This document shows positions 1-64,000 of a stretch of 64,000 nt of DNA, piece by piece (position 1 is the first letter of the stretch; each line of letters opens with the position of its first letter). The notes below the pieces were generated by a model. It did not search any database, had not been told where the DNA came from, and saw nothing but the letters and a program-made list of their open reading frames with translations. Both the position numbers and the translations under genes were made by a program. The DNA comes from Natrinema sp. SYSU A 869 (GTDB taxonomy: Archaea > Halobacteriota > Halobacteria > Halobacteriales > Natrialbaceae), in assembly GCF_019879105.1 (NCBI RefSeq), contig NZ_CP082247.1, forward strand, positions 558,001 to 622,000, given 5' to 3'.

Positions 1-175
1 CGATCCATTTCTCGAGTGCGTACTCGAGGTTCGATGCGTAGTTGCCGTCGCGTTCGGCGATAAACTCGTCTTTCGCGTCTTCGAGGGAGATTTGGCCGCG
101 TAAACCCTCGGAGTTTCTCTTTGCCATCGACTCGGCTTCCCAGAGGGCGCGGACCCTAGTAAATGCACCGTACAT
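1..175 (-). CDS. Tyrosine recombinase/integrase, N-terminal part (runs off window edge)
   Basis: Reading leftwards from an ATG at 175 (or an in-frame ATG at 127) gives an open frame that leaves the window. The residues include SLEDAKDEFIAERDG and NLEYALEKW, which resemble the SAM-like N-terminal DNA-binding domain of haloarchaeal XerC/D-type integrases. The catalytic domain is outside the window, so activity cannot be judged. An integrase at the edge fits the mosaic nature of the region. Recognition is by sequence pattern only. Confidence 0.6.
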   Translation of the reverse strand, partial: MYGAFTRVRALWEAESMAKRNSEGLRGQISLEDAKDEFIAERDGNYASNLEYALEKWI

Positions 176-495
176 TATTGGTCTAATCAAGTGTGTTCTG
201 CAAAAAGCAGCTATTCTGATGATATCATCGGTATAAGAGTGCTGTAGGTGAATATTTCCACTCTATAAATATTATATCGCTATACAGAATTGTAGGGATG
301 GAGAGTTCACAGTTTCGGAAGATGGACAGTTTTAGCGTTGTTTCACCGGGAGGTTGGACTAGCTGAGGGGAGAAATGGGATAGGAAATCCGACTACAATA
401 GATCTCTTTCTCTTCAGTTGTCAGAAACTAATCGGAGCATTCCACCAAGAGATAGCGCCACCGCTCACGAAAGGCGATCCCGTGTGCTCAGTCAG
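176..495. other. AT-rich intergenic stretch, no gene seen
   Basis: No open frame with protein-like composition is visible. The part around 245-295 is very AT-rich and could hold the promoter of the leftward integrase gene. Confidence 0.4.
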
Positions 496-866
496 TTAAT
501 CAGGAGGAAGCAGCGCCGAAGCAACTAATTCGACATACTCTCTAGCGGTTATCACAGGCGCGTAGTTCATCTCATCACTAGTACCAGCTTTCAGCAGGAA
601 GTCGGTGAGTTGCCAAATATTGTAGAGAAGTACAGCAAATATGAAGTAGAACAATCGAACTCGATAATCCTTCGATGAGGTCTTCGCCAAGAAATCGTGT
701 TTGATGCTCTTGTATTCGTTTTCGATCTGCCAGCGGCTACTATAGCGCCGACAGAACTCTTCAGCCTCTTCCGGCTGAACACGAGCATTCGCCGCGAATA
801 TCGTCGTTCCATCCGTCTTCGTCGAGGGAACGTATAAGAACTGCATCTGATACCTAGCGGAAATAT
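496..866 (-). pseudogene. IS4-family transposase, C-terminal fragment
   Basis: The frame holds the IS4-family Y(2)R(3)E(6)K signature as YSSRWQIENEYKSIK, with the catalytic Glu, followed by a hydrophobic C-terminal stretch typical of ISH-type transposases. The N-terminal half with the two catalytic Asp residues is missing upstream, where sequence of another origin begins near 870. No terminal repeats were found. This is a dead remnant of a DDE transposase. Confidence 0.75.
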
Positions 867-929
867 ACAACGAAGTTTGAGTAGCAGTGTGTCTGATTAT
901 GTTGTTTCCAATCTCTCACTGAAACCAGA

Positions 930-1111
930 CTCTCCGTGCTCCCGGGCGCAATCGTGGTCGCAATTCTGGGTCCCGAGATCGTCGCTAGAGGCCAGCGAAG
1001 TGGACGGCAGCAGGTATCACTGCGGTGATCATGAATCGTGTAGAGAATATCTTGATCGCACTCTGTGTAGGAGTCCTCACAGTGGTCGTCCTTCGCTCCG
1101 CGGGCCTCTGA
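930..1111 (+). pseudogene. AzlD-like membrane protein remnant (frameshifted)
   Basis: Two frames joined near 990 give hydrophobic segments, LSVLPGAIVVAILGPEIVA and then VENILIALCVGVLTVVVLR, ending at TGA 1109-1111. The pattern resembles the C-terminal half of AzlD, the small partner of the AzlC branched-chain amino acid exporter. The 5' half is absent and no AzlC gene is nearby. The assignment rests on resemblance of about 55 residues and is tentative. Confidence 0.35.
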
Positions 1112-1410
1112 CGGCAGCCGCTGTGATTGTCGGTAACGCGGTTCAGTGACGACTCTCACGTTACCAACTAGGTGTAACAAACGAATACGATTGATGTGTC
1201 GGAGGTCACACGACTGGCACCCACATGAAGCCCCAGAATCGATCAATAAGCATGTGTAGTGACCAGTAGTTTCGCCATGGTCTGTGTCTAAAGAAGAGGG
1301 TTTCAACAGAGTCAGCCTCCATAATATGATCCTTTCATTTAGAAATCCGTGATCGGATCGACTACTCAGTGAATATGAGAATTGAGCGGTCCCACTGCGT
1401 CAGCTGGCAA

Positions 1411-2079
1411 TTACATTGTTTCATCAATAGCGAGACTCACAAAATTCTCAAAGAGCCGTCCTGCGGTCACGTCCTCGAACGAGAACCGTTCCGATTTCCA
1501 TCCGAAGTCGTTGACGAGGTTGTCACGGTGTGAGGCTGTGATCTCCGGATGAAACTGAACAGTCCACAATGGTGCGATCCGGTGACGAGTCCCGAACACG
1601 CGAGCGTGATCGGCTGACGCGATGATCTCCATGTCTTTCCCCGGGTCCGTCACAACGTCACTATGAAGGGAGACGACGACTGGATCGACACCGTCAAACA
1701 GTGGGTCGTCGGCCAGAGTCGCCTCTACAAGCGTCGCAGTTGTTCCGACTTCTTCGACAGTGCCACCGAGGGCCGAATTGACCACTTGATGGCCGAAACA
1801 GACACCGAGGGTCGGAATCTCTCGATCGATGAGTTCGCGGACAAGGCCCTCCTGATCGGCGATCCATGAACGACAGTCGGATTCGTAGACGGCAGCTGTG
1901 CTACCGGTCAAGACGATGCCATCCGCCTCGTCGAGGGGGACACGTTCACCTGCCACGAAATCGATTTCCGCAGTGGTGGGAAACTGCGCTGCCAATGCAT
2001 CGCAGTGGTACTCACACTCCGAATCGACCTCATTGCGAACTACGTACAAATCCAACGAATCCATACTGGTAACAGTCAC
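1411..2079 (-). CDS. Class I glutamine amidotransferase-like protein (GMP synthase-type GATase)
   Basis: The 222-residue protein has the triad of class I glutamine amidotransferases: Cys94 in GVCFGHQ, and His177 and Glu179 in FHPE. Such domains release ammonia from glutamine. Stand-alone members like this resemble the GATase part of GMP synthase, but the acceptor reaction is unknown. The ATG at 2079 is preferred over the one at 2064 because a TATA-like AAATATAA lies about 29 bases upstream, giving a leaderless start. A TrmB-type regulator lies just upstream on the same strand. A broken paralogue sits at 14871-15441. Confidence 0.85.
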   Translation of the reverse strand: MTVTSMDSLDLYVVRNEVDSECEYHCDALAAQFPTTAEIDFVAGERVPLDEADGIVLTGSTAAVYESDCRSWIADQEGLVRELIDREIPTLGVCFGHQVVNSALGGTVEEVGTTATLVEATLADDPLFDGVDPVVVSLHSDVVTDPGKDMEIIASADHARVFGTRHRIAPLWTVQFHPEITASHRDNLVNDFGWKSERFSFEDVTAGRLFENFVSLAIDETM

Positions 2080-2107
2080 GTATTCCAGTATTCGTGCCTA
2101 CGGGACC

Positions 2108-2115
2108 TTATATTT
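2108..2115 (-). promoter_or_regulatory. TATA element of the amidotransferase gene
   Basis: AAATATAA on the minus strand lies about 29 bases before the ATG at 2079. The block further upstream, GCGGTTATTATTGA, is conserved before the broken paralogue (14814-14828 and 14836-14843), so the promoter was duplicated with the gene. Confidence 0.6.
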
Positions 2116-2334
2116 CGGGTCTGTTCAATAATAACCGCTTGATACTTACGATCATCCCGTCCTATTCACTGGTCCCCTATGTCGGAGAATTCTTTTCCTT
2201 CATATAGAACAAATATTGGAATTGGTTTGATGTATAGATATGGTTACTGCTTTGCTGAATTGATTAGTCTACGTTACTTCTTGTTCTCTCCTCGCTTCAA
2301 GCGAATTATATTATTTAGAGGGGTCTATAATTTA

Positions 2335-3141
2335 CTAAAGGAGAGGATCACCATTGGCCCACAGTTGTTGGAAGTATCTCTCAAACTCTTTGACCACCTT
2401 CGAATCTTTAATTCCGACTACTCCAATCCGATCGTCACCGGATACTGGATGTGGGAGGTCAATTGTCGTCTCTACTTGATCGATCACATCGAAGGAGAGT
2501 ACGACATCAGGAATAGTTCTGACAGTCACATCGACCGATCGCTTGTCAATTAGACGCGGGAATCTATCAGGAAGTTCGGTGACTACCTTTTCACTAAGCA
2601 GTAGATCAACTGTGACACCTGAGTTAGCGCCCTCGAAAAGGGCCTCAATTTCGGTTTGGAACGTCTCCCATGTGGAATTCTCATAGGGCGTACCAATGAC
2701 TGCATGAACGAAATCCTCCGCAGTCCGCATGTGTTGCTGAAAAGCCGTGCTCATCTCGTCACTCCCGAGTGATCCGTGCCAGAAACTACTCTCGGTAGGT
2801 GGTGTCGGCAGAAGGCTCGAACGGACCGTTTCAGCTCTCTCTTGATAACGATTCCACTCTTGAGTCAGTTCGTATGTCCTCTCAGCTAGAAGTCTCTCAA
2901 CGACGGTCTCTGGCTGTACAGCGACGTATTGTTTTGGATCGTTTGATTGCGTCCGGATCAGTTTGCGAGCTTCAAGGCCGTTGAGCACATCATAAATACG
3001 GCCTTTCGGAACATCACTAATATCGGATAGTTCGGTCGCAGTTACTGCTCCTGTTACCAGCAGCGCCCGATATACCTTCTCCTCGTAACTGGAGAGTCCC
3101 AGTTCGCTCAACTCTGTCATAAAGTATCGTTGTACGTCCAA
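2335..3141 (-). CDS. TrmB-family transcriptional regulator
   Basis: The 268-residue protein starts with a TrmB-type winged helix (about residues 10-75: LSSYEEKVYRALL, then DVPKGRIYDVLNGLE) and a short helical linker. A C-terminal sensor domain of about 150 residues follows, as in sugar- or metabolite-responsive TrmB proteins. It lies upstream of the amidotransferase on the same strand and divergent from the flavoprotein at 3470, so it may control either. ATGs at 3141 and 3120 are both possible. A short stretch of a paralogue survives at 13083-13172. Confidence 0.85.
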   Translation of the reverse strand: MDVQRYFMTELSELGLSSYEEKVYRALLVTGAVTATELSDISDVPKGRIYDVLNGLEARKLIRTQSNDPKQYVAVQPETVVERLLAERTYELTQEWNRYQERAETVRSSLLPTPPTESSFWHGSLGSDEMSTAFQQHMRTAEDFVHAVIGTPYENSTWETFQTEIEALFEGANSGVTVDLLLSEKVVTELPDRFPRLIDKRSVDVTVRTIPDVVLSFDVIDQVETTIDLPHPVSGDDRIGVVGIKDSKVVKEFERYFQQLWANGDPLL

Positions 3142-3469
3142 ACGAATTGTAAGTGCTGTTCTGTTTCCATAGTTTCACACCACTTCCATATCTGATACCA
3201 GAAGAATTTCCGATCAGTGTCGTCTATGAGATCGTATTGGAATTTGTCGATGTCGCTGATATCGGTGTCGTTGTTTTGATGAGCCAATTGATTTGACTGG
3301 GCTTGCGGTATCTCCCCTTGGTCATGGCGAGGTATACTGTGGACCTATTGTATCACAGATGTCATCCTACTAAGGACACCGCAAGGTGGGAGTAGAGATT
3401 AGAACAAACTGGAAGTGGCACCGTGTTCCAATACCCTTTCGACCGCTTCTGGATACTTGTATATCAGAA

Positions 3470-4690
3470 ATGAACTATCGCTACGATGTGATAATCGCTG
3501 GTGCGGGCCCAGCAGGGACGCAGTGTGCACGAGATCTAGCCGAGCGTGGCTACGATGTGGTCGTTTTAGAGACCGAAGTAGAGGACGAGTTCCCGGCACA
3601 GAGCAACAAATCCACAGGCGGCACCTTCGCATCAATGATGACCTCCTTCGGTATCCCCGACGACGTGGTCATGCACGCGACTGATTCAGTAGTTCTTGAA
3701 TCACCTAACAATTATCTCGTCCAAGATCAGCCGGGATTCGTTCTGGAATTTGCCGAATTCAAAGAATTCCTCATCGAGGACAGCCGTAATAAAGGGGCAG
3801 AATATCGCTTTGACGCCCGTGTAAGAGACCCGATCGTCAAAGATGGGGATGTCGTTGGCGTCCGATACAATGGTGACGAGGAGATTTACGCAGAGATCAT
3901 CATCGATGCCACAGGACCAGCAGCACCGTTGGCCAAAAGCCTGGGTGTCGTCAATCTTGAGCGCACAAATCACGCGATTGGAATCGAGTACCAATTTGAG
4001 GGAATCAACCTTAACCACCCTGAGTATGCTGATCTTACTAATGCTATGATGCTAGGCCTAGATCACGAGTACGCTCCTGGGGGATATTCCTGGATCTTCC
4101 ACACTGGTGAGGATACAGCAAAAGTCGGTGTTTGTTTCATTCAAAACGAGCGTTATCGAGAGCACACTACCCAAGATCGAACTGTAGACGGCTACCTCGA
4201 GCACTGGCTTGATACTGATCCACGCTTCGAGAACGCCAAACGAGTTCCGGATACACAGGTTCGTGGCTCAGCACATATCCAGCCGCCAGGGTCAATGAGT
4301 ACTACGTCATTTATGGCGATTGGCGATACAGTCCCATCGATCGATCCCGTATGGGGTGAAGGTGTGTATAAGTGTATGAAGTCGGCTCGTGCAGCCGCGA
4401 TGACTGTCGATCGCTGTCTCACTGGCTCGGTGGATACATCTACGAGAGCGATGGCCGTCTACGACGACCTCTGGCATGAGCAGGTCGCATCCCGACAAGA
4501 ACGCCGTCTGATGATGACCAAGCTGCTGTATCTCGCACCAAATGAACGGTACGATCAGCTCATGCGGGATCTAAACGAGGTCAGCGGAGACTCCCTCTCA
4601 GCAATTAACAACGGAAGTATACGCGAGATCGCTAAGTTATTTTCTCCCAGTGACTTGCCTCTTCTCTGGAAATACTGGAGAGAAACGTGA
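3470..4690 (+). CDS. Geranylgeranyl reductase-family FAD-dependent oxidoreductase
   Basis: The 406-residue protein begins with a Rossmann FAD motif (IIAGAGPAGTQCARDLAERG, ending in VVVLE) and has the later GDTVPSIDPVWGEGV motif that binds the FAD pyrophosphate in the GGR/UbiH-type flavoprotein group. Haloarchaeal members reduce geranylgeranyl chains of archaeal lipids or quinones, but many paralogues act on other substrates. The ATG at 3470 puts the FAD motif at the very N-terminus. A longer frame from 3386 adds 28 unconvincing residues. It is transcribed away from the TrmB regulator. Confidence 0.85.
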   Translation: MNYRYDVIIAGAGPAGTQCARDLAERGYDVVVLETEVEDEFPAQSNKSTGGTFASMMTSFGIPDDVVMHATDSVVLESPNNYLVQDQPGFVLEFAEFKEFLIEDSRNKGAEYRFDARVRDPIVKDGDVVGVRYNGDEEIYAEIIIDATGPAAPLAKSLGVVNLERTNHAIGIEYQFEGINLNHPEYADLTNAMMLGLDHEYAPGGYSWIFHTGEDTAKVGVCFIQNERYREHTTQDRTVDGYLEHWLDTDPRFENAKRVPDTQVRGSAHIQPPGSMSTTSFMAIGDTVPSIDPVWGEGVYKCMKSARAAAMTVDRCLTGSVDTSTRAMAVYDDLWHEQVASRQERRLMMTKLLYLAPNERYDQLMRDLNEVSGDSLSAINNGSIREIAKLFSPSDLPLLWKYWRET

Positions 4691-4922
4691 ACTGTGCAGC
4701 GCTGTATCAACCTCTTACTTGATCGTTCTTGAAGAGGATCCTTAGACCTATTTTAGATAAACTACTTGCCCACGAATAGTTCGTGTTTGAGGTTGTTCTC
4801 TAAGCCACTACACGTAACGCCGGAACCGCGGATGTCTCGTAGTTGATACGCGCATTGTATCTCGCATGGCGTTATAAACATCTTCTGCAAATGGTAGGAA
4901 TTCCAGTGATCAGTTCGCACAC

Positions 4923-5096
4923 CTACGTATCGGTTGGTCCAGCGAAATCGGAATGTAATTTGATGAATGAATCGTTCCCACATCGGCAGAATACCCTGTT
5001 ACCGTCTCATGTCAGTTTTCCATTGGGGAGTCGGAGATCAGGATATATTGCTCTACATTCAGAGCATCGAATGACCACTTCCACCCATCTTGGATG
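4923..5096 (-). pseudogene. Small zinc-ribbon protein remnant
   Basis: One frame reads VVIRCSECRAIYPDLRLPNG, then a TGA where Arg (CGA) is expected, then NRVFCRCGNDSFI. The two Cys pairs look like a zinc ribbon split by a C-to-T nonsense change. The downstream part to 4760 is not recognisable. The remaining bases between 4691 and 5188 show no other gene. Confidence 0.4.
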
Positions 5097-5188
5097 GATT
5101 GAACGACAGTGAATAGATACATAGATGTGGTGGCGAGTTCCAGTTTCTGATTTGATCAATAAGCATCTGTGCGTTTCATGAGACAACC

Positions 5189-5400
5189 TTATTCGATGCT
5201 CAAAAGGATCATATCGGTGCGTTCGGTTTCTTCTCGAGTACAGGTACTCTCTATCTGCCACCAATATCGGGACTGGTTTTCGATGACTGCGACGTGGTTG
5301 TCTGCATCGGAACTCTGTAGCCGAGAGGTAACGATATCCATCATAATACTGAACTGCTTGGAACAGAGCGCGACAGGATCAGAGCGAGTGATATTGTATA
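5189..5400 (-). pseudogene. Remnant of a short gene also present at 26220-26528
   Basis: The minus strand encodes YNITRSDPVA, DADNHVAVIENQSRYWW and ESTCTREE, matching the plus-strand copy at 26220-26528 (CNITRSDPVA, DANNHVAVAENQSQYWW, DSTCTGEG) residue for residue over about 60 positions. The frame has no clear start and ends at TAA 5189-5191. The function is unknown. The similarity at both DNA and protein level shows the two are paralogues. Confidence 0.5.
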
Positions 5401-5420
5401 TTCGATACGAGACGCCGACC

Positions 5421-5763
5421 CTAGATCACCTCACCGATCGTCCCCATCTCAGTCCTCATCGGTGTGTTGCTGAATATCTCCTCCAGAACATCGATATGAT
5501 CCGTGATGGCTCCGGCAAGCTCCGTCGGGACAGCCTTTCGAGGATCCCCGAGATCAAACTCGCGCACCAGACTGTGGATCCACGGGACTTGAGAAGTGCA
5601 TCAGCGCCTCAATAACGATCAACTGGTTCTGTTCGTGGAAGTCCGTAACGCCGTTTGGCCGTTCTATCATGCTCTCGCGTACGCGCTCGAGGGTCTTGAT
5701 AGAGAAGGGCGACACCCCGCGTGCAATCTGATTTTCACGTATCGCAGCGACATCGTTCGGCAC
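5421..5763 (-). pseudogene. Conserved hypothetical protein, frameshifted
   Basis: A frame starting at ATG 5763 (MPNDVAAIRENQIARG, then IKTLERVRESMIER) loses register near 5590. It continues in another frame as LVREFDLGDPRKAVPTELAG and DHIDVLEEIFSN to TAG 5421-5423. Both halves have the acidic composition of halophilic proteins. The family was not recognised. Confidence 0.4.
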
Positions 5764-6143
5764 ACCAGATTTCGAGTGAAACCGCTGCCTGCAACGAAGT
5801 TGATAACACGGGCATGAGCACAGCGATCTGTCGCGTCCCCACGCGTGACACGATCACGCCACCAGACACTGTGGCATGAGAGTCCTTGCCAGTCGTTGCC
5901 CGACGTCGCTGGACTCGTTACTGGTCGTTTTCTCGAACCACCGCGTTTCGTTCATTATCCGGTACGACGCGACCGTGGCGACTACCAGCCTACTACTGAT
6001 ACGCATAGAAGTCTTCCTTTCGACTGTCGCGTGAGTCCACACGCGACGGAATCCCACTTCCGAAAAGGCACACCGCGAGCGGGCGTTTTCTCTCCCCCGT
6101 GCCGCTTGCGGCGTTTTCAACACCCCTCGTGTCGAGTGAAAAC
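5761..6143. repeat. Two origin-type repeat look-alikes
   Basis: Bases 5761-5783 and 6121-6143 share the pattern CAC, eight variable bases, then TCGAGTGAAA. Read on the minus strand (TTTCACTCGA and then GAGGGGTG in the second), they resemble the common haloarchaeal origin recognition box, a different type from the repeats at 9.4-11.8 kb. Only two copies are seen and no initiator gene is adjacent, so this may be a vestige. The stretch 5764-6148 shows no gene. Confidence 0.3.
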
Positions 6144-6148
6144 AGTCG

Positions 6149-6771
6149 CTAGTCGTCAGTCCGAAAGAGGTGATCGTCGAACGTTCCATTTGGTGGATGG
6201 CTCGCCATGACCGGCTGGGCGGTGTCGTCGATCGCCGCGTTGAGCAAGGTTAGACAGTAGGGGTGGCGAAGCACTGACCATCCTTCGCGGTCGAACACGA
6301 CCTCGATATCGTCCGAGTAGGATTGGCACTCCGAACAGTAGAGGTTCGTATAACGGCCGTCGAGGATTTGGCCACTCCTGATTCCAGATAGCCCACGAGC
6401 ATTACGTCCGACTGTGGGGCGGCGCTCGTGTTCTCGTCGGCCGTCTTTCGTTCGTGGCAGTGTTCACACAGCGTTTGAAAATTCGGCTCGTCAAACGGGT
6501 TGCCGCCCTCAGAGATTGGCTATATGGTCGACGTGGAACGATCCGACCGGATCCGTGACGCCGTATCGATCCTGTAACTTGTCTCATCGCTTTAGCCACT
6601 GGTCGTACTCTCGGGGTCTTGCCTGTCCAGATGGTCGGTCCGCTCATCGACCCAGACCTGTACGTGGTGATAGGCCCGCTACCACATCCGTTTCGAGAGA
6701 CCATAGTGCTGGCAAGTGTGCTCATCACGCTCGAGGATCTGTTCACGGTGACGTTGGCTATTTCATGACAT
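6149..6771 (-). pseudogene. HNH endonuclease, decayed
   Basis: Across three frames the minus strand reads RHREQILERDEHTC, then DPVGSFHVDHIANL-like residues (the His-rich core appears in the overlapping frame), NPFDEPNFQTLCEHCHERK, and finally NLYCSECQSYSDD and VFDREGWSVLRHPYC to TAG 6149-6151. The CEHCHERK element is the end of an HNH nuclease finger. Several stops (one after KRMW) and frameshifts make it non-functional. The last part may be a separate small zinc protein. Confidence 0.5.
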
Positions 6772-6930
6772 CATTCCGATCAGTAGTTCCAGCGGCCGTC
6801 AACGACCGGTTCGTTGCACACCAAGCACTGTCCACTGTGGGTCTGTGGAAAGAGAATGTCCATCGACTTGCGGAGGCGGTCGGTCCGGACCTAGTGGTTA
6901 GGGACATCGCTACTCATTGTCCGGCACCTC

Positions 6931-7330
6931 TTAGTATGTGTCAGTCTCCTCAAGTTGGTACTGTTCCATCGGATACGGCGTCACATCGTAGTTCTCGATC
7001 ACCGACCGAACCTCCCGGTAGGCATTCTCGTCCTTCTGTCCACGGTATAACTCGCCCGTTTCCTTTGTCCAGTGGATGTAGGCGTCGCCGTCGTGGCGCA
7101 GATACTAGCGGACCGACCACTCGCCCGTGTGATCCCAGCGCGGTCACTCGCCGAGAAATAGAGCTCGCCCGCAGTCGTCTCGAGGACGTCGAGACACTTG
7201 TCATCTCGTCATCATCTATCGGCAATGGCGTCGAGTCTGTGAGTATGTCATCAACTGCGCTGACAGCCGAGTTGTCGTATCCCTCAAGCGTGCGCATGAA
7301 CTGCGCGAGTCGTTCGTCGGCATCGGTCAT
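6931..7330 (-). pseudogene. Hypothetical protein upstream of the HNH remnant, frameshifted
   Basis: A start at ATG 7330 gives MTDADERLAQFMRTLEGYDN. After shifts near 7210 and 7125 the coding sense continues as CLDVLETTAGELYFSASDR and DGDAYIHWTKETGELYRG to TAA 6931-6933. A TAG replaces one codon before YLRHDG. The frames together imply a protein of about 130 residues. Not recognised. It precedes the HNH remnant in the same direction, so the two may once have formed an operon. Confidence 0.4.
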
Positions 7331-7559
7331 AGTCTCACTGACCACCGTTCTCACATCGCATATCAGGATGGAACGACCCCAGCACGCGAAATTTCTCGTG
7401 GAAGTCGACCGACAGATGAAGTTGCCCTCGCCCTCGTGATCGTGGTACTCACGTGCAATATTGGCGTGCTCCTAGCAGTCGATCAAGAACACGTCTCAAC
7501 AATCGATACGGTTCGTAATAATAATCGAAAGGAAGTGTTTGTTGGTCGTCTTTAGCGTC

Positions 7560-8198
7560 TTAGTAGCCGACAGCAAGCTGTGTGTGAATCGCGTCGTCGT
7601 TTTCGAGTTCGTCAACGAAGGCGATAGCGAAGTCCTCCATTGAGATGTAACTTTCTCCGTCCTCGCTGGCGACGAGTTGTCCTTCCGACGTTCGGTACTC
7701 ACCCATTCGTTCCCCCGGCTCAATCTGTGCCGGTGGCGCGATATACGACCACTGGAGATCATCAACACCGCGAATAATTTCAAAGGCGTCAATATGCGCC
7801 TCTGCGAGCGGCACAAGTTCGTCTGGGAACTCGTCAGTTTCGATGAGCTTTATATCCGATCCGACGTTCAGACCGCCCGCACCGCCCGTCCAGACAAACC
7901 GATCAACGTCTGTCTGTCGGATCCCTTCAATAAGTGCCTCCGCCATCTCAGGAAGAATTTCGACACTTTCCTCTCCAGATGGGCCAAGCGCCGATGCGAC
8001 GGCGTCGTGGCCCTCAACGAGTTCCGCGATCTCATCGGGGTCGGTCGCATCACCAGCGACTGCCTTGAAGTCTGGGTCGTTGATTGTGTTGATTTCACCG
8101 CTTCGGGAGACACCAGTCACCTCGTGGCTATGTTTGAGGAGTTCGTTTGTAATTCGTTGGCCGATTCGCCCGCTTGCACCGAGTACTAGTACATTCAT
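7560..8198 (-). CDS. NAD(P)-binding oxidoreductase (atypical SDR)
   Basis: The 212-residue protein opens with MNVLVLGASGRIGQRI, a glycine-rich NAD(P)-binding Rossmann motif of atypical short-chain dehydrogenases (NmrA/YwnB-like), and has the later motif RFVWTGGAGGL. Such proteins are small NAD(P)H reductases or redox sensors; the substrate cannot be read from sequence. ATG 8198 is chosen because it places the Rossmann motif at the N-terminus; an in-frame ATG at 8234 would add 12 residues. It is divergent from an HxlR regulator, a common pairing in which the regulator responds to reactive electrophiles or oxidants (family knowledge, not shown here). Confidence 0.85.
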   Translation of the reverse strand: MNVLVLGASGRIGQRITNELLKHSHEVTGVSRSGEINTINDPDFKAVAGDATDPDEIAELVEGHDAVASALGPSGEESVEILPEMAEALIEGIRQTDVDRFVWTGGAGGLNVGSDIKLIETDEFPDELVPLAEAHIDAFEIIRGVDDLQWSYIAPPAQIEPGERMGEYRTSEGQLVASEDGESYISMEDFAIAFVDELENDDAIHTQLAVGY

Positions 8199-8334
8199 TG
8201 TGTTGTGTGGGGATTGATAGTAGTCGTCTGGCAATGCGTGACGGGTGCCGCAGTTGTAGTCATATCTTCATATTTGGTATTGAAGCGTGATCTTAATATA
8301 GTTCAGCGAACATAGATATGACCAAGTCACATCA
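8199..8334. promoter_or_regulatory. Divergent promoter region between oxidoreductase and HxlR regulator
   Basis: The 136-base gap is AT-rich. A TATA-like CTTAATATAG at about 8293-8302 faces the HxlR gene. No perfect operator palindrome was identified by eye. Confidence 0.4.
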
Positions 8335-8673
8335 ATGTCATCGGACTCGTCCCTCAAAGCAAAATACGATAGTTGCCCCGTTCTCAAGACCCTCGAAGAA
8401 GTCGGTTCTCGGTGGCGAATGTCCGTAATTCACGTCCTCCGAGAGGGTGATCTCCGATTTAATGAGATCAAGCGAGCGACGAATGCGAACTCACAAACAT
8501 TGTCTCGTGTGCTGGATGATCTCAAAGAGAAAGAATACGTCGAACGTCGAGTGGAAGAAGAAAGTCCAGTCGCGGTCTATTATTCGTTGACACCAAAGGG
8601 TGAAGATCTCCTCTCTGCGTTCGACGAAATTTATGAGTGGGGCGAAAAATGGCTTGACAGCGAAAACAAGTGA
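8335..8673 (+). CDS. HxlR-family winged-helix transcriptional regulator
   Basis: The 112-residue protein has the HxlR signature CPVLKTLEEVGSRWR near its N-terminus, then LRFNEIKRATNANSQTLSRVL (recognition helix) and the wing with VAVYYSLTPKGEDLL. HxlR proteins bind as dimers between divergent genes. The neighbour at 7560-8198 is the likely target. The downstream 8674-9009 is AT-rich and no gene was seen there. Confidence 0.9.
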   Translation: MSSDSSLKAKYDSCPVLKTLEEVGSRWRMSVIHVLREGDLRFNEIKRATNANSQTLSRVLDDLKEKEYVERRVEEESPVAVYYSLTPKGEDLLSAFDEIYEWGEKWLDSENK

Positions 8674-9009
8674 GTTGGTACAGACTGGTTGATATGGATA
8701 TTTAATCTTATCATAGTATATCTAAATCACATATATTGTATGTATTGAGACAACTAGTTCTTCTCATGTAAACAGTCAGAGAGTGAGACTACAGCCGGTT
8801 TAGCAGTCCTGTAATGCGTAGTCCCGGCCAAATCAGTGAACAGAAACTTTCCAAATCGGCTCTCAATCGCCCTCTCCTGTCGTACCAGCAACTATACTGG
8901 TAATTTTCCAAGACTAGCGACAGCGTTACCACTTAGAAATTCGCACATTCCTAGACTGAACGTCTCGACGACATCCCCCGCTCGAAAATCGGAGAAGCTT
9001 CCTCGTCGG

Positions 9010-9222
9010 TCACTGTTCGTTTTCCACGCTCGGATGTGACTCGCTAGGAGCGTGTTCGCGCCAGGCCTCCTTGTCCTCGTCACCGAACTGCTCGTTGTAC
9101 AAGGCAGTCACCCGCTTGTAGCCACTGTATCCTTCAAGTCGATCGACATCGTCGGTTACCGCCCAGTACGTCGCTTCCAGTACAGTACCTAGAAGAACGT
9201 TATCGAGGACTATTACAGACAT
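9010..9222 (-). CDS. Small acidic hypothetical protein
   Basis: A 70-residue frame (MSVIVLDNVLLGTVLEATYW, ending in acidic residues) has halophile-like composition. It lies between the HxlR gene and the replication origin. No family was recognised and no partner overlaps it, so its reality is likely but unproven. Confidence 0.45.
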   Translation of the reverse strand: MSVIVLDNVLLGTVLEATYWAVTDDVDRLEGYSGYKRVTALYNEQFGDEDKEAWREHAPSESHPSVENEQ

Positions 9223-9324
9223 CTGTTACAGAATTTCAGTATAAAAGATGTCTCATTCTTCCCACGCTGAAGAACGAGGCTTCTTCTGGAGAGAGTGAGT
9301 TTGTCAAGCGGTATAAGAGAATAC

Positions 9325-9344
9325 TTCGGGGCTTGACCCCAAGA
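9325..9344. repeat. Degenerate IS200/IS605-type end hairpin
   Basis: CTTCGGGGCTTGACCCCAAG resembles the hairpin at both ends of the IS200/IS605 element (58343-58363, 60271-60291) and its solo copy at 63839-63859, with a few changes. The sequence just before it (9250-9300) has a TCTTCCCACGCTGAAGAACG block that also looks like transposon-end sequence. It is probably the scar of an old element next to the origin. Confidence 0.4.
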
Positions 9345-9395
9345 CGATTCACCCTGCAAAATTTCCTTCTTGCATAGATCGCAACGCGAAGGTGA

Positions 9396-9421
9396 ACCCC
9401 CACACCCCGTGTGCGAGATGA
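9396..9421 (-). repeat. Origin recognition box, left arm (minus orientation)
   Basis: This 26-base element is the exact reverse complement of 9751-9776. It contains the core CATCTCGCACACGGGGTG followed by a G-run, the layout of haloarchaeal origin boxes bound by Orc1/Cdc6. Confidence 0.8.
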
Positions 9422-9750
9422 AATCAACGAGAAGGTGAGAGGGTGGATTGTCGATCTGAGGAGTCTCACACCGAAAATGTCTATTACTCCGGAAGAGAGG
9501 CACTGTACTGGAAGAATAAGTGAAGGTCTATTTCAATAGGAAGATTTATAATGACTCTCCAAAAACCAAAACCGTACTGGAGCTAGAAGACGCTGAAATG
9601 AGATAGACATTTTAGCAGATCTTAGTAGAGTTACCCCCATTTCGATTCTCTATCTAACTGCTGTTTCCGTTCAAAACGCCGTCGTTGGTATCTCTCTAAC
9701 AGTTATCTATATAATTCCTCTCAAGAAGGTTATCTGTGCCTTTCGCAAAT
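9422..9750. other. Probable DNA unwinding element between the inverted origin boxes
   Basis: The 329-base spacer contains AT-rich tracts (about 9520-9560 and 9690-9735, including TTATCTATATAATTCC) and no convincing gene. In haloarchaeal origins an AT-rich unwinding element flanked by inverted boxes marks the replication start. The position directly upstream of orc1/cdc6 fits. Confidence 0.6.
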
Positions 9751-9776
9751 TCATCTCGCACACGGGGTGTGGGGGT
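9751..9776 (+). repeat. Origin recognition box, right arm (plus orientation)
   Basis: A perfect 26-base inverted partner of 9396-9421, including the G-run after the core. The two face outward from the AT-rich spacer. Confidence 0.8.
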
Positions 9777-9896
9777 CAAACGATCCAAAACAAACTACAT
9801 TCAAGCCGTCAACGCAATAGGATTGACCCGACGGCCAACAATAGTGGGAGACCTACGCCTTTGGACGTGAAAGATGGCAGCCTTTCGGACACGATA

Positions 9897-10089
9897 TTTC
9901 ATTTCGCACACGGGGTGAGGCTCTACTCACTATCTCCAACTGAATCTTCTACTGGTCATCTGCTCTATTTCATATCGCACACGGGTGCCTCTTCCGTTTG
10001 ATTTCGCCCGCGGTTAGATGTCTTTGAAATGACTCCACCTATACTGTGCCTATATCTGGTGAATTCGGAGTGTTTAACATCGCACACGG
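9897..10089 (+). repeat. Three further origin-type boxes upstream of orc1/cdc6
   Basis: Copies lie at 9897-9917 (ATTTCGCACACGGGGTG), 9968-9987 (one G shorter) and 10073-10089 (degenerate, ending CACACGG). All are on the plus strand and lack the long G-run. The last one sits about 12 bases before the orc1 TATA element, so bound initiator could repress its own gene (inference). Confidence 0.7.
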
Positions 10090-10100
10090 TACCCCACATC

Positions 10101-10108
10101 TATTTATG
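10101..10108 (+). promoter_or_regulatory. TATA element of orc1/cdc6
   Basis: TATTTATG lies 23-30 bases before the ATG at 10131, as expected for a leaderless haloarchaeal transcript. This supports the 10131 start over the longer frame beginning at 10029. Confidence 0.6.
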
Positions 10109-10130
10109 GAATGGACTGTATCCCGATAAT

Positions 10131-11477
10131 ATGGCTGACGGCGACGAACAACAGTCTCTCTCACAATCCATTAAAGGCCGTCTTCAAGAGGGGGTCCAGA
10201 ATTCTGTTTTCAAAGACAAAGGACTCCTCGACCCAGATGCCGTCATTGACGAAGACAGAATCGTTGGTCGCGATCAGCAACTGGACGATATTATCACATA
10301 CCTCCGGCCTGCCCTCCAAGGCAATCGCCCTCCGAATATGCTTCTCTACGGCCCATCTGGGACCGGAAAATCACTTATCATCAATGCTGTCTGTCAGCAA
10401 GTTCTAGAGCTGGCAAACGCTCAAGGAGATCGATTCGGCGTAATCAGAGTCAACTGCCAGACGATCAAATCCCACGACCGTGCTGTCTATCGACTCGTCG
10501 AAAGTGCAGCGATCGAGGTCGGCGTCGATCCTGGGGTTCCTGAGAGTGGTGTCTCAACTGACCAGAAACTGAATCGATTTTACGAAATTTTGAGCGAGTA
10601 TTTCGACTCTGTCATTATCATTCTCGACGAGGTGGATCTCCTTGTCGGCCGGCAACGCGAACCAAATGATGAGCCAGCATATTCGAAGTTACTCTATCAA
10701 CTCTCTCGTGCATCTCAGCTAGGCCGAATCGAAGGACACATTTCAGTCGCTGCTCTCACAAATGATCCACGGTTCATGGAGAACCTCGATGGACGAGCAG
10801 AGAGTTCATTCAATCCGCAGGATGTCGTATTCCCGGACTATGATGCGAATCAACTTCAGTCGATTCTGGGACGTCGTCGCGATGCTTACCAGGAGAATGT
10901 CCTCGAGGACGGTATCATTCCTCTCAGTTCGGCGTACGCTGCGCAGGACCACGGTGACGCACGGAAAGCGATTGACCTTTTCCGGAAAGCGGGCGAGATT
11001 GCGGATCGGCAAGGAGAAGATATGGTGCGCGAAGAGCACGTCCGTGGTGCTCAGAAAGAGGCCGAGCGCGACCGTACCTTAACACAGATGCAAGGGCTTT
11101 CGACACAGAAGAAACTCTCACTCTATGCGACTGCCGTTGTCCCTATCCACTCTCACCGAAACCTGAACGCTGTTCCGAGCACTGTTGCGTACCGAGTTTA
11201 TCAGTATATCACTGATATCCTGGATACTGACGAAAAATCGCGCGATTCCTATCTTCGATACATGAGCGAAGCGGAGACCTATAATTTTGTCACGTCAGAT
11301 AAACGAGGACGGGGCTACGGTAGCGGAGTTCATAAGGAATACACGTTCGTTGATGATCCCGAAGTAGTTGCTGAAACACTACAGTCAGATATCCGACTCG
11401 AGGAAGTGGAGCACGACGAGGACTTAGTCAAGTCCGTTGTTAACGCTCAGATCGAGGATTTCTTCGAAGGAGAATAG
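10131..11477 (+). CDS. orc1/cdc6: Orc1/Cdc6 replication initiator
   Basis: The 448-residue AAA+ protein binds origin boxes and starts replication. Walker A is GPSGTGKS (about residues 74-81), Walker B is IIILDEVD (about 162-169), and sensor 2 is in HGDARKAIDLFRKA. The C-terminal winged helix follows, with PSTVAYRVYQYI and GRGYGSGVHKEYTF. The length is normal for the family. The ATG at 10131 follows a well-placed TATA box. Nine copies of one repeat type flank the gene, five upstream (two as an inverted pair) and four downstream, so initiator and origin form one unit. It is probably the active initiator of this replicon. Confidence 0.95.
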   Translation: MADGDEQQSLSQSIKGRLQEGVQNSVFKDKGLLDPDAVIDEDRIVGRDQQLDDIITYLRPALQGNRPPNMLLYGPSGTGKSLIINAVCQQVLELANAQGDRFGVIRVNCQTIKSHDRAVYRLVESAAIEVGVDPGVPESGVSTDQKLNRFYEILSEYFDSVIIILDEVDLLVGRQREPNDEPAYSKLLYQLSRASQLGRIEGHISVAALTNDPRFMENLDGRAESSFNPQDVVFPDYDANQLQSILGRRRDAYQENVLEDGIIPLSSAYAAQDHGDARKAIDLFRKAGEIADRQGEDMVREEHVRGAQKEAERDRTLTQMQGLSTQKKLSLYATAVVPIHSHRNLNAVPSTVAYRVYQYITDILDTDEKSRDSYLRYMSEAETYNFVTSDKRGRGYGSGVHKEYTFVDDPEVVAETLQSDIRLEEVEHDEDLVKSVVNAQIEDFFEGE

Positions 11478-11504
11478 CAGACAGGAAGTTTGACACCGTT
11501 CCGA

Positions 11505-11792
11505 TTTCATATCGCACACAGGATGTGGCCCACTCATGTCAATAGATTATTTAATGGTTATATGACATCAGTACATGATATTTCATCTCTTAAACGGTTC
11601 CCCTCCCCTTCCAACTAATTAGCTTCTATCACCTAATATGTCGTGAAATATACTCTATTCTCGGAAGGATTTTGTGACAGGAGTATTCTCTCTCCGATTT
11701 CACTTTGCACACGGGGTGATTCTTGGTTTAATTCATATCGCACACGGGGCCTGCTTCTTCAAAACCTGAGAATACACTTTGTACACGGGGTG
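11505..11792 (+). repeat. Four origin-type boxes downstream of orc1/cdc6
   Basis: Plus-strand copies lie at 11505-11528, 11698-11718, 11731-11749 and 11772-11792 around the core CATATCGCACACGGGG. The last three are spaced by only 33 and 41 bases. The rest of 11478-11809 is AT-rich and shows no gene. Confidence 0.7.
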
Positions 11793-11809
11793 CTATTCCT
11801 TGAGATAGA

Positions 11810-12133
11810 TTACTCATCTGGATTGACTGGACCTTTGTACTTTGACTTGATTTTCTCGCCCTCTCTCCACTGCCAGTAGTAGTAGCGGTTGTCGTTGATT
11901 TCTTTGATTGTGGTCGTGGCCTTCGACGGGACGTCGTCCGGGAGGTCGTCGGGCCGTTCCTCGACCTTGTCTTCGCCCGACTCTTCCTCAAGACGGGCCT
12001 CACGCTCCTTGTGTTCAGCCAGTTCCTCGGCGTAGTTGGCAGCGTCCCGCAGGCGTTCCGGTGCGAAATCGTTGAGCGTGTTGACTACCTCCGTCGGGAG
12101 GTTCGCCGGTGGGTTCGGTGGTTCATAGGACAT
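11810..12133 (-). CDS. Conserved haloarchaeal protein with C-terminal YYYWQWREG motif
   Basis: The 107-residue protein has a Pro-rich start, a charged helical middle and the ending NRYYYWQWREGEKIKSKYKG. That ending recalls haloarchaeal DUF6788-type proteins that occur beside plasmid genes; no function is established that I know of. Its ATG overlaps the end of the upstream frame (12123) by 11 bases, suggesting translational coupling. Confidence 0.6.
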   Translation of the reverse strand: MSYEPPNPPANLPTEVVNTLNDFAPERLRDAANYAEELAEHKEREARLEEESGEDKVEERPDDLPDDVPSKATTTIKEINDNRYYYWQWREGEKIKSKYKGPVNPDE

Positions 12134-12257
12134 CGGCTGCTCTTGTGTTAACCAACAGGAGACGCCAATCCATAATTTTGTTGGTTAAGATGATGGCGTC
12201 GGTTCCCGTATCCGCTGGCTGTAACACTACTTGAAAATATTCGCCACTGTCGAATGT
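12123..12257 (-). pseudogene. 3' end of the gene coupled to the YYYWQW protein
   Basis: The frame FDSGEYFQVVLQPADTGTD to WRLLLVNTRAADVL ends inside the start region of the next gene. Upstream of about 12257 the sequence belongs to a plus-strand HTH remnant, so this gene has lost its 5' part. It was probably the first gene of a two-gene unit. Confidence 0.4.
12148..12188. repeat. Inverted repeat TTAACCAAC, 23-base spacer
   Basis: TTAACCAAC (12148-12156) and GTTGGTTAA (12180-12188) are perfect arms with a 23-base spacer. The same arms with the same spacing occur at 28519-28561. This copy lies inside the coding frame just above. Confidence 0.5.
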
Positions 12258-13093
12258 AGCGACACAATCTGCGGGATCGCGACGAAGCTCGACCACAGCG
12301 AGAGCTACCTCTCCCATGCCGTCGCGAACCTCGTCGAGAAGGGCCTCGTCTACACGAAACGTGACGGTCGCCGAAGCCGGTCGTTCCCTCAGATGCGTGG
12401 ACGGTCGAAGTCTACTAGGACCTCCTCGAGCTGTTAACCGACAAGGCTCTCGAGGAGACTCTACTACCTCAACTAACCACGAATCGTCTCCGAAATCGGT
12501 GAGCGGGGTGACAACTCCTGTAACACCATCAACCCTCAAGCGACTCCGCGACCATGGTCTCGTCGGCACAGACGACGAACGCTACGACTTCAACGGTGAC
12601 TTCGACCGACTACACGAGTTCGCACACGAACTGGCGTACTTTCCACCGACAGCGCCTAAAAGAGATCGCCCCGAACGGGACGATTCTCTAGGAGGACCAC
12701 GACGAATTTCTCACCTGGACAGAGACGGAGATCGAGGCGGAGTACTTCCACGAAACTGGCATCGTTCGGTTCGCGGCGTTCGATCTCCAGTTTCTGCTAA
12801 TCCGCCACCGCTACTACCTCTACTCCGAGGACGTGGAGGAACTTTCGCCGGCGGAACTCTGTTGTCTCACGTTACTGATCAACGACAATACCCGCCACTG
12901 CTCGTACTGTCTCCTATTGCTCAACCACGTCAAGGTCGACGAGAACGACCTTCAAGAGCAAGCGACGAACTACGGACTCGAAGACGAAATCGACACCCTG
13001 CTCCAGCACCTCGAAACACAAGGAGAGATCGACGATGACCGCCTCCCCGAGTGGGACGAGTTCCAGGAGCTGACGGCTGACTCTACTGTTTAG
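12231..13093 (+). pseudogene. Haloarchaeal HTH regulator-like protein, multiply frameshifted
   Basis: Successive frames read CGIATKLDHSESYLSHAVAN (HTH), then LKRLRDHGLVGTDDERYDFN (second winged helix), then YFHETGIVRFAAFDLQFLL and QATNYGLEDEIDTLLQHLE, ending DEWDEFQEL-like at TAG 13093. A TAG interrupts the third frame near 12691. The order matches a two-HTH haloarchaeal protein of about 300 residues seen near IS elements. The 5' end is cut by the neighbouring remnant. Confidence 0.6.
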
Positions 13094-13172
13094 TGAAAAG
13101 GCAGTTACCGTACTTCCTGATAGATTCCCGCGCCTAATCGATGATCAAAGCCGAACAGTCTCAACTGCAACC
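13083..13172 (+). pseudogene. Short TrmB-type regulator fragment
   Basis: Thirty codons read SEKAVTVLPDRFPRLID and further residues, matching SEKVVTELPDRFPRLID in the intact TrmB protein at 2335-3141. It begins where the HTH remnant ends, so a recombination joined the two. The rest of the regulator is gone. Confidence 0.6.
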
Positions 13173-13389
13173 AAGTATAGCACGAGAAAAACGCCGAATA
13201 AGAATCGAAGTTGAAACTTTCCTTTCGAATGGTAGTGTGTCGATCAGTGGGGTACTATCAAAGATCACTGGCTATAGGGTGTATACTGATCGGTGTGAAT
13301 ACCATGTGGTAGAATAGCATTTAGTAATACAGGTATCATATCATACCTTAATCTAATTTATATGCTCTCAGCGAATAGGTTGAGGTAGT

Positions 13390-13713
13390 ATGGTCGAGCA
13401 AACCATAATTGACCGCCTCGAGAAAGAGGTTGATGTTCTCAATCGGCATTTAGAGGTATTCGTACTCGTTTGGCAGGCTGAACCAATTGGCATCGTCAAG
13501 TTATCTAATCGGACTGGTCTCCCGCATCACAAGATTCGATACTCGCTGCGCGTTCTTGAGGAAGAAGACATCATCGAACCGTGTCCAACAGGTGCAATGA
13601 CGACGGATCACGCTCAGCAATTCGTCGAGACGCTAAATAATGAGCTGACAGCAGTGATCGACACGTTAGGCGGTCTGAAGATTTCCGAGTCAGAGGAGAT
13701 TCAATCGGCATGA
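13390..13713 (+). CDS. Winged-helix protein coupled to tyrosyl-tRNA synthetase
   Basis: The 107-residue protein has an N-terminal helix and a winged-helix core (EPIGIVKLSNRTGLPHHKIRYSLRVLEEEDII), then a C-terminal helix. A TATA-like TTTATATG lies about 25 bases before the ATG. Its stop overlaps the tyrS start by four bases (ATGA), so the two are translated together. It may control expression of the synthetase or of itself. The gap 13173-13389 is AT-rich promoter sequence. Confidence 0.7.
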   Translation: MVEQTIIDRLEKEVDVLNRHLEVFVLVWQAEPIGIVKLSNRTGLPHHKIRYSLRVLEEEDIIEPCPTGAMTTDHAQQFVETLNNELTAVIDTLGGLKISESEEIQSA

Positions 13714-14693
13714 ATACCTACGAGTTACTCACGCGGAATACGGAAGAAGTCGTCACCGAGCAAGAGGTACGTGAACTCGCCGATGACCTCGCAGACAAAC
13801 GAGTCTACGTTGGCTACGAACCGTTCGGTGTCCTCCATCTCGGCCACCTTCTGACGGCGAACAAACTCATCGACCTGCAGGACGCAGGGATGGATGTCGT
13901 CATCCTGCTTGCAGACGTTCACGCACATCTCAACGGGAAGGGCAGTTTCGAGGAGATTCACGAGACAGCGGAGCGAATGAAGACACAGTTCGTCGCATAC
14001 GGTCTCGACGAAGACAAGACCGAATACGTCTACGGGTCCGAGTTCCAACTCGAAGTGTACTACTCGCTCGATCTGCACGAACTCGGCGTCTCGATGACGC
14101 TCAACCGCGCCCAGCGAGCGGTCGCCGAACTCCAGAGCGGCAAAACTGCAACGGTGAGCCACACAGTGTACCCATTGATGCAGGTACTCGATTTCGAGTT
14201 CCTCGGTATCGACCTCGCCGTCGGCGGAACCGATCAACGGAAAGTCCACATGCTCGCCCGAGAAAAACTGCCGGAGTTGGGATACGAGGCGCGACCGTGT
14301 TTGCACACGCCCATCCTCGCCGATCTCGAAACTGGCGAGGGCAAGATGTCGTCAAGCGAGGGAACGACGATCTCCATGGAAGACTCTACTGCAGACATTG
14401 AGCGGAAGATCGAGTCGGCATTTTGTCCCCCAACTCGTGATCCTGAAGGAAACCGTGAGAATCCCGTCCTTCAGTTGTTCGAGTATTACGTGTTTCCGCG
14501 ATTCGAGTCGGTGACCGTGAGACGGCCCGAAAAGTACGGTGGAAATCGCATGTACGAGTGCTACGACGATCTTGCAGCAGCGCTCGAAACAGGAGAACTT
14601 CATCCAGCAGATGCAAAAGAGACAGCTGCTTGCTATCTTGACGAATTAATCTCTCTAGGTCGTAAGAAACTCCGCGATCTTACGAGCAAATAA
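13710..14693 (+). CDS. tyrS: Tyrosyl-tRNA synthetase, accessory copy
   Basis: The 327-residue archaeal-type class I enzyme should charge tRNA-Tyr with tyrosine. HLGH (residues 43-46) and KMSSS (212-216) are the class I signatures. Tyr154, Gln158 and Asp161 in VYPLMQVLD match tyrosine-binding positions of archaeal TyrRS. The usual EPSG before the HIGH motif is EPFG here. The setting between remnants, and the coupling to a winged-helix gene, suggest this is an extra copy and not the housekeeping enzyme, perhaps for resistance to a tyrosine analogue or inhibitor (inference). Confidence 0.9.
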   Translation: MNTYELLTRNTEEVVTEQEVRELADDLADKRVYVGYEPFGVLHLGHLLTANKLIDLQDAGMDVVILLADVHAHLNGKGSFEEIHETAERMKTQFVAYGLDEDKTEYVYGSEFQLEVYYSLDLHELGVSMTLNRAQRAVAELQSGKTATVSHTVYPLMQVLDFEFLGIDLAVGGTDQRKVHMLAREKLPELGYEARPCLHTPILADLETGEGKMSSSEGTTISMEDSTADIERKIESAFCPPTRDPEGNRENPVLQLFEYYVFPRFESVTVRRPEKYGGNRMYECYDDLAAALETGELHPADAKETAACYLDELISLGRKKLRDLTSK

Positions 14694-14870
14694 GTCAAAA
14701 TCGGTCAGTCCGCATCCTCTTATGCGGTCACTGTCGGCGTATCTTCTGTGAAAGAATACGACTTCGCCGAGGCTAGGGACCGATGTGATAGGCTGGGTGG
14801 TTGTAGGGAGCAAGCGGTGATTATTGAGTAATACGAAATATAAGACCCCTAGTCAAGAAGACTGGAAGAG

Positions 14871-15441
14871 ATGACTATTGCTAATATGGATTTGTTGGAT
14901 TTGCATGTAGTTTGCAATGAGGTCGATCCAGAGTGTAAATACCACTGTGACGCATTGGCAGCGCAGTTTCCCGCCGACTAGGAGATCGATTTTGTGGCAG
15001 GCGAACGTGTCTCCCTTGATGAGGCAGACGGGGTCGTCTTGACCGGTAGCACGGCTGCCGTCTACGAATCCGACAGTCGTTCATGGATCCCTCGGTATCT
15101 GTTTCGGCCATCAAGTGGTTAATTCGGCCCTCGGTGGCACTGTCGAAGAAGTCGGAATGACTGCGACACTTGTAGAGGCGACTCTGTCCGACGACTCGCT
15201 GTTTGACGGTATCGATCCAGTTGTCGTCTCCCTCCATAGTGACGTCATGACGGAACCGGGGAAGGATATGGAGATCATCGCGTCAGCCGATCACGCTCGC
15301 CTGTTCGGTTCTCGTCACCAGACCGCACCGCTGTGGACTGTTCAGTTCCATTCAGAGATCATAGCCTCACACCGTGACAAGCTCGTCAACGACTTCGACC
15401 CAATGGAACTATGCGTCGCATTCGAGACGAACCATCTGTAA
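14871..15441 (+). pseudogene. Broken paralogue of the class I glutamine amidotransferase
   Basis: This copy matches the gene at 1411-2079 along most of its length, including both possible starts and the promoter (AAATATAA at 14836-14843). It has a TAG in place of one codon near 14980 and a 50-base deletion that removes the residues before the catalytic Cys and shifts the frame. Its C-terminus is replaced by unrelated sequence after NDF. It cannot make an active enzyme. Confidence 0.9.
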
Positions 15442-15472
15442 AGGAGAGAGGCGGCACGGTTTTGTGGTGTCC

Positions 15473-15850
15473 ATACCAAAAATCGACCGCCTCAGCAGGT
15501 ATAGCGACTGAATCGATTTGAGTTTTGTGGAGAGAGACCGGACACCGCGTCAGCTGATGGGGCTCGGTATTCGACTCCATCTTGCTGGCCTCTCACTTTT
15601 GAATACCGTTCGAGAATTGGAGAAGTTTGGTGTCGAACACAGTCACAAGGCAGTCCATGACTGGGTTCACAAGTGCTATCTACAGCCGGCAGATGATGAG
15701 GGGCCGAATCACGTCGCGCTCGACAAGACGGTGATTCCACTCGACGAATATCGCTATTGGCTGTACACTGCTGTCGACCCAGAAACGAACTCGCGGCACT
15801 GTACAGCAACAAATGGAGCGTCGAGGCCATCATTCAAGAAGAATAATGAA
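15473..15850 (+). pseudogene. IS6-type transposase, N-terminal fragment
   Basis: The frame reads IDRLSRYSD, a TGA where Trp is expected, then VERDRTPRQLMGLGIRLHL and DWVHKCYLQPADD, with one catalytic Asp region (NHVALDKTVI) before it diverges after DPETN. The start is ATA instead of ATG. The following 60 bases come from another source. A dead haloarchaeal IS6-like transposase. Confidence 0.7.
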
Positions 15851-15861
15851 TTAGCGACGAT

Positions 15862-15893
15862 CCGGCCCGGCTGACGGTGTTCAGCCGGGCCGG
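15862..15893. repeat. Perfect 13-bp stem hairpin
   Basis: CCGGCCCGGCTGA and its exact complement flank a six-base loop. No T-run follows, so it is not a simple terminator. It lies beside the IS6 remnant and could be a transposon-end structure. The stretch 15894-16209 is AT-rich with no gene seen. Confidence 0.7.
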
Positions 15894-16209
15894 GAGCGCC
15901 AATAGTGAGTGGCAACGCTCTTGATCACCGAATTCTTAGGCTGCTTTCGTCCTATTCAAGAAAAATACTAGACCTACGACTATAGATACTAAAAGAATGT
16001 TCATCACTGACCGAAATCATTGCCCTTCCAAAATAGTATTTATACTATATTTATGGATTATGTATATGAGACACTCATCCGTCTAGGATTACATACATAT
16101 GGTTGTAAATAGAGGTCCAGTGAAGTACACTATATCGAAACCGCAGAATCAATAAGCTCATCAACCACTAATTACCATTCTCCAAACGAGGCCAATAGAT
16201 ATTTCAACG

Positions 16210-16707
16210 ATGCCGGAGGAGATACACGCAATGCTACCAAGTGACAAGATAGATGTAGCCGTGGTTGGTGCAGGGATGGCCGGCCTTTCGGCTGCACGTC
16301 GACTCGCTCGTGAAGGATACGACGTTCATGTACTCGAAGCACGTAATCGAGTTGGTGGACGCGTGAAAAGCGAAACCGTGATTGATGATTACACGATTGA
16401 TTTAGGCGCGCAATGGATTGGTCCGAGTCAGGATCGGATTCACAACCTTATCGAAGAATACGGGATCGATACTTTTGAAGAGTACACAGATGGCACCGCT
16501 ACGCTCGAAACAGCTAATGGTGTATATGAACACGAGGTAGATCCATTTCACGGACTACCGGATGAGGACGAACAAGAGTTAACAGATACTATCAATAAAA
16601 TCAACACGTTCGCGAGTGAAGTTCCGTTAGAGAGACCGCATGAGGCACCGAGAGCGGAGGAGTGGGATTCCTTTACTGTCGGTAGTTCCCATCGAATCAG
16701 AAGTTAG
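16210..16707 (+). pseudogene. Flavin monoamine oxidase-like protein, 3'-truncated
   Basis: About 155 N-terminal residues of an FAD amine oxidase remain: DVAVVGAGMAGLSAARRLA, LEARNRVGGRV and LGAQWIGPSQDRI. These bind FAD and part of the substrate site. Full proteins of the family have about 450 residues. The frame ends where the ISH3-family element begins at about 16712, and no remainder is found on the other side, so the 3' two thirds were lost and not simply split. Confidence 0.85.
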
Positions 16708-16711
16708 TCAA

Positions 16712-18062
16712 GACTGATGAGGTTAGATTCTCAGGAAGCGTCTGAATGGGTATATGAAGTGCCTCTACCATCCAGACACCGTTCTTACGGCCTCTGACCT
16801 TGAAACCTTAGCGCTTGATCTCCTCTCTGAGATCCCGATTCCCGGAGTCGAAGGCTGCGGCTTCGACTCCGGGATTATCCGACAGACGCTCCTCCAGGCC
16901 GCTGTCGATCAGAAATCCATCAAGGCTGTCACTGATACCACTCGTGGAACATACTCCGATGACTACACGCTTGCCCAACTTCACACGGTCCCGCCTGCTG
17001 AACTCGAAGCAATCGCTAACCGCCTTCTCTGTCAGCAGGCGGCGATGATCCTCGGCGCTGGGCCGAGGATCATCTGCCTCGACTTCGTCGATATCCATTA
17101 TCATGGCTGTCCACACGCTGAACCTGGCGTAATTTGTCACACGAAGCCTCGCGATGGCACCGGGAGGTGCCATCGCTACCTTGCTGGATTCGTTCTTTGC
17201 CGGGCCAAACCACTGGTCGTCGCAGTCACACCCGTTCGTGGTGATGAACCGAAGAGCGACGCGGTCGAGCGAGTGCTCGACCACGTCGCGGCCCTCCCCT
17301 TTGATGTCGCTGGCGTTCTTGCCGATCGTGGGTTCTACGACGGAACGTCGATCGAGCGACTGAATGCAGTCGCATCAGTCGCTCTTCCAGTCGTGCGGCG
17401 CGGAAAACAGATGGCGGAGAAACTCGACACGACGGTGTCCTACTGGACGGAGTACGTGATGTACGAGGGGAGCGAGCGGGAACTACGCTTCCCGCTCGCG
17501 GTCTGTGTCTCCTACCAGCAGGGCAATCGAGGCAAACACGGCTTGCTCGTTCGGGCGTACGTGGCGTGCGATCTGACCGATCGCACGCCGAAAGATGTCG
17601 AAGCACTCTACCAGAAGCGCTCAGCGATCGAGACAGCTTTCCGAACGATGCATGAAGCGCGTGCACGAACCAGCACGACTGATCCAGTCGTGCGGCTGTT
17701 GTTCGTTCTGGTGAGCTTCCTGTTGCGGAATCTCTGGGTGATCGTTCGGTGGGGCGTGCTCGCCACGCCGCAGCGCGGCGGGCGAGCACTGCCTGTCTGG
17801 TTCCGGTTCGAGGTCTTCCGCGAGTGGATTGATCACGCACTCGACGACACGTTACGGCGGAAATGGGAAGCACCGACGAACTGTACCGGGATTCCGGCGA
17901 CCTATAGCCAGCTGGACGCGGGCTGAGACCGCCCGCGTCCAGCGGCAACCCTGTAGCGGAGCGACGGCCTCGCATCGTGTCTGGCGCGATGGCTCTCTCA
18001 CTGTCGTGAGATCGCCGTTTGAGCGTGCCGCAGTGAGTCACTCGGTCTAATCTCTTTCAGTC
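16712..18062 (+). mobile_element. ISH3-family insertion sequence
   Basis: The element carries one transposase gene. Imperfect terminal inverted repeats start GACTGA at 16712 and, read on the minus strand, GACTGAAAGAGATTAGA at 18062. The flanking bases show no target duplication, and the genes on the two sides differ (amine oxidase, ion channel), so it has probably taken part in a deletion or recombination. The ends are estimated by eye. Confidence 0.75.
16754..17926 (+). CDS. ISH3-family transposase
   Basis: The 390-residue DDE transposase appears intact, with Asp in CLDFVDIHYHG, Asp in GVLADRGFYDG and Glu in the C-terminal KRSAIETAFRTMH. The hydrophobic VVRLLFVLVSFLLRNLW segment follows, as in ISH3-family proteins. 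The gene is packed with perfect inverted repeats of 9-14 bp (listed under findings), the last one spanning the stop codon (17911-17943). Confidence 0.85.
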   Translation: MKCLYHPDTVLTASDLETLALDLLSEIPIPGVEGCGFDSGIIRQTLLQAAVDQKSIKAVTDTTRGTYSDDYTLAQLHTVPPAELEAIANRLLCQQAAMILGAGPRIICLDFVDIHYHGCPHAEPGVICHTKPRDGTGRCHRYLAGFVLCRAKPLVVAVTPVRGDEPKSDAVERVLDHVAALPFDVAGVLADRGFYDGTSIERLNAVASVALPVVRRGKQMAEKLDTTVSYWTEYVMYEGSERELRFPLAVCVSYQQGNRGKHGLLVRAYVACDLTDRTPKDVEALYQKRSAIETAFRTMHEARARTSTTDPVVRLLFVLVSFLLRNLWVIVRWGVLATPQRGGRALPVWFRFEVFREWIDHALDDTLRRKWEAPTNCTGIPATYSQLDAG

Positions 18063-18583
18063 CTTCTAAAAATCGAGTCAGCAATCAGGATCGATGGGAA
18101 CTACCGAATTTGGAAACAGCTGAAGAGATATACGCAAAGATCGAAGCGGCATATTCAGGTACTGCATGGCACGGTTCACGCCGTCAGTTCGGTATTAGGA
18201 AAAATGAAGTCCGCCGAAAACAGGTCAATAGGGACTATCTGCGACAGGTGCTCAACAAGTGGTCAATGGGATATGGTGAACGACCGTTGTACGTTTTGGG
18301 AGTTGCTGTCGTTCTGGGGCTACTCACGACATTCATGCTGCCGTTGTTCGGGGTTCAAGTTCAAGGTACACCGATCCGCTATGGACTTCCGACCGATTTC
18401 ACCGAGTCAAGTGGGTACTATTTTGCTCTATTGAAGTATACCTTCTATACCCTCGTAGGGACAGATCCAGGTGACGTAACCACAACTGGAGGTGGATCGG
18501 CCATTGAATTCGGGTTGACAATAGCTGGTCAGTTATTGTTTGCGATGTTCGTATATACACTCGGTCGTCGAGCCGCCGCCTGA
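18063..18583 (+). pseudogene. Ion channel-type membrane protein, C-terminal part
   Basis: About 170 residues stay in frame from the IS border: NLETAEEIYAKIEAAYSG, a basic segment, then transmembrane segments (LYVLGVAVVLGLLTTFMLP and EFGLTIAGQLLFAMFVYTL) around a pore-like loop. It resembles the C-terminus of haloarchaeal pentapeptide-repeat/ion-channel proteins. The N-terminal part is missing at the IS. A TTG at 18110 could start a shortened protein. Confidence 0.6.
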
Positions 18584-18768
18584 CGTTATCCCCAGATAAA
18601 CACTGGGACTTTCCCCTCGCAGCAAGACAGTCATATTGGTTCCTTGCTAGTGAGAAAATAGCTCTCTCTCACTAACACGGTCTAGCTAAGGAGTGAGCAG
18701 AAGCACGTGTCCCCCCCATATTGTTCTTTTTCGGCTACTATACATGAGGGTCCCAAAAAATCATCCCC

Positions 18769-19046
18769 CTACTGGTCGAATATGTCGTCAAGAGAGGGGT
18801 TATCTGACTGGCTTCCTGACTTTATTTGGGAGTCATTGTCAACTAGAGAGACTGTGAGACAGCGTCTTTCTCCCCAGCTACATCGCCGACAGTACCGCCT
18901 CATCGTGATACTCTCCCCGTCATCCAGGTCCGCAAAGGTAGCTGTGAGCGACCAGTCTTTGTCACAGACCAAGCGACTCGAGCTGACTTTTCTTCACAGT
19001 TAGGACACCATTCTAGGTCCTTTTCTTTGTCCCATGGTGGTGACAT
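18769..19046 (-). pseudogene. Small zinc-finger protein, frameshifted
   Basis: ATG 19046 starts MSPPWDKEKDLEWCPNCEEK. A one-base shift near 18975 restores a frame reading LVCDKDWSLTATFADLDDG and MRRYCRRCSWGERR. The CPNC and YCRRC pairs would form a zinc site. About 90 residues in all. The stretches 18584-18768 and 19047-19463 show no gene. Confidence 0.45.
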
Positions 19047-19463
19047 GTGGAAAAGTTCGATCGATGGATTGGTATGGTCTTTGCCAAGTGTTGGTCGGAG
19101 AAGGCGTTACTGAGTTTAATTGTCTACGGTGGTCAATTGAATTACAGTCTGAGAGCTAATGGGGGTGATGGGAAAGAGCAGAGAATTTTGAGCCACCAGT
19201 TGACACAAGAGGAGTGAATTTCGGCCACTCATTGGAGATAGCTGAATCCTGAATTCCACCGCTCAGAGAACGTTAATCGAACATCCAACTAGTTATGTGG
19301 ATTCTTCCTCTCAGGAATGCTTGCACCGTGTCGAGGACGAGCCGTCTCGAAAGAGGCGAGCTGCCCACGTCCTAGCGTGGGTGCTCAACCTCGATGCGGT
19401 CTCTCCCAACCGCATGATCCTTCTCTGGAAAATCTGTCCCTGCGTTCGTCCAGCAAGAAGTCG

Positions 19464-20506
19464 ATGATCATCATTACGCACACGGACGCAGATGGACTTT
19501 CGAGTGCGGCCCTTGTCGCGGACTACTTCGATGAGGACGTCATCGTCCAGCCGATCGACTACAACGGCGCGTTCCGGTTCGAACACGTCCTCGAGGACCT
19601 CGTCGAACTGGTCTCCGAGACGCCGATCTGGATCTTGGACTTTGCCCTTGACGACCCGGGCCGCGTGGAGGACCTCGCGTATCTGGCCGACGCTCAGGAC
19701 TGCCACATCGTGTGGCACGACCATCACCAGTGGGACGACGACCTCGTCGCTGACCTCGAGGCTGCCGGCGTCGATCTCCGCCTCGATGAAGACGAGTGTA
19801 CGGCCTCGCTGGTCCGTGACGAGATCCGCCTCCGTGACTACGATGCCCATCTCGAGGACCTCGCGGAGTGTACGAAGGACATCGATCTCTGGATCAAAGA
19901 CGATCCGAGAAGTGAGCGGTTGAACGTCTTCGCGTCACTGGTCGACGACCCGTGGGAGTACATCGACGTCGTTCTCGAGCACGGGCCCGACCTCCCGGAC
20001 GACATCCAGGAGCGAATCGACGAGCGCCTCGAGCGCGATCGCGACCTCGAGGAGTCGGCGATCGAGAACCGGACCGCGTACGACGTCGGTGGCTACTCGG
20101 TTGCGATCACGTACGTGCGCGGCGGCCGCTCGAGCCAGATCGGGAACGACCTGGTCGAAGAACTCAGTCACGACATCGCGGTGATCTGCAAGCCCCACGG
20201 CGGTGTCGGGATCTACGCCCACTCCACCGCAAGACCTTCGCTCGGTGCCACGAGATCGCCGCCCAGCTGGGTGGCGGCGGGCATCCTACGGCTGCGGGCT
20301 GCGAAGTCCCGGCCGAGAGCTTCCGGCAGCTTGCCGCATACTGGCTGACCCGTGGGCAGTCTGTCCATGCTGATATCTGGAACGCGATCGGGTCCGTTGT
20401 TGGTACGGACGAGCGCTACGTTGAGGAACAGGGTAGTCAGGCACTCGAGGATGACGTCAAGGACGCAATCTCATTGAGCTACGAGGAGCGTGATCCCGAT
20501 GAGTGA
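19464..20506 (+). pseudogene. DHH/DHHA1 phosphoesterase, single-base frameshift
   Basis: The frame begins MIIITHTDADGLSSAALVAD (the DHH-domain Asp motif) and has IVWHDHHQW (the DHH motif). Near 20231 one base is missing in ACCGCAAG; restoring it continues to HEIAAQLGGGGHPTAAG (the DHHA1 substrate motif) and ends at TGA 20504-20506. Such proteins cleave nano-RNA or cyclic dinucleotides. It heads a run of overlapping genes typical of haloarchaeal plasmids and proviruses. The break may be real or a sequence error. Confidence 0.8.
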
Positions 20507-20705
20507 CGAAACACCGGTAAACCATCCCACGTGTGACCGATGCGATTCGATCGTGTTCGCGGCAGAAGTGAAAGTCGCCAACATCGAGACAGGCGAAACG
20601 TCGAAAGTTCGACTCTGCGACAGCTGCACTGACGACCTCCGAGAAAAATACGGAGTGGCCTACGGCACTGACGATCCGGTTGCGCAGGAGGTTGACGATG
20701 AGTGA
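20499..20705 (+). CDS. Small zinc-ribbon protein
   Basis: The 68-residue protein has two Cys pairs, CDRCDS and CDSC, spaced for one zinc site. ATG 20499 overlaps the stop of the DHH gene by eight bases, and the stop overlaps the next ATG, so it is part of a translationally coupled series. The target is unknown. Confidence 0.75.
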   Translation: MSDETPVNHPTCDRCDSIVFAAEVKVANIETGETSKVRLCDSCTDDLREKYGVAYGTDDPVAQEVDDE

Positions 20706-20766
20706 CGAGAGCGTTCCATCCGTAGGCGGCTGTAAGAACCTGTCTAACTACGAGGTGGGCCGATGA
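20698..20766 (+). CDS. Very short coupled ORF (22 residues)
   Basis: ATG 20698 lies inside the end of the zinc-ribbon gene, and TGA 20764-20766 overlaps the ATG of the nuclease gene at 20763. The product would be MSDESVPSVGGCKNLSNYEV and two more residues. Overlap on both sides suggests it is translated, either as a micropeptide or as a coupling leader. It could also be the leftover of a longer gene. Confidence 0.45.
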   Translation: MSDESVPSVGGCKNLSNYEVGR

Positions 20767-21371
20767 ATAATGAAGAGATCCACAGCGTCCTATCTTTTGG
20801 GTCTATTGATCAGATGGCAAAAGAAAACAAAGGTGCTTTCGGAGAGTCATTAGCAGGCATCTGGTTGAAAGATCAAATCAAAAAGGACCCCTCGATCATC
20901 TCCGATGAGGAAGTCTCTGAATCCCATCCACGGACTTGGTTCTCTCACGTCGGAAAGCATCGGTGTAAGTACGGAAAAGTGGACGACGACGGTCTTGAGG
21001 AGATTGCGTGGGAACCAGACTACAGTTTCCATGTCACACTACCGGACTACGATGTGAGGAAAGAGATTCTCATTGAGGCGAAGACTGGAAACAGCAGTTT
21101 AGAGAGGCACCAGTCGGATGTGATGAGGTTAGTCGCTCAGGAGGACGAGATGTGTGTTTTCTTCTGTAAGATTGATCTATGCTCTGAACAGGCGGTTCTC
21201 AGCTACGAGGAGATCGTCCCCGAAATCGAGGGCAAGCTGGAGGGTGATGTTGATGACGATCAGACCGTCGAGTGCTACGACTGTGGTGCAGAGATTGGCC
21301 CCAATGACGCACATCTCACAGATCGGGATGGCTCTCCTTTCTACGTCTGTTCTGGTGGTGAGTGCCAGTGA
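20763..21371 (+). CDS. PD-(D/E)XK-like nuclease with C-terminal zinc ribbon
   Basis: The 202-residue protein has EPDYSFHV and then EILIEAKTG, the acidic and EAK elements of a restriction-endonuclease-like core, followed by helices (ERHQSDVMRLVAQ). The C-terminus has CYDCGAEIG and VCSGGEC, a zinc ribbon. A role in plasmid or viral DNA processing, or in exclusion of other DNA, is plausible. Base composition is more AT-rich than the DHH gene. The start overlaps the preceding short ORF. Confidence 0.65.
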   Translation: MNNEEIHSVLSFGSIDQMAKENKGAFGESLAGIWLKDQIKKDPSIISDEEVSESHPRTWFSHVGKHRCKYGKVDDDGLEEIAWEPDYSFHVTLPDYDVRKEILIEAKTGNSSLERHQSDVMRLVAQEDEMCVFFCKIDLCSEQAVLSYEEIVPEIEGKLEGDVDDDQTVECYDCGAEIGPNDAHLTDRDGSPFYVCSGGECQ

Positions 21372-21421
21372 GTGACTCTGGTAATTCCTTAGGCGATATT
21401 GAACGATCTCTACGATATAGG

Positions 21422-21587
21422 TTAATCCAGATCGGTATCGGTCAGGCTTTTCTCCTCAATGTAGGAACTCACACACGAGTAACTGCAAAAGTCACCGACT
21501 CTGTGAGAGCCTCTGAAGCCCTTACGGTCAAGATGGAGCTTCCCTCTGTCCTCAAGTTCTGTCTGGCAATGACTACACTGGACCATG
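21422..21587 (-). pseudogene. Small zinc-finger protein on the opposite strand, frameshifted
   Basis: ATG 21587 starts MVQCSHCQTELEDRGK. With one base removed from an AAA run near 21540, the frame continues LHLDRKGFRGSHRVGDFCSY, SCVSSYIEE and ends TDTDLD at TAA 21422-21424. The CSHC and CSYSC groups would bind zinc. It is the only minus-strand gene in this cassette. A plus-strand frame over the same bases (21368-21718) looks non-coding. Confidence 0.5.
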
Positions 21588-21707
21588 TCCACTTGAAAAT
21601 CTGTAATCTGTTAGATAAACTTTTAGAAACCATTTTGCCGTTTATAGACCCATTCTGCTCAGGGGACCGTTCACAACACACGGGTACTGAACACGGAGGT
21701 AGCCCCG

Positions 21708-22372
21708 ATGCAGAGTGAAAGAAAGTCACGATTCGAGTGGCCTGATGGCTACGATCGCACTAACTTGGATGACCGCGAACCGTATCCTGGCGACCTCTCG
21801 CTCACCCACCGCGAGGCGTTCGAGTCGATCGTCGAGGAACTCGAGCGCTGGGGGAAGACCGACGTCCAGATCGAGACCGCCGGGACGCACTACGCAAACG
21901 ATCCGAATATCCCACACAAGTCCGCTGACCCGGACGATGTCGGCGTCGTTGCGTACTACCGCGACCTCGACAGTCGGGCCGATGAACAGTCTGCGATCGC
22001 GTGGACCAGTGGGAGACACAGCGCGAGAACGCCCGTGCGATTTCACTCTGGGTCCGCCGAATCCGACTGGCGGATCGCTGCGGCGTCGAAACTGCACGAG
22101 ATATCGACGAGGTTGCCCAGCTGCCGCCGGCCGATGGTGATGTCCAGGAGGGCGGGGCAATCGCGGCGCCGCCGGTGCCGTCGCAGAAGGACACCCTCGG
22201 TGACGAGGAACCCCACGAGGTTCTCGGCCTCCAGCCGGACGCACCCGACAAGATCGTCACGGCGGCGTTCCGAACGCAGGTGAAAGACCTCGAAGGCCAC
22301 CCGGATACGGGCGGCTTATCTGGACGATTCCGGAAGCTCGAGAAGGCACGCGGGGAGATGCTCGATGATTGA
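21708..22372 (+). pseudogene. J-domain (DnaJ-like) plasmid protein, single-base frameshift
   Basis: The first frame (from MQSERKSRFEWPDGYDR through REAFESIVEELERWG and PDDVGVVAYYRD) and the second (DQWETQRENARAISLW onward) join near 22001 if one base is restored in GCGTGGACCAG. The C-terminus EPHEVLGLQPDAPDKIVTAA with HPD in LEGHPDTGG is a J domain that would stimulate an Hsp70. The N-terminal domain is typical of haloarchaeal plasmid and virus J proteins. Its stop overlaps the next gene. Confidence 0.7.
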
Positions 22373-22556
22373 TGCCTGGTCCAGTCGTGGGGCGTCTACC
22401 CTCGAGGAGCTGGTGATGCTCGGCGGCCTCGTCGGCGGGATCCTTGCGGTTCTCTTCACGTCGTACGGGACTGAGGCGGCACTGATCTATGTCTGCTTCG
22501 CGTTTTGGCGCACACAGGTCCACAACAACCGACGTAATGAGGAGAGATCGCGATGA
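22365..22556 (+). CDS. Small membrane protein
   Basis: The 63-residue protein has one or two hydrophobic helices (ELVMLGGLVGGILAVLFTSY, then AALIYVCFAFW) and a basic tail. It overlaps the J-domain gene and the following DUF3307 gene (ATGA), so it is part of the coupled series. Function unknown. Confidence 0.6.
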   Translation: MIDAWSSRGASTLEELVMLGGLVGGILAVLFTSYGTEAALIYVCFAFWRTQVHNNRRNEERSR

Positions 22557-22879
22557 CCGACGATCGCCACGCCCTCGCGTTCCTCGCTGCTCACGCTGCT
22601 GGGGACTTCCCGCTCCAGACCGACTGGATGGCTGCCGAGAAGTTCGACTCGCGGCTTGCTCGAGCGACCCACGTGACGGTCTACACGGCTGCGTTCCTGC
22701 CGGTGGTCCGTCGGACCGGCTGGCCGTGGCGACGCACAGCGGCTCTCCTTGCGCTGTTGTGGACCTCGCACTTCGTGGTCGACTCCCGTCGGTGGAACGA
22801 TACCGTCCCGATCTGGTACGACCAGGCGCTGCATTTAATCGCCCTCGCCGTCGCTCTCGAGATAGTTGACGATGACTGA
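22553..22879 (+). CDS. DUF3307 membrane protein
   Basis: The 108-residue protein has the DUF3307 pattern: an N-terminal AAHAAGDFPLQTDWMA, a central hydrophobic HVTVYTAAFLPVV region and HFVVDSRRWND. Members are integral membrane proteins of phages, plasmids and bacteria with no settled role. The start overlaps the previous stop by four bases. Confidence 0.75.
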   Translation: MTDDRHALAFLAAHAAGDFPLQTDWMAAEKFDSRLARATHVTVYTAAFLPVVRRTGWPWRRTAALLALLWTSHFVVDSRRWNDTVPIWYDQALHLIALAVALEIVDDD

Positions 22880-23090
22880 GAACGACTCGAGCGACGTCCG
22901 AACCTATCCGTGTCCATCGCCTGACGACTGCTCGTTCACTGCCGGCGGCGCGGCCGAACTCCTCGAGCACGTCAATAGCGAGCACTCTGGGGAGTATCAG
23001 CGCGACGACTGGCCGGACACGCCTGCCGGGCGGGCGTCTCGATCGACGTCCGATGATGACGGCCAACAGGAGGCTGATACCGATGGGTGA
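22872..23090 (+). CDS. Small C2H2-type zinc-finger protein
   Basis: The 72-residue protein contains CPSPDDCSFTAGGAAELLEH followed by VNSEHSGEY, giving two Cys and two His for a zinc finger, then a polar acidic tail. ATG 22872 overlaps the DUF3307 stop. Such fingers are common in haloarchaeal plasmid cassettes and may bind DNA. Confidence 0.6.
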   Translation: MTENDSSDVRTYPCPSPDDCSFTAGGAAELLEHVNSEHSGEYQRDDWPDTPAGRASRSTSDDDGQQEADTDG

Positions 23091-23385
23091 CGGGTTCGTC
23101 GACCACGAACTCGACGGTCGCGAGGTAACACTCGAGCGCCTCGAGGCCGCTGCTCGCGAGCGCTGGGGTGAGGAGTGGGCGATTCGGGCGACGCATTTCT
23201 CGGACGGGACCACGCAAGCCTACGCCTTCCGTTTGCGCGGCGTCGTCGACGACGAGCGTGATGAGAAAACACTCGAGCAAGAACGGCTGTACGTCGGCGA
23301 CGAGAAGACCGTGTTCCGCCGTGTCCACCTGCATCGTGAGGACGTCGTCGACGTCCTCGAGGAATGCGAGCTCGAACATGACTGA
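23083..23385 (+). CDS. Conserved hypothetical protein of the plasmid cassette
   Basis: The 100-residue protein (MGDGFVDHELDGREVTLERL, then RWGEEWAIRATHFSDGTTQA and VFRRVHLHREDVVDVLEE) starts inside the end of the zinc-finger gene and closes the coupled run. No domain recognised. The composition matches its neighbours. Confidence 0.6.
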   Translation: MGDGFVDHELDGREVTLERLEAAARERWGEEWAIRATHFSDGTTQAYAFRLRGVVDDERDEKTLEQERLYVGDEKTVFRRVHLHREDVVDVLEECELEHD

Positions 23386-23484
23386 TTTTCTGGGCCATTC
23401 TGATTCCATCTCAAAGTAATAACACTACCAATACCATACTGCATATGACAAGTTTGATTTGTTGGGAGTATAGTTGTCTATTAT

Positions 23485-23733
23485 ATGATTAGTGGTGGGA
23501 ATCTGCTTACGTTTGGTTGGGGTGTTGCTCTTATCCTAATTGCAAATCAGGTTCTGAAGACAGCAACTGATTGGACTGTAAGACAGGGATTCGGTTGGAT
23601 TAAGAACATCACTCTTTCAGAGGGAACCTCTCGTGACGAACTGGAAGGGAATGAACGCGCCCTTGAAATAGAAAGACGACTCCGTGATCAACTGGAGAGA
23701 AAAAAGATAAGCTATCTGATTATGAGTGGATGA
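23485..23733 (+). CDS. Small membrane-anchored protein, AT-rich
   Basis: The 82-residue frame has an N-terminal transmembrane helix (LLTFGWGVALILIANQVL) and a charged helical tail. After an A6 run near 23702 another frame continues with KLSDYEWMIRSLRSENIS, so the true C-terminus may be longer by a one-base shift. A TATA-like TTATATGA precedes the ATG. Base composition changes sharply to AT-rich here. Confidence 0.45.
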   Translation: MISGGNLLTFGWGVALILIANQVLKTATDWTVRQGFGWIKNITLSEGTSRDELEGNERALEIERRLRDQLERKKISYLIMSG

Positions 23734-23836
23734 TTCGGAGTTTGAGAAGCGAAAACATATCTAAAAAAGAATAATAGAACAATATTGGCGGCCACTTCCG
23801 GCAATCATTATTACCTTCTTCAATGATTATACGGAG

Positions 23837-24190
23837 GTGAATACTGAAGATAAGTTCTTAAAGAACCATATTCTTACAAATAATGACGCAGAAATGCTTA
23901 CTGGTAACACGTATGCAATCCCGCCAAAGGGGTTCCCCGACCGTTTTGATTCACCTTCAAAAGTTGGGCGTCGAGAAATCCAGCAATGGGTGGAAGATGA
24001 CATTTTAAACCAGCATAAGGGTAGTAAAGCAGTTATTTGCCAAGCATCAGCAGTCGACTTAAGGAGGGTATATTCACATACTGATTATGAATCTCATAGC
24101 TTTAACCGGAAAACGATAGACCAGGCCATCGATATAGAGCGTATTCTTGGCGAAATAATGTCCATAGAATACTCGCAAGAGACAACGTGA
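23837..24190 (+). CDS. Unknown protein, AT-rich, first of a coupled pair
   Basis: A GTG start gives 117 residues (MNTEDKFLKNHILTNNDAEM, YAIPPKGFPDRFDSPSKVG and so on). The open frame reaches back to about 23770 without an ATG, so the N-terminus is uncertain. No domain recognised. The stop overlaps the next gene (GTGA). The low GC content against GC-rich neighbours suggests recent import. Confidence 0.45.
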   Translation: MNTEDKFLKNHILTNNDAEMLTGNTYAIPPKGFPDRFDSPSKVGRREIQQWVEDDILNQHKGSKAVICQASAVDLRRVYSHTDYESHSFNRKTIDQAIDIERILGEIMSIEYSQETT

Positions 24191-24450
24191 ATTTGTCAAA
24201 AGCAATAGAAGACGGAGATATTGCGTTTCTACTGTCACGCTATGTGGCAGACGATGATCTAAAAATCATTCACGAAAACCAAGACGATATCCGTCATCAG
24301 TTGGAGAATCCATCATTACGCAGAATCGCTACAACCGACTTTGAGGAAGATCTGGTTGCTGTTTTATCCAACTATATTGATGCACCAGAGTATGCTGCAA
24401 AGAAGGCAATTGAAGAAGCAAAATTATGGCACCAAGAACTGAATTCATGA
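24187..24450 (+). CDS. Unknown protein, AT-rich, second of a coupled pair
   Basis: The 87-residue helical protein (IAFLLSRYVADDDLKIIHEN, EEDLVAVLSNYIDAPEYAAK) starts at GTG 24187 inside the end of the previous gene. No family recognised. Size, coupling and composition would fit a toxin-antitoxin or accessory pair, but nothing in the sequence proves that. Confidence 0.45.
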   Translation: MNLSKAIEDGDIAFLLSRYVADDDLKIIHENQDDIRHQLENPSLRRIATTDFEEDLVAVLSNYIDAPEYAAKKAIEEAKLWHQELNS

Positions 24451-24488
24451 CTAAAATAATATGTTGAGATAATATGGTATCTAATTGA

Positions 24489-24748
24489 GTGCCCCAGACT
24501 AAAGGCGGACTGGATGCGCTGGATGAGCCGGCAACGGAAATCCCGTCCCAGACTGATGTGATCCAGTTTGACGATATCATGATGCGATTAAGGCGATCGA
24601 TCAACTCAGCGATCCGGACGTCCTTGCCGAGATCGCCGAGTACCGTAGTCCGCTCGAGAGCGACGAACCACTTACCGTTCGAGAGGCGGTTGCAGAAGCG
24701 ATCGACATCGACATGTCGACAGTCAAATGTACGCTCACCTCTATCTGA
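24489..24748 (+). pseudogene. Conserved small protein upstream of ParA, frameshifted
   Basis: A GTG start gives KGGLDALDEPATEIPSQTD and VIQFDDIM. With one base restored in ATCATGATGCG near 24588, it continues AIDQLSDPDVLAEIAEYRSP and EPLTVREAVAEAIDIDMSTV to TGA 24746-24748. The C-terminal part looks like a short HTH. Its place before the ParA operator suggests a part in partition or its control. Confidence 0.45.
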
Positions 24749-24795
24749 TCACACCTTGTTGTCGGACTTGAGGTCCTTTCCAAATGGGCCTAAGA

Positions 24796-24890
24796 CTCAG
24801 ATCTAAGATTCTTAGATTAGTCTCTTAGGTAACTCACTTAGCTATCACTCTTAGATAACTTGTCTGACGTACTTTCTTATCTTAGTAACT
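24796..24890 (+). repeat. 13-bp iteron array before ParA (candidate operator or centromere)
   Basis: CTTAG starts at 24811, 24824, 24837 and 24850, exactly 13 bases apart, with consensus CTTAGnTAnCnCT. A near match lies at 24796 (CTCAG) and another copy at 24881. The last overlaps the presumed TATA region of ParA. Regular direct repeats upstream of parA are typical of partition sites and operators. Confidence 0.65.
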
Positions 24891-24904
24891 CTTCGGAGAC
24901 ACTC

Positions 24905-25780
24905 ATGCTCTCGTATACGGTGTACTCGGAGGCCGGCGGCGTTGGGAAATCGTCGCTGACAGCGAACCTGGCGGTCGCGCACGCTCGAGCCGGACTCGAC
25001 GTGCTGGTCGTCCCACTAGATCCACAGGACGGCGACCTCAGCCGACTGCTTGGCGTCGACAGTGATCGGGACAGCAGCGATGCGGACAACCTCGTGCGAC
25101 ACATGGTCAACGCCCCGAAGGGGCCGTTTGAAGACCTGATCCGAACCGCAGAGGGCGTCGACATCGTCCCGGAGCACAACATGCTCTCGGACCTCGCCGA
25201 CCACCTCGCTCGAGAACAGAAGAAGGCCGAGGACTTCGGCGATGCGTACAACATCTATGCCCAGCTGCAGCGCGTCCTCCAGGAAGCCGGCGTCGGCGAT
25301 GACTACGACGTTCTGATCTGTGACCCGCCGGCGACCGAATCGGACCACCTCTACAACGCGATCTTCGCGACGCGGAACCTCGTGATTCCTGTCGAGCCCT
25401 CGGCGAAGGGACGGGCTTCGGTCGAGGGCCTCGAGGAACTCGCGACGAACTTCGCCGACCAGCTGAACATCGACGTCGGTGTCCTGGCTGCAGTGCCGAA
25501 CGGGTTCAAACGAACGAACGACCAGAAGGAGCTCATCGACGAGATCGAGTTCCCGACGCCGGAGGTGCTTGGCGACCGGACGTCGCTGCTCGAGGGCTGC
25601 TGGAAAGAGCAGTGCTCCGCGTTCACGTACGAGCGGGATCATCGCGACTACCCGCGTGATCACGAGCTCGAGACGCTCGCCCAGTTCGATCGCCTCGCAC
25701 GATATCTCGAAGCCGAGGCTGGCCTCGAGGCACCAAACGCGCCAGAGCCCGGTGAACTCGAGCACGGGGTGGAGGCATGA
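24905..25780 (+). CDS. parA: ParA-family partition ATPase
   Basis: The 291-residue protein has the deviant Walker A of ParA/MinD proteins (SEAGGVGKSSLTANLA), the VPLDPQDGDLSRLLG segment and the later DVLICDPPATES Walker B region. It should drive plasmid segregation using ATP and nonspecific DNA binding. ATG 24905 puts the Walker motif near the N-terminus, with a TATA-like CTTATCTTA about 25 bases before it. A helical protein gene overlaps its end. Confidence 0.9.
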   Translation: MLSYTVYSEAGGVGKSSLTANLAVAHARAGLDVLVVPLDPQDGDLSRLLGVDSDRDSSDADNLVRHMVNAPKGPFEDLIRTAEGVDIVPEHNMLSDLADHLAREQKKAEDFGDAYNIYAQLQRVLQEAGVGDDYDVLICDPPATESDHLYNAIFATRNLVIPVEPSAKGRASVEGLEELATNFADQLNIDVGVLAAVPNGFKRTNDQKELIDEIEFPTPEVLGDRTSLLEGCWKEQCSAFTYERDHRDYPRDHELETLAQFDRLARYLEAEAGLEAPNAPEPGELEHGVEA

Positions 25781-26193
25781 CGGGCTTCAAGAGTGGGAGC
25801 GCCGGCGACCCCTTCGGCGATGACGATCGCGAGGAAGACGACGAGGAGGAGCTGACGGAGACGTCGTCGACGGCAATCGATACGGAGTCCAACACCGATC
25901 GCGACGACGATCGTGACGACGCGAGCAGCGGGACGTCGCCCAGTCCCTCGAGTGGCGGCCTTCCCTGGATCTACGAGCGCAACAGTATCACGGACGGGCG
26001 GGCACAGACTGTCCAGTTGCATCTTCAGCAGTCGACGCTCGATCGCCAGCGTGAGACGAGGACCGGTGTTGAGACCGCTCTTGGGGAGGCCGTCAAGAAG
26101 GCCGATCTTCGCGAGGCCGCGCTCCTGGTCGGCCTCGAGCACGTCGACGAGGTCGCCGACCAGCTCCGCGAGTGGGGCTACGACTTCGAGTAG
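25777..26193 (+). CDS. ParA partner protein (candidate centromere-binding)
   Basis: The 138-residue protein overlaps parA by four bases. It has a very acidic, disordered first 60 residues and a folded C-terminus (LPWIYERNSITDGRAQTVQL, DLREAALLVGLEHVDEVADQ). Haloarchaeal plasmids often carry a protein of this layout directly after ParA. A role as the DNA-binding half of the partition pair, acting on the iterons, is inferred from position. Confidence 0.6.
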   Translation: MTGFKSGSAGDPFGDDDREEDDEEELTETSSTAIDTESNTDRDDDRDDASSGTSPSPSSGGLPWIYERNSITDGRAQTVQLHLQQSTLDRQRETRTGVETALGEAVKKADLREAALLVGLEHVDEVADQLREWGYDFE

Positions 26194-26219
26194 GCCCAAG
26201 GACCATGATTGTCTGAGAA

Positions 26220-26528
26220 TCGGCTCTAGCTTCGTCGTCTTATCGAGATTGCAATATCACGCGCTCTGATCCTGTGGCATCCTATTACAAACCGTTCGGT
26301 ATAGTATCGGAGATCGTTAGTTCTCGAGTGAAGGGCACCGATGCGAACAACCACGTCGCAGTCGCCGAAAATCAGTCCCAATATTGGTGGGAGATAGATA
26401 GTACCTGTACTGGAGAAGGAGTCGAACATATCGATATAATCGCGCTGAGCATCGATGAAGGTCGTATTATGAAACCGGCAACAGATGGCGACTCACGTTC
26501 CGATACGAGTCGTGAGCTCACGATTTGA
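26220..26528 (+). pseudogene. Paralogous remnant matching 5189-5400
   Basis: The frame reads CNITRSDPVA, EIVSSRVKGTDANNHVAVAE and NQSQYWWEIDSTCTGEGVEH and extends to 26528. It has only a GTG (26274) as a possible start. It is the better-preserved copy of the sequence at 5189-5400. Function unknown. Confidence 0.45.
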
Positions 26529-26631
26529 AACAAGTCGTAATGCAGCCGGTAGATCAGTAACGGGTAGAAATTTAAGATGGTAGTCAAATCATAAAATATG
26601 CCAAGCGCAACTGACCTGAAACGCAAAATTC

Positions 26632-27571
26632 GGCTGTGTTGAATCACTAGACAGCGGCGGAATGGTTCGCTAAATCGAAGGTCTTGAAGCGGGAGACTTC
26701 AGTTGTTCATGACCCAAATCTCCCGCTTCATTGGGGCAGTTGTGCCGATTGCTCAAAACGTTACTGGCGATGGAGACGAATCCGCCGCCCCGAAAGGTGG
26801 CGGCGGATTCACCGACTATGCCCTCGTTTCCCTGCATTGTCTGCGGATTTACCTCGATACGTCCTATCGAATGACGATCGATCTGCTGAAGGAAATGCCG
26901 CAAATAACAGGGGAGATCGGCCTTGATACGGCCGATCTCCCCGCACCATCTACGCTGTGTAAGGCGTTTGATCGGATCGAGATGAGCGTTTGTCGAGTGT
27001 TGCTGTGCCAGTCGGCGCAGCTACACGACCTCTCTGAGCACGCTGCGATCGACGCTACGTTCTATGAACGAGATCGTGCAAGCCGTCACTACTGTCAACG
27101 AACGAATTATCGCGTTCAGACGCTCAAAGTAACCAAACTCGTCGATACAGCAACGCAAGCTGTGCTTGATCTTCACTGCTCGACGACGTTAGAAGGCAGC
27201 GACGCAGATCTCTGTGAGCAGATCGCCCGCCGGAACGCGGGCGATCTGCGGTCTCTAGCCGCTGATAAGGGCTATGACAAGCAACAACTCCGCGAACGAC
27301 TCCGTGAACTCGACATTCGCCCGCTGATCAAACACCGGATCTTCGCTCCGTACGATCACGCACACAACGCCCGCATTGATGAAGATCGGTACGCTCAGCG
27401 GTCAATGGCCGAAACCGTCAACTCAGCCGTCAAGCGCTCGCTCGGCTACGCCGTGCGAGCGCGTAGCTGGTATCGAGAGTTCCGTGAAATTTCTCTGATG
27501 TGTGTCGTCTACAACATCAAACGTGCCGTCAAACAGTGAAATCTACCGCCTTACAGCGATTCAACAGAGCC
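26632..27571 (+). mobile_element. IS5-family (ISH1-like) insertion sequence with 8-bp target duplication
   Basis: The 940-bp element has terminal inverted repeats GGCTGTGTTGAATC and, at the right end, GGCTCTGTTGAATC on the minus strand. It is flanked by perfect 8-bp direct repeats CAAAATTC at 26624-26631 and 27572-27579, so it inserted recently and cleanly. Confidence 0.9.
26709..27539 (+). CDS. IS5-family transposase
   Basis: The 276-residue DDE transposase looks intact: Asp in HAAIDATFYERD, Asp in LAADKGYDKQQLRE and Glu in RSMAETVNSAVKRSLG. These match the IS5/ISH1 subgroup. Three perfect 12-13 bp inverted repeats lie inside the gene (26778-26810, 26910-26942, 27218-27249), as in the ISH3-family transposase at 16754. 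Confidence 0.9.
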   Translation: MTQISRFIGAVVPIAQNVTGDGDESAAPKGGGGFTDYALVSLHCLRIYLDTSYRMTIDLLKEMPQITGEIGLDTADLPAPSTLCKAFDRIEMSVCRVLLCQSAQLHDLSEHAAIDATFYERDRASRHYCQRTNYRVQTLKVTKLVDTATQAVLDLHCSTTLEGSDADLCEQIARRNAGDLRSLAADKGYDKQQLRERLRELDIRPLIKHRIFAPYDHAHNARIDEDRYAQRSMAETVNSAVKRSLGYAVRARSWYREFREISLMCVVYNIKRAVKQ

Positions 27572-28026
27572 CAAAATTCAAGAATCAAGACCTGAAGATT
27601 GGGAGAGATATGATGCAGACTGGGGCCTCCATAAAACAGACGATCTAGGGTCACAAATGGCCGTGTATCAACCTGATGTTCAGCTACGAATCGAACAAGG
27701 ACGAAAGGCGGTAGAAGACTTCTCCGAAGAGTGGTCTGATCGCTATCCAGATACAGAGAACAACGAGAGCTATAGCTTCTGGGTCGTCTATAACCAGTCG
27801 CCAGTCGACCATGTCGTATTGGTGGCAGTTGATGGATATCGAGCATTCATTCCCGTACCCGATCGCCCCGACTCTGATGGTGATCCGTGGACAATCTCCC
27901 AATACGAATATATGATTGGGGATGCAATTACAGCAGGTCATAGGAGCTACACAGATCGTCTGGACATGGGAGATATCGAGGTCAAGTAACGACTCTTGAT
28001 ACAGTCGGTTGTGGTGCCTAGCGCTT

Positions 28027-28302
28027 TCAATCGGCCAGCGCTTCAAACTCCGATCGCATCTCGCCTAACCGCTGTTCAATATACTCCTGCCGGTGCCGAT
28101 GTACATGGCACTGGTGGCAGAGTCCGGTGAGGTTCTCGAGGTCGTTGTTGAACGGATCGCCGTCGATGTGGTGTACTTCGAGTTCGTCGCCAACGTAATC
28201 GCAATCCGGGCAGCAGTACTCGGTCTTGTCGTACTCGGTCCAGAACGTCTCTCGGGCCACTTTACGCGCAGCTATCGTTTCTCGAGTTGATTTGGATTGC
28301 AT
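28027..28302 (-). CDS. HNH endonuclease
   Basis: The 91-residue protein carries CCPDCDY, then LEVHHIDGDPFNNDLENL (the HH and N of the HNH motif), then CHQCHVHRHRQ. The two Cys pairs bind a structural zinc. It would nick or cut double-stranded DNA. Small HNH proteins of this kind are common on haloarchaeal plasmids and in mobile DNA. Confidence 0.85.
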   Translation of the reverse strand: MQSKSTRETIAARKVARETFWTEYDKTEYCCPDCDYVGDELEVHHIDGDPFNNDLENLTGLCHQCHVHRHRQEYIEQRLGEMRSEFEALAD

Positions 28303-28989
28303 CTAAAGAAGTTTACCAAGCGTTATGTGGTTTATTCATGAATTTACACGCCACCCTCGCGGGTGTAACGATCAACACTTTTTGGAGCAGGGGTTATCGC
28401 CTCGAGTCCGTACGGCCGACTGCAGTGCGAGGCCGCCCCCAGCGGTCCCGCTCCCCCACTCGTAGTACTTTCACCCCAGACTCAGACATCGAGAGTGCCG
28501 TTCTCGAGTGCTGCAGGTCTTAACCAACGGACTAACGAATCCGCCTCGAGTGTTGGTTAAGCTCAGAACAGCGGCGCTGCGATCGCCGACACCGCAGAGA
28601 ATTCTGAATATATAGGCATAGACGTTAGTATCGAAGATTGAGATAACCAACCTACTCCTGAATCGTGTCTCTCCCCGGTTCACTCCCGAGCGGTCACGGT
28701 CAGGACGGCTCGCCGATGATCGATGGCCGGCGTCGGGACTGGCTCATGAACGCAGAGATTAGTTTTTAAACGATATAGACTCTCTTCAGGGCTCGATTCC
28801 CGATCGCGTTTTGACTGTTTTCTCATCTGTTCTCTTGTATATTCAAATAGTCTGAAATATAACGATAGTGGGGGTTTTGTAGCACGCAACTCCACCAGAT
28901 GATTGGGAGGGCGGTTCCCGTAGTGTCAGTACCGGCGGGACCGGTAATTTCGCTACCAGCACTACACGAAACGCCCGGTCCCTCCCCTA
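28303..28989. other. Intergenic stretch with inverted repeats
   Basis: No convincing gene. It contains the inverted repeat CTTAACCAAC (28519-28528) / GTTGGTTAAG (28552-28561), and a GC-rich foldable block at 28905-28985 with the hairpin TACCGG/CCGGTA near 28930-28948 between GGGAGGG and CCCTCCC. Confidence 0.4.
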
Positions 28990-29290
28990 CTTTCGATCGG
29001 TGTCCCTAAGAGAACTCCCAAGAGCTTACGTCTCGAGAGTCTCCGAGGCTCGTGCGACTGCCCGGACTACGTCCACCGGAACGCGACGTGTAAGCACATC
29101 CGGCGAACCGTGTTCGCCACCCGCCGGAGAGACCTACCCGAGTGGATCGATGAGAACGACGTAGACGACGGTCTCGACGAGTTCGTTACTCCCAATGTTC
29201 TCGAGACCGACGGCGGGACGACGCGGATCGAGAGCGGATCCGAGACCAAGAGCGACCTCGAGATTAAACTTCTCATATCAAATTGTATGA
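28990..29290 (+). pseudogene. SWIM zinc-finger protein, truncated
   Basis: The frame reads SLRGSCDCPDYVHRNATCKH and then IRRTVFATRRRDLPEWIDEN, a SWIM motif (CxC...CxH) with its usual acidic tail. No start is present and the upstream half of the domain is lost. After about 29290 the frame runs into unrelated sequence. A complete SWIM protein is encoded at 42757-43317. Confidence 0.6.
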
Positions 29291-29470
29291 CCAAATCTCG
29301 AATTTACTCGAGAGTACGCTTGAATAGGATGAATGAAACCCTAATCATCGCTACCCTCAGCTTGGCTGTTCAATACTCCGATGGCGCGAGGAGCGTAAGC
29401 GCCGGAAAGATGCAGAGAAACGACGCCCGCAGACGGGGCTTTATCACGGAAGCCGCGGCCAACGGCAGTG

Positions 29471-29653
29471 ATGCCTTTGGACGATCGCCGCGAGGACCTC
29501 CTCGTCGCAGTCGCACTGACCGAGTTCCCAATTCACTACGAGCAAGCCGATCCCGAACCCTCGCGACAAGCGTGGCAGCTGGCCGCCGACCGCCTCGTCA
29601 ATCACGATGTCGGGCCCGCCGAGGCCATTGACACGCTCGAAATTAGGGAGTGA
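29471..29653 (+). CDS. Small conserved protein, paralogue of 40145-40336
   Basis: The 60-residue protein MPLDDRREDLLVAVALTEFP and following matches the minus-strand gene at 40145-40336 (DLLIAVALTEFTVQYEQADPE) over its whole length: about half of the residues are identical. ATG 29471 aligns with the paralogue start. It is acidic and helical with no known domain. Keeping two diverged copies at full length suggests it is a real protein. Confidence 0.65.
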   Translation: MPLDDRREDLLVAVALTEFPIHYEQADPEPSRQAWQLAADRLVNHDVGPAEAIDTLEIRE

Positions 29654-29657
29654 AACC

Positions 29658-29820
29658 TCACTCAGATACAGAGTATTTAATCGCCAGAAGGCTACCTACA
29701 GCTGTAGCTATAAATCCAAATCCGGGTGTACTATCTTGTTCAGGAACCACTACAGGTGGTGGGCTGCTTCCCTGAGTTTCATTGGATACACTTTTATTTA
29801 GGAATTCATAATCGAGAGAA
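29658..29820 (-). pseudogene. C-terminal end of a PGF-CTERM surface protein
   Basis: The minus strand reads VSNETQGSSPPPVVVPEQDS and then TPGFGFIATAVGSLLAIKYS to TGA 29658-29660. This is a PGF sorting signal with its transmembrane helix and a Pro/Ser stalk. Nothing of the extracellular part remains; upstream the frame meets a stop inside the DUF429 remnant. Confidence 0.65.
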
Positions 29821-30350
29821 TCCTATCGTCTGGGAGGGTTGAGTAGGTACCGGCAGATTCGTGTGCTGTTAGCGCAAGGATGGCAGCATCAAGGACGTCG
29901 TCGACACGACCTGACTGGATTCGGTGGTGTCATTGGCTGTTTATTCCTCGCTCCTCAACGATGTTGAGTACTGGCTGGAAGGATTTGCCTCCATTCTCGA
30001 TGAGACAGTCTTTCCGGGCTTTGAAGTCTGCGTCGCTTTTCTTTGACGGGAGATCATCACCGTGGTACGCTTTGAAGCAGACCTCTGGGTGGCTTTCGTA
30101 GACTGTTTCATGCAGTATCGATTTCATCCAGCAGTGCGTTCACTTCTCGGATACGCGGGATGAGGCCCCAACTGTGGCTGCCCAGTCCCCGAGTATTCCT
30201 CGCAACGGCCTCACCGTAGTCCCCAGCTGTCACCGCACGGCTGTTCGGTGTCCAGAAGACGGTACTGCCACGAGAACCGAGGAGTCCTTTGCTTTCTGAT
30301 CACATCCTCGGTTCCCTTCGCTCTCCAAGTGAACTGGGGTGTCCACTATA
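29798..30350 (-). pseudogene. DUF429 family protein, broken
   Basis: Pieces in more than one frame read RGLLGSRGSTVFWTPNSRAV, IREVNALLDEI, ETVYESHPEVCFKAYHGDDL, SQ with a TGA, HHRIQSGRVDDVLDAAILAL and TYSTLPDDRIL, ending TAA 29798-29800. The order matches DUF429 (predicted RNase H-like) proteins of about 240 residues. The N-terminus is absent. Its end overlaps the PGF-CTERM fragment. Confidence 0.65.
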
Positions 30351-30538
30351 GTAGTATTTGGAAGTCTTTGTAGTGGCGCCTGCTGAAGATTGGCGTATCT
30401 CGTTGTCTCTCGGAGATATAATGAGAGTGTGAGTAGACATTTCTGGAGATTACTATAGGATCTCGCTTGCTCGATCGCCATACTCGTGCCAAATGTTCAG
30501 TAACGAGAAGTCATTCGCTACAAGCCACGATCTCAACT

Positions 30539-31507
30539 TTATAGAGTCTCACCACCGCAGCTGACATCTAATGCTGTCTCAGCTTTGTTGGCTTTCTCTT
30601 CGGCAGTTTCCCAATCTCCCTCGGCTGCTGCTTCACTGGCCTCAGTGAAGAGATTGCTAGCCTCTAAGACTGCATCTGTCCGGCAAGTTTGATCAATGAA
30701 CTCCTTCCGGAAGGATTGTGGCATCTCCGTTTCAGCCTCACGATACTTGTTATTTGCGGCCTCAAAGGAATTGGCTGCATCTTCGAATGCAGACGCAGCG
30801 GCATTAAAGCGTTCTTGCCCGAATAAGTCACTTCCCTCAACAAAATACTCTAACCCAGTAAAGAGATCAGCAGTGGCTTCAGAGAAGCGAGCATAAGCGT
30901 TGCACAGCTCTTCAAGATAGTCGAGATCGTCTGATTCCGTTGCTAATTCAACGTCCTTACTCTCGAATTGGTCGGCGTCAAGCTCATCCCACGAGGCCTT
31001 CGTATCACTAACGAGCGATTCGGCCTCACGGAAGTGTTCTGCTGCCGTCTTGATTTGGTCTGCAGCGTCACTATGTCGATCATTGGTCTCGTACGAGTCC
31101 GCGGTTTTCCATGCATTGAATCCTTCTTCAAGTTCCACTAAAACCGACAGGCCGTCCTCGAAGAAGGCAAGTGCATATTCGGCATTTTCCAGCCGATCCA
31201 GTTGTTCGTCACTCGCTTCGTTCTCGTTGACGTCGTCCAGTGCCGACTCTACGTTCTTAAGCGCCGTTTCGATCCCGCTGGTGGAAAGGGGATTCTCTGG
31301 TTCTGTCTCGAAAGCAACATCGGCTTGCGTTTCAAATTCGTTGCCGGCTGTCTCAAGATGGTCATACGCTTCGTTCAGCGCTTCGTTGTTTGCCGTGCTT
31401 CCCTCTGGATTCGCAGAAGAGTCCGATTCATTGTCGTTGGATAGGCACCCACCAAGTACGCTTGTCACTGTTGCTCCAGTTCCCACTAATAACGTTCGTC
31501 GATTCAC
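30539..31507 (-). CDS. Tat-type lipoprotein, helical
   Basis: The 322-residue protein begins MNRRTLLVGTGATVTSVLGG and then CLSND: a twin-arginine-like signal and a lipobox with the lipid-modified Cys21. The rest is acidic and rich in Ala/Glu helices (several repeats of about 40 residues), as in haloarchaeal extracytoplasmic lipoproteins of unknown role. It stands alone between remnants. Confidence 0.8.
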   Translation of the reverse strand: MNRRTLLVGTGATVTSVLGGCLSNDNESDSSANPEGSTANNEALNEAYDHLETAGNEFETQADVAFETEPENPLSTSGIETALKNVESALDDVNENEASDEQLDRLENAEYALAFFEDGLSVLVELEEGFNAWKTADSYETNDRHSDAADQIKTAAEHFREAESLVSDTKASWDELDADQFESKDVELATESDDLDYLEELCNAYARFSEATADLFTGLEYFVEGSDLFGQERFNAAASAFEDAANSFEAANNKYREAETEMPQSFRKEFIDQTCRTDAVLEASNLFTEASEAAAEGDWETAEEKANKAETALDVSCGGETL

Positions 31508-31561
31508 ATCAACCTGATTCTATAGTCTGATGATAAGCTTTGGGCTATCGCTATTGGTCTA

Positions 31562-31828
31562 TCACTCCAACAGCGCGAACCGACGGGCGGCTACGACGGC
31601 CACTCGATGAGCGATAGCGATCAACGCGGCTTCGATCGCTTTCCGCTCCTGCTTGTCTTCCGTCGCCGGGAGAACCGCGTACGAAACCTGCGCTGGTTCT
31701 CTCAGTAGCCGACCGAAACGAACCGCGTACGAAACCTGCGCTGGTTCTCTCAGTAGCCGACCGAAACGAACCACGTACCGAATCTGCCTCATTCCTTGGT
31801 TGCTGTTGAGACCGACATACACTGACAC
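31562..31828 (-). CDS. Small protein with internal 16-residue duplication
   Basis: The 88-residue frame has VRFGRLLREPAQVSYA twice in a row, then VLPATEDKQERKAIEAALIA and a basic end. The duplication is a 48-bp tandem repeat. It follows a decayed gene on the same strand. No family recognised; it may itself be a remnant. Confidence 0.4.
   Translation of the reverse strand: MSVYVGLNSNQGMRQIRYVVRFGRLLREPAQVSYAVRFGRLLREPAQVSYAVLPATEDKQERKAIEAALIAIAHRVAVVAARRFALLE
31673..31768. repeat. 48-bp perfect tandem duplication
   Basis: Bases 31673-31720 are repeated exactly at 31721-31768, and a degenerate third start follows at 31769. The unit length is a multiple of three, so the frame is kept. Confidence 0.9.
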
Positions 31829-31839
31829 GCGTCCGCCGA

Positions 31840-33340
31840 TTACTCCCCTTTGACGAACCCGAGTACAACCTCACTTGTTTGCCGAATCGTTTCCAGGCGC
31901 CTTTTATCGTCACCATCGAGACAGGAGTGATACCGAATCACTCTACCGAGATGTACTTTCGAGAGGCGGTCGAGGTCGATCATTGGCAGAGACGCAGTAT
32001 CGTCGTCGTGAATCTCGAACGTCGCGTGCCCGTCGATCGCGAACTTGAGAGTATCTCTCGATCGGCGCTCAAGGGTGATCTGGTGCTCGTCCGCGGACCA
32101 AGCGTATTTTGTTCCCCTCTCGGCCGGGCGGACGATGACCCGGTATGTCACGGACTTCTCAAGTAGCGAATGGAACAGCGGCACGGCGAAGTATTCCGTG
32201 GTTCTTTGAGTGCACGAATCGGCTGTGATTGCTTAAGTTTCGTCTCGTCGCGCCAGCACTCGAAGATGAGGTCGTCGAATGCATTGTTGCCGACGTCATC
32301 ACCTACTAGGTCATCGAAGTCGAACCCGAGCCACATGATCGCTTGCTCCGGGTTAAGCGACGTGAACGGGAGTTCCTTGGGAACGTCAGCACTGGAGTGG
32401 AGGGATGTTATGAGCCGCTTTCGGGCGTCAATTGTCGCCGTGTCGGTGTATAACCAGAACGGTTCCGCATCCGTCTCGACACCTAGCAGTCCCCGAATTG
32501 TTACTTTAGAGTAGGGGACAGGTGGTGTGAACGTCTCCGTAGAGTCGTGTTTGATGCGTGGATTGTAGAAGTACCCCTCTCGGCTGGATTCGTAGGCGTG
32601 TGTCTGAAGTACTGAAATCAATGGCATCATCATCGAGAGAGATGTCAAGCGTCGAGTCTTCGTGGATGAACGGGTCGACGTCCGCATCCACACCGGGGAT
32701 ATCCGGTACGGACATTTCCGCCAAGTGGTACCGCGGACGGACGCAACGAACCTGCCGTAGTCGTCTCGATGTCGTCCCGACTTCAGTCTGTTCAGTCGAG
32801 TCAGCACTCGGAAGGGTACAGTCGTGATGCTCGTCCGGATAGCGTGCCTCGAGTGGTCGACTTGGCGACACCGAAATCGACTGCGGCGAAGCGGTAGGTT
32901 CGAAGGCGTAGCGGCGGCCGTGCGCCGTGTTCATCCAACCGACAGGCTCCACGGACGCCGTGCTGGTTTCGAAGTCGATACTGTCGGTCGGCGGCAAGAT
33001 ACCTGTAGCGAACCCTACGTCGATACATGGGAGGTGACTGAGGCCATTGACTGCCTGTGTCGTCGTCGCCACGTCGGTGATGACGGTCTCCGGGAGGAAC
33101 GGATCGTCGAACCCCGCCGATTCGAGATGATCACTGTCAAGGCGGACGGGCCGCGTGAGTGAGTGGTGTTTGGGGATGTGACGTGATATCCGGGTTCCAC
33201 TCATCGTTGTACTGTTCGAGATCAGCGATCGTCGGGAGGTGCTGGTACGCGTCGTTCGCTGCTTGCAAATGCTCGATAAGTGCTGTCTCCGTGTAGCTGC
33301 GTTCATGAGTTCCTTCGCTATCGGCGTGTACTCTCATCAA
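31840..33340 (-). pseudogene. Large hypothetical protein, multiply frameshifted
   Basis: Four consecutive frames give one protein-like product of about 490 residues: MMRVHADSEGTHERSYTETA, then SAGFDDPFLPETVITDVATT and DFETSTASVEPVGWM, then EGYFYNPRIKHDSTETF and QAIMWLGFDFDDLVGDDVGN, then VPLFHSLLEKSVTYRVIVRP to TAA near 31840. Shifts fall near 33170, 32560 and 32190. The composition is halophilic throughout. The family was not recognised. Confidence 0.5.
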
Positions 33341-33399
33341 ACAGGCACCGTCTAGTTAGCGCAGTTTGAGAAACGAGCAGGTCGTAGAGGTAGTTTGGA

Positions 33400-33880
33400 A
33401 TGTGGCTCGCAGACCTGCTCAGCGGGTGCTACGCGGTGGAATTTGATGAAGCTTGGGAGCGTGAGCGGACGGCGACGCCCGTCAGAGTGTTCGCCGTCCG
33501 CCTCTATGCGACCGGTTGTTCGCTTCGAGGGACACAAGCAATTCTTCGCTTGATCGGCGTAAAACGCTCTCATCAAGCAATCTGGCACTAGGTACATCGG
33601 CTGGCTGACAGCGTTCCCGACCTGTCGACGGCTTCGCCGTCGCGGGTCGCTATCGACGAAACCGCTGTCAAGATCAACGGCGAGTGGTCTTGGCTATATG
33701 CTGCAATAGACATCGAGACAAAGTTGATTCTTGACGTTGCATTGTTTCGTCGACATGGCACTGATCCAGCGGCTGCGTTTCTGCAGAAACTACGCGAGAA
33801 ACACGATCTCTCCGAGACTGAGTTTCTCGTCGAGATGCTCCACTACACTCAACAACAGTCTCTGAGTAAAATTCTAACGG
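33400..33880 (+). pseudogene. IS6-type transposase fragment
   Basis: The frame reads WERERTATPVRVFAVRLYAT and LRLIGVKRSHQAIWH, a TAG where Trp is expected, then SRVAIDETAVKINGEWSWLY (first catalytic Asp) and LREKHDLSETEFLVEM (second region). It then breaks off near 33885. It belongs to a different subgroup from the IS6-type remnant at 15473. Confidence 0.75.
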
Positions 33881-33889
33881 TTACTATAG

Positions 33890-34069
33890 GCGATTATCGA
33901 ATTCGTCAAGGACATCGACTGGACCTACAACCTTATCGACTCCCCACACCGACTCGCTGGTCGCGTGAATCTCCATTGATCGGGCGTGGAGATCCGGATG
34001 TTCGATGAAGAGGTCCATCACCTCATCAACACCTTTCTCGTACTCGACAGTGAAGACGACCTCACGCAT
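33890..34069 (-). pseudogene. N-terminal fragment of a bacterio-opsin activator-type regulator
   Basis: ATG 34069 starts MREVVFTVEYEKGVDEVMDL and continues to DKVVGPVDVLDEFDNRL. It then stops at the junction with the IS6 fragment. The residues resemble the sensor part of haloarchaeal HTH-10 (Bat-like) regulators; the C-terminal HTH is gone. Confidence 0.55.
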
Positions 34070-34087
34070 TATACTTCGCGTACTTGC

Positions 34088-34360
34088 TCACCGCGTATAA
34101 CCCGAGTGGATCTTTCCGCTCTTCTGCGGTGGGTACTGAGAGGATCGTAGACGGTCAATAAGCAGGTCTATCGAGCAGTCGGCACTGTCTAGATACGAAA
34201 AACTGCAAGACTCGAAGACGGTGACGTTGCGATGTCGACTGTAAAACCACCATGGAGAATCTGATACAACGAGACTCTGTTCTACAAACGGCAGAAATTC
34301 GGCTACCTCAGCACATATCTCACGAGGTGAAACAATCACTGGGATCAGAACTGAAGCCAT
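34088..34360 (-). CDS. Uncertain ORF
   Basis: A 90-residue frame (MASVLIPVIVSPREICAEVA onward) has no recognised domain. It could be the remnant of another gene. The rest of 34361-34543 shows nothing. Confidence 0.2.
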   Translation of the reverse strand: MASVLIPVIVSPREICAEVAEFLPFVEQSLVVSDSPWWFYSRHRNVTVFESCSFSYLDSADCSIDLLIDRLRSSQYPPQKSGKIHSGYTR

Positions 34361-34543
34361 AACAGCCGCTAAAACGCCATTCTATGCCAGAATTGCGTAA
34401 CTAGACAGTGCCCAGAGCGCGTATCCATCATTCAAACAAAGTAAGATCATCTCGTTCGAAGCCACGAAGAGATGAAAATACAATCGCAGCCAACAGCATC
34501 CTCTTTCCCGGTTCACGATGGTTACTAGACTGGTCCGCAGCTC

Positions 34544-35440
34544 TCACTGCTCTACCGGACTGTTGAGTGGCGTAGAATCTGCCTTGACTGACGCGTAGAC
34601 CCGTTCGGCCCACTCACGGGCCATAGGCGAGTCCGTATCGACGAACACCTGCATCAACCCTGTGTCGTCGTCGTATCCTCCGAGCCCAACGCGTTCATCG
34701 AAGAGTGCGAGTCCGTAGGGGAGCTTCTCGCGGGTCCGGATGGTTAACTGTCCGCGATCGACCGCCTCCGTCACGCGGGTCGGATACGTTTCACGCAGTG
34801 TCTCGGCGACGCGTGGCGTGTAAATGAGTTCGGCCTTGGTACCGTCGAATACTCGCTGGTAAAACTCACCTATCATTAATGGCGCCAGATGTGTCGTGTT
34901 GAACCCCCGGAACGTCTCCGACTCGCTCACGAGCGAGATAAACCGCTCGACCGGTCGGTCCGGGACAGTCGGTTCAGCGACCGTCACGGTCGAATCAATC
35001 ATCGGTTCGATGGCGAACTCCGCGTGATGCGGACAGATTACGTCCAACAGCGGTCCCATCCGGTGGACGGTGCTCACGTTCGCCTCAAACCGGAGCACCT
35101 CGTCGGTGACCGCCTCGCCACGGCCCGTCAACTGGAACCGGCCGTCAATCTTCTCGACGAATCCCTGTTCGTCGAGCCACTTCGTCAAGCGGTGGCTCGT
35201 CGCCCGCGAGACGTCGAGACGTTCCTCAATCTCGCGGCGGTCCAATGGCTCCGCTCGGAGCGCTTCGAGAACCGGACCGTGACGGACGATGTCGCCGAGA
35301 TGGTCTGGGTCGGCGCGGTCGCCTGCTGCGTCAAGGCGCTTGCTGAGATATTGCTGGTTCCGCGCATTCTGCATGACGGCCTCTACGATCGGCGACGCCG
35401 GTGGATTGAATGTGAGTTGGTCGTCTTCGGGAGATTCCAT
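34544..35440 (-). CDS. Winged-helix regulator with FilR1-type (DUF1724) domain
   Basis: The 298-residue protein has an N-terminal winged helix (PLDRREIEERLDVSRATSHR, then LTKWLDEQGFVEKIDGRFQL) and a C-terminal domain of about 150 residues of the FilR1/DUF1724 type, found in archaeal regulators. ATG 35440 is chosen over a longer frame to 35494. It is divergent from the methyltransferase at 35591, and its DNA site is probably in the 150-base gap between them. Confidence 0.8.
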   Translation of the reverse strand: MESPEDDQLTFNPPASPIVEAVMQNARNQQYLSKRLDAAGDRADPDHLGDIVRHGPVLEALRAEPLDRREIEERLDVSRATSHRLTKWLDEQGFVEKIDGRFQLTGRGEAVTDEVLRFEANVSTVHRMGPLLDVICPHHAEFAIEPMIDSTVTVAEPTVPDRPVERFISLVSESETFRGFNTTHLAPLMIGEFYQRVFDGTKAELIYTPRVAETLRETYPTRVTEAVDRGQLTIRTREKLPYGLALFDERVGLGGYDDDTGLMQVFVDTDSPMAREWAERVYASVKADSTPLNSPVEQ

Positions 35441-35590
35441 GGTTCTTACTACCATGATGTTTGGTGGCACGGGTAGTAACTCTATCCCGCACACGACGCG
35501 GAATTCCTCTCACGTCCTGAAACGGCGTTCACACCGTCGAACGTCGTTTCCGTGAATGAGGCCAATAGGTCTGCCGCCCACACTCTAGGC

Positions 35591-36673
35591 ATGGCACCAC
35601 CGACTACCGCGGACGAACCGATCGACGAAGAACAATTAGACGAACTTGCCGGAATGGCCGTCAACGAACTCGGAGCGGCCTATTACGCGCCACTGATCGT
35701 CATCGGCGACAGGCTTGGCCTTTACGAGGCATTGGCCGACGGCGGACCACTCCTGCCCGCCGAGTTGGCCGAGCGAACCGATACTGTGGAACCGTACGTC
35801 GCCGAGTGGCTCGCCGCAGGAGCGGCTGGCGGATACGTCACTTACGATCCCGAGACGGGGCGCTACAGCCTCACACCCGAACAAGCGGCGCTGCTGGCCG
35901 ACGAAGACAGCCCCGCCTTCCTCGCTGGCGGGTTCCAGGGACTGATGGGCTATCAGAAGAGCCTCTCTGAGATCGAAGCCGATTTCCGAACCGGTGAGGG
36001 CCTGGGCTGGCACGAGCATGACGAGGACGTGTGTCACGGGACTGAGCGCTTCTACCGGTCCGGCTATGCAACGAATCTCGTTGCCGAGTGGATTCCCGCG
36101 CTCGATGGAATGGACGCGAGACTCAGGGAGGGTGCGCGCGTGGCCGATGTGGGCTGTGGGCACGGTGTCTCGACGATCATCATGGCCGAGGCCTACCCCG
36201 AGTCGGAGTTCGTTGCCATCGATTACCATGATCACTCGATCGAGGTAGCCCGTGAGCGAGCCGAAGAAGCCGGTGTCGCAGACTGTATTAGATTCGAGGT
36301 GGCGACCGCAAAGGAGTACAACGGGGACGATTACGACCTTGTGATGATGTTCGACGCGTATCACGACATGGGTGATACGGTCGGCGTGGCGGCACACGTC
36401 CAGGAGACGCTCGCAGACGACGGGACGTGGATGTTGGTCGAGCCGTTCGCCAGCGATCAGGTCGAGGACAACCTGAACCCGGTGGGTAGGGCGTTCTACT
36501 GCGCCTCGACGTTGGCCTGTGTCCCGAACGCGCTTGCCCAGGGTGGTGATCCCGTCTTGGGCGCACAAGCTGGCGAAGCGCGTCTCCGTGGGGTGATCAC
36601 CGAGGGAGGGTTCACGCGGGTCCGTCGAGCGACCGAGACGCCGTTCAACCTCGTCCTCGAAGCCAAACCGTGA
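35591..36673 (+). CDS. SAM-dependent methyltransferase with winged-helix N-domain
   Basis: The 360-residue protein has an N-terminal dimerisation/winged-helix domain (LYEALADGGPLLPAELAERT, then VAEWLAAGAAGGYVTYDPET) and a class I methyltransferase fold with motif I VADVGCGHGVSTIIMAEAYP and the acidic residue in FVAIDYHD. The layout is that of Rv2258c-like and small-molecule O/N-methyltransferases. ATG 35591 is used. With the flavin enzyme and MFS exporter downstream it may tailor or detoxify a small molecule (inference). Confidence 0.85.
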   Translation: MAPPTTADEPIDEEQLDELAGMAVNELGAAYYAPLIVIGDRLGLYEALADGGPLLPAELAERTDTVEPYVAEWLAAGAAGGYVTYDPETGRYSLTPEQAALLADEDSPAFLAGGFQGLMGYQKSLSEIEADFRTGEGLGWHEHDEDVCHGTERFYRSGYATNLVAEWIPALDGMDARLREGARVADVGCGHGVSTIIMAEAYPESEFVAIDYHDHSIEVARERAEEAGVADCIRFEVATAKEYNGDDYDLVMMFDAYHDMGDTVGVAAHVQETLADDGTWMLVEPFASDQVEDNLNPVGRAFYCASTLACVPNALAQGGDPVLGAQAGEARLRGVITEGGFTRVRRATETPFNLVLEAKP

Positions 36674-36950
36674 CGACAACCCAGCCCCAATTGTTGGCGG
36701 TGCAGCGTGTCTGAGCATGATTATGCTATTGGGTGTTCTGCTGGTCTCCTCGACACGCGGTGGATTCGGCTTGGCAGTAGCACCGCTGCTGTTCGTCGAA
36801 GACGGGGCGCTGACTTAGAATGCCAGCTCGGCCGCTTATACAATCCGAGAGCACGGTTCATCACTGGCACTTTGCTATACTTGGGACGAACATGAATCCA
36901 GATAATGCTATATACTCACATGCCAATAGAGGAAGGGAGGAAGCCACCCG

Positions 36951-38300
36951 ATGACCTTAGCGACCGTTCCTCCGTATGATCCGGATCAGATCACTGAGAA
37001 GAGGGGCCACGCAGTGGTCGTCGGAGCAAGTATGGCGGGACTTTTGGCAACTCGGGTCTTAATCGACCGATTCGAGACCGTCACGCTCATCGAGAAAGAT
37101 TCACTCCCCGACGAGGCAGTCCTTCGCCCAGGCATCCCACAGGCACGTCATATCCACGTGATGCAGAAAGCTGGCCAAGTGACCTTGGAGACTCTCTTTC
37201 CGGGCTACAGTGACGAAGTGACCGAGGCAGGTGGACTGGTGCTCGATCTTGCGAGCGACGTGAAGCTCTACCAAGTGGGGGACTTCCTTGCAAACGGACC
37301 CACTCGCATCCCTCAATACACTGCGAGTCGGCCAGTGTTCGAGCAGGTTACCCAGCGACGAGTTGCGGAGCTTGATGGGGTAACCATCCAGGATGAATGC
37401 CACTTCAGAGACTACCTCGTTGACGACCAGGGTTCGACCGTCGAGGGCGTAACCGTGCAAACTGCCGATGGTGAACGGGAGATCAACGCGGAGTTAGTGG
37501 TTGATGCCACCGGACGAACATCTCGAACGCCAGCCTGGCTGGAAAACAATGGGTGCCCGGCCCCACCACACGATGAGGTGTCGATCGATCTTGCGTACAG
37601 CACAGTCCTCCTCGAACGACCTGCCAACGATCGCCGGGCGTTTCTCGTACTGCCCCACGCTCCTCGTACGCGCGGCGCGGCTGTGTTTCCAATCGAAAAC
37701 AGGCGCTGGTTGCTAACGCTCGGCGGCATGCATGGGGATCACCCTCCGACCGATCCAGAGGGCTTTCTGGAATACGCCGCTAGTCTCCCGGTCGCTGATA
37801 TCAGCCGTCTCCTCGATGAGCATGCGGTAGTTTCCGAGGACATCTCTTACTATCCGATCCCATCTTCTGTCAGACACCGCTATGAAGACCTCGACCAGTT
37901 CCCTGAGGGGCTGGTCGTCATTGGTGATGCAATCGCCAGCTTCAATCCGATTTATGGACAGGGGATGTCAGTGGCTGCACTGGAGGCCGTGCAGTTACAT
38001 CATACCCTGACGATGGACGACCATGGCGACCTCGCACCCCGGTTTTTCGAGCGAGCCGCACGAGTTGTCGATGACGCGTGGAGTGTGGCGGTCGGTTCCG
38101 ATTTTCAGTTTTCCCAGACGGCGGGGCCGAAACCGTTCGGAACGAACCTCGTGAACAGATACGTCGCCAGGTTGCACCGGAAGGCACACACCGATGGCAG
38201 CTTAGCCGATGCCTTCAACCGTGTCATTATACTGGAAACCCGGCCGACCTCACTGTTTCGACCGAGCGTCATGTGGCGAGTCCTCAAACCGGGTCAGTAA
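36951..38300 (+). CDS. FAD-dependent oxidoreductase (monooxygenase/halogenase-like)
   Basis: The 449-residue flavoprotein has AVVVGASMAGLLATRVLIDR (FAD-binding), DATGRTSRTPAWLE and GLVVIGDAIASFNPIYGQGM (second FAD motif), and it ends with RPSVMWRVLKPGQ. It resembles aromatic hydroxylase and halogenase-type proteins of bacteria and archaea; the substrate is unknown. A TATA-like GCTATATACT lies about 40 bases before the ATG. Same direction as the methyltransferase. The region 36674-36950 shows no gene. Confidence 0.85.
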   Translation: MTLATVPPYDPDQITEKRGHAVVVGASMAGLLATRVLIDRFETVTLIEKDSLPDEAVLRPGIPQARHIHVMQKAGQVTLETLFPGYSDEVTEAGGLVLDLASDVKLYQVGDFLANGPTRIPQYTASRPVFEQVTQRRVAELDGVTIQDECHFRDYLVDDQGSTVEGVTVQTADGEREINAELVVDATGRTSRTPAWLENNGCPAPPHDEVSIDLAYSTVLLERPANDRRAFLVLPHAPRTRGAAVFPIENRRWLLTLGGMHGDHPPTDPEGFLEYAASLPVADISRLLDEHAVVSEDISYYPIPSSVRHRYEDLDQFPEGLVVIGDAIASFNPIYGQGMSVAALEAVQLHHTLTMDDHGDLAPRFFERAARVVDDAWSVAVGSDFQFSQTAGPKPFGTNLVNRYVARLHRKAHTDGSLADAFNRVIILETRPTSLFRPSVMWRVLKPGQ

Positions 38301-38793
38301 GGTCCATCAATCGTGATGGGTTTCTTCCAGTCGATTCAGCGGTTCCAGGGGTTCCGAGATGACTGAAACGTTCCTCTTCTGGTGAATACGTCCTTTGGGC
38401 CTTTTAGACGCTAGCGAAAGGTATTCTATGGCTAGATTGTGACTGCTGAACGTGAGAAGTGGTTGAGAGGTTCTAAATGGACACTCGGTGTCGATTCTAC
38501 ACTCTCGGAAGAACGGCTGAGACGTCGACGTTTTTGAGAAGTGTTCTTGGACATCAACGACTTCAGTCTATATTGAGACGAATAGGTTGGCAAGTGCGTA
38601 TGCCTACTGAACGGTCGTTCCCCAAGAGAGTCACCTGAAAATACCGTGCTACTGTCACAATAGCCATGGATTGGGGGATCGATCTCCGCATCTGTTGACC
38701 AGCAGGATGTGAGAACCTATTCCCGTGGTATGCTAAACACATACTTATAATATTTCCGATAGGTTCTTACGTGCGAGAGAGTGCCTACACTGC
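38301..38793. other. Intergenic stretch, nothing recognised
   Basis: No protein-like frame. A TATA-like CTTATAAT at about 38743-38750 could serve the MFS gene. Confidence 0.4.
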
Positions 38794-39963
38794 ATGGGTC
38801 TTCGAGATTTCCACCCAGCCGTCCTCGCGACGGCACTGGCAACGTTCGTATCCTTCCTCGGAATCGGGGTCGTCGATCCGATTCTGCCCAGTATCGCGCG
38901 TGAGATGGGAGCGTCCCACTTCATGGTAATGTTCCTGTTCACGAGCTACCTCCTAGTGATGGGTCTCTCCAATCTGTTCGCGGGCGCGCTCGCCACGCGA
39001 ATCGGGAGCAAAAACACGATGCTCCTCGGGATTGCAATCGTCGCCGTTTTCGCAGGGGCTTGTTCACTTGTGTCGACAATCGAATCCCTCGCGGTTCTTC
39101 GCGGCTTCTGGGGGTTGGGGAACGCGCTGTTCACCACGACGGCACTCGCCATCATCGTCGGTGTGGCCGCCGGGAACAGTGAGACAGCGATTACGCTCTA
39201 CGAGGCATCCCTCGGCTTCGGCATCGCCTGTGGGCCGCTCCTCGGTGGCCTGCTCGGCGCGCAGTCGTGGCGACTGCCGTTCGCAGGGACCAGCATCCTG
39301 ATGATTATCGCATTCGGTTTCGTCGTCGCCACGGTCACCGAACCGGACGCCGAACGCCAGCAAGGTGTTCGCGATATCGTCGGTACGTTCCGCCACACGG
39401 GCGTTCTCACGAACGCAGTAATCGGCTTACTCTACACGTTCGGTTTCTTCACGTTACTCGCCTACACTCCGCTTATCCTCGGCCTCGGCACGCTCCAGAT
39501 CGGCCTCGTGTTCTTCGCCTGGGGGCTGTTTGTGATCGTCGGCTCGGCCGTCCTCTCGCCCCGCCTGAACCGGCGGTTCGGAACACCCGAGGTCACCGGT
39601 GGCGCGCTCGCCGCCTTCGCGGGGATATTGTGTTTGATGTGGCTTTCGAGCGGAAACAGCGGGGCGCTCTCCGGACTCGTCATCGTCGGCGGGCTCTTCT
39701 GCGGAATCTTAAACGCGAACTTATCGACGCTTGCGATGAGTATTTCGTCCCACAGCCGGTCGGCGGCCTCGGGGGCGTTCAACAGTCTCCGGTTCACCGG
39801 CGGTGCGTTCGCGCCGATTACGGCGGGATATCTCAGCCAGCACTACGCCGCGACGGTTCCGTTCTTGCTCGGCGCACTCGCCGTCGTCGTCGGACTCGTC
39901 GTACTGCTGGGTCGGTTCAGTGACTTTCGGTTCTCCGAACCGGAACCGGCCACCGGCCACTGA
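38794..39963 (+). CDS. MFS transporter (drug efflux type)
   Basis: The 389-residue protein has about 12 transmembrane segments, with the loop 2-3 signature LFAGALATRIGSKNTMLLG (MFS motif A) and a Gly-rich segment LGFGIACGPLLGGLLGAQSW (antiporter-like motif C). It probably exports a small molecule by proton antiport. Its position after the methyltransferase and flavin oxidoreductase suggests it exports their product or substrate. Confidence 0.85.
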   Translation: MGLRDFHPAVLATALATFVSFLGIGVVDPILPSIAREMGASHFMVMFLFTSYLLVMGLSNLFAGALATRIGSKNTMLLGIAIVAVFAGACSLVSTIESLAVLRGFWGLGNALFTTTALAIIVGVAAGNSETAITLYEASLGFGIACGPLLGGLLGAQSWRLPFAGTSILMIIAFGFVVATVTEPDAERQQGVRDIVGTFRHTGVLTNAVIGLLYTFGFFTLLAYTPLILGLGTLQIGLVFFAWGLFVIVGSAVLSPRLNRRFGTPEVTGGALAAFAGILCLMWLSSGNSGALSGLVIVGGLFCGILNANLSTLAMSISSHSRSAASGAFNSLRFTGGAFAPITAGYLSQHYAATVPFLLGALAVVVGLVVLLGRFSDFRFSEPEPATGH

Positions 39964-40144
39964 TAGCGTCCCGGGCGCAGTCTATCCGACGGTAACTGAG
40001 CTCGAGAGGCAACTCGGACGGAAGAAACATGCAGTGAAGCACAGATCGATCAGTGCATCACCTGTACTGAACGGTAGCTCTCATCAGAATAGCGTTCAGA
40101 GGACTATTGTTTGATGATGTATATTTGATTCTCTGATCAGCCAA

Positions 40145-40336
40145 CTATTCTCTTGATGTTCCAATCTCGAGTTCTTCGATAGCACTAGCGGGCCGACTAT
40201 CGTGATCGACGAGACGGGTAGCAGCCAGTTGCCACGCATGTTCAGCAAGTTCGGGATCAGCCTGCTCGTACTGAACGGTGAATTCAGTCAGTGCGACAGC
40301 GATGAGAAGATCATCTCTATATCTAGATTCAGGCAT
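40145..40336 (-). CDS. Small conserved protein, paralogue of 29471-29653
   Basis: The 63-residue protein (MPESRYRDDLLIAVALTEFT onward) aligns with the protein at 29471-29653 end to end. ATG 40336 aligns with the other start; an upstream in-frame ATG at 40354 would add six residues. No known domain. The conserved core is LLxAVALTEFxxxYEQADPE. Confidence 0.65.
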   Translation of the reverse strand: MPESRYRDDLLIAVALTEFTVQYEQADPELAEHAWQLAATRLVDHDSRPASAIEELEIGTSRE

Positions 40337-40453
40337 CGCCCCCATTGGCTGCATGATCGGATATAAATCAGAGCATGAGGGTCAGAATACCGGTGAGGAA
40401 TCACCAAGCAAGATTGGTGCCGACCTGTTTCTCTCGAGAGATAATCCCAATGC

Positions 40454-40580
40454 TATAAGTAACTAGGTATCATTAATCAAAATGGAAGCCGCGCTCCACC
40501 TCGTCGCGGGGGCATGCGTTGAAATGTCCCGGGTGCTAGGACACCCGAGACGTGGCTTCCAACCCGCAAGGGTTTGCAAG
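40454..40580 (+). ncRNA. Candidate structured RNA (or 39-residue leaderless ORF)
   Basis: A TATA-like TATAAGT (40454-40460) lies about 25 bases before a GC-rich block. There GGAAGCCGCG (40484-40493) pairs with CGTGGCTTCC (40551-40560, one G-U pair), enclosing a CGGGTG/CACCCG hairpin. A GNRA hairpin follows, AACCC-GCAA-GGGTT (40561-40574). The same bases also contain a 39-codon ORF starting at ATG 40482. Either an RNA or a leaderless micro-ORF is possible. Confidence 0.4.
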
Positions 40581-40680
40581 CCATGTTTCGCTTACTTCTA
40601 ACGGGATATAAACGTCCCGCACGAGAGTCGTATCGCACTCAAGTAGCCGTCGATCCAGACAGTCGCCGCTCGAGGTGGCT

Positions 40681-40833
40681 ATGAGCGAGAAGACACAATC
40701 AGGAGAGGAGGAAGACTGGTCGCTGCCGTCGTGTCCGCATTGTGGGAAAGCAGTGATTCTGGTACACACACGCGGTCCGATGGAGCATGTCGCGGCGCCG
40801 TGTGGCTGTCGAGTCGCGTCACCTGACCTCTGA
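40681..40833 (+). CDS. Small zinc protein (CPHCG)
   Basis: The 50-residue protein MSEKTQSGEEEDWSLPSCPH and following has CPHCGKAV and PCGC, a one-zinc CPxCG-type microprotein as is common in haloarchaea. A TATA-like GATATAAA lies at about 40614. These proteins often influence motility or biofilms in other haloarchaea, but no specific role can be read here. Confidence 0.65.
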   Translation: MSEKTQSGEEEDWSLPSCPHCGKAVILVHTRGPMEHVAAPCGCRVASPDL

Positions 40834-41053
40834 GGAATACTCGGCCATCGACGCCGATTGAGACCACCGCTGCCGCATATTTTGGATTGTCGTAGAGGGT
40901 GCCATAGAACTATTCTCAAGGACTGATTTCAGTTATCTTCTGGTGAACCAGCCGGCACGTACGTGTGCGAACCTAACGCTGTTACCCCTGTCAATTATTG
41001 GTGATGTTGGTAGAGTGTGCTGAATACGGAGCGCGAATCAACAATATGCAGTC

Positions 41054-41596
41054 CTAGTTGGCTACCTCATAGTGGTGTTCTACGATTCCGCTGTTGTGTG
41101 TAGTCGTATCGACCAGACGCAGTCTCTGTTCGTCATATTCACCCGAGAACAGCTGTATTCCCCCTCCCAAGAGAATCGGGATGAATGATAGTTGGATCAC
41201 GTCGATCTCGCACTCTTGGAAAAATGATTGTGCGAGATGTGCACCCCCGACTACCCATACGTGGTTGTATTGCTGTCTGAGTTCAGGTACAAGATCGGCT
41301 ATCTCTCCGTTAACGAACCGTACTGCCTCGGTTGCGGGTGAGAGGCTTCTGTGGGTAAACACGTACGTTGGCTTGTCGCCGTATGGCCACTCACCGAAGC
41401 CGAGAACTTGTTCATAGGTCGTTGCTCCCATTACGAGACAGTCCACTGTCTCGAAGAACTCGGAAAACCCCTCGACATCCTCGTCGCCATCTGACTCTGC
41501 TTGAAACTCTTCTAGCCAGTCAACGCTACCCTCCGCGTCGGCAACATAGCCGTCCACGCTCGTTGCGATGTAAAGTGTGATTCCACTTGCACTCAT
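41054..41596 (-). CDS. RibD C-terminal/dihydrofolate reductase-like protein
   Basis: The 180-residue protein has the family elements LYIATSVDGYVADAEGSVDW, VMGATTYEQVLGFGEWPYGD and WVVGGAHLAQSFFQECEIDV. Such proteins bind NADPH and reduce pteridine- or pyrimidine-like substrates, and some give resistance to antifolates. It is transcribed alone. An inverted repeat lies upstream (41648-41674). Confidence 0.9.
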   Translation of the reverse strand: MSASGITLYIATSVDGYVADAEGSVDWLEEFQAESDGDEDVEGFSEFFETVDCLVMGATTYEQVLGFGEWPYGDKPTYVFTHRSLSPATEAVRFVNGEIADLVPELRQQYNHVWVVGGAHLAQSFFQECEIDVIQLSFIPILLGGGIQLFSGEYDEQRLRLVDTTTHNSGIVEHHYEVAN

Positions 41597-41647
41597 GTGA
41601 CGTATTATAGACTCTGATCCTCATTAAGATTAGCAGCCAAATCTTAA

Positions 41648-41674
41648 TGCTGGATACATCCTCTATATCCAGCA
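41648..41674. promoter_or_regulatory. Inverted repeat upstream of the RibD/DHFR-like gene
   Basis: TGCTGGATA and TATCCAGCA form a perfect 9-bp inverted repeat with a 9-base spacer, about 50 bases before the ATG. It could be an operator. The stretch 41675-42262 shows no gene. Confidence 0.4.
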
Positions 41675-42262
41675 CGTTGTTCTTGATAGGTATTGGTGAG
41701 ATCGAACGCTGCTTCGGTAACCACGTGTGCGTACGTTTCCTCTCACTATTCAATCGTGATTCATTCCTATCGAAGGTAAAAAGATATTATGTTTGCTGAT
41801 TAGGGTTGAACGCGTAAAATAGGATAGCCATTGTGAAGGCCTTGAGGGTCACGTTTTCGCCAAATAATGCGCCAACAAGCAGGAAGACGAAGTGGATACG
41901 ACGCCGATGAAAGCAGCGTGTTGGATACGCGATAGATCCCGCGCCCACTCATCGAAATGGTGGTAGAGCTGTTTTGTGTTACTTATAATTCATATTTCAG
42001 TTGATGGCGCATCTGTCTTCTTCTGACCCACACGCACCCTCTACTGACCGGGAAGGGGTTTCGATAATTCCTTCGCCTATACTTATCATTCGTCGGGTGC
42101 CCGCACAGAGAGTATGAGAACTCTCTATAACTCCCTCTTGTCGTAATCAACGCGAAGGCGAGTAGTTTTCTACCGATCCAGCGGATATCGGTGAAGGAAC
42201 GATTACGGAAACCGAGATGCGATTACGTTCCAAATCCAGTATTGTGCTTCGAAGAGCGTGAG

Positions 42263-42526
42263 TTAGTCTTCCGGCGTCGTCACCCGAAGGTCGCCGTCGA
42301 CCTCATAAAAGTAGCCTCGCTCGATCAACCGGGAGAGTGCATGGGCCGCGTCCTCGGGTTTGAGGGCCAGTTCATCAGTACTGTGGAGAACTTCGATCGC
42401 TTGCTCTCGAGGGATCGACTGGACGTCTTCCTGCTCAGCCGAGTTGAGACTGTGAGTACAAAGGACATCGTACGCGTTCAAGATCCACTCTGGAAGCGGT
42501 GGCCGTGGATCAGAGAGATCATTCAT
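42263..42526 (-). CDS. Small winged-helix-like hypothetical protein
   Basis: The 87-residue protein (MNDLSDPRPPLPEWILNAYD, then ALSRLIERGYFYEVDGDLRV) has a C-terminal helix-wing pattern. ATG 42526 gives the typical N-terminus; 42544 would add six residues. It is acidic and halophile-like with no named family. Confidence 0.6.
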   Translation of the reverse strand: MNDLSDPRPPLPEWILNAYDVLCTHSLNSAEQEDVQSIPREQAIEVLHSTDELALKPEDAAHALSRLIERGYFYEVDGDLRVTTPED

Positions 42527-42756
42527 CGCGACTTCGTACTCCACTCTTTGCTATCGACTTGCTTAAGAATACCCCTCAACGGGTATAGGCCAGACTCTGG
42601 GAGGTACCAAACGGTCTTGGAGTGCTCCTTCGAACAAACTAGGACTGAGATCCTATTCAGAATTGTCTCCTCACAACCGATTCCCTGACCTAAAATCTGA
42701 GTTGCCTTTTCGCGCCTGACGGGTGAGGCGCGACGACGTGTGCCTCGAGAGTACCC

Positions 42757-43317
42757 ATGAGTATAGATCGACCAATCCATCACGAGCAGCAGGAGCACCA
42801 CCACGATCGCGGCGACACCACTGACCGAGAGCAGAGGTATTCCAGTGGCGTCGCTCGACTGAACGGGCGCGAACTCATCGCCATTGACAAGTGGTTACCA
42901 GGCAGGGAACCGACACCATACGATCTCGATCTCACCGATAGCTGCGAGTACTGCACACGCTACTGGCGCTGTCGGAACTGTGGCCAAGAACGTAATCGTC
43001 GCGACGAGTTCAGAGACCCGTGTGAAACACCAGTACCACCGACTCCACTCGAGGCAGGTGGCTACTCGATCGACGACCCACGAACACGTCGTGTGTTGAG
43101 CGAGGAGATAGACATCCGCTTCGCCACGGTGGGTTCGATCTACGAGGTCGAGAGTAAGAGCGGGAATACCTATGAGGTCGACATCGAGAGGGAGACCTGT
43201 AGCTGTCCAGATTTCGCACACCGCCAGCCAGACGACGGCTGTAAGCATCTTCGGCGTGCCGATCTCGAGATTCGTATAGGACTGGTTCCTTCTCCGGATG
43301 GGACACTCAGTCACTGA
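42757..43317 (+). CDS. SWIM zinc-finger protein
   Basis: The 186-residue protein has an extra Cys cluster (CEYCTRYWRCRNCGQERNRR) and a C-terminal SWIM domain, VDIERETCSCPDFAHRQPDD followed by GCKHLRR. SWIM proteins bind DNA or proteins and are widespread in haloarchaea. The start at ATG 42757 gives a His-rich N-terminus. A truncated relative lies at 28990. Confidence 0.8.
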   Translation: MSIDRPIHHEQQEHHHDRGDTTDREQRYSSGVARLNGRELIAIDKWLPGREPTPYDLDLTDSCEYCTRYWRCRNCGQERNRRDEFRDPCETPVPPTPLEAGGYSIDDPRTRRVLSEEIDIRFATVGSIYEVESKSGNTYEVDIERETCSCPDFAHRQPDDGCKHLRRADLEIRIGLVPSPDGTLSH

Positions 43318-43444
43318 CGATAGGTGACTGAGTCATCGTGCAGTGACTTTCAGTGGCTACTATCGAGCACACCGACTGAGCCCGATTGGTGACCGTCACG
43401 AACACGAAAACTATTCTTGTCGCTCGGGACGTCCCTAGAGAGGC

Positions 43445-44008
43445 ATGCAGGAACCTTTCGGCCAACGTGGACGTCTCGCCGCAGGCGTCGTCCTCCTCGC
43501 CATTCTGGCCGGACTCGTGTTGTGGGCGGGCGCAGTTCCCTCCGACCTGATGACGAGCGGTCATCCTGACGAAGTCGAGGTGACACCGAACCGTGAAGCC
43601 TACGTGGGCGAGCAGGTCGCCATTGGCGGTCGCGTCGTTGATACGGAACCCGTCGTCATCGCGACTCGAGCTAGCGGCTACGGCAGGTTTACCCTCGCAA
43701 ACGCGGACGAGGAGCTCCAGAACTCGGACATGGCCCTCGAGCGGGGTGATCGCGTGACCGCGTTCGGCACCCTCGAGGATGAGTCGACCCTCGTCGTCGA
43801 CCGCACGACGGTCGGCAACGCATCCGGGACGGCGTACATGCTCTTCGTCTCGTTCGTCGGCGGACTCTGGGTTGTCAGCCGGTTCGTCCGTGACTGGCGA
43901 TTCGATCGCGGCCAGCTTGCGTTCGTCCGGCGGGACGGTCCGCTTTCGCTCCGAGACGTGATCCCTGGGACTCGAGGGGACGCAAGCGGTGGTGATCGCG
44001 GTGCCTGA
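43445..44008 (+). CDS. Membrane-anchored OB-fold-like protein
   Basis: The 187-residue protein has an N-terminal helix (LAAGVVLLAILAGLVLWAG), a beta-rich extracytoplasmic part of about 90 residues with an OB-like pattern (EQVAIGGRVVDTEPVVI, RVTAFGTLEDESTLVVD), then a second helix (GTAYMLFVSFVGGLWVVSRF) and a basic cytoplasmic tail. It overlaps the next gene by eight bases. Confidence 0.75.
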   Translation: MQEPFGQRGRLAAGVVLLAILAGLVLWAGAVPSDLMTSGHPDEVEVTPNREAYVGEQVAIGGRVVDTEPVVIATRASGYGRFTLANADEELQNSDMALERGDRVTAFGTLEDESTLVVDRTTVGNASGTAYMLFVSFVGGLWVVSRFVRDWRFDRGQLAFVRRDGPLSLRDVIPGTRGDASGGDRGA

Positions 44009-44510
44009 TGTCCTCACGCACGTCATCGTCGGGTACGTCATCGGAACGCTCCTGTCGATTCGGTATGAGCGGATACGACGAGCGCACGTGACGCTCGTGA
44101 TGATCGGCGCGCTCTCGCCCGACTTCACGAAGATCGACCTCATGTTCCCGGACGGGTTCATCGGATACCTGCTCGGCATTCCCTTCTCATGGGCGCCGCT
44201 ACACGTTCTCGGCGGGACGATCGTCGTGGCCCTCTTTGGCTCGCTCCTATTCGCACCCGAGTACCGACGGGACGCAATCGTGCTCGTCGCGATCGGCGCA
44301 GCGTCACACCACGTCCTTGATCTGGGCCTCATGACGCCGACGGGGTACTCCTACGCCGCGTTCTGGCCGCTGACCGAGTTCCGGCCGCCGTCGGGCGGAC
44401 TCTATCTGAGTACTGACCGCTGGCCAGCACTCGTTTCCGGGCTGTGTGCGGTACTCGTCTGGGCAGCCAAGCGGCGGCTCAGTGAACGACGAGACGAGCG
44501 GTCAGCGTAG
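44001..44510 (+). CDS. Membrane-bound metal-dependent hydrolase-like protein (YdjM/DUF457)
   Basis: The 169-residue protein starts at GTG 44001 as MPDVLTHVIVGYVIG, with the His in the first helix and the later ASHHVLDLGLMTP typical of YdjM/DUF457 inner-membrane proteins. It has about four transmembrane segments. Coupled to the OB-fold-like gene. Minus-strand residues at 44510-44660 (DIPVLTKRYGDTDLDTGVPV) may be a scrap of another gene. Confidence 0.75.
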   Translation: MPDVLTHVIVGYVIGTLLSIRYERIRRAHVTLVMIGALSPDFTKIDLMFPDGFIGYLLGIPFSWAPLHVLGGTIVVALFGSLLFAPEYRRDAIVLVAIGAASHHVLDLGLMTPTGYSYAAFWPLTEFRPPSGGLYLSTDRWPALVSGLCAVLVWAAKRRLSERRDERSA

Positions 44511-44751
44511 GTCACCAGCTCGCCAACAGATCCGACACGGCACGTTGTCTCGTCAACCGTGACTGGGACTCCGGTGTCTAGATCAGTGTCGCCGTATCTT
44601 TTCGTGAGGACGGGTATATCACCCTTGGTGATGGCAACGATCGCTTCAGGAGTGACATCCCTGGTCGTGGTTGCGGCCGAAATATTGCGTGGATACACAC
44701 CAGTCCTCCCGAATTGATGCTCTTCAGTGCAAAGAAAAGGGATTTTGCGAC

Positions 44752-46230
44752 TTACTGAAGGCCGCTCTCTCGAAGAATCTGCCGACCTGACTTCACGAGC
44801 CGATCACGATGTTTCTTTGTGATTTCGTTGTACAGTACGCCATCTCGTTTGACGATTTCACCATCGACGAGTACAGTATCGACGTTCGCGACTCCCGCTT
44901 GGAAGACGACCGTCTCGACAGGATCGTGAACCGGTGATGTGTTGATATCGTCCGTCTGAATGAGCGTAACGTCTGCCCGCTTGCCCGGCGTCAGCGATCC
45001 GATCTGGTCGTCAAGTCCGAGTGCCCGGGCTCCGTCGATCGTCATGAGTTCAAGTGCGCGTCTGGCAGGCAGGGAGACCGTTTCGATCTGCTCGTTTTGT
45101 TCGACAGTTGGCTGATTGTCGAGCGCCCGTTGGACCTGTAGTGCTGTCCGCGCCTGAGTGAATAGGTCACCGCTGACGTTCGATACGATATCGACGCCGA
45201 CCGACGGGATGCCGCCCCCATCAAGCGTCTCTCGAAGCGCCGGCATTCCCATCCCCATCTGCATTTCGACCTCGGGTGTAATCGACACCGACCCACCGGA
45301 GTCGCCGATAAGTTCGAATTCCTCCTGCGTGAGTCGGTTCGTGTGGACGTAATTGAGGTCGTCGCCGAGGAGGCCAAGCTCCTCGAGCATCTCTACACCG
45401 CCACCGCCAAGTGACCCAATGTGCATCGAGGCCGGAATATCGAGTTCGCGAGCGAGCTCAATATCGTGCGTGACGACCTCGTCCGTTGAATAGTCCGGAC
45501 CACGAATCCCCATCGCCAGCGTGAGCAGCCCATCGCCGGTGGGGAAGCGTTCGCGGTGCAGCCGACGGATGTCGTCCGGATGCGGCTCCGTACTGTTCTC
45601 CCACCATGTCGCACTGTCATCTCCTGGCGGACCGTGGGTGAACACTGCCCTGATACCGGCATCCTTGAGGCCGTCTATCGCGCGGTTCGTGTGAGCCGGT
45701 GAATTCGCGATGTGGAACCAATCCAGAATTGTCGTCGTCCCGGCGTTGAGCTGTTCGACAGCACCAAAGAGGTTCCCGAGGTACGCGTCGACGGGGCGAT
45801 AGTGACTGCTGATCTCTCCAAGCATCGTGTCCAGATACTCGGAGAACGACCAGTCCCCTGCAACGCCGCGAACGCCCGCTTGCCAGGTATGGAGATGTGA
45901 ATTGATGAATCCGGGGACAACGATTGCGTCTCCGGCATCGATGATTTCGGCGGCCGGCTCATCGATCGATTGTTCGATCCGTTCGATCGTTCCGTCTTCA
46001 ATGAGAACGTCGCTATCACGGAGGATGCCGAGGTCTGAATCGACCGTAACGATCGTCCCATCCTTGATGATAATTCGATCGTTTGTTTCTCTCCTTTGAC
46101 CAGAATTCTTCGGTCGATCGGTCGCTTCAGCACTCCCGAGGGAAGCGAAGGACAATGCCGTTGCGCTCCCAAGTGAGATGTAATTTCGTCTCGATACACT
46201 GGGACTGTCGGTATCTTTGGGTCTTTTCAT
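44752..46230 (-). CDS. Tat-exported amidohydrolase
   Basis: The 492-residue protein has a twin-arginine signal (SRRNYISLGSATALSFASLG) and an amidohydrolase fold of the cytosine deaminase/TRZ-ATZ type. Metal ligands are HLH (112-114), His in PASMHIG, His in YVHTNRL and Asp in GVDIVSNVSGD. It would deaminate or dechlorinate a cyclic nitrogen compound outside the cell. Export is unusual for this family and is inferred from the signal. Confidence 0.85.
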   Translation of the reverse strand: MKRPKDTDSPSVSRRNYISLGSATALSFASLGSAEATDRPKNSGQRRETNDRIIIKDGTIVTVDSDLGILRDSDVLIEDGTIERIEQSIDEPAAEIIDAGDAIVVPGFINSHLHTWQAGVRGVAGDWSFSEYLDTMLGEISSHYRPVDAYLGNLFGAVEQLNAGTTTILDWFHIANSPAHTNRAIDGLKDAGIRAVFTHGPPGDDSATWWENSTEPHPDDIRRLHRERFPTGDGLLTLAMGIRGPDYSTDEVVTHDIELARELDIPASMHIGSLGGGGVEMLEELGLLGDDLNYVHTNRLTQEEFELIGDSGGSVSITPEVEMQMGMGMPALRETLDGGGIPSVGVDIVSNVSGDLFTQARTALQVQRALDNQPTVEQNEQIETVSLPARRALELMTIDGARALGLDDQIGSLTPGKRADVTLIQTDDINTSPVHDPVETVVFQAGVANVDTVLVDGEIVKRDGVLYNEITKKHRDRLVKSGRQILRESGLQ

Positions 46231-46390
46231 AGCGGCTCTGCGTATCGTGGTTCAGGGTGAGGCGGAATAGGAGTTGGTTCGGAACCAACCATCGGTGGAT
46301 GGATGCCAGAAGCTCACAATGTGTCTCTACGTCATTCTACTTCCACAGCTGGCGCCGTTCGCTAAGGAAGGATATAGCGTCTCAATTCAA

Positions 46391-47644
46391 CTAAAGAACT
46401 TCCAATGGCGGTGTACGATTCGCGCGCCATCCAGCAATAGCTGCAGCGATTGTTCCAACGCTAATGGCGATTCCTAAGGAACTCAGGTAAATCCAGGGAG
46501 CAGTTTGGACAAGACCTTCGAAGCCAACAACGGCTGCTGAGAGTTGATTGAGGAGGACGACAGCAGGTGGAGTAAGTAGTAAACCGAGTCCACCACCGAG
46601 AACCCCGATAATAAATCCTTGCCCGACGACTGTCGAAACAAGGAGTGTGAACGAGATGCCTTGTGCGTTGAGAGCTGCGAATGTCTGGCGCTGTTGGTGG
46701 ATCACAAGCGAAAGAAGGGACATCGTTAGTGTGATTCCTGCACCAAGCGCTAAACAGATGAGCGTTCCTGCAGCCGCGAAGAGGACCACCTGTTCTTCCA
46801 ATACGGCTGCAAGTTGTTCTTGGTTCGATCGAATCTCGTAGTCAGGATATGATTCTTCTAGGTCCTGTTGAACGGCATCGACATCTGCATCGTCCTCGAC
46901 ATTGATCGTGATGAAGGTAGCTGGTTCAGTTTCCGTATCCCCCGTAATCTGATGGAGTTCACTGAGTGGTATCGTCACCGTTGGTGTTCCAAGCATCTGT
47001 TCAAAGGTGGGAGAGATCCCGATGACAGTAAACTCGTTTTCTCTGGCAGCAGCCAGTGATCCTCCCACGTGAATCGTGTCGCCGACTGTAACGTTGAGAT
47101 CACGAGCTGTCTCTTCATCAATGAGGACCTCATTCGTCATTTCTCCCTCATACGTTCCGTTCGCGTAATGAGGATCTCCGCGAATTTGTTCACCTTCAGT
47201 TACCTGTACGGCAGGCCCACCGCGTGATGTTCCCGTAGCAACGAATGTCTGGAAATCATCACTGGAGTTAGTACTAACGTATACGGTTTCAAACGCTAAT
47301 GGTACTGCAACGGCGACATCCTCACGCGATTCTATCTCGGTAGAAATATTCCGGGAATTATACAGAGTATTTTCGAAGCCACCACCGCCTGCGGACGTTA
47401 TTCGTGTGTCGCCTGCTGTAACCCAGAGGTCACGATCGGCTGCATCGAACTGTTGTTGGCCTGTTTCCAGAACACCGACCCCGGTTCCGGCGAGTAGCGT
47501 TATCGCGAGGACGGCAAGCGAAACACCAATAACCGCTAATATGAGCCGGAGTTTCTGCTGGCGGAACTGCGCAACGGTAAGCGCTCCAGCAGTCCGAATC
47601 CGAGCGATATAGACATCGCTCCGGCTGAGAATCCACCGAATCAT
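46391..47644 (-). CDS. ABC transporter permease (FtsX/MacB-type), second
   Basis: The 417-residue protein has an N-terminal helix (RLILAVIGVSLAVLAITLLA), a large extracytoplasmic domain and three C-terminal helices, the MacB/FtsX layout. Its start overlaps the stop of the first permease by four bases. It forms one exporter with the genes at 47641 and 48855. The gap 46231-46390 shows nothing. Confidence 0.85.
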   Translation of the reverse strand: MIRWILSRSDVYIARIRTAGALTVAQFRQQKLRLILAVIGVSLAVLAITLLAGTGVGVLETGQQQFDAADRDLWVTAGDTRITSAGGGGFENTLYNSRNISTEIESREDVAVAVPLAFETVYVSTNSSDDFQTFVATGTSRGGPAVQVTEGEQIRGDPHYANGTYEGEMTNEVLIDEETARDLNVTVGDTIHVGGSLAAARENEFTVIGISPTFEQMLGTPTVTIPLSELHQITGDTETEPATFITINVEDDADVDAVQQDLEESYPDYEIRSNQEQLAAVLEEQVVLFAAAGTLICLALGAGITLTMSLLSLVIHQQRQTFAALNAQGISFTLLVSTVVGQGFIIGVLGGGLGLLLTPPAVVLLNQLSAAVVGFEGLVQTAPWIYLSSLGIAISVGTIAAAIAGWRANRTPPLEVL

Positions 47645-48858
47645 TCCGGAACACCACCCGAAACACGGCGTGCGACTACTAACAGAAATGGCAATGAGAA
47701 CAGTCCGACTAGTAGTGCAACACCGATTCCATAGCCCACAAACAGGGGATGTGAGATCGCAATCGGTTCAGTAGTTATTGTCCTGACCGCAATGGCATTT
47801 ATTACTCGAATCCCAATGAGGCCGCCGATAGTGCCAACCAGCCCGCCGGCACCAGTCAGTACGAGTGTCTGTGTCCCGACAAGGCGTAACTGGCTTCTGA
47901 CCGAAACACCCATCGCGGACAGGATCGCTAATTGCTGTCGATCCGCAACGATCTCAAGCCCTGATGTTGTAACGACAAAAAGCGTCCCAATAGAAAGCGA
48001 CACGATGAGCGCAGTAAGCGCAAGCGCCAATGACAAATCAGAGTTGAGTGTTTCACTCATAGCGACTTCACCACGTGATTGAACGGACGACTGTGGATAG
48101 ATTTCTTCGAGATCGCTCTGAACGGTTGGTGAGTTCGTTCCAACGACGAACTGGTCCGCCTGATCATAGGTCTCAGAGCCAGTCACATGTTGTAACTCAC
48201 TCAGTTGAACAAGTGCTGTTGGAACATCACCGGCAGAGCGCGATTGATTGTTGATAGCTGTGACAGCGAACGAGTTGTTTCCAGCGATCGTTACCGGATC
48301 AGTAGAAGAGACAGTGAGGAGATCGGCTGCGCCCTGTGACAGTATGACCTCACCAGTCCATTTGCCGTTATATTCTCTATTACTGTAGTGCGGATCGTGT
48401 GGTGTGAGCGAATTCGAATCAACCCCAGAAACCCGATCGAGTTCGGGTGTGTTTATGACGCCAACGACGAGGATATATTCGGATGTCCCATTCGCTTCGA
48501 CCCGATGTATCTGTGATAACACTGGTGTCGATGAATCAACGCCCTCGTGTTCACGGATACGATCGTTCGTCTCATGAACGGAACTGAACTGTGTGTTGTC
48601 AGTCGCGATCAGCGGTGATTGTGGACTATCCGTATCGGGAACGATCCAGTAATCGATCTCATCGTCGTAGACGGTTGTACTAGTAGCGAGACCGACACCG
48701 AGGCCCGTGACCATGATCAACAATGCAATCGCAGCGGCAACTCCGATCCCGCTAAATCGAACCCGTTGACGGGCCGTATCGGTCGCACGTGACGCCGTTC
48801 GACGGATCCCAACGGCGATAAACCCGATCCACCGGATGAGAGTCCGACGGAGCTTCAT
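47641..48858 (-). CDS. ABC transporter permease (FtsX/MacB-type), first
   Basis: The 405-residue protein has the same layout: a first helix (VAAAIALLIMVTGLGVGLAT), an extracytoplasmic domain, and three C-terminal helices (LALTALIVSLSIGTLFVV and others). It overlaps the ATPase gene by four bases. The two permeases differ in sequence, so the complex is a heterodimer. Confidence 0.85.
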   Translation of the reverse strand: MKLRRTLIRWIGFIAVGIRRTASRATDTARQRVRFSGIGVAAAIALLIMVTGLGVGLATSTTVYDDEIDYWIVPDTDSPQSPLIATDNTQFSSVHETNDRIREHEGVDSSTPVLSQIHRVEANGTSEYILVVGVINTPELDRVSGVDSNSLTPHDPHYSNREYNGKWTGEVILSQGAADLLTVSSTDPVTIAGNNSFAVTAINNQSRSAGDVPTALVQLSELQHVTGSETYDQADQFVVGTNSPTVQSDLEEIYPQSSVQSRGEVAMSETLNSDLSLALALTALIVSLSIGTLFVVTTSGLEIVADRQQLAILSAMGVSVRSQLRLVGTQTLVLTGAGGLVGTIGGLIGIRVINAIAVRTITTEPIAISHPLFVGYGIGVALLVGLFSLPFLLVVARRVSGGVPE

Positions 48859-49631
48859 TGTGTCAGTTTTTCCTGCTTTGTACGGTCAGTGACCTCTCCA
48901 TCACGGAGATGGATCAACTGATCGCATATTTCGAGTGTCTCATGGTCGTGTGATGCAAGGACGACAGCCCGATTTTCTGCGACGCCTTCGAACTCTCGGA
49001 GTACTTTTTGCCCAGCTTCCGTGTCGAGTTCACCAGTTGGCTCGTCGGCGATCACAAGCATTGGATCCGTCACGAGCGCACGGGCAATTGCAACACGCTG
49101 TTGTTCCCCGCCGCTGAGTTCTCCTGGACGATGCGTGATGCGGTCTCCGAGTCCAACTCGCTCGAGTAACTCAGTCGCTTGTTGACGACGTTGTCGCTTT
49201 CCAATACCGAGTTCGACTAATGGGAGGGCGACGTTTGCGCGAGCTGACAGAGAGTCAAGCAAGTGAAACCGCTGAAAGACGATACCGATGTGTTCGAGTC
49301 GATGGCGAGTTCTCTCACGAGACGAGAGTGTGTCGAGGTTAGTTTCACGAAACGAGACCGTCCCAGTAGTCGGCTGTTCTAATCCGGCAAGGAGATGTAG
49401 TAACGTCGATTTTCCGCTTCCGCTCGGTCCTGCAAGCCCGACGATTTCACCTTCCGGAACGGTGAGCGAGATCGAATCAATCGCACGGACTGTTGGGGGA
49501 TTTGAACGTCCGAGCGCCTGAGCAATCCGTCCAGGTTCCGAACCTCTCGTGTAGGTTTTCGTCACGTCAGTCGCTGTGACAACAGCGGAAGGAGAAGGCG
49601 TATCACTGTGCGAAGCGGCGGACCCAGCCAT
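48855..49631 (-). CDS. ABC transporter ATP-binding protein (LolD/MacB-type)
   Basis: The 258-residue ATPase has Walker A GPSGSGKS (68-75), signature [15 protein letters not shown], Walker [13 protein letters not shown] and the switch His in VLASHDHE. It is first in the operon with the two permeases. MacB-like complexes move lipoproteins, peptides or drugs across the envelope by a mechanical cycle. The secreted protein gene at 49760 lies just upstream on the same strand. Confidence 0.9.
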
Positions 49632-49759
49632 ACGCCAGCCACGTATCTACAGGTAATTAGCTGTTTGGAATATAGATTGTTCACACCAGACTGCAGTAGC
49701 TCTGTCTGAAATTCGTCTCCCAGTTGCCTGTTCGGAGATGATCGGTAAAGAAGAAGGGC

Positions 49760-51400
49760 TTAGTTTTGCTGCCGACCCAAGAGCAGTGCAACGGACAAGA
49801 GGGCGACGAGAGTCACAAGGGTCCCAAAGCCGGGAACGGTATCTTCTACATCACCGTCACTGTCGCCGTTGTTGCCATTGTCGCCGTTGTTGCCATTACT
49901 AGCGTTGTTGCCATTACTAGCGTTGTTAACATTGACGGCGCTGTTGGCATTGCCAGCGTTGTTGCCATTGCCGCCATTGTTGCCATTGACAGCGTTGTTG
50001 CCGTTGCCAGCGTTGTTTCCATTGTCGCCGTTGTTGCCATTGCCAGCGTTGTTTCCATTGTCGCCGTTGTTGCCATTGCCAGCGTTGTTTCCATTGTCGC
50101 CGTTGTTGCCATTGCCAGCGTTGTTTCCATTGCCGCCGTTGTCGCCATTGCCAGCGTTGTTTCCATTGCCGCCGTTATTACCGCCTCCACCGGAGGAATC
50201 GGCCTGTAACGTTATCGTTCCAGTCGCAGTCTGCAGTTCGTCACTCGAGGAACCGGATGCGATGTGGATCCAACGGTACTCGCCTTCCGTCCAGTTTTCG
50301 TACGTTTCAACGCTAATCGTCGTTTCCGTCTCTGCCTCCTCAGCAGTAATGGAGGCATCGAGGCGACGGTCACCGGTTACGGTCGTCTGCGACTCATCGA
50401 TACCCGCATCGTTCCCGATGAATCGAACGAGGTTACCGACCTCGGAGACTCCCGTTCCGATTCCCTCATCGACGTTTTGATCGAAGAAGCCGACGTCATC
50501 CTCGACGTTATGCATGCCGTTGACATCCGCGATATCGTGCTCGATAGCCACGTCTTCGGACGAGAAGTCCGAACTCAGTTGTTCGGTGATATTGATTGTC
50601 ATCGTACTCTTGGTGAACGTCTCTTCGTCGTACAGTACGACGGCATGTGACGATTCACCGTCCAACTCGGTAGCATCGACATCGAAGTCGATTTCGTCAC
50701 CCGGCTCCGCCGAGTCGGTAACATCAACGTCCGACGGGCTATCCTGTGCAGTGATTTGCTCGAGACCAATAACCGTTGTCTCGCCGGTGATTTCGACATC
50801 CCCGTCGTCAACGGCGAGATTATCGCCCGTTGCGAGTACGTACATGTAGTGACCCGGTTCCGTCGGCTCGACGGACTGGTCGAGTTCGCCGTCAGTGAGC
50901 GTCGTACTCGTTAGCGAGAACGACATGTTATCGTTGAGAGAATCAACGTTCCCGGACGACAGTTCGTCGATAAGCGCTGGACCGGTCGTCGGAGCGCTGC
51001 CATCGCCCTCGAGATAAGCAGTTAAGAGCTGAACCTCTTCGTCGTCGAAGTTACTCGTGTCGGCCTCTTCACCGAACGAGAGCGTCGTTTCTTCGTTCGT
51101 TTGGAAGACAGAGAGCGTATCGCGGTTCAGGGTACTGTCTCCACGCTGTGTCTTCGCGTCGAGCCACAGATTGTCAGCAGTCACTGCTCCCTCAGCACTA
51201 GTATCGGCTCGTAGTGAGAGTAGTGACCGATCCCAGACTGTGACGTACTCTCCAGTCTCAATATATTCGTCGTCCGTTGCTGCCGATACATCTGTCGCAG
51301 TACCTGTACTCCCAACTGCTCCTACACTCCCAGCAACTGGAGCGAGGAGCATCATAGCACTTACGAGTAGTGCGGTGAGTAGTCGTGAATGTCTCGTCAT
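49760..51400 (-). CDS. Secreted PGF-CTERM surface protein with Asn/Gly repeats
   Basis: The 546-residue protein has a Sec signal (MTRHSRLLTALLVSAMMLLA), an extracellular beta-rich region of about 390 residues, a low-complexity stalk of about 105 residues built from 12-residue GNNGDNGNNAGN-like units, and a PGF-CTERM tail (TVPGFGTLVTLVALLSVALL) for processing by an archaeosortase. ATG 51400 places the signal at the N-terminus. The stalk is coded by 36-bp repeats at about 49866-50178. It lies directly upstream of the MacB-like exporter. Confidence 0.85.
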   Translation of the reverse strand: MTRHSRLLTALLVSAMMLLAPVAGSVGAVGSTGTATDVSAATDDEYIETGEYVTVWDRSLLSLRADTSAEGAVTADNLWLDAKTQRGDSTLNRDTLSVFQTNEETTLSFGEEADTSNFDDEEVQLLTAYLEGDGSAPTTGPALIDELSSGNVDSLNDNMSFSLTSTTLTDGELDQSVEPTEPGHYMYVLATGDNLAVDDGDVEITGETTVIGLEQITAQDSPSDVDVTDSAEPGDEIDFDVDATELDGESSHAVVLYDEETFTKSTMTINITEQLSSDFSSEDVAIEHDIADVNGMHNVEDDVGFFDQNVDEGIGTGVSEVGNLVRFIGNDAGIDESQTTVTGDRRLDASITAEEAETETTISVETYENWTEGEYRWIHIASGSSSDELQTATGTITLQADSSGGGGNNGGNGNNAGNGDNGGNGNNAGNGNNGDNGNNAGNGNNGDNGNNAGNGNNGDNGNNAGNGNNAVNGNNGGNGNNAGNANSAVNVNNASNGNNASNGNNGDNGNNGDSDGDVEDTVPGFGTLVTLVALLSVALLLGRQQN

Positions 51401-51727
51401 ATATCCCGTAGACACACTCCATCGTTTTAACATTATTGTGTGTCTCATGATATGGGCAAGCAATTTCTCTGTTCTCTTCAAAATTAATAAATTCTATGAA
51501 AGAGTATATGTATAAATACCGCTACTAGTCGCATAATGGATTCACTCACCACGGCTAAAGTCGTAGGGATTTTACTAAATCACCACACGAGTGACTTTCT
51601 CCTATATCGTGAATGCTCCGTTTGTATGCTCCGCGCTGAAACGGAAGAGTAGATACCTCCATTCGGCTCTGTTGAAATCCTCGGAGGGTTACAGGTTCGA
51701 CCACTAGTATGACCAGATAGAGGCTCT

Positions 51728-52515
51728 CCCAAAGTCGCAATCATTCCAATTTATCGAGCAAGCGTTCCATTTACTCAGCGAGCTGACTTGCGATACTCCT
51801 CGAAGTTCTCGAAACAACGCTACACGCTCCACTAGCACATCGTCTTACTCTGTCTCAAAATTCGAAAGAATACAACCTACCGCACTCTCCTTGACGAACT
51901 CATTGAGATGCCTCGCATCCGGGACGCGATCAGGCTCACCGAGATTTCCGCTCCATCAACGCTGTGCAAAGCTTGAATATGACTGTGTGGCGAGTGTTTC
52001 TCAATCTCTCGGTCACGCTCCTTCCAACGAACAGTGTTGGCGAGATCGATGCCTCGGGCTTTGACCGTAGTCATGCATCTAAGCACTATACGAAGCGGGC
52101 GCGGCTAACAATTCAGCAGTTGGAAGTCACGTTGTTGGTACGAGAACGAACGTGATCCTCGATCTGTATGTGACGACGACCAGAAACACGACATGCAGAT
52201 CGCTCCATCGCTTCTCAAGCGGAATATCGAAGACATTGCGACTCTTCTCGGAGACAAGGGCTACGACGATCGGAAGATCTGTACATTAACTCGAGAAAAG
52301 GAGATGCGTCTACTCATCAAACACTGTGAGTGCTTGTTACACCATAAAGCTTGGAAGGCACAATTGAATGCTGAGTTGTACGGCCAGCGAAGTCAGAGCG
52401 AGACGGTAAATTCACGTCTCAAGCCGGCAGGTACGAGGCGTTTGTCTGCTCCCGACACTAGTGGAATCAATTTCGTGAAACCGCTCGTAGCTATCTCACT
52501 CCCAACTCAGACTAG
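51728..52515 (+). pseudogene. IS5-family transposase, multiply broken
   Basis: Pieces in different frames read FIEQAFHL, DELIEMPRIRDAIRLTEISA, DMTVWRVFLNLSVTLLPTN-like residues, IDASGFDRSHASKHYTKRAR (first Asp region), LGDKGYDDRKICTL (second Asp) and GQRSQSETVNSRLK (Glu). They are those of an IS5-type transposase unlike the one at 26709. A stop at 51976 and frameshifts inactivate it. Confidence 0.7.
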
Positions 52516-52567
52516 ACACTCTGATCGTTAGATACAGAAGGTGTGTCTAACAGAAATAGACGGAATC

Positions 52568-52750
52568 TCAAGAGGACACAAATTCATAGACGAGTGCCAG
52601 AACTAACATCAGAACAGTAGTCCCGACAACTGCCCCAACAGGACCCGTCTCGAGATACTCGGAAGCGGCGACCCCAAGTACGAGGGAAACACTTCCCAAC
52701 ACCCATACTGCCCGTGACGGAAGGCGCTTCGTTGCAGTATTAGTACTCAT
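52568..52750 (-). CDS. Small two-helix membrane protein
   Basis: The 60-residue protein MSTNTATKRLPSRAVWVLGS and following has two transmembrane helices (VWVLGSVSLVLGVAASEYL and VGAVVGTTVLMLVLALVYEF). ATG 52750 is used; the frame reaches 52777. No family recognised. The stretch 52778-53037 shows no gene. Confidence 0.55.
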   Translation of the reverse strand: MSTNTATKRLPSRAVWVLGSVSLVLGVAASEYLETGPVGAVVGTTVLMLVLALVYEFVSS

Positions 52751-53037
52751 GTTGTCGATTTCTCTACCTACGCACAACAGTTTTGTGCACGGAAATCCTT
52801 CAGGCCACCCAAAGTGAGAGTAAACGAGCGTGGTACACTCTCATAGCTACCTAACGGCTGTTTCAGTTATGAGAGTTCAAACTAATAGAATTTCAATGAA
52901 TATACCATTCAGAAACGAATGTCCTACATGGGACCCACGGGCCGTGCTAGTAGCCGTAATTCGATTCGTGTCGTCTCAAGAACATCTCCGCATCGGCAGG
53001 ATCAACGTACTCGAAGGCACAGGGACTGCAAGTTCGC

Positions 53038-54194
53038 TCAGTGTGCGGCTCGATAGCCGACCAAAAGCAACGCAAGGACCGCTACGAGGGGACCAAATCC
53101 AGGAATGGAAAGCGAGTCGTCGTCTGTGTTCGTAGATTCGATCTCAGATTCATTATTCGGCTCAAGGGTCTGTCCGTCGCTTGTATTGGACTCGTTATCC
53201 CCGTCTCCATCATCGGGTTCGGTCAGGTCGTCAGTATCGGTTTCGTTGTTGCTATCGGAATTATTAGTTTCTGAAGTCTCATTTCCTACAGACGTATTTC
53301 CATCGTCCACAGGCTCCGTTTCGTTTGCTGGAGTGCTTTCGTTTTCGGGAGTATCATCGGTCGGTGATTCATTTTCATTTTCATCTTCAGACCCGCCATC
53401 CGACGGAGCACTACCACTGCCTCCGCCGGGAGTCGTATCATCATTATCGCTTTCTTCGGCCGTTACGGTGAACGTCGGCCCGTTATCGACTGCCATTGCA
53501 GTAGGGTACCCCTGTGCCTCGTCCTCACCAACTACGGCGCTGTAGACGTTGTACTCACCCTCGCCGAATTCACTAGCATCGACGGTGGTGCGATACGTTC
53601 CGTCGCCTTGGGAATCCAACTCGAGGTCCATCCCCTCTTCATCGGCTTCGTTCCAGACGGCGACATCGACGGTATCGGCGTTCGTTGCGCTCTCGGCCGA
53701 CTCGGTCGTCGCAGTGAATTCAACTTCCTCGTCTGCTGATGCGGTTTCAGGATACTCGACGGACAGATCAAACGCCTCGATCACAACAGGGTAAACGGCC
53801 TGACGCCCTTCTCCACGAACCTCTAACGAGAGCATGTAGGTCCCAGGCTCGAGCGTACTCGTATCGAGCGCATCGTCTTCGGTTCCCATTGCGACGTGGT
53901 TTCACTGGCATCCCACACGCTGTCGAACTCAGTTTTCTCATCAGTATTGTACAGGTAGATACGATACTGTTCCGGGGACGTAACATCGATTTCTATCGGC
54001 TCACCTGGTTTGATAACGCCGACGCCATCGACGGGATACTCCGTCCCCTCAATTTCAACTGTTTCTTCGGGGGTCGATATCGAATCGGCAACCTCAAGAT
54101 CGTACTTTGACTCCGATGCTACCGGGGCAGCAATCGAAACGGTTGCGAGGACAATGAGACAGATACTCACAACTTGGAGGACGTCAGTTCGCAT
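53038..54194 (-). pseudogene. Secreted PGF-CTERM surface protein, single-base frameshift
   Basis: ATG 54194 begins a signal peptide (VVSICLIVLATVSIAAPVA) and a beta-rich domain. Near 53890 the frame shifts: VWDASETTS is followed in the next frame by MGTEDDALDTSTLEPGTYML. The second part has a Ser/Asp/Asn-rich stalk and ends SIPGFGPLVAVLALLLVGYR, a PGF-CTERM signal. The whole resembles the C-terminal half of haloarchaeal S-layer-type glycoproteins. ATG 53889 cannot provide a signal peptide. Confidence 0.75.
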
Positions 54195-54510
54195 AGACGA
54201 GTATTTCGAAAGTGTTGAATAAAATCTTTCCGCTATTGCGATTGGTGCTGTGCTTTGGTTCTGAGAACACGTCTAGTCGTTAGAACCGCTTATTTTGCCG
54301 GATTAAACCGGCTCTTACCGCATACCACGCTCTCCTACTCAAGTTGCATGCTATAACAGCTGTTTCTGTGGTGTGCACGATAGACTATAATTGCAATCCC
54401 GAATTATAGATTAAAACTATAACTCCTCAGTACGTAGTCGGTTCAAGTCAGTATTCCGTTCTTAGCGCAGGAACGAGGGCTTAAACAACTCTAGCTATAG
54501 ATCACATATC

Positions 54511-55479
54511 ATGGAGCGTCCGACTCGCACACGTGAGCGCGATTCAGATACGGACACGAATCAACAAGCCGAAGAAGTGAGCAGTGAGCAAACATGTGAT
54601 GAATGTGGCTCGAACGCTCTCATCACGAGCGAGGATCAGGGAGAACTCGTCTGTGAGGAGTGTGGCTTGATCATCGACACGACAAATATCGATCGAGGGC
54701 CGGAATGGCGTGCGTTCAATACCTCCGAACGGGAGAGCAAGTCTCGGGTTGGGGCACCCACCACCCAGACGATGCACGACAAGGGACTCACTACGCAAAT
54801 CGACTGGAAAAATAAGGATGCCTATGGGCGTTCACTTTCCTCGAAAAAGCGCAGTCAAATGAACCGTCTCCGCAAGTGGCAAGAACGCATCCGAACGAAA
54901 GATGCCGGCGAACGGAACCTGCAGTTCGCGCTCAGCGAGACCGATCGGATGGCAAGCGCGCTCGGTGTCCCGCGGTCGGTTCGTGAGATCGCTAGCGTCA
55001 TCTATCGACGGGCGTTAGACGAAGACCTCATCCGCGGACGTTCGATCGAAGGTGTCGCGACGAGCTGTCTCTATGCGGCATGTCGTCAAGACGGAATCCC
55101 ACGCAGCTTAGAAGAAATCGCTGACGTCTCACGTGTCGAGCGAAAAGAAATCGGGCGCACGTACCGCTATATCTCTCAGGAGCTTGCACTCGAGATGGAG
55201 CCAGTCGATCCAAAGGAGTACGTTCCCCGGTTTTGTTCTGAACTCGGCTCGAGTGAGGAGGTCCAGGCCAAAGCCAACGAGATTATCGATAGCACTGCAG
55301 AGCAGGGGCTGCTATCCGGGAAGTCGCCGACAGGATTCGCCGCCGCTGCGATCTACGCTGCCTCGCTCCTGTGTAACGAGAAGAAGACGCAGAAAGATGT
55401 CGCAGACGTCGCGCAAGTCACCGAAGTCACCATCCGGAACCGCTATCAAGAACAGATCGAAGCAATGGGGATCCACTAG
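54511..55479 (+). CDS. tfb: Transcription initiation factor TFB
   Basis: The 322-residue protein has an N-terminal zinc ribbon (Cys29, Cys32, Cys48, Cys51), the B-reader region (RGPEWRAF) and two cyclin folds ([40 protein letters not shown]). It bridges TBP and RNA polymerase at promoters. Haloarchaea encode several TFBs, some on plasmids, with different promoter sets. Which set this one serves cannot be told. Confidence 0.95.
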
Positions 55480-55719
55480 CAATCTTTGTTCGCAAGTTAG
55501 GCCGTTAGCAACAATGAAACTCGCGTCCGGGGTGGCGACAGAGCTGGCGGGTGGAGGCAACGATCACGGCTGGGACAACCCCGCGTCGTCCTCGAACTCG
55601 GGCTGACGGCCCGCAACTAGCTGGACGGTTGAGAGACAGTCGGTGCATCCAAACCACGTCCCGACGCCGACTTGCGGCGGTGCTGGGCGTGGTCATCCAC
55701 GGTCAGGCCATGACAGCAG

Positions 55720-55866
55720 TCAACGGAGTGGCTCACCGGTAGCAGCCCACTCTCGGCAGAGCCGTCGCCGATCGGTGATTTCGGCGGCGTATCCCGGACT
55801 GATTATTCCACGATTACAGTAGATTTCCCATGCACGGTCGCTCCCGATTGTCTCTTTCTCGAGCAT
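55720..55866 (-). CDS. Small hypothetical protein (possible remnant)
   Basis: ATG 55866 gives 48 residues (MLEKETIGSDRAWEIYCNRG, then ISPGYAAEITDRRRLCREWA). The same frame extends upstream to about 55984 (WNNRHLWSLEGIRIRKAYAA) without another ATG. The composition is protein-like. Not recognised. The stretch 55480-55719 shows no gene. Confidence 0.35.
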   Translation of the reverse strand: MLEKETIGSDRAWEIYCNRGIISPGYAAEITDRRRLCREWAATGEPLR

Positions 55867-56000
55867 TCGATGTCTCCCGAGAAATTCGCTCTCTGCGGAA
55901 GCAGCATAAGCCTTCCTAATACGAATACCCTCTAGCGACCAGAGGTGGCGGTTGTTCCAGCCCGTTCTGCGATCAATGGACAGCAGCCATTATTCACTCA

Positions 56001-56195
56001 AGCGATGTCCGTGCGTCTGTCCATGAGCATTTCAACCGCGGCAATTCGCACACCAAGGTAAAACACATCGCCACCGCACTTGAGGAACCACCACAACGGA
56101 TCAGCCCAATCGTCGGGGAACTCGTTCGTGACGGCACGCTTGACGTCTGGCGCGAGACGTCCGGGAATCCAACCGTCTATCGAATCACTCGGTGA
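56001..56195 (+). pseudogene. Winged-helix fragment
   Basis: Sixty-four codons read SDVRASVHEHFNRGNSHTKV, then KHIATALEEPPQRISPIVGE and LVRDGTLDVWRETSGNPTVY to TGA 56193-56195. This is a winged helix. There is no in-frame ATG, so the start is lost. It is on the strand opposite to the small ORF at 55720. Confidence 0.5.
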
Positions 56196-56723
56196 CACAG
56201 GCACCCCGGGAACGGTCCGCGCCAGCCGCCGTCACCGTTTTCCATTCATGCTGCAACCCCTGCCGCGCCAAAGAGCCGCGTGAGATGCCGGTGATGGTTG
56301 CACCCACGAGAACTACCCACTGGCGGGCGAGACCAGCTTTGTCCACAGCGAGTCTGCTGGACTGCAGGTGGTCGCGGCGCTGTCCGAACTACTTTTGGAC
56401 TGAATCGAGGCGGTGCCGTTGGACACTGAATTGCGCCGAGGGGACCGACGGCAGCCTCGACTAGTGATGCACGCGACGAGGAGTCCCATGAGATCCACAA
56501 GGAATGGGTGCGAGGTGTGCCTCCGGAAATCATCTTTAGACAGCGAGCAAACCCCGCCCCTTGCAGGGGTTGTCAAACTTCGTATTGGTTGTCCACGATC
56601 TCACGCTCAACTTCTGTTCTTATTTCACTTCAGAATTGATTGCAATTTCCCGCTTCACAAAGACGTCCAGTTTCTTAGAAACAGTGAAAAATATACCAAC
56701 TGTTATAATTTATTTGATTGATG
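56196..56723. other. Stretch with one short gene remnant
   Basis: Near 56302-56401 a plus-strand frame NYPLAGETSFVHSESAGLQV ends VVAALSELLLD with TGA, probably the 3' end of a lost gene. The rest, AT-rich after 56600, shows nothing. Confidence 0.3.
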
Positions 56724-57887
56724 TTATTCTGCGTATGCCTCATGTTCTGGGTTCCACTCCTCTCGCGGGAGTTCCTTCCAGAAGTAATCCCCACGGGGTG
56801 GAATATCGTCAGCGACGGCGGGATCGACCTCATAAAGTTCGCCAGACGCGATTCCCTCAAGGACTTCGTTCATAATCGTGCTGATGACAGTCACGAGCCT
56901 CCCGTTTGCTGCATTCCCGAGATCGCTGGCCTGTCCACGGAACTCGAAGAGGACACTCCCGCGACCCAGAACGCCGTGGGCGTTTCGAGCGATATTGGCG
57001 GTGGTCCCGCCAGGGTAGGTGTCCCAAGTCGTGTGACCGAGATCCTTTGTCTCTTGGTAAGCATGCGCGGAGATCTGCCGAGAGAGGTTTACTGCATCTT
57101 CAGGCGCTGCCTCATTGAGTGGCCACCTGGTCGATGCATTGATCAGCTCGCAATCATCATTCCGGAGGGTGAACTGATGATGCCAGTCACAAACGATGTC
57201 AGCGTCAATCTCATCAGCTTTGTCGAGCATCGCCTGGGTCTCGGGCGAGGGGTTCTCGTCTGGGATCTGGTCGGGATCGATACCATCAGCCTCGGCAAGG
57301 ATATCTGGATCAATGCCGAAATAGTGCTGCCGGTTTGGATCGACTGAGCCACACTGATTTTGTCCAAAGTATGGACCGTCGTGACACACGTCCTCTGGCC
57401 GCCTATTTTCCCGCTGCGGTGTCTCGTTGTCGTCCGCTGGCGCCCAGCCATCGGGGTTGTGGCGTGGAATGACGTGGAGCGTCACCTCTTCTAGGATCTT
57501 GTCGACCTGACGCCCTCCAGCGGCGAACTTCTGAAGGAGTTGTAAGGCGGCCTCCGTCGTGTGTTGCTCATCGCCGTGCTGCTGGGTTACGTAGAAGACA
57601 TCGGTATCACCACCATCGATACGCACATAGGGGATGGGGCGTCCCTCCCACGTTTCGCCGATGGATCCATACTCAAGGTTACTCTGAGTGTCGAGTTTTT
57701 CGAGTGTCTTATAGAGTTTCTCATTGCTCGTGAATGAATTATAATTGATATTTGCTGTTTCTGGGGGGAATGGCCCGCCCGGTTTTATAAAATCACCCTG
57801 ACAATCGGCGGCACTGACGATGCCTGTTCCGAGAGTCCCTACTCCTGCGATACCACCGATAGTTTTGAGCATGTTACGTCGCCTCAT
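56724..57887 (-). CDS. Secreted M14-family zinc carboxypeptidase
   Basis: The 387-residue protein has a Tat-like signal (MRRRNMLKTIGG with IAGVGTLGTGIVSA). The M14 zinc motif HxxE is HGDE (His104, Glu107), with a candidate third His in DIVCDWHHQF. The catalytic Glu lies in VLFEFRGQ, and substrate residues in IPRHNPDGW and SVDPNRQ. It would trim C-terminal residues of peptides outside the cell. It is followed by a PGF-free end, so the product is probably soluble. Confidence 0.85.
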   Translation of the reverse strand: MRRRNMLKTIGGIAGVGTLGTGIVSAADCQGDFIKPGGPFPPETANINYNSFTSNEKLYKTLEKLDTQSNLEYGSIGETWEGRPIPYVRIDGGDTDVFYVTQQHGDEQHTTEAALQLLQKFAAGGRQVDKILEEVTLHVIPRHNPDGWAPADDNETPQRENRRPEDVCHDGPYFGQNQCGSVDPNRQHYFGIDPDILAEADGIDPDQIPDENPSPETQAMLDKADEIDADIVCDWHHQFTLRNDDCELINASTRWPLNEAAPEDAVNLSRQISAHAYQETKDLGHTTWDTYPGGTTANIARNAHGVLGRGSVLFEFRGQASDLGNAANGRLVTVISTIMNEVLEGIASGELYEVDPAVADDIPPRGDYFWKELPREEWNPEHEAYAE

Positions 57888-58342
57888 TATCCAATTAGCT
57901 TCTATAACACCATCACTAATAAGTATTTTCTACAGATATATCATTTCACCCTATGTGTTAGATATTAGGATAAGATATAATAAGAGTTTTAAAGAGATAA
58001 TGCTGCTGGAGAGTGTGCGTATCTCGAGAGTTGCAGGAGTTTCGCTGAACCTTCACGCGCTTCTCGTTTGAGCACGTATCGTCGCATCACCGGGATCTCA
58101 ACAGCAGTGTCGTCCTCGTCGACGACCCACAGCCGGCGCTCTTGGTCGTAACAGGGGTAAACGGCTGGTCGTCAACCCACAAGTCCAAGGTGGACGCTTC
58201 CGGGCAACGGCGACACGACGCCTGGACGATCCTCGAACAACGCCAAGACAAAAACGGTGAACCGTTCGGCCACCGGATCACCCTGAATCGGGCATCGCCG
58301 CTCGCAAACCCGTTCCGTCGGCCTCAAACTGCGTGTGAACCG
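57888..58342. other. Stretch with a possible gene scrap
   Basis: The first 100 bases are AT-rich. On the minus strand near 58050-58160 a frame reads VYPCYDQERRLWVVDEDD and VEIPVMRRYVLKREA, which looks protein-like but has no start. Nothing else seen. Confidence 0.25.
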
Positions 58343-58430
58343 CCTCGGGGTCAAGCCCCGAGGCTTCCCATGGGTTAGTCGGACACTCCCATCCGACCAT
58401 CGGCCTGATAGCCTCGGGCGGTCGGGTGGG

Positions 58431-59647
58431 TCACGGTCGGGGCGTCCACGGCCCCGATGCCTGCCGTCGCACCTTCCGAACAACGGGAAGGCTGTTGAGA
58501 GCAGGCACATTCCAATCGAGTTTCTTCACGCCTTTTACGGCAATATTGACGCTTGCACCACGGTCGCTGTGGTCTTGATGGGAACACGACCGACACTTGA
58601 ACCGCTTCTTGTTGCGATTACCGCGCTCTGTGTGTCCGCACATCGGGCACCGTTGACTCGTGTACTCGGGGTTAATCCACGCGGTTGGAATCCTCTCGAA
58701 CGACGCCTTGTACGACGTATAGAACTGGAGGGCGCGGAACGGGAGGTGGTGCAAGCGTCGGTTCATCCGCGTGCCGTAGTCGATACTGTCGCGCATCTCT
58801 TTGAGGTCTTCAAAGACGATGCACGGCCTCTCGAACTGCTGACTCCACTCCACGATGTGTCGAGACACCTTGTGGAGTCGGTCACGGACAAACCCCTCCT
58901 CACGCCCTTCCAGCGTGTCGTGTATGCTGTCCTTCCCCGCGTTCTGCACGCGCTTTCGCATCGTGAAATAGCGGTGACGCTCGAACTTGATTCGGGGAAG
59001 TCGATAACCAGCGTGTCCTCGACGCCACCCTCGGAGAGTGCGGTGAGGGCCACGTTGTCCTCGTTCACGTCCACACCCACGACAGTCTGTGAGTCCTGCT
59101 TGTTCCGAACAGTCTGCTCGGTGTTGGTGACGTTGACGTGCAACTCGGCGTTCTCGTTGTGGAACAGGGCTTCTGCCGTCCCAATCTTCCACTCGTCACT
59201 CGTGAGTGCAGTCGTGAGAATGTCGAGGTGGTCGTCACTCCCGTCGAGGACACCCTTGACGTGCTTGTACGGCTTCGCGCTGATTCGGAACGCCACGTCG
59301 CCGTCGTCGGTGAGCGACAGGTTGTACCCTTCCTCGTAGTTCGCACGAAGCGGGTACGCGCCGTCCTTGGTGTGACTGGGTTGGCCGAAGTCGTCGTACT
59401 CGTAGTAGTTCTCCATCGAGCCGAGAGCCTTGGCGACGACGCGCTGAGTCGTGTTTTTCACGAGGCCGGCGTCGTCAGCCACGCGGTCAGGAATCGTGTC
59501 CCAGTCCACGCCTTGCTTGGCGAGGCGGATGGTTTCGTTGTACACCGAGCGTGCTTCAAGGGTGGCGTCGTACAGCAGGCCCTCGTTGTCACTCTGGATG
59601 TCGAGTTGGAAGTCCAGCGTCTTGACGAGAGCCTGTGAGTCGGTCAT
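58431..59647 (-). pseudogene. tnpB: TnpB RNA-guided nuclease-type protein, single-base frameshift
   Basis: The first frame runs from MTDSQALVKTLDFQLDIQSD to VVGVDVNEDNVALTALSEGG (RuvC Asp). Near 58995 a base is missing in CCCCGAATC. The next frame gives IKFERHRYFTMRKRVQNAGK, IVFEDLKEMRDS (RuvC Glu), the zinc finger CPMCGHTERGNRNKKRFKCR with SC, and SDRGASVNIA (third Asp). All catalytic residues are present if the shift is repaired. Its start overlaps the DUF2080 gene by four bases. Confidence 0.85.
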
Positions 59648-59799
59648 TCTTCGTCTTGTTTGGTAGGTTCTGAGGTGCGGACAACTTTCACGTCCGCGCC
59701 ACGCCAGCGTTTAGGGACGGTGACGTGGGCGCTGTTCCCGAACGGCTTGACCTCACCGTCGAGGACTTCTTCGCCGTCGATTTCAAAGCGGTTCGCCAT
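59644..59799 (-). CDS. DUF2080 transposon-encoded protein
   Basis: The 51-residue protein MANRFEIDGEEVLDGEVKPF, then GNSAHVTVPKRWRGADVKVV, resembles the SpoVT/AbrB-like DUF2080 proteins found beside haloarchaeal tnpB genes. It overlaps tnpB by four bases and may act as a small DNA-binding regulator of the element. Confidence 0.75.
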   Translation of the reverse strand: MANRFEIDGEEVLDGEVKPFGNSAHVTVPKRWRGADVKVVRTSEPTKQDEE

Positions 59800-59852
59800 A
59801 CTTGTGTATATCCTTTGGATATACTTAACTGTATCGGTCACGTACCTCCAAT

Positions 59853-60251
59853 ATGGGTGAGAAGCGGTCGAACCACACGGTGTACAACGTCAACTATCAC
59901 TTCGTGTGGTGTCCGAAATACCGCCACGCGATTCTCGAACCAATCGAGGACACGTTGGAAGTGAGTTTCCGCGACGTGTGCGACGAGTACGGCTACGAGA
60001 TACTGTCGCTCCAGATCTCACCCGACCACGTACACCTGTTCCTTTCAGCCCATCCGAAGCACGCGCCGAGCGAGATTGTACGAACGGTCAAGAGTATCAC
60101 AGCACGGGAGATGTGGGAACAACACGAACCGTTCTTAGAGGAGTATCTGTGGGGTGATGGGTTTTGGGAGGAATCGTACTATGTAGGGACGGCAGGGGGT
60201 GTTTCAACCGACACGATTGAGCAGTATATCGAGCGAACGGAACACGTTTAG
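59853..60251 (+). CDS. tnpA: IS200/IS605 TnpA, Y1 (HUH) transposase
   Basis: The 132-residue protein has the HUH metal motif HVHLF (His59, His61) and a C-terminal YIE segment whose Tyr125 is the likely nucleophile. It cuts and rejoins single-stranded DNA at the element ends. It is divergent from the DUF2080 and tnpB genes with a 53-base gap. It looks complete. Confidence 0.9.
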   Translation: MGEKRSNHTVYNVNYHFVWCPKYRHAILEPIEDTLEVSFRDVCDEYGYEILSLQISPDHVHLFLSAHPKHAPSEIVRTVKSITAREMWEQHEPFLEEYLWGDGFWEESYYVGTAGGVSTDTIEQYIERTEHV

Positions 60252-60391
60252 CAGGGCTTACGGCCTTCACCCTCGGGGTCAAGCCCCGAGGCACTCGGCC
60301 TGTTCCGCCAGTAGAAGAGCAGCAGTTTCGGGACTGCCTTGGAGGGACGAATCCGGATCGGGAACGATGAATTACTGCTACTTGCCGGAAC

Positions 60392-62092
60392 TCACATCGC
60401 GCCGCCCATCCCACCCATGCCGCCCATTCCTCCCATTCCGCCGCCCATCCCACCGCCGGGGCCACCAGCAGGAGGCCCGCCCGCGTCGTCGTCATCGTCG
60501 GCGTCAACCTGGCCACCCTTGAGATCGCCAGCCGCGATAACGTCGTCGATGCGCAGGAGCATGGCCGCTGCCTCGGTTGCAGACTCAATCGCCTGGGTCT
60601 TTACGCGTAGCGGCTCAACTACGCCCGCTTCTTCCATGTTGATGACGTCACCGGTGTAGACATTGAGTCCTGCAGTCGTATTCCCGGCATCGTGCTGGCC
60701 CCGGAGTTCGACAAGTGAGTCGATCGTGTCGAGCCCGCCGTTCTCAGCAAGCGTGCGCGGGATAACTTCGAGTGCATCGGCGAAGGCTTCGACGGCCAGC
60801 TGCTCGCGGCCGCCAACACTGTCAGCGAACTGGCGCAGTTCGAGCGCAAGCTGGGTCTCGGGTGCACCGCCGCCGGGCAGTGCCTTCCCATCGTCGAGGG
60901 TGACGCGGACAACGCCAAGGCTGTCCTCGATGGCGCGTTCAATTTCGTCGACGACGTGTTCAGTACCGCCACGAAGCAGGAGCGTGACGGAGGTGGCGTC
61001 CTCAACATCTTCGACGACGATCTGTTGACTGCCACTGACGTCCTGCTGGGACACGGAGCCAGCAAAGCCGAGATCGTCGGATCCAATATCGGTGACGTCG
61101 CCCACGGTGCGGGCTCCGGTCGCGCGAGTGATCTGCTCGGCATCACTAGATTTGGCGCGACGTACCGCCAAGATGCCTGCGTCGGCGAGATATTGCTGGG
61201 CGATGTCATCAATACCATCCTGTGCGAAAACGACATCAGCGCCGGCGTCGATGATCTCGTCGACCATTTCACGGAGCTGCTCCTCTTCCTGGTTGAGGAA
61301 CTGCTGGAGTTGATCGGGATCGGTGACGTTGACTTCAGTGTCAATCTCGGTTTCCTTGATCTCGAGGGCGTCGTCGAGCACTGCGACATCGGCGTCCTCA
61401 ACGAGAGACGGCATGTCCTCGTTGACACGCTCTTTGTCGACGACAACACCCTCGATGAGTTCAGAGTCCTCGACTGTCCCCTCGGTAATCTTCTCGACCT
61501 TGATGTTGTCCGTATCAACACCATCATCGTCAGCAACGCTGCTGGCGGCGGTAACGACGAGGTCAGCCAACAGTTCTTTGGCATTCTCTGCGCCTTTGCC
61601 GGTCATTGCTGTGGCGGCAATCTGCTGGAGGAGTTCAGTGTCGTCGGCATCAACGTCGATCGACATATCCTCGACGATTCGTTTTGCTTCCTCGGCAGCT
61701 TGGCGGTACCCCTGTTCCAGAGACGTCGGGTGAACGTCCTGCTCGAGGAGGTCCTCAGCTTGCTTGAGAAGTTCACCACCGATGACGACAGCCGAGGTCG
61801 TCCCATCGCTGACTTCCGCTTCCTGTGTCTCCGCTACCTCAACAATCATATTGGCTGCGGGATGGTCAATTTCCATCTCCTTGAGGATCGTAACACCATC
61901 GTTCGTCACGACGACGTTGCCCGTCGAGCCGACGAGCATTTTGTCCATCCCCTTAGGACCGAGCGTTGTTCGGGCTGCCTCCGCGACGGCTTTCCCGGCG
62001 GTGATGTTCATCGACTGTGCGTCATCGCCAGAGGTTCGCTGACTGTCCTCGGAAAGGACGACCATCGGCTGATTGCCCATTTGCTCTGCCAT
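60392..62092 (-). CDS. Thermosome (group II chaperonin) subunit
   Basis: The 566-residue protein has the TCP-1/thermosome signatures [29 protein letters not shown] and the ATPase motif [10 protein letters not shown]. The C-terminus ends in the haloarchaeal Gly-Met repeat. It folds proteins in an ATP-driven double ring and rises on heat stress. A TATATAT element at 62119-62126 lies about 27-34 bases before the ATG, giving a leaderless start. Base composition is GC-rich. It might be a core gene marking a chromosome-derived segment. Confidence 0.95.
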
Positions 62093-62118
62093 AACTACTC
62101 ATATGATTGATTGAGGTT

Positions 62119-62126
62119 CTATATAT
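62119..62126 (-). promoter_or_regulatory. TATA element of the thermosome gene
   Basis: TATATAT in the context GCGTATATATAG sits at the expected distance from ATG 62092. An AT-rich block with ATGATATATCC lies a further 20 bases upstream. The stretch 62160-62430 has only a weak ORF without an ATG. Confidence 0.5.
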
Positions 62127-62461
62127 ACGCTTCGGTATAGGATATATCATCGTCCTAAGATATAATCGACCTAAAGGAGTATAGATCTGGGTCGACGCAG
62201 ACGCACAGTCACCACATCCGAGGCGCTTCTGTGGAGCCAGGTGCAGTCGGTTTCAGTCGCACAGGACAGTGGATCAGGGAACGCCGAGACGGCATTCTCG
62301 CTCACCATCCGAACGACATCTACCAGCCAGAACAGTGCTCTCCAAGGTGTTACACTGCCGCCGGATAGTGTTAGCGGCGTGGAGTTGATCCAGGCCTCGC
62401 TCACAAGCCAGAGACAACAGTGATGAGAGTATTAGTGATATGATATCTCAGGAAAGAAGAC

Positions 62462-62693
62462 ATGATCGACGCATATGTGCATATCTTGGCTGATCCCGGC
62501 GCCGTCACGACCGCGGTGAATGAGATCGGTGAACTCGGTGCAGTCGGGACGGTCCGTCGTGACTAGTGAATATAATATCATCGCACAACTTGACCTCAAC
62601 GATCCGGATGCCCTCCCCAGGGTCGTTGCGGACGACATTTACGCCGTCACAGGTGTTATCGACACGGTAACGAACGTCGCCTTCACACCGTAA
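62462..62693 (+). pseudogene. Lrp/AsnC ligand-binding (RAM) domain protein, frameshifted
   Basis: ATG 62462 starts MIDAYVHILADPGAVTTAVN and EIGELGAVGTVRR, then a one-base shift near 62565 leads to EYNIIAQLDLNDPDALPRVV and VIDTVTNVAFTP with TAA 62691-62693. This is the stand-alone RAM domain of the Lrp family (about 77 residues), without the HTH. It would sense amino acids if intact. Confidence 0.7.
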
Positions 62694-62929
62694 CTGCGCG
62701 CCCTACCAACCCGGGAGGCTCCCAGTCAAGCCGAGCAGCGCGAGTCGTAGTCTCGGGCCTGCCACGCGTCGCCCCCTCCGAGAAGTCCGCAACAGGACCG
62801 TGTTGAAGCGACGCTGCGTCGTTCCGCGACCCAGCGCGGGATGAGCGTGGCCCCAACGCCAGGCCGCGCACCGCAAAGACGGTACGCAACCCGAGAGATG
62901 GCGCGGTGCCCGCTGACGGCACGGTTATG

Positions 62930-63422
62930 GGTTCTAGGAGGCCGCCTGGCTCTGGGTGACGTTCGAAAAGCGCTCACACTGTTCCGACAGGCCAGCGAGA
63001 CCGCAAACGACCGCGGCCTAGAGACGGTGTCGGAGGACTGCATTGCGGTGAATCTCGAGGCGACCGAGCGCGAGGCGACCATTGGGAAACCACTTGCCCT
63101 ACCGGCAAACCACTTCCTCGTGCTCACCGGCGTGACGGGCTGTGATCAGGGTGCGGCGATCAAACAGCCCGTGACGACGGAGGGCCACGAGCTCCTGCAG
63201 GGCGACGCGTTCCCGGCCGAGTTGTGTCTCGGCGAGCATGCCATTCGGGAGGTCGTCACCGACCTCGAGACGATGGGACTCGTTGAGACATGGATCGACG
63301 CGTGGGAGCGCGACGGCCGCGTGAAACAGATCACGACAACGTTCGAACCGGTGTGGGTCCACGAGGCTACCGACCCGTACACAACGGAGTCGGAATATCT
63401 GGTGGCGATGAACAGGCACTGA
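62930..63422 (+). pseudogene. Orc1/Cdc6 C-terminal remnant
   Basis: The frame reads GDVRKALTLFRQASETANDR (sensor 2 region) and then the winged helix: IKQPVTTEGHELLQGDAF, AIREVVTDLETMGLVETWID and RVKQITTTFEPVWVHEA. The AAA+ ATPase part is missing and the bases before about 62930 are only vaguely similar. It differs from the intact initiator at 10131. No origin repeats of either type were seen around it. Confidence 0.75.
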
Positions 63423-63540
63423 GCGCCAGTGCCAGCGACATCGTCCCAATGCAATACCTCTGGGTCTACAACCCGTGTGTCACCGTATCGCATGAGGCCG
63501 AGGGTTCGATCCTGCCACCATCAGAACGCGCCCGACGCAC

Positions 63541-63777
63541 ATGAATCTGGGAGCGCTACGTCCTGCGGAGGGAACACACAAGGAGGTCGTCTCGGAGATC
63601 GCGACTGAATTCGACGTCGGTGAGGAACCAGTCACCGCGGAGATTGCTTCGGTCTCCGACTGGCTCCCGCGACTCGACGAGTTCCGCGATATCGGAACGT
63701 GGCGTCTTGTCCAGAACTGGCTCAAGTCTGGTTCTGGACAAGCCACAAGTCAACTAGGCTTAAAAGAAGGATATTGA
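63541..63777 (+). CDS. Hypothetical protein, uncertain
   Basis: The 78-residue frame (MNLGALRPAEGTHKEVVSEI, then ASVSDWLPRLDEFRDIGTWR) is acidic and helical. No family recognised, and there is no coupling to a neighbour. It may be part of a lost gene. Confidence 0.35.
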   Translation: MNLGALRPAEGTHKEVVSEIATEFDVGEEPVTAEIASVSDWLPRLDEFRDIGTWRLVQNWLKSGSGQATSQLGLKEGY

Positions 63778-63838
63778 CAAGAACGACGATTTCAATGTCT
63801 CCACTGCATAGTGGCAGTGCAGGAGTTCACTGACAAGC

Positions 63839-63859
63839 CTCGGGGCTTGACCCCGAGGC
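63839..63859 (-). repeat. Solo copy of the IS200/IS605 end hairpin
   Basis: The 21-base sequence is the exact reverse complement of the hairpin at 58343-58363 and 60271-60291. No tnpA or tnpB lies next to it inside the window. The remaining bases to 64000 show no gene. Confidence 0.75.
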
Positions 63860-64000
63860 AGTTGATCAGAGCTGGTATGCAACTCTCGCTCAGCGGAGAA
63901 CCAGATGGCTGCGCCTGATACCGACGTCTGTTCCGGACAAATGAGAATCAGATGCCGTCTGGCCCCTGTATTATACTGACTCGTTCAGGAGATTACTGAT

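Follow-up and report, generated by a model that had tools for sequence, protein, structure and literature searches.

An array of 13-bp pitch upstream of parA on a haloarchaeal megaplasmid-sized contig is probably the cis-acting site of a compact partition cassette

The SegAB system of the Sulfolobales comprises the ATPase SegA and SegB, a protein with a disordered N-terminus and a ribbon-helix-helix (RHH) C-terminus. The SegB motif is a 13-bp palindrome, and SegB serves as a precedent for RHH proteins (PMC12284271); palindromic SegB sites lie directly upstream of segA, with one copy at the start codon and another centred on -59 (PMC5120986). In the type Ib systems, ParF-ParG of TP228 and delta-omega of pSM19035, a small ParA that lacks an N-terminal HTH is paired with an RHH ParB. 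ParG combines its RHH domain with a flexible N-terminal tail that contacts ParA, and this disordered tail enters the ParA dimer (PMC5393062), while omega, a further RHH precedent, requires at least four contiguous repeats for ParA activation (PMC9499535). In the partition system of the Sulfolobus plasmid pNOB8, a small site-specific protein spreads as a helix on DNA (PMC5120986). Haloarchaea carry several megaplasmids at once, the segregation of which has been little studied, and the open-access literature that we searched yielded no account of a plasmid centromere or par site in haloarchaea.

The locus described here lies in a 64-kb window, the whole stretch of DNA analysed (558001-622000 of contig C1), from a genome of 5.67 Mb in three contigs. 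Since contig C1 measures 891 kb, it is a megaplasmid-sized replicon. The main features of the locus are as follows.

24785..24859, no strand assigned: six-site array, consensus CTTAGnTAAG, pseudo-palindromic, 13-bp pitch, a candidate parS and operator (sequence, Tandem Repeats Finder, grid score, symmetry, periodicity)
24905..25780, plus strand: parA, encoding a ParA/MinD-type P-loop ATPase of 291 aa (Pfam matches, alignment, Walker A count)
25777..26193, plus strand: partner gene, encoding a proposed centromere-binding protein of 138 aa (locus count, alignments, models, VIA-align, specificity analysis)

Like SegAB, this cassette is archaeal and has a ParA-type ATPase gene that overlaps the downstream gene for a small DNA-binding protein, which is here a predicted one. 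In both, palindromic sites precede the ATPase gene directly, pseudo-palindromic ones in the present case. Unlike the SegB sites (TCTAGAsTCTAGA), which are isolated and scattered on the chromosome, the sites form a contiguous array of 13-bp pitch at one locus per replicon, with a class-specific box; in place of the SegB site TCTAGA-S-TCTAGA, the class consensus at the par loci is CTTAGnTAAG or one of several others. SegA-SegB is also mainly chromosomal, whereas the present cassette occurs mainly on plasmid-sized contigs. With ParF-ParG and delta-omega it shares the absence of an N-terminal HTH from ParA and a repeat array upstream of parA that overlaps the par promoter. The omega repeats differ in being contiguous non-palindromic 7-mers in mixed orientation, present at six sites, as opposed to pseudo-palindromes at 13-bp pitch, and the ParA proteins of both systems carry the signature lysine (Lys10 in TP228 ParA) that the haloarchaeal family lacks. 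The pNOB8 system likewise partitions an archaeal plasmid with the help of a small protein that is site-specific, as is predicted here for the partner, but it has three genes, aspA-parB-parA, and a ParB with a CenpA-like C-terminus, whereas the haloarchaeal cassette has two, with parA first after the array. We assign a probability of about 0.75 to the array serving as the cis-acting site of a plasmid partition cassette with two genes, parA and the overlapping gene for a small RHH-like protein. A SegAB/ParFG-like cassette with the array as both centromere and operator is the best reading of the locus, the array probably being the docking site ("centromere") for the co-encoded small protein, which would hand plasmids to daughter cells.

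The array proved more regular than in the preliminary description. CTTAG repeats with exact 13-base spacing were found, as described there, at 24811, 24824, 24837 and 24850, and the CTTAG noted at 24881 over the presumed promoter is also present, inside a site at 24876-24885 that overlaps the TATA-like region. The "near copy" placed at 24796, by contrast, is actually CTCAG and out of phase; inverted CTAAG boxes at 24790 and 24803, 13 bp apart, had been missed and extend the array. The distance from inverted to direct box (8 bp) seems irregular only when the box is read as CTTAG. Sites start at 24785, 24798, 24811, 24824, 24837 and 24850, and the dyads of the six CTTAnnTAAG sites fall on one unbroken 13-bp grid, from 24789.5 to 24854.5 in five equal steps. 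Folding the 26 closest loci gives the consensus CTTAGnTAAG, with its dyad at the G/n step and a symmetry of 0.378 against 0.261 expected.

Tandem Repeats Finder, unprompted, reported a 13-bp array at 24811-24860. Scored with a motif picked after the fact, the six-site grid gave 37 of 48 matches (z = 8.7), the top score in the 64-kb window, with the best unrelated grid reaching 25. In a motif-free test, the observed repeated 5-mer count was reached at any lag by 98 of 20,000 shuffles of the region. The array at this single locus is only moderately improbable by chance; it is the family-wide recurrence that excludes chance. Searching the whole 5.67-Mb genome for CTTAGN8CTTAG returned 4 matches, all at the array, compared with 26 for a reversed control pattern; no extra copies comparable to the six parS sites of pSM19035 were thus found elsewhere with this pattern.

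Recurrence was analysed in a main set of 110 loci with a homologous parA, drawn from the window genome and from 74 genomes of the family; 105 of these loci were testable. Two further sets were added, one of 25 loci in named genomes or viral contigs and one of 26 distant loci. Periodicity was measured by counting identical 4-mers per lag in the 200 bp before parA. The preliminary description had proposed a compact archaeal partition system with its own centromere, to be checked by looking for regular repeats before homologous parA genes. A lag-13 peak is present in every ParA subfamily among the 105 testable loci, which supports a compact par cassette with its own array of predicted binding sites. 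The lag-13 z values were 35.6, 54.1 and 25.1 for ParA identities of 78-100%, 66-71% and 60-66%, respectively, and 27.5, 25.7 and 14.5 for 50-54%, 44-49% and the others. Lag 26 is the next peak after lag 13. No lag-13 peak was observed in the control regions (parA coding and downstream DNA), and a faint one was seen 400-600 bp upstream of parA. At the level of single loci, the maximum falls at lag 13 in 70 of 105 and at lag 13 or 26 in 85 of 105.

The pitch is constant and the box is not: depending on the subfamily it reads CTTAG, GTTCA, CAAAC/TACAA, GTTAGnCTAAC, CAGTAnTACTG or CTGTnACAG, the last belonging to a paralogue in the window's own genome (L114). In each of the five main classes the folded 13-bp unit is more palindromic than expected, and within a class the phase of the array relative to the ATG is conserved. 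Arrays span about 4-7 sites over 50-90 bp. Arrays of the CTTAG class keep their boxes fixed, but from one unit to the next the match at most spacer positions is only 0.45-0.64, and so these arrays are not recent exact duplications.

The cassette is widespread, being found in 243 of 392 genomes of the order and in 67 of 95 genera, and a scan of genome contigs gave strong matches in haloarchaea only. Most par loci are on plasmid-sized contigs. Five CTTAG boxes are present in Haloarcula hispanica pHH126, the array also occurs in Halobacterium salinarum NRC-1 pNRC200, and the pair of parA and partner genes is found in Haloferax mediterranei pHME132. In three IMG/VR viral contigs (L196, L197 and L198) the same parA is preceded by CTTAG boxes; these contigs are possibly plasmid-like proviruses or misclassified plasmids.

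Where the partner has another C-terminal domain, the 13-bp array is absent (L124, L253, L254, L115). Three of these loci (L124, L253 and L254) have related ATPase genes and a partner C-terminal domain of RQKTVSVWDG type, and their promoter repeats are CTATAGG (about 12 bp) or CCGTAAACG-like, making them natural domain/array swaps. A distantly related ParA clade, the partners of which have a similar domain, shows a lag of 12 rather than 13 (L242, L244, L250), with 24 and 36 as well in L242 and L244.

Between the array and parA lie two further elements.

24862..24881, plus strand: presumed core promoter, with BRE-like GTCTGACG at 24862-24869 and then TATA-like TTTCTTATC
24876..24885, no strand assigned: putative further site CTTATCTTAG, in phase with the array (dyad 24880.5 = 24854.5 + 26)

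The CTTATCTTAG site is exactly two more 13-bp steps downstream of the array. A BRE/TATA-like element recurs before parA across subfamilies, and its position, with the ATG about 25-30 bp downstream of the TATA-like element, indicates that the parA transcript is probably leaderless. Almost every par subfamily has a GTCTGACG-like string just before the TATA region; this string also precedes unrelated ParA/MinD genes (L137, L175, L178), and may be a haloarchaeal promoter element. As a par-specific element, GTCTGACG followed by five bases and TTAT gave 3 exact genome matches, none at the par locus with that exact spacing.

The start codon of the partner gene overlaps the parA stop codon as ATGA in 108 of 110 loci. 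The protein has three parts: its N-terminal motif is joined by an acidic, low-complexity linker, which varies in length, to a conserved C-terminal domain of some 75 residues. In the window partner the N-terminal motif is MTGFKSGSAGDPF (MTGFKSG..DPF), the K and G of which are invariant in alignments, and the K-x-G motif is present in 107 of 108 partners. Profile searches gave no usable family match in Pfam, NCBIfam, PHROGs or PDB sequences; a profile of 22 partners retrieved no partition protein from the PDB up to E = 5, and the domain had no match in phage records. The AlphaFold2 model contains three confident helices (85-102, 108-121 and 123-132) after a strand-like segment at 78-84, with a disordered first half of low confidence. 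Models of the C-terminal domain are beta-alpha-alpha-alpha. The strand of a ribbon-helix-helix protein pairs only in the dimer, and for this reason a lone RHH chain resembles the partner model.

Foldseek returned no significant fold match for the domain model and just weak, unrelated rows for the full-length model, the latter because of the disordered half; the fold comparison therefore relied on the domain-only model. The first VIA-align row was the RHH domain of F-plasmid TraM (PDB 4qpo; Z 4.9, rmsd 2.8, 51 of 53 residues, identity 12%), where Z below 5 is low, Z alone is no proof of homology, and fold families outside the short list may also fit. RHH-type DNA-binding proteins are among the next rows, the lower ones comprising antitoxin TacA2, the MazEF-mt1 complex and TCP domains. 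TraM, the DNA recognition of which is plasmid-specific, functions in conjugation and not in partition. Taken with the specificity pattern below, the topology and this weak structural similarity suggest that the partner C-terminal domain is likely ribbon-helix-helix-like.

We propose the partner as the very probable binder of the array, on the basis of its linkage, its modelled fold and the specificity pattern. It was one of two candidates in the preliminary description, which held that no ParB-like protein with a known DNA-binding fold is encoded nearby; the RHH-like model of this very protein argues otherwise, and with its presence at 108 of 110 loci that candidate stands. The other, the broken ORF at 24489-24806, does not, as it has no homologue at par loci: its DNA and all its reading frames are without a match at any other par locus. 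This ORF lies upstream of the array, and its second frame reads DAIKAIDQLSDPDVLAEIAEYRSPLESDEPLTVREAVAEAIDIDMSTVKCTLTSI.

The specificity pattern centres on one segment of the partner.

26008..26028, plus strand: codons for TVQLHLQ, partner residues 78-84, the predicted DNA-reading strand (most class-determined 7-residue window)

Across 96 distinct partners, residues 78-84 are near-invariant within a box class and different between classes, and they form the most class-determined seven-residue window of the domain. The exposed positions 80/82/84 are Q-H-Q in the CTTAG class, P-F-Q/K/H in GTTCA, T-F-H in CAAAC, Q-Y-R in GTTAGnCTAAC and Q-F-Y in CAGTA. The segment expected to touch bases is therefore the one that changes with box class, although box class tracks ParA phylogeny, so that this co-variation partly reflects shared ancestry and is no independent proof. 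Par loci that share a genome belong to one box class in 3 of 47 pairs, where 9.9 would be expected (82 of 20,000 shuffles), a deficit that could be confounded by genome sampling and by replication incompatibility. Of the three like pairs, two are near-identical duplicates. Such duplicates within one genome were seen in G057:C5 (6714 and 193003) and in G072 (C3 and C6).

Partition with class-specific centromeres agrees with the homology to ParA, the location on plasmid-sized contigs, the single array at each locus and the class avoidance. From the array, its recurrence, the linked partner and the co-variation of box and strand, all of which are established at the sequence level, we infer the fold, binding, wrapping, ATPase stimulation, autorepression and segregation that make up the following mechanism. 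Dimers of the small protein would insert a two-stranded ribbon into each pseudo-palindromic box. At a pitch of 13 bp, each dimer would be rotated by about 86 degrees relative to its neighbour, and about four sites (52 bp, four 13-bp steps corresponding to an estimated five helical turns or so) would return the array to the same face, with the dimers spiralling round the DNA. The flexible N-terminal tails (K-x-G..DPF) would touch DNA-bound ParA on the chromosome and stimulate its ATPase activity, so that plasmid copies are moved and spaced. As the array abuts the TATA region and one in-phase site lies over the TATA, occupancy would also repress parA. Box and reading strand would diverge together, giving a separate address to each plasmid class. 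An extended version of this proposal, in which the cassette is an undescribed haloarchaeal segregation machine with a lysine-less ParA and a fast-diverging RHH adaptor winding on a centromere of 13-bp pitch, and in which the joint switching of box and strand at constant pitch is an incompatibility-group code, stands at even odds.

It is unlikely that the array is purely an operator, through which the partner represses or activates parA, with segregation relying on a different site or on none. For that role a pair of ordinary operator sites would be enough, and yet the arrays comprise about 4-7 sites over 50-90 bp; nor would avoidance of like box classes between cohabiting loci be expected of an operator alone. 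The position right upstream of the promoter in fixed phase to the ATG, the overlap of an in-phase site with the TATA region and the presence of the array once in the genome agree with an operator, but operator and centromere roles are compatible with each other, and the upstream sites of the omega, ParG and SegB systems have been described as partition sites (PMC9499535, PMC5120986).

The ATPase itself matches Pfam AAA_31 (3.8e-17, 63.2 bits, cut-off 27) and CbiA (1.7e-12, 47.8 bits, cut-off 25.4). Its Walker A region, SEAGGVGKSS, is without the signature lysine, the position being occupied by Ala in 106, Ser in 3 and Lys in 1 of the 110 loci. The family motif is SEAGGVGK[S/T], with SESGG in a few members, and the missing lysine is conserved across haloarchaea. 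By the published definition of ParA, a deviant Walker A of KGGxxK[S/T], the family is not canonical, yet it scores above the Pfam thresholds; McdA reads SGGQGKT and likewise has no signature lysine (PMC9178275). The ATPase cycle may differ in consequence. The absence of the lysine from 109 of 110 loci, as in McdA, would suit an ATPase that positions a non-plasmid cargo in the way that McdA positions carboxysomes, the array being unrelated to DNA movement. This is very unlikely, as most loci are on plasmid-sized contigs and the operon has a sequence-specific array attached to it, with no conserved cargo genes in its neighbourhood.

The preliminary description called the repeats iterons, a term that is not supported in the replication sense, as initiator genes are unlinked to the array. 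Repeats serving an initiator (Orc1/Cdc6 or a Rep protein) and lying beside parA by accident are highly improbable: although iteron arrays are typical of plasmid origins and the window has an Orc1/Cdc6 gene some 14 kb further upstream (10029-11474), an Orc1-like gene is near only 7 of the fetched loci of at least 3 kb, the array always precedes parA with a box that tracks the ParA/partner class, and Orc1/Cdc6 gives 21 matches in the genome against a single array. Binding of the array by ParA itself and not by the partner is just as improbable, since ParA starts straight at the P-loop (residue 9; GG at residues 11-12) without an N-terminal HTH or other DNA-binding domain, and a related ParA with another partner domain has no 13-bp array (L124).

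For the partition cassette, the unusual features are the 13-bp pitch and a ParA without the signature lysine, and neither this pitch nor the class-switching box has a counterpart that we found in the open-access literature. The loci provide about a hundred natural pairs of putative centromere and adaptor sharing one geometry. The presence of cassettes in plasmids of cultured species makes archaeal incompatibility grouping, an RHH recognition code and the function of a lysine-less ParA directly testable.

A second ParA of the same family is encoded on contig C1 (C1:822495) and is 54% identical to the window ParA, and contig C2 encodes two further members. Two par cassettes of different box class (C1:582905 and C1:822495) thus share one contig, which suggests a fused megaplasmid. 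Near the Orc1/Cdc6 gene, the window also encodes a class I tRNA synthetase of Trp/Tyr type (13710-14690; Pfam 6.1e-44) on this megaplasmid, and a long 18/36-bp tandem repeat is located inside a coding region at 49864-50176.
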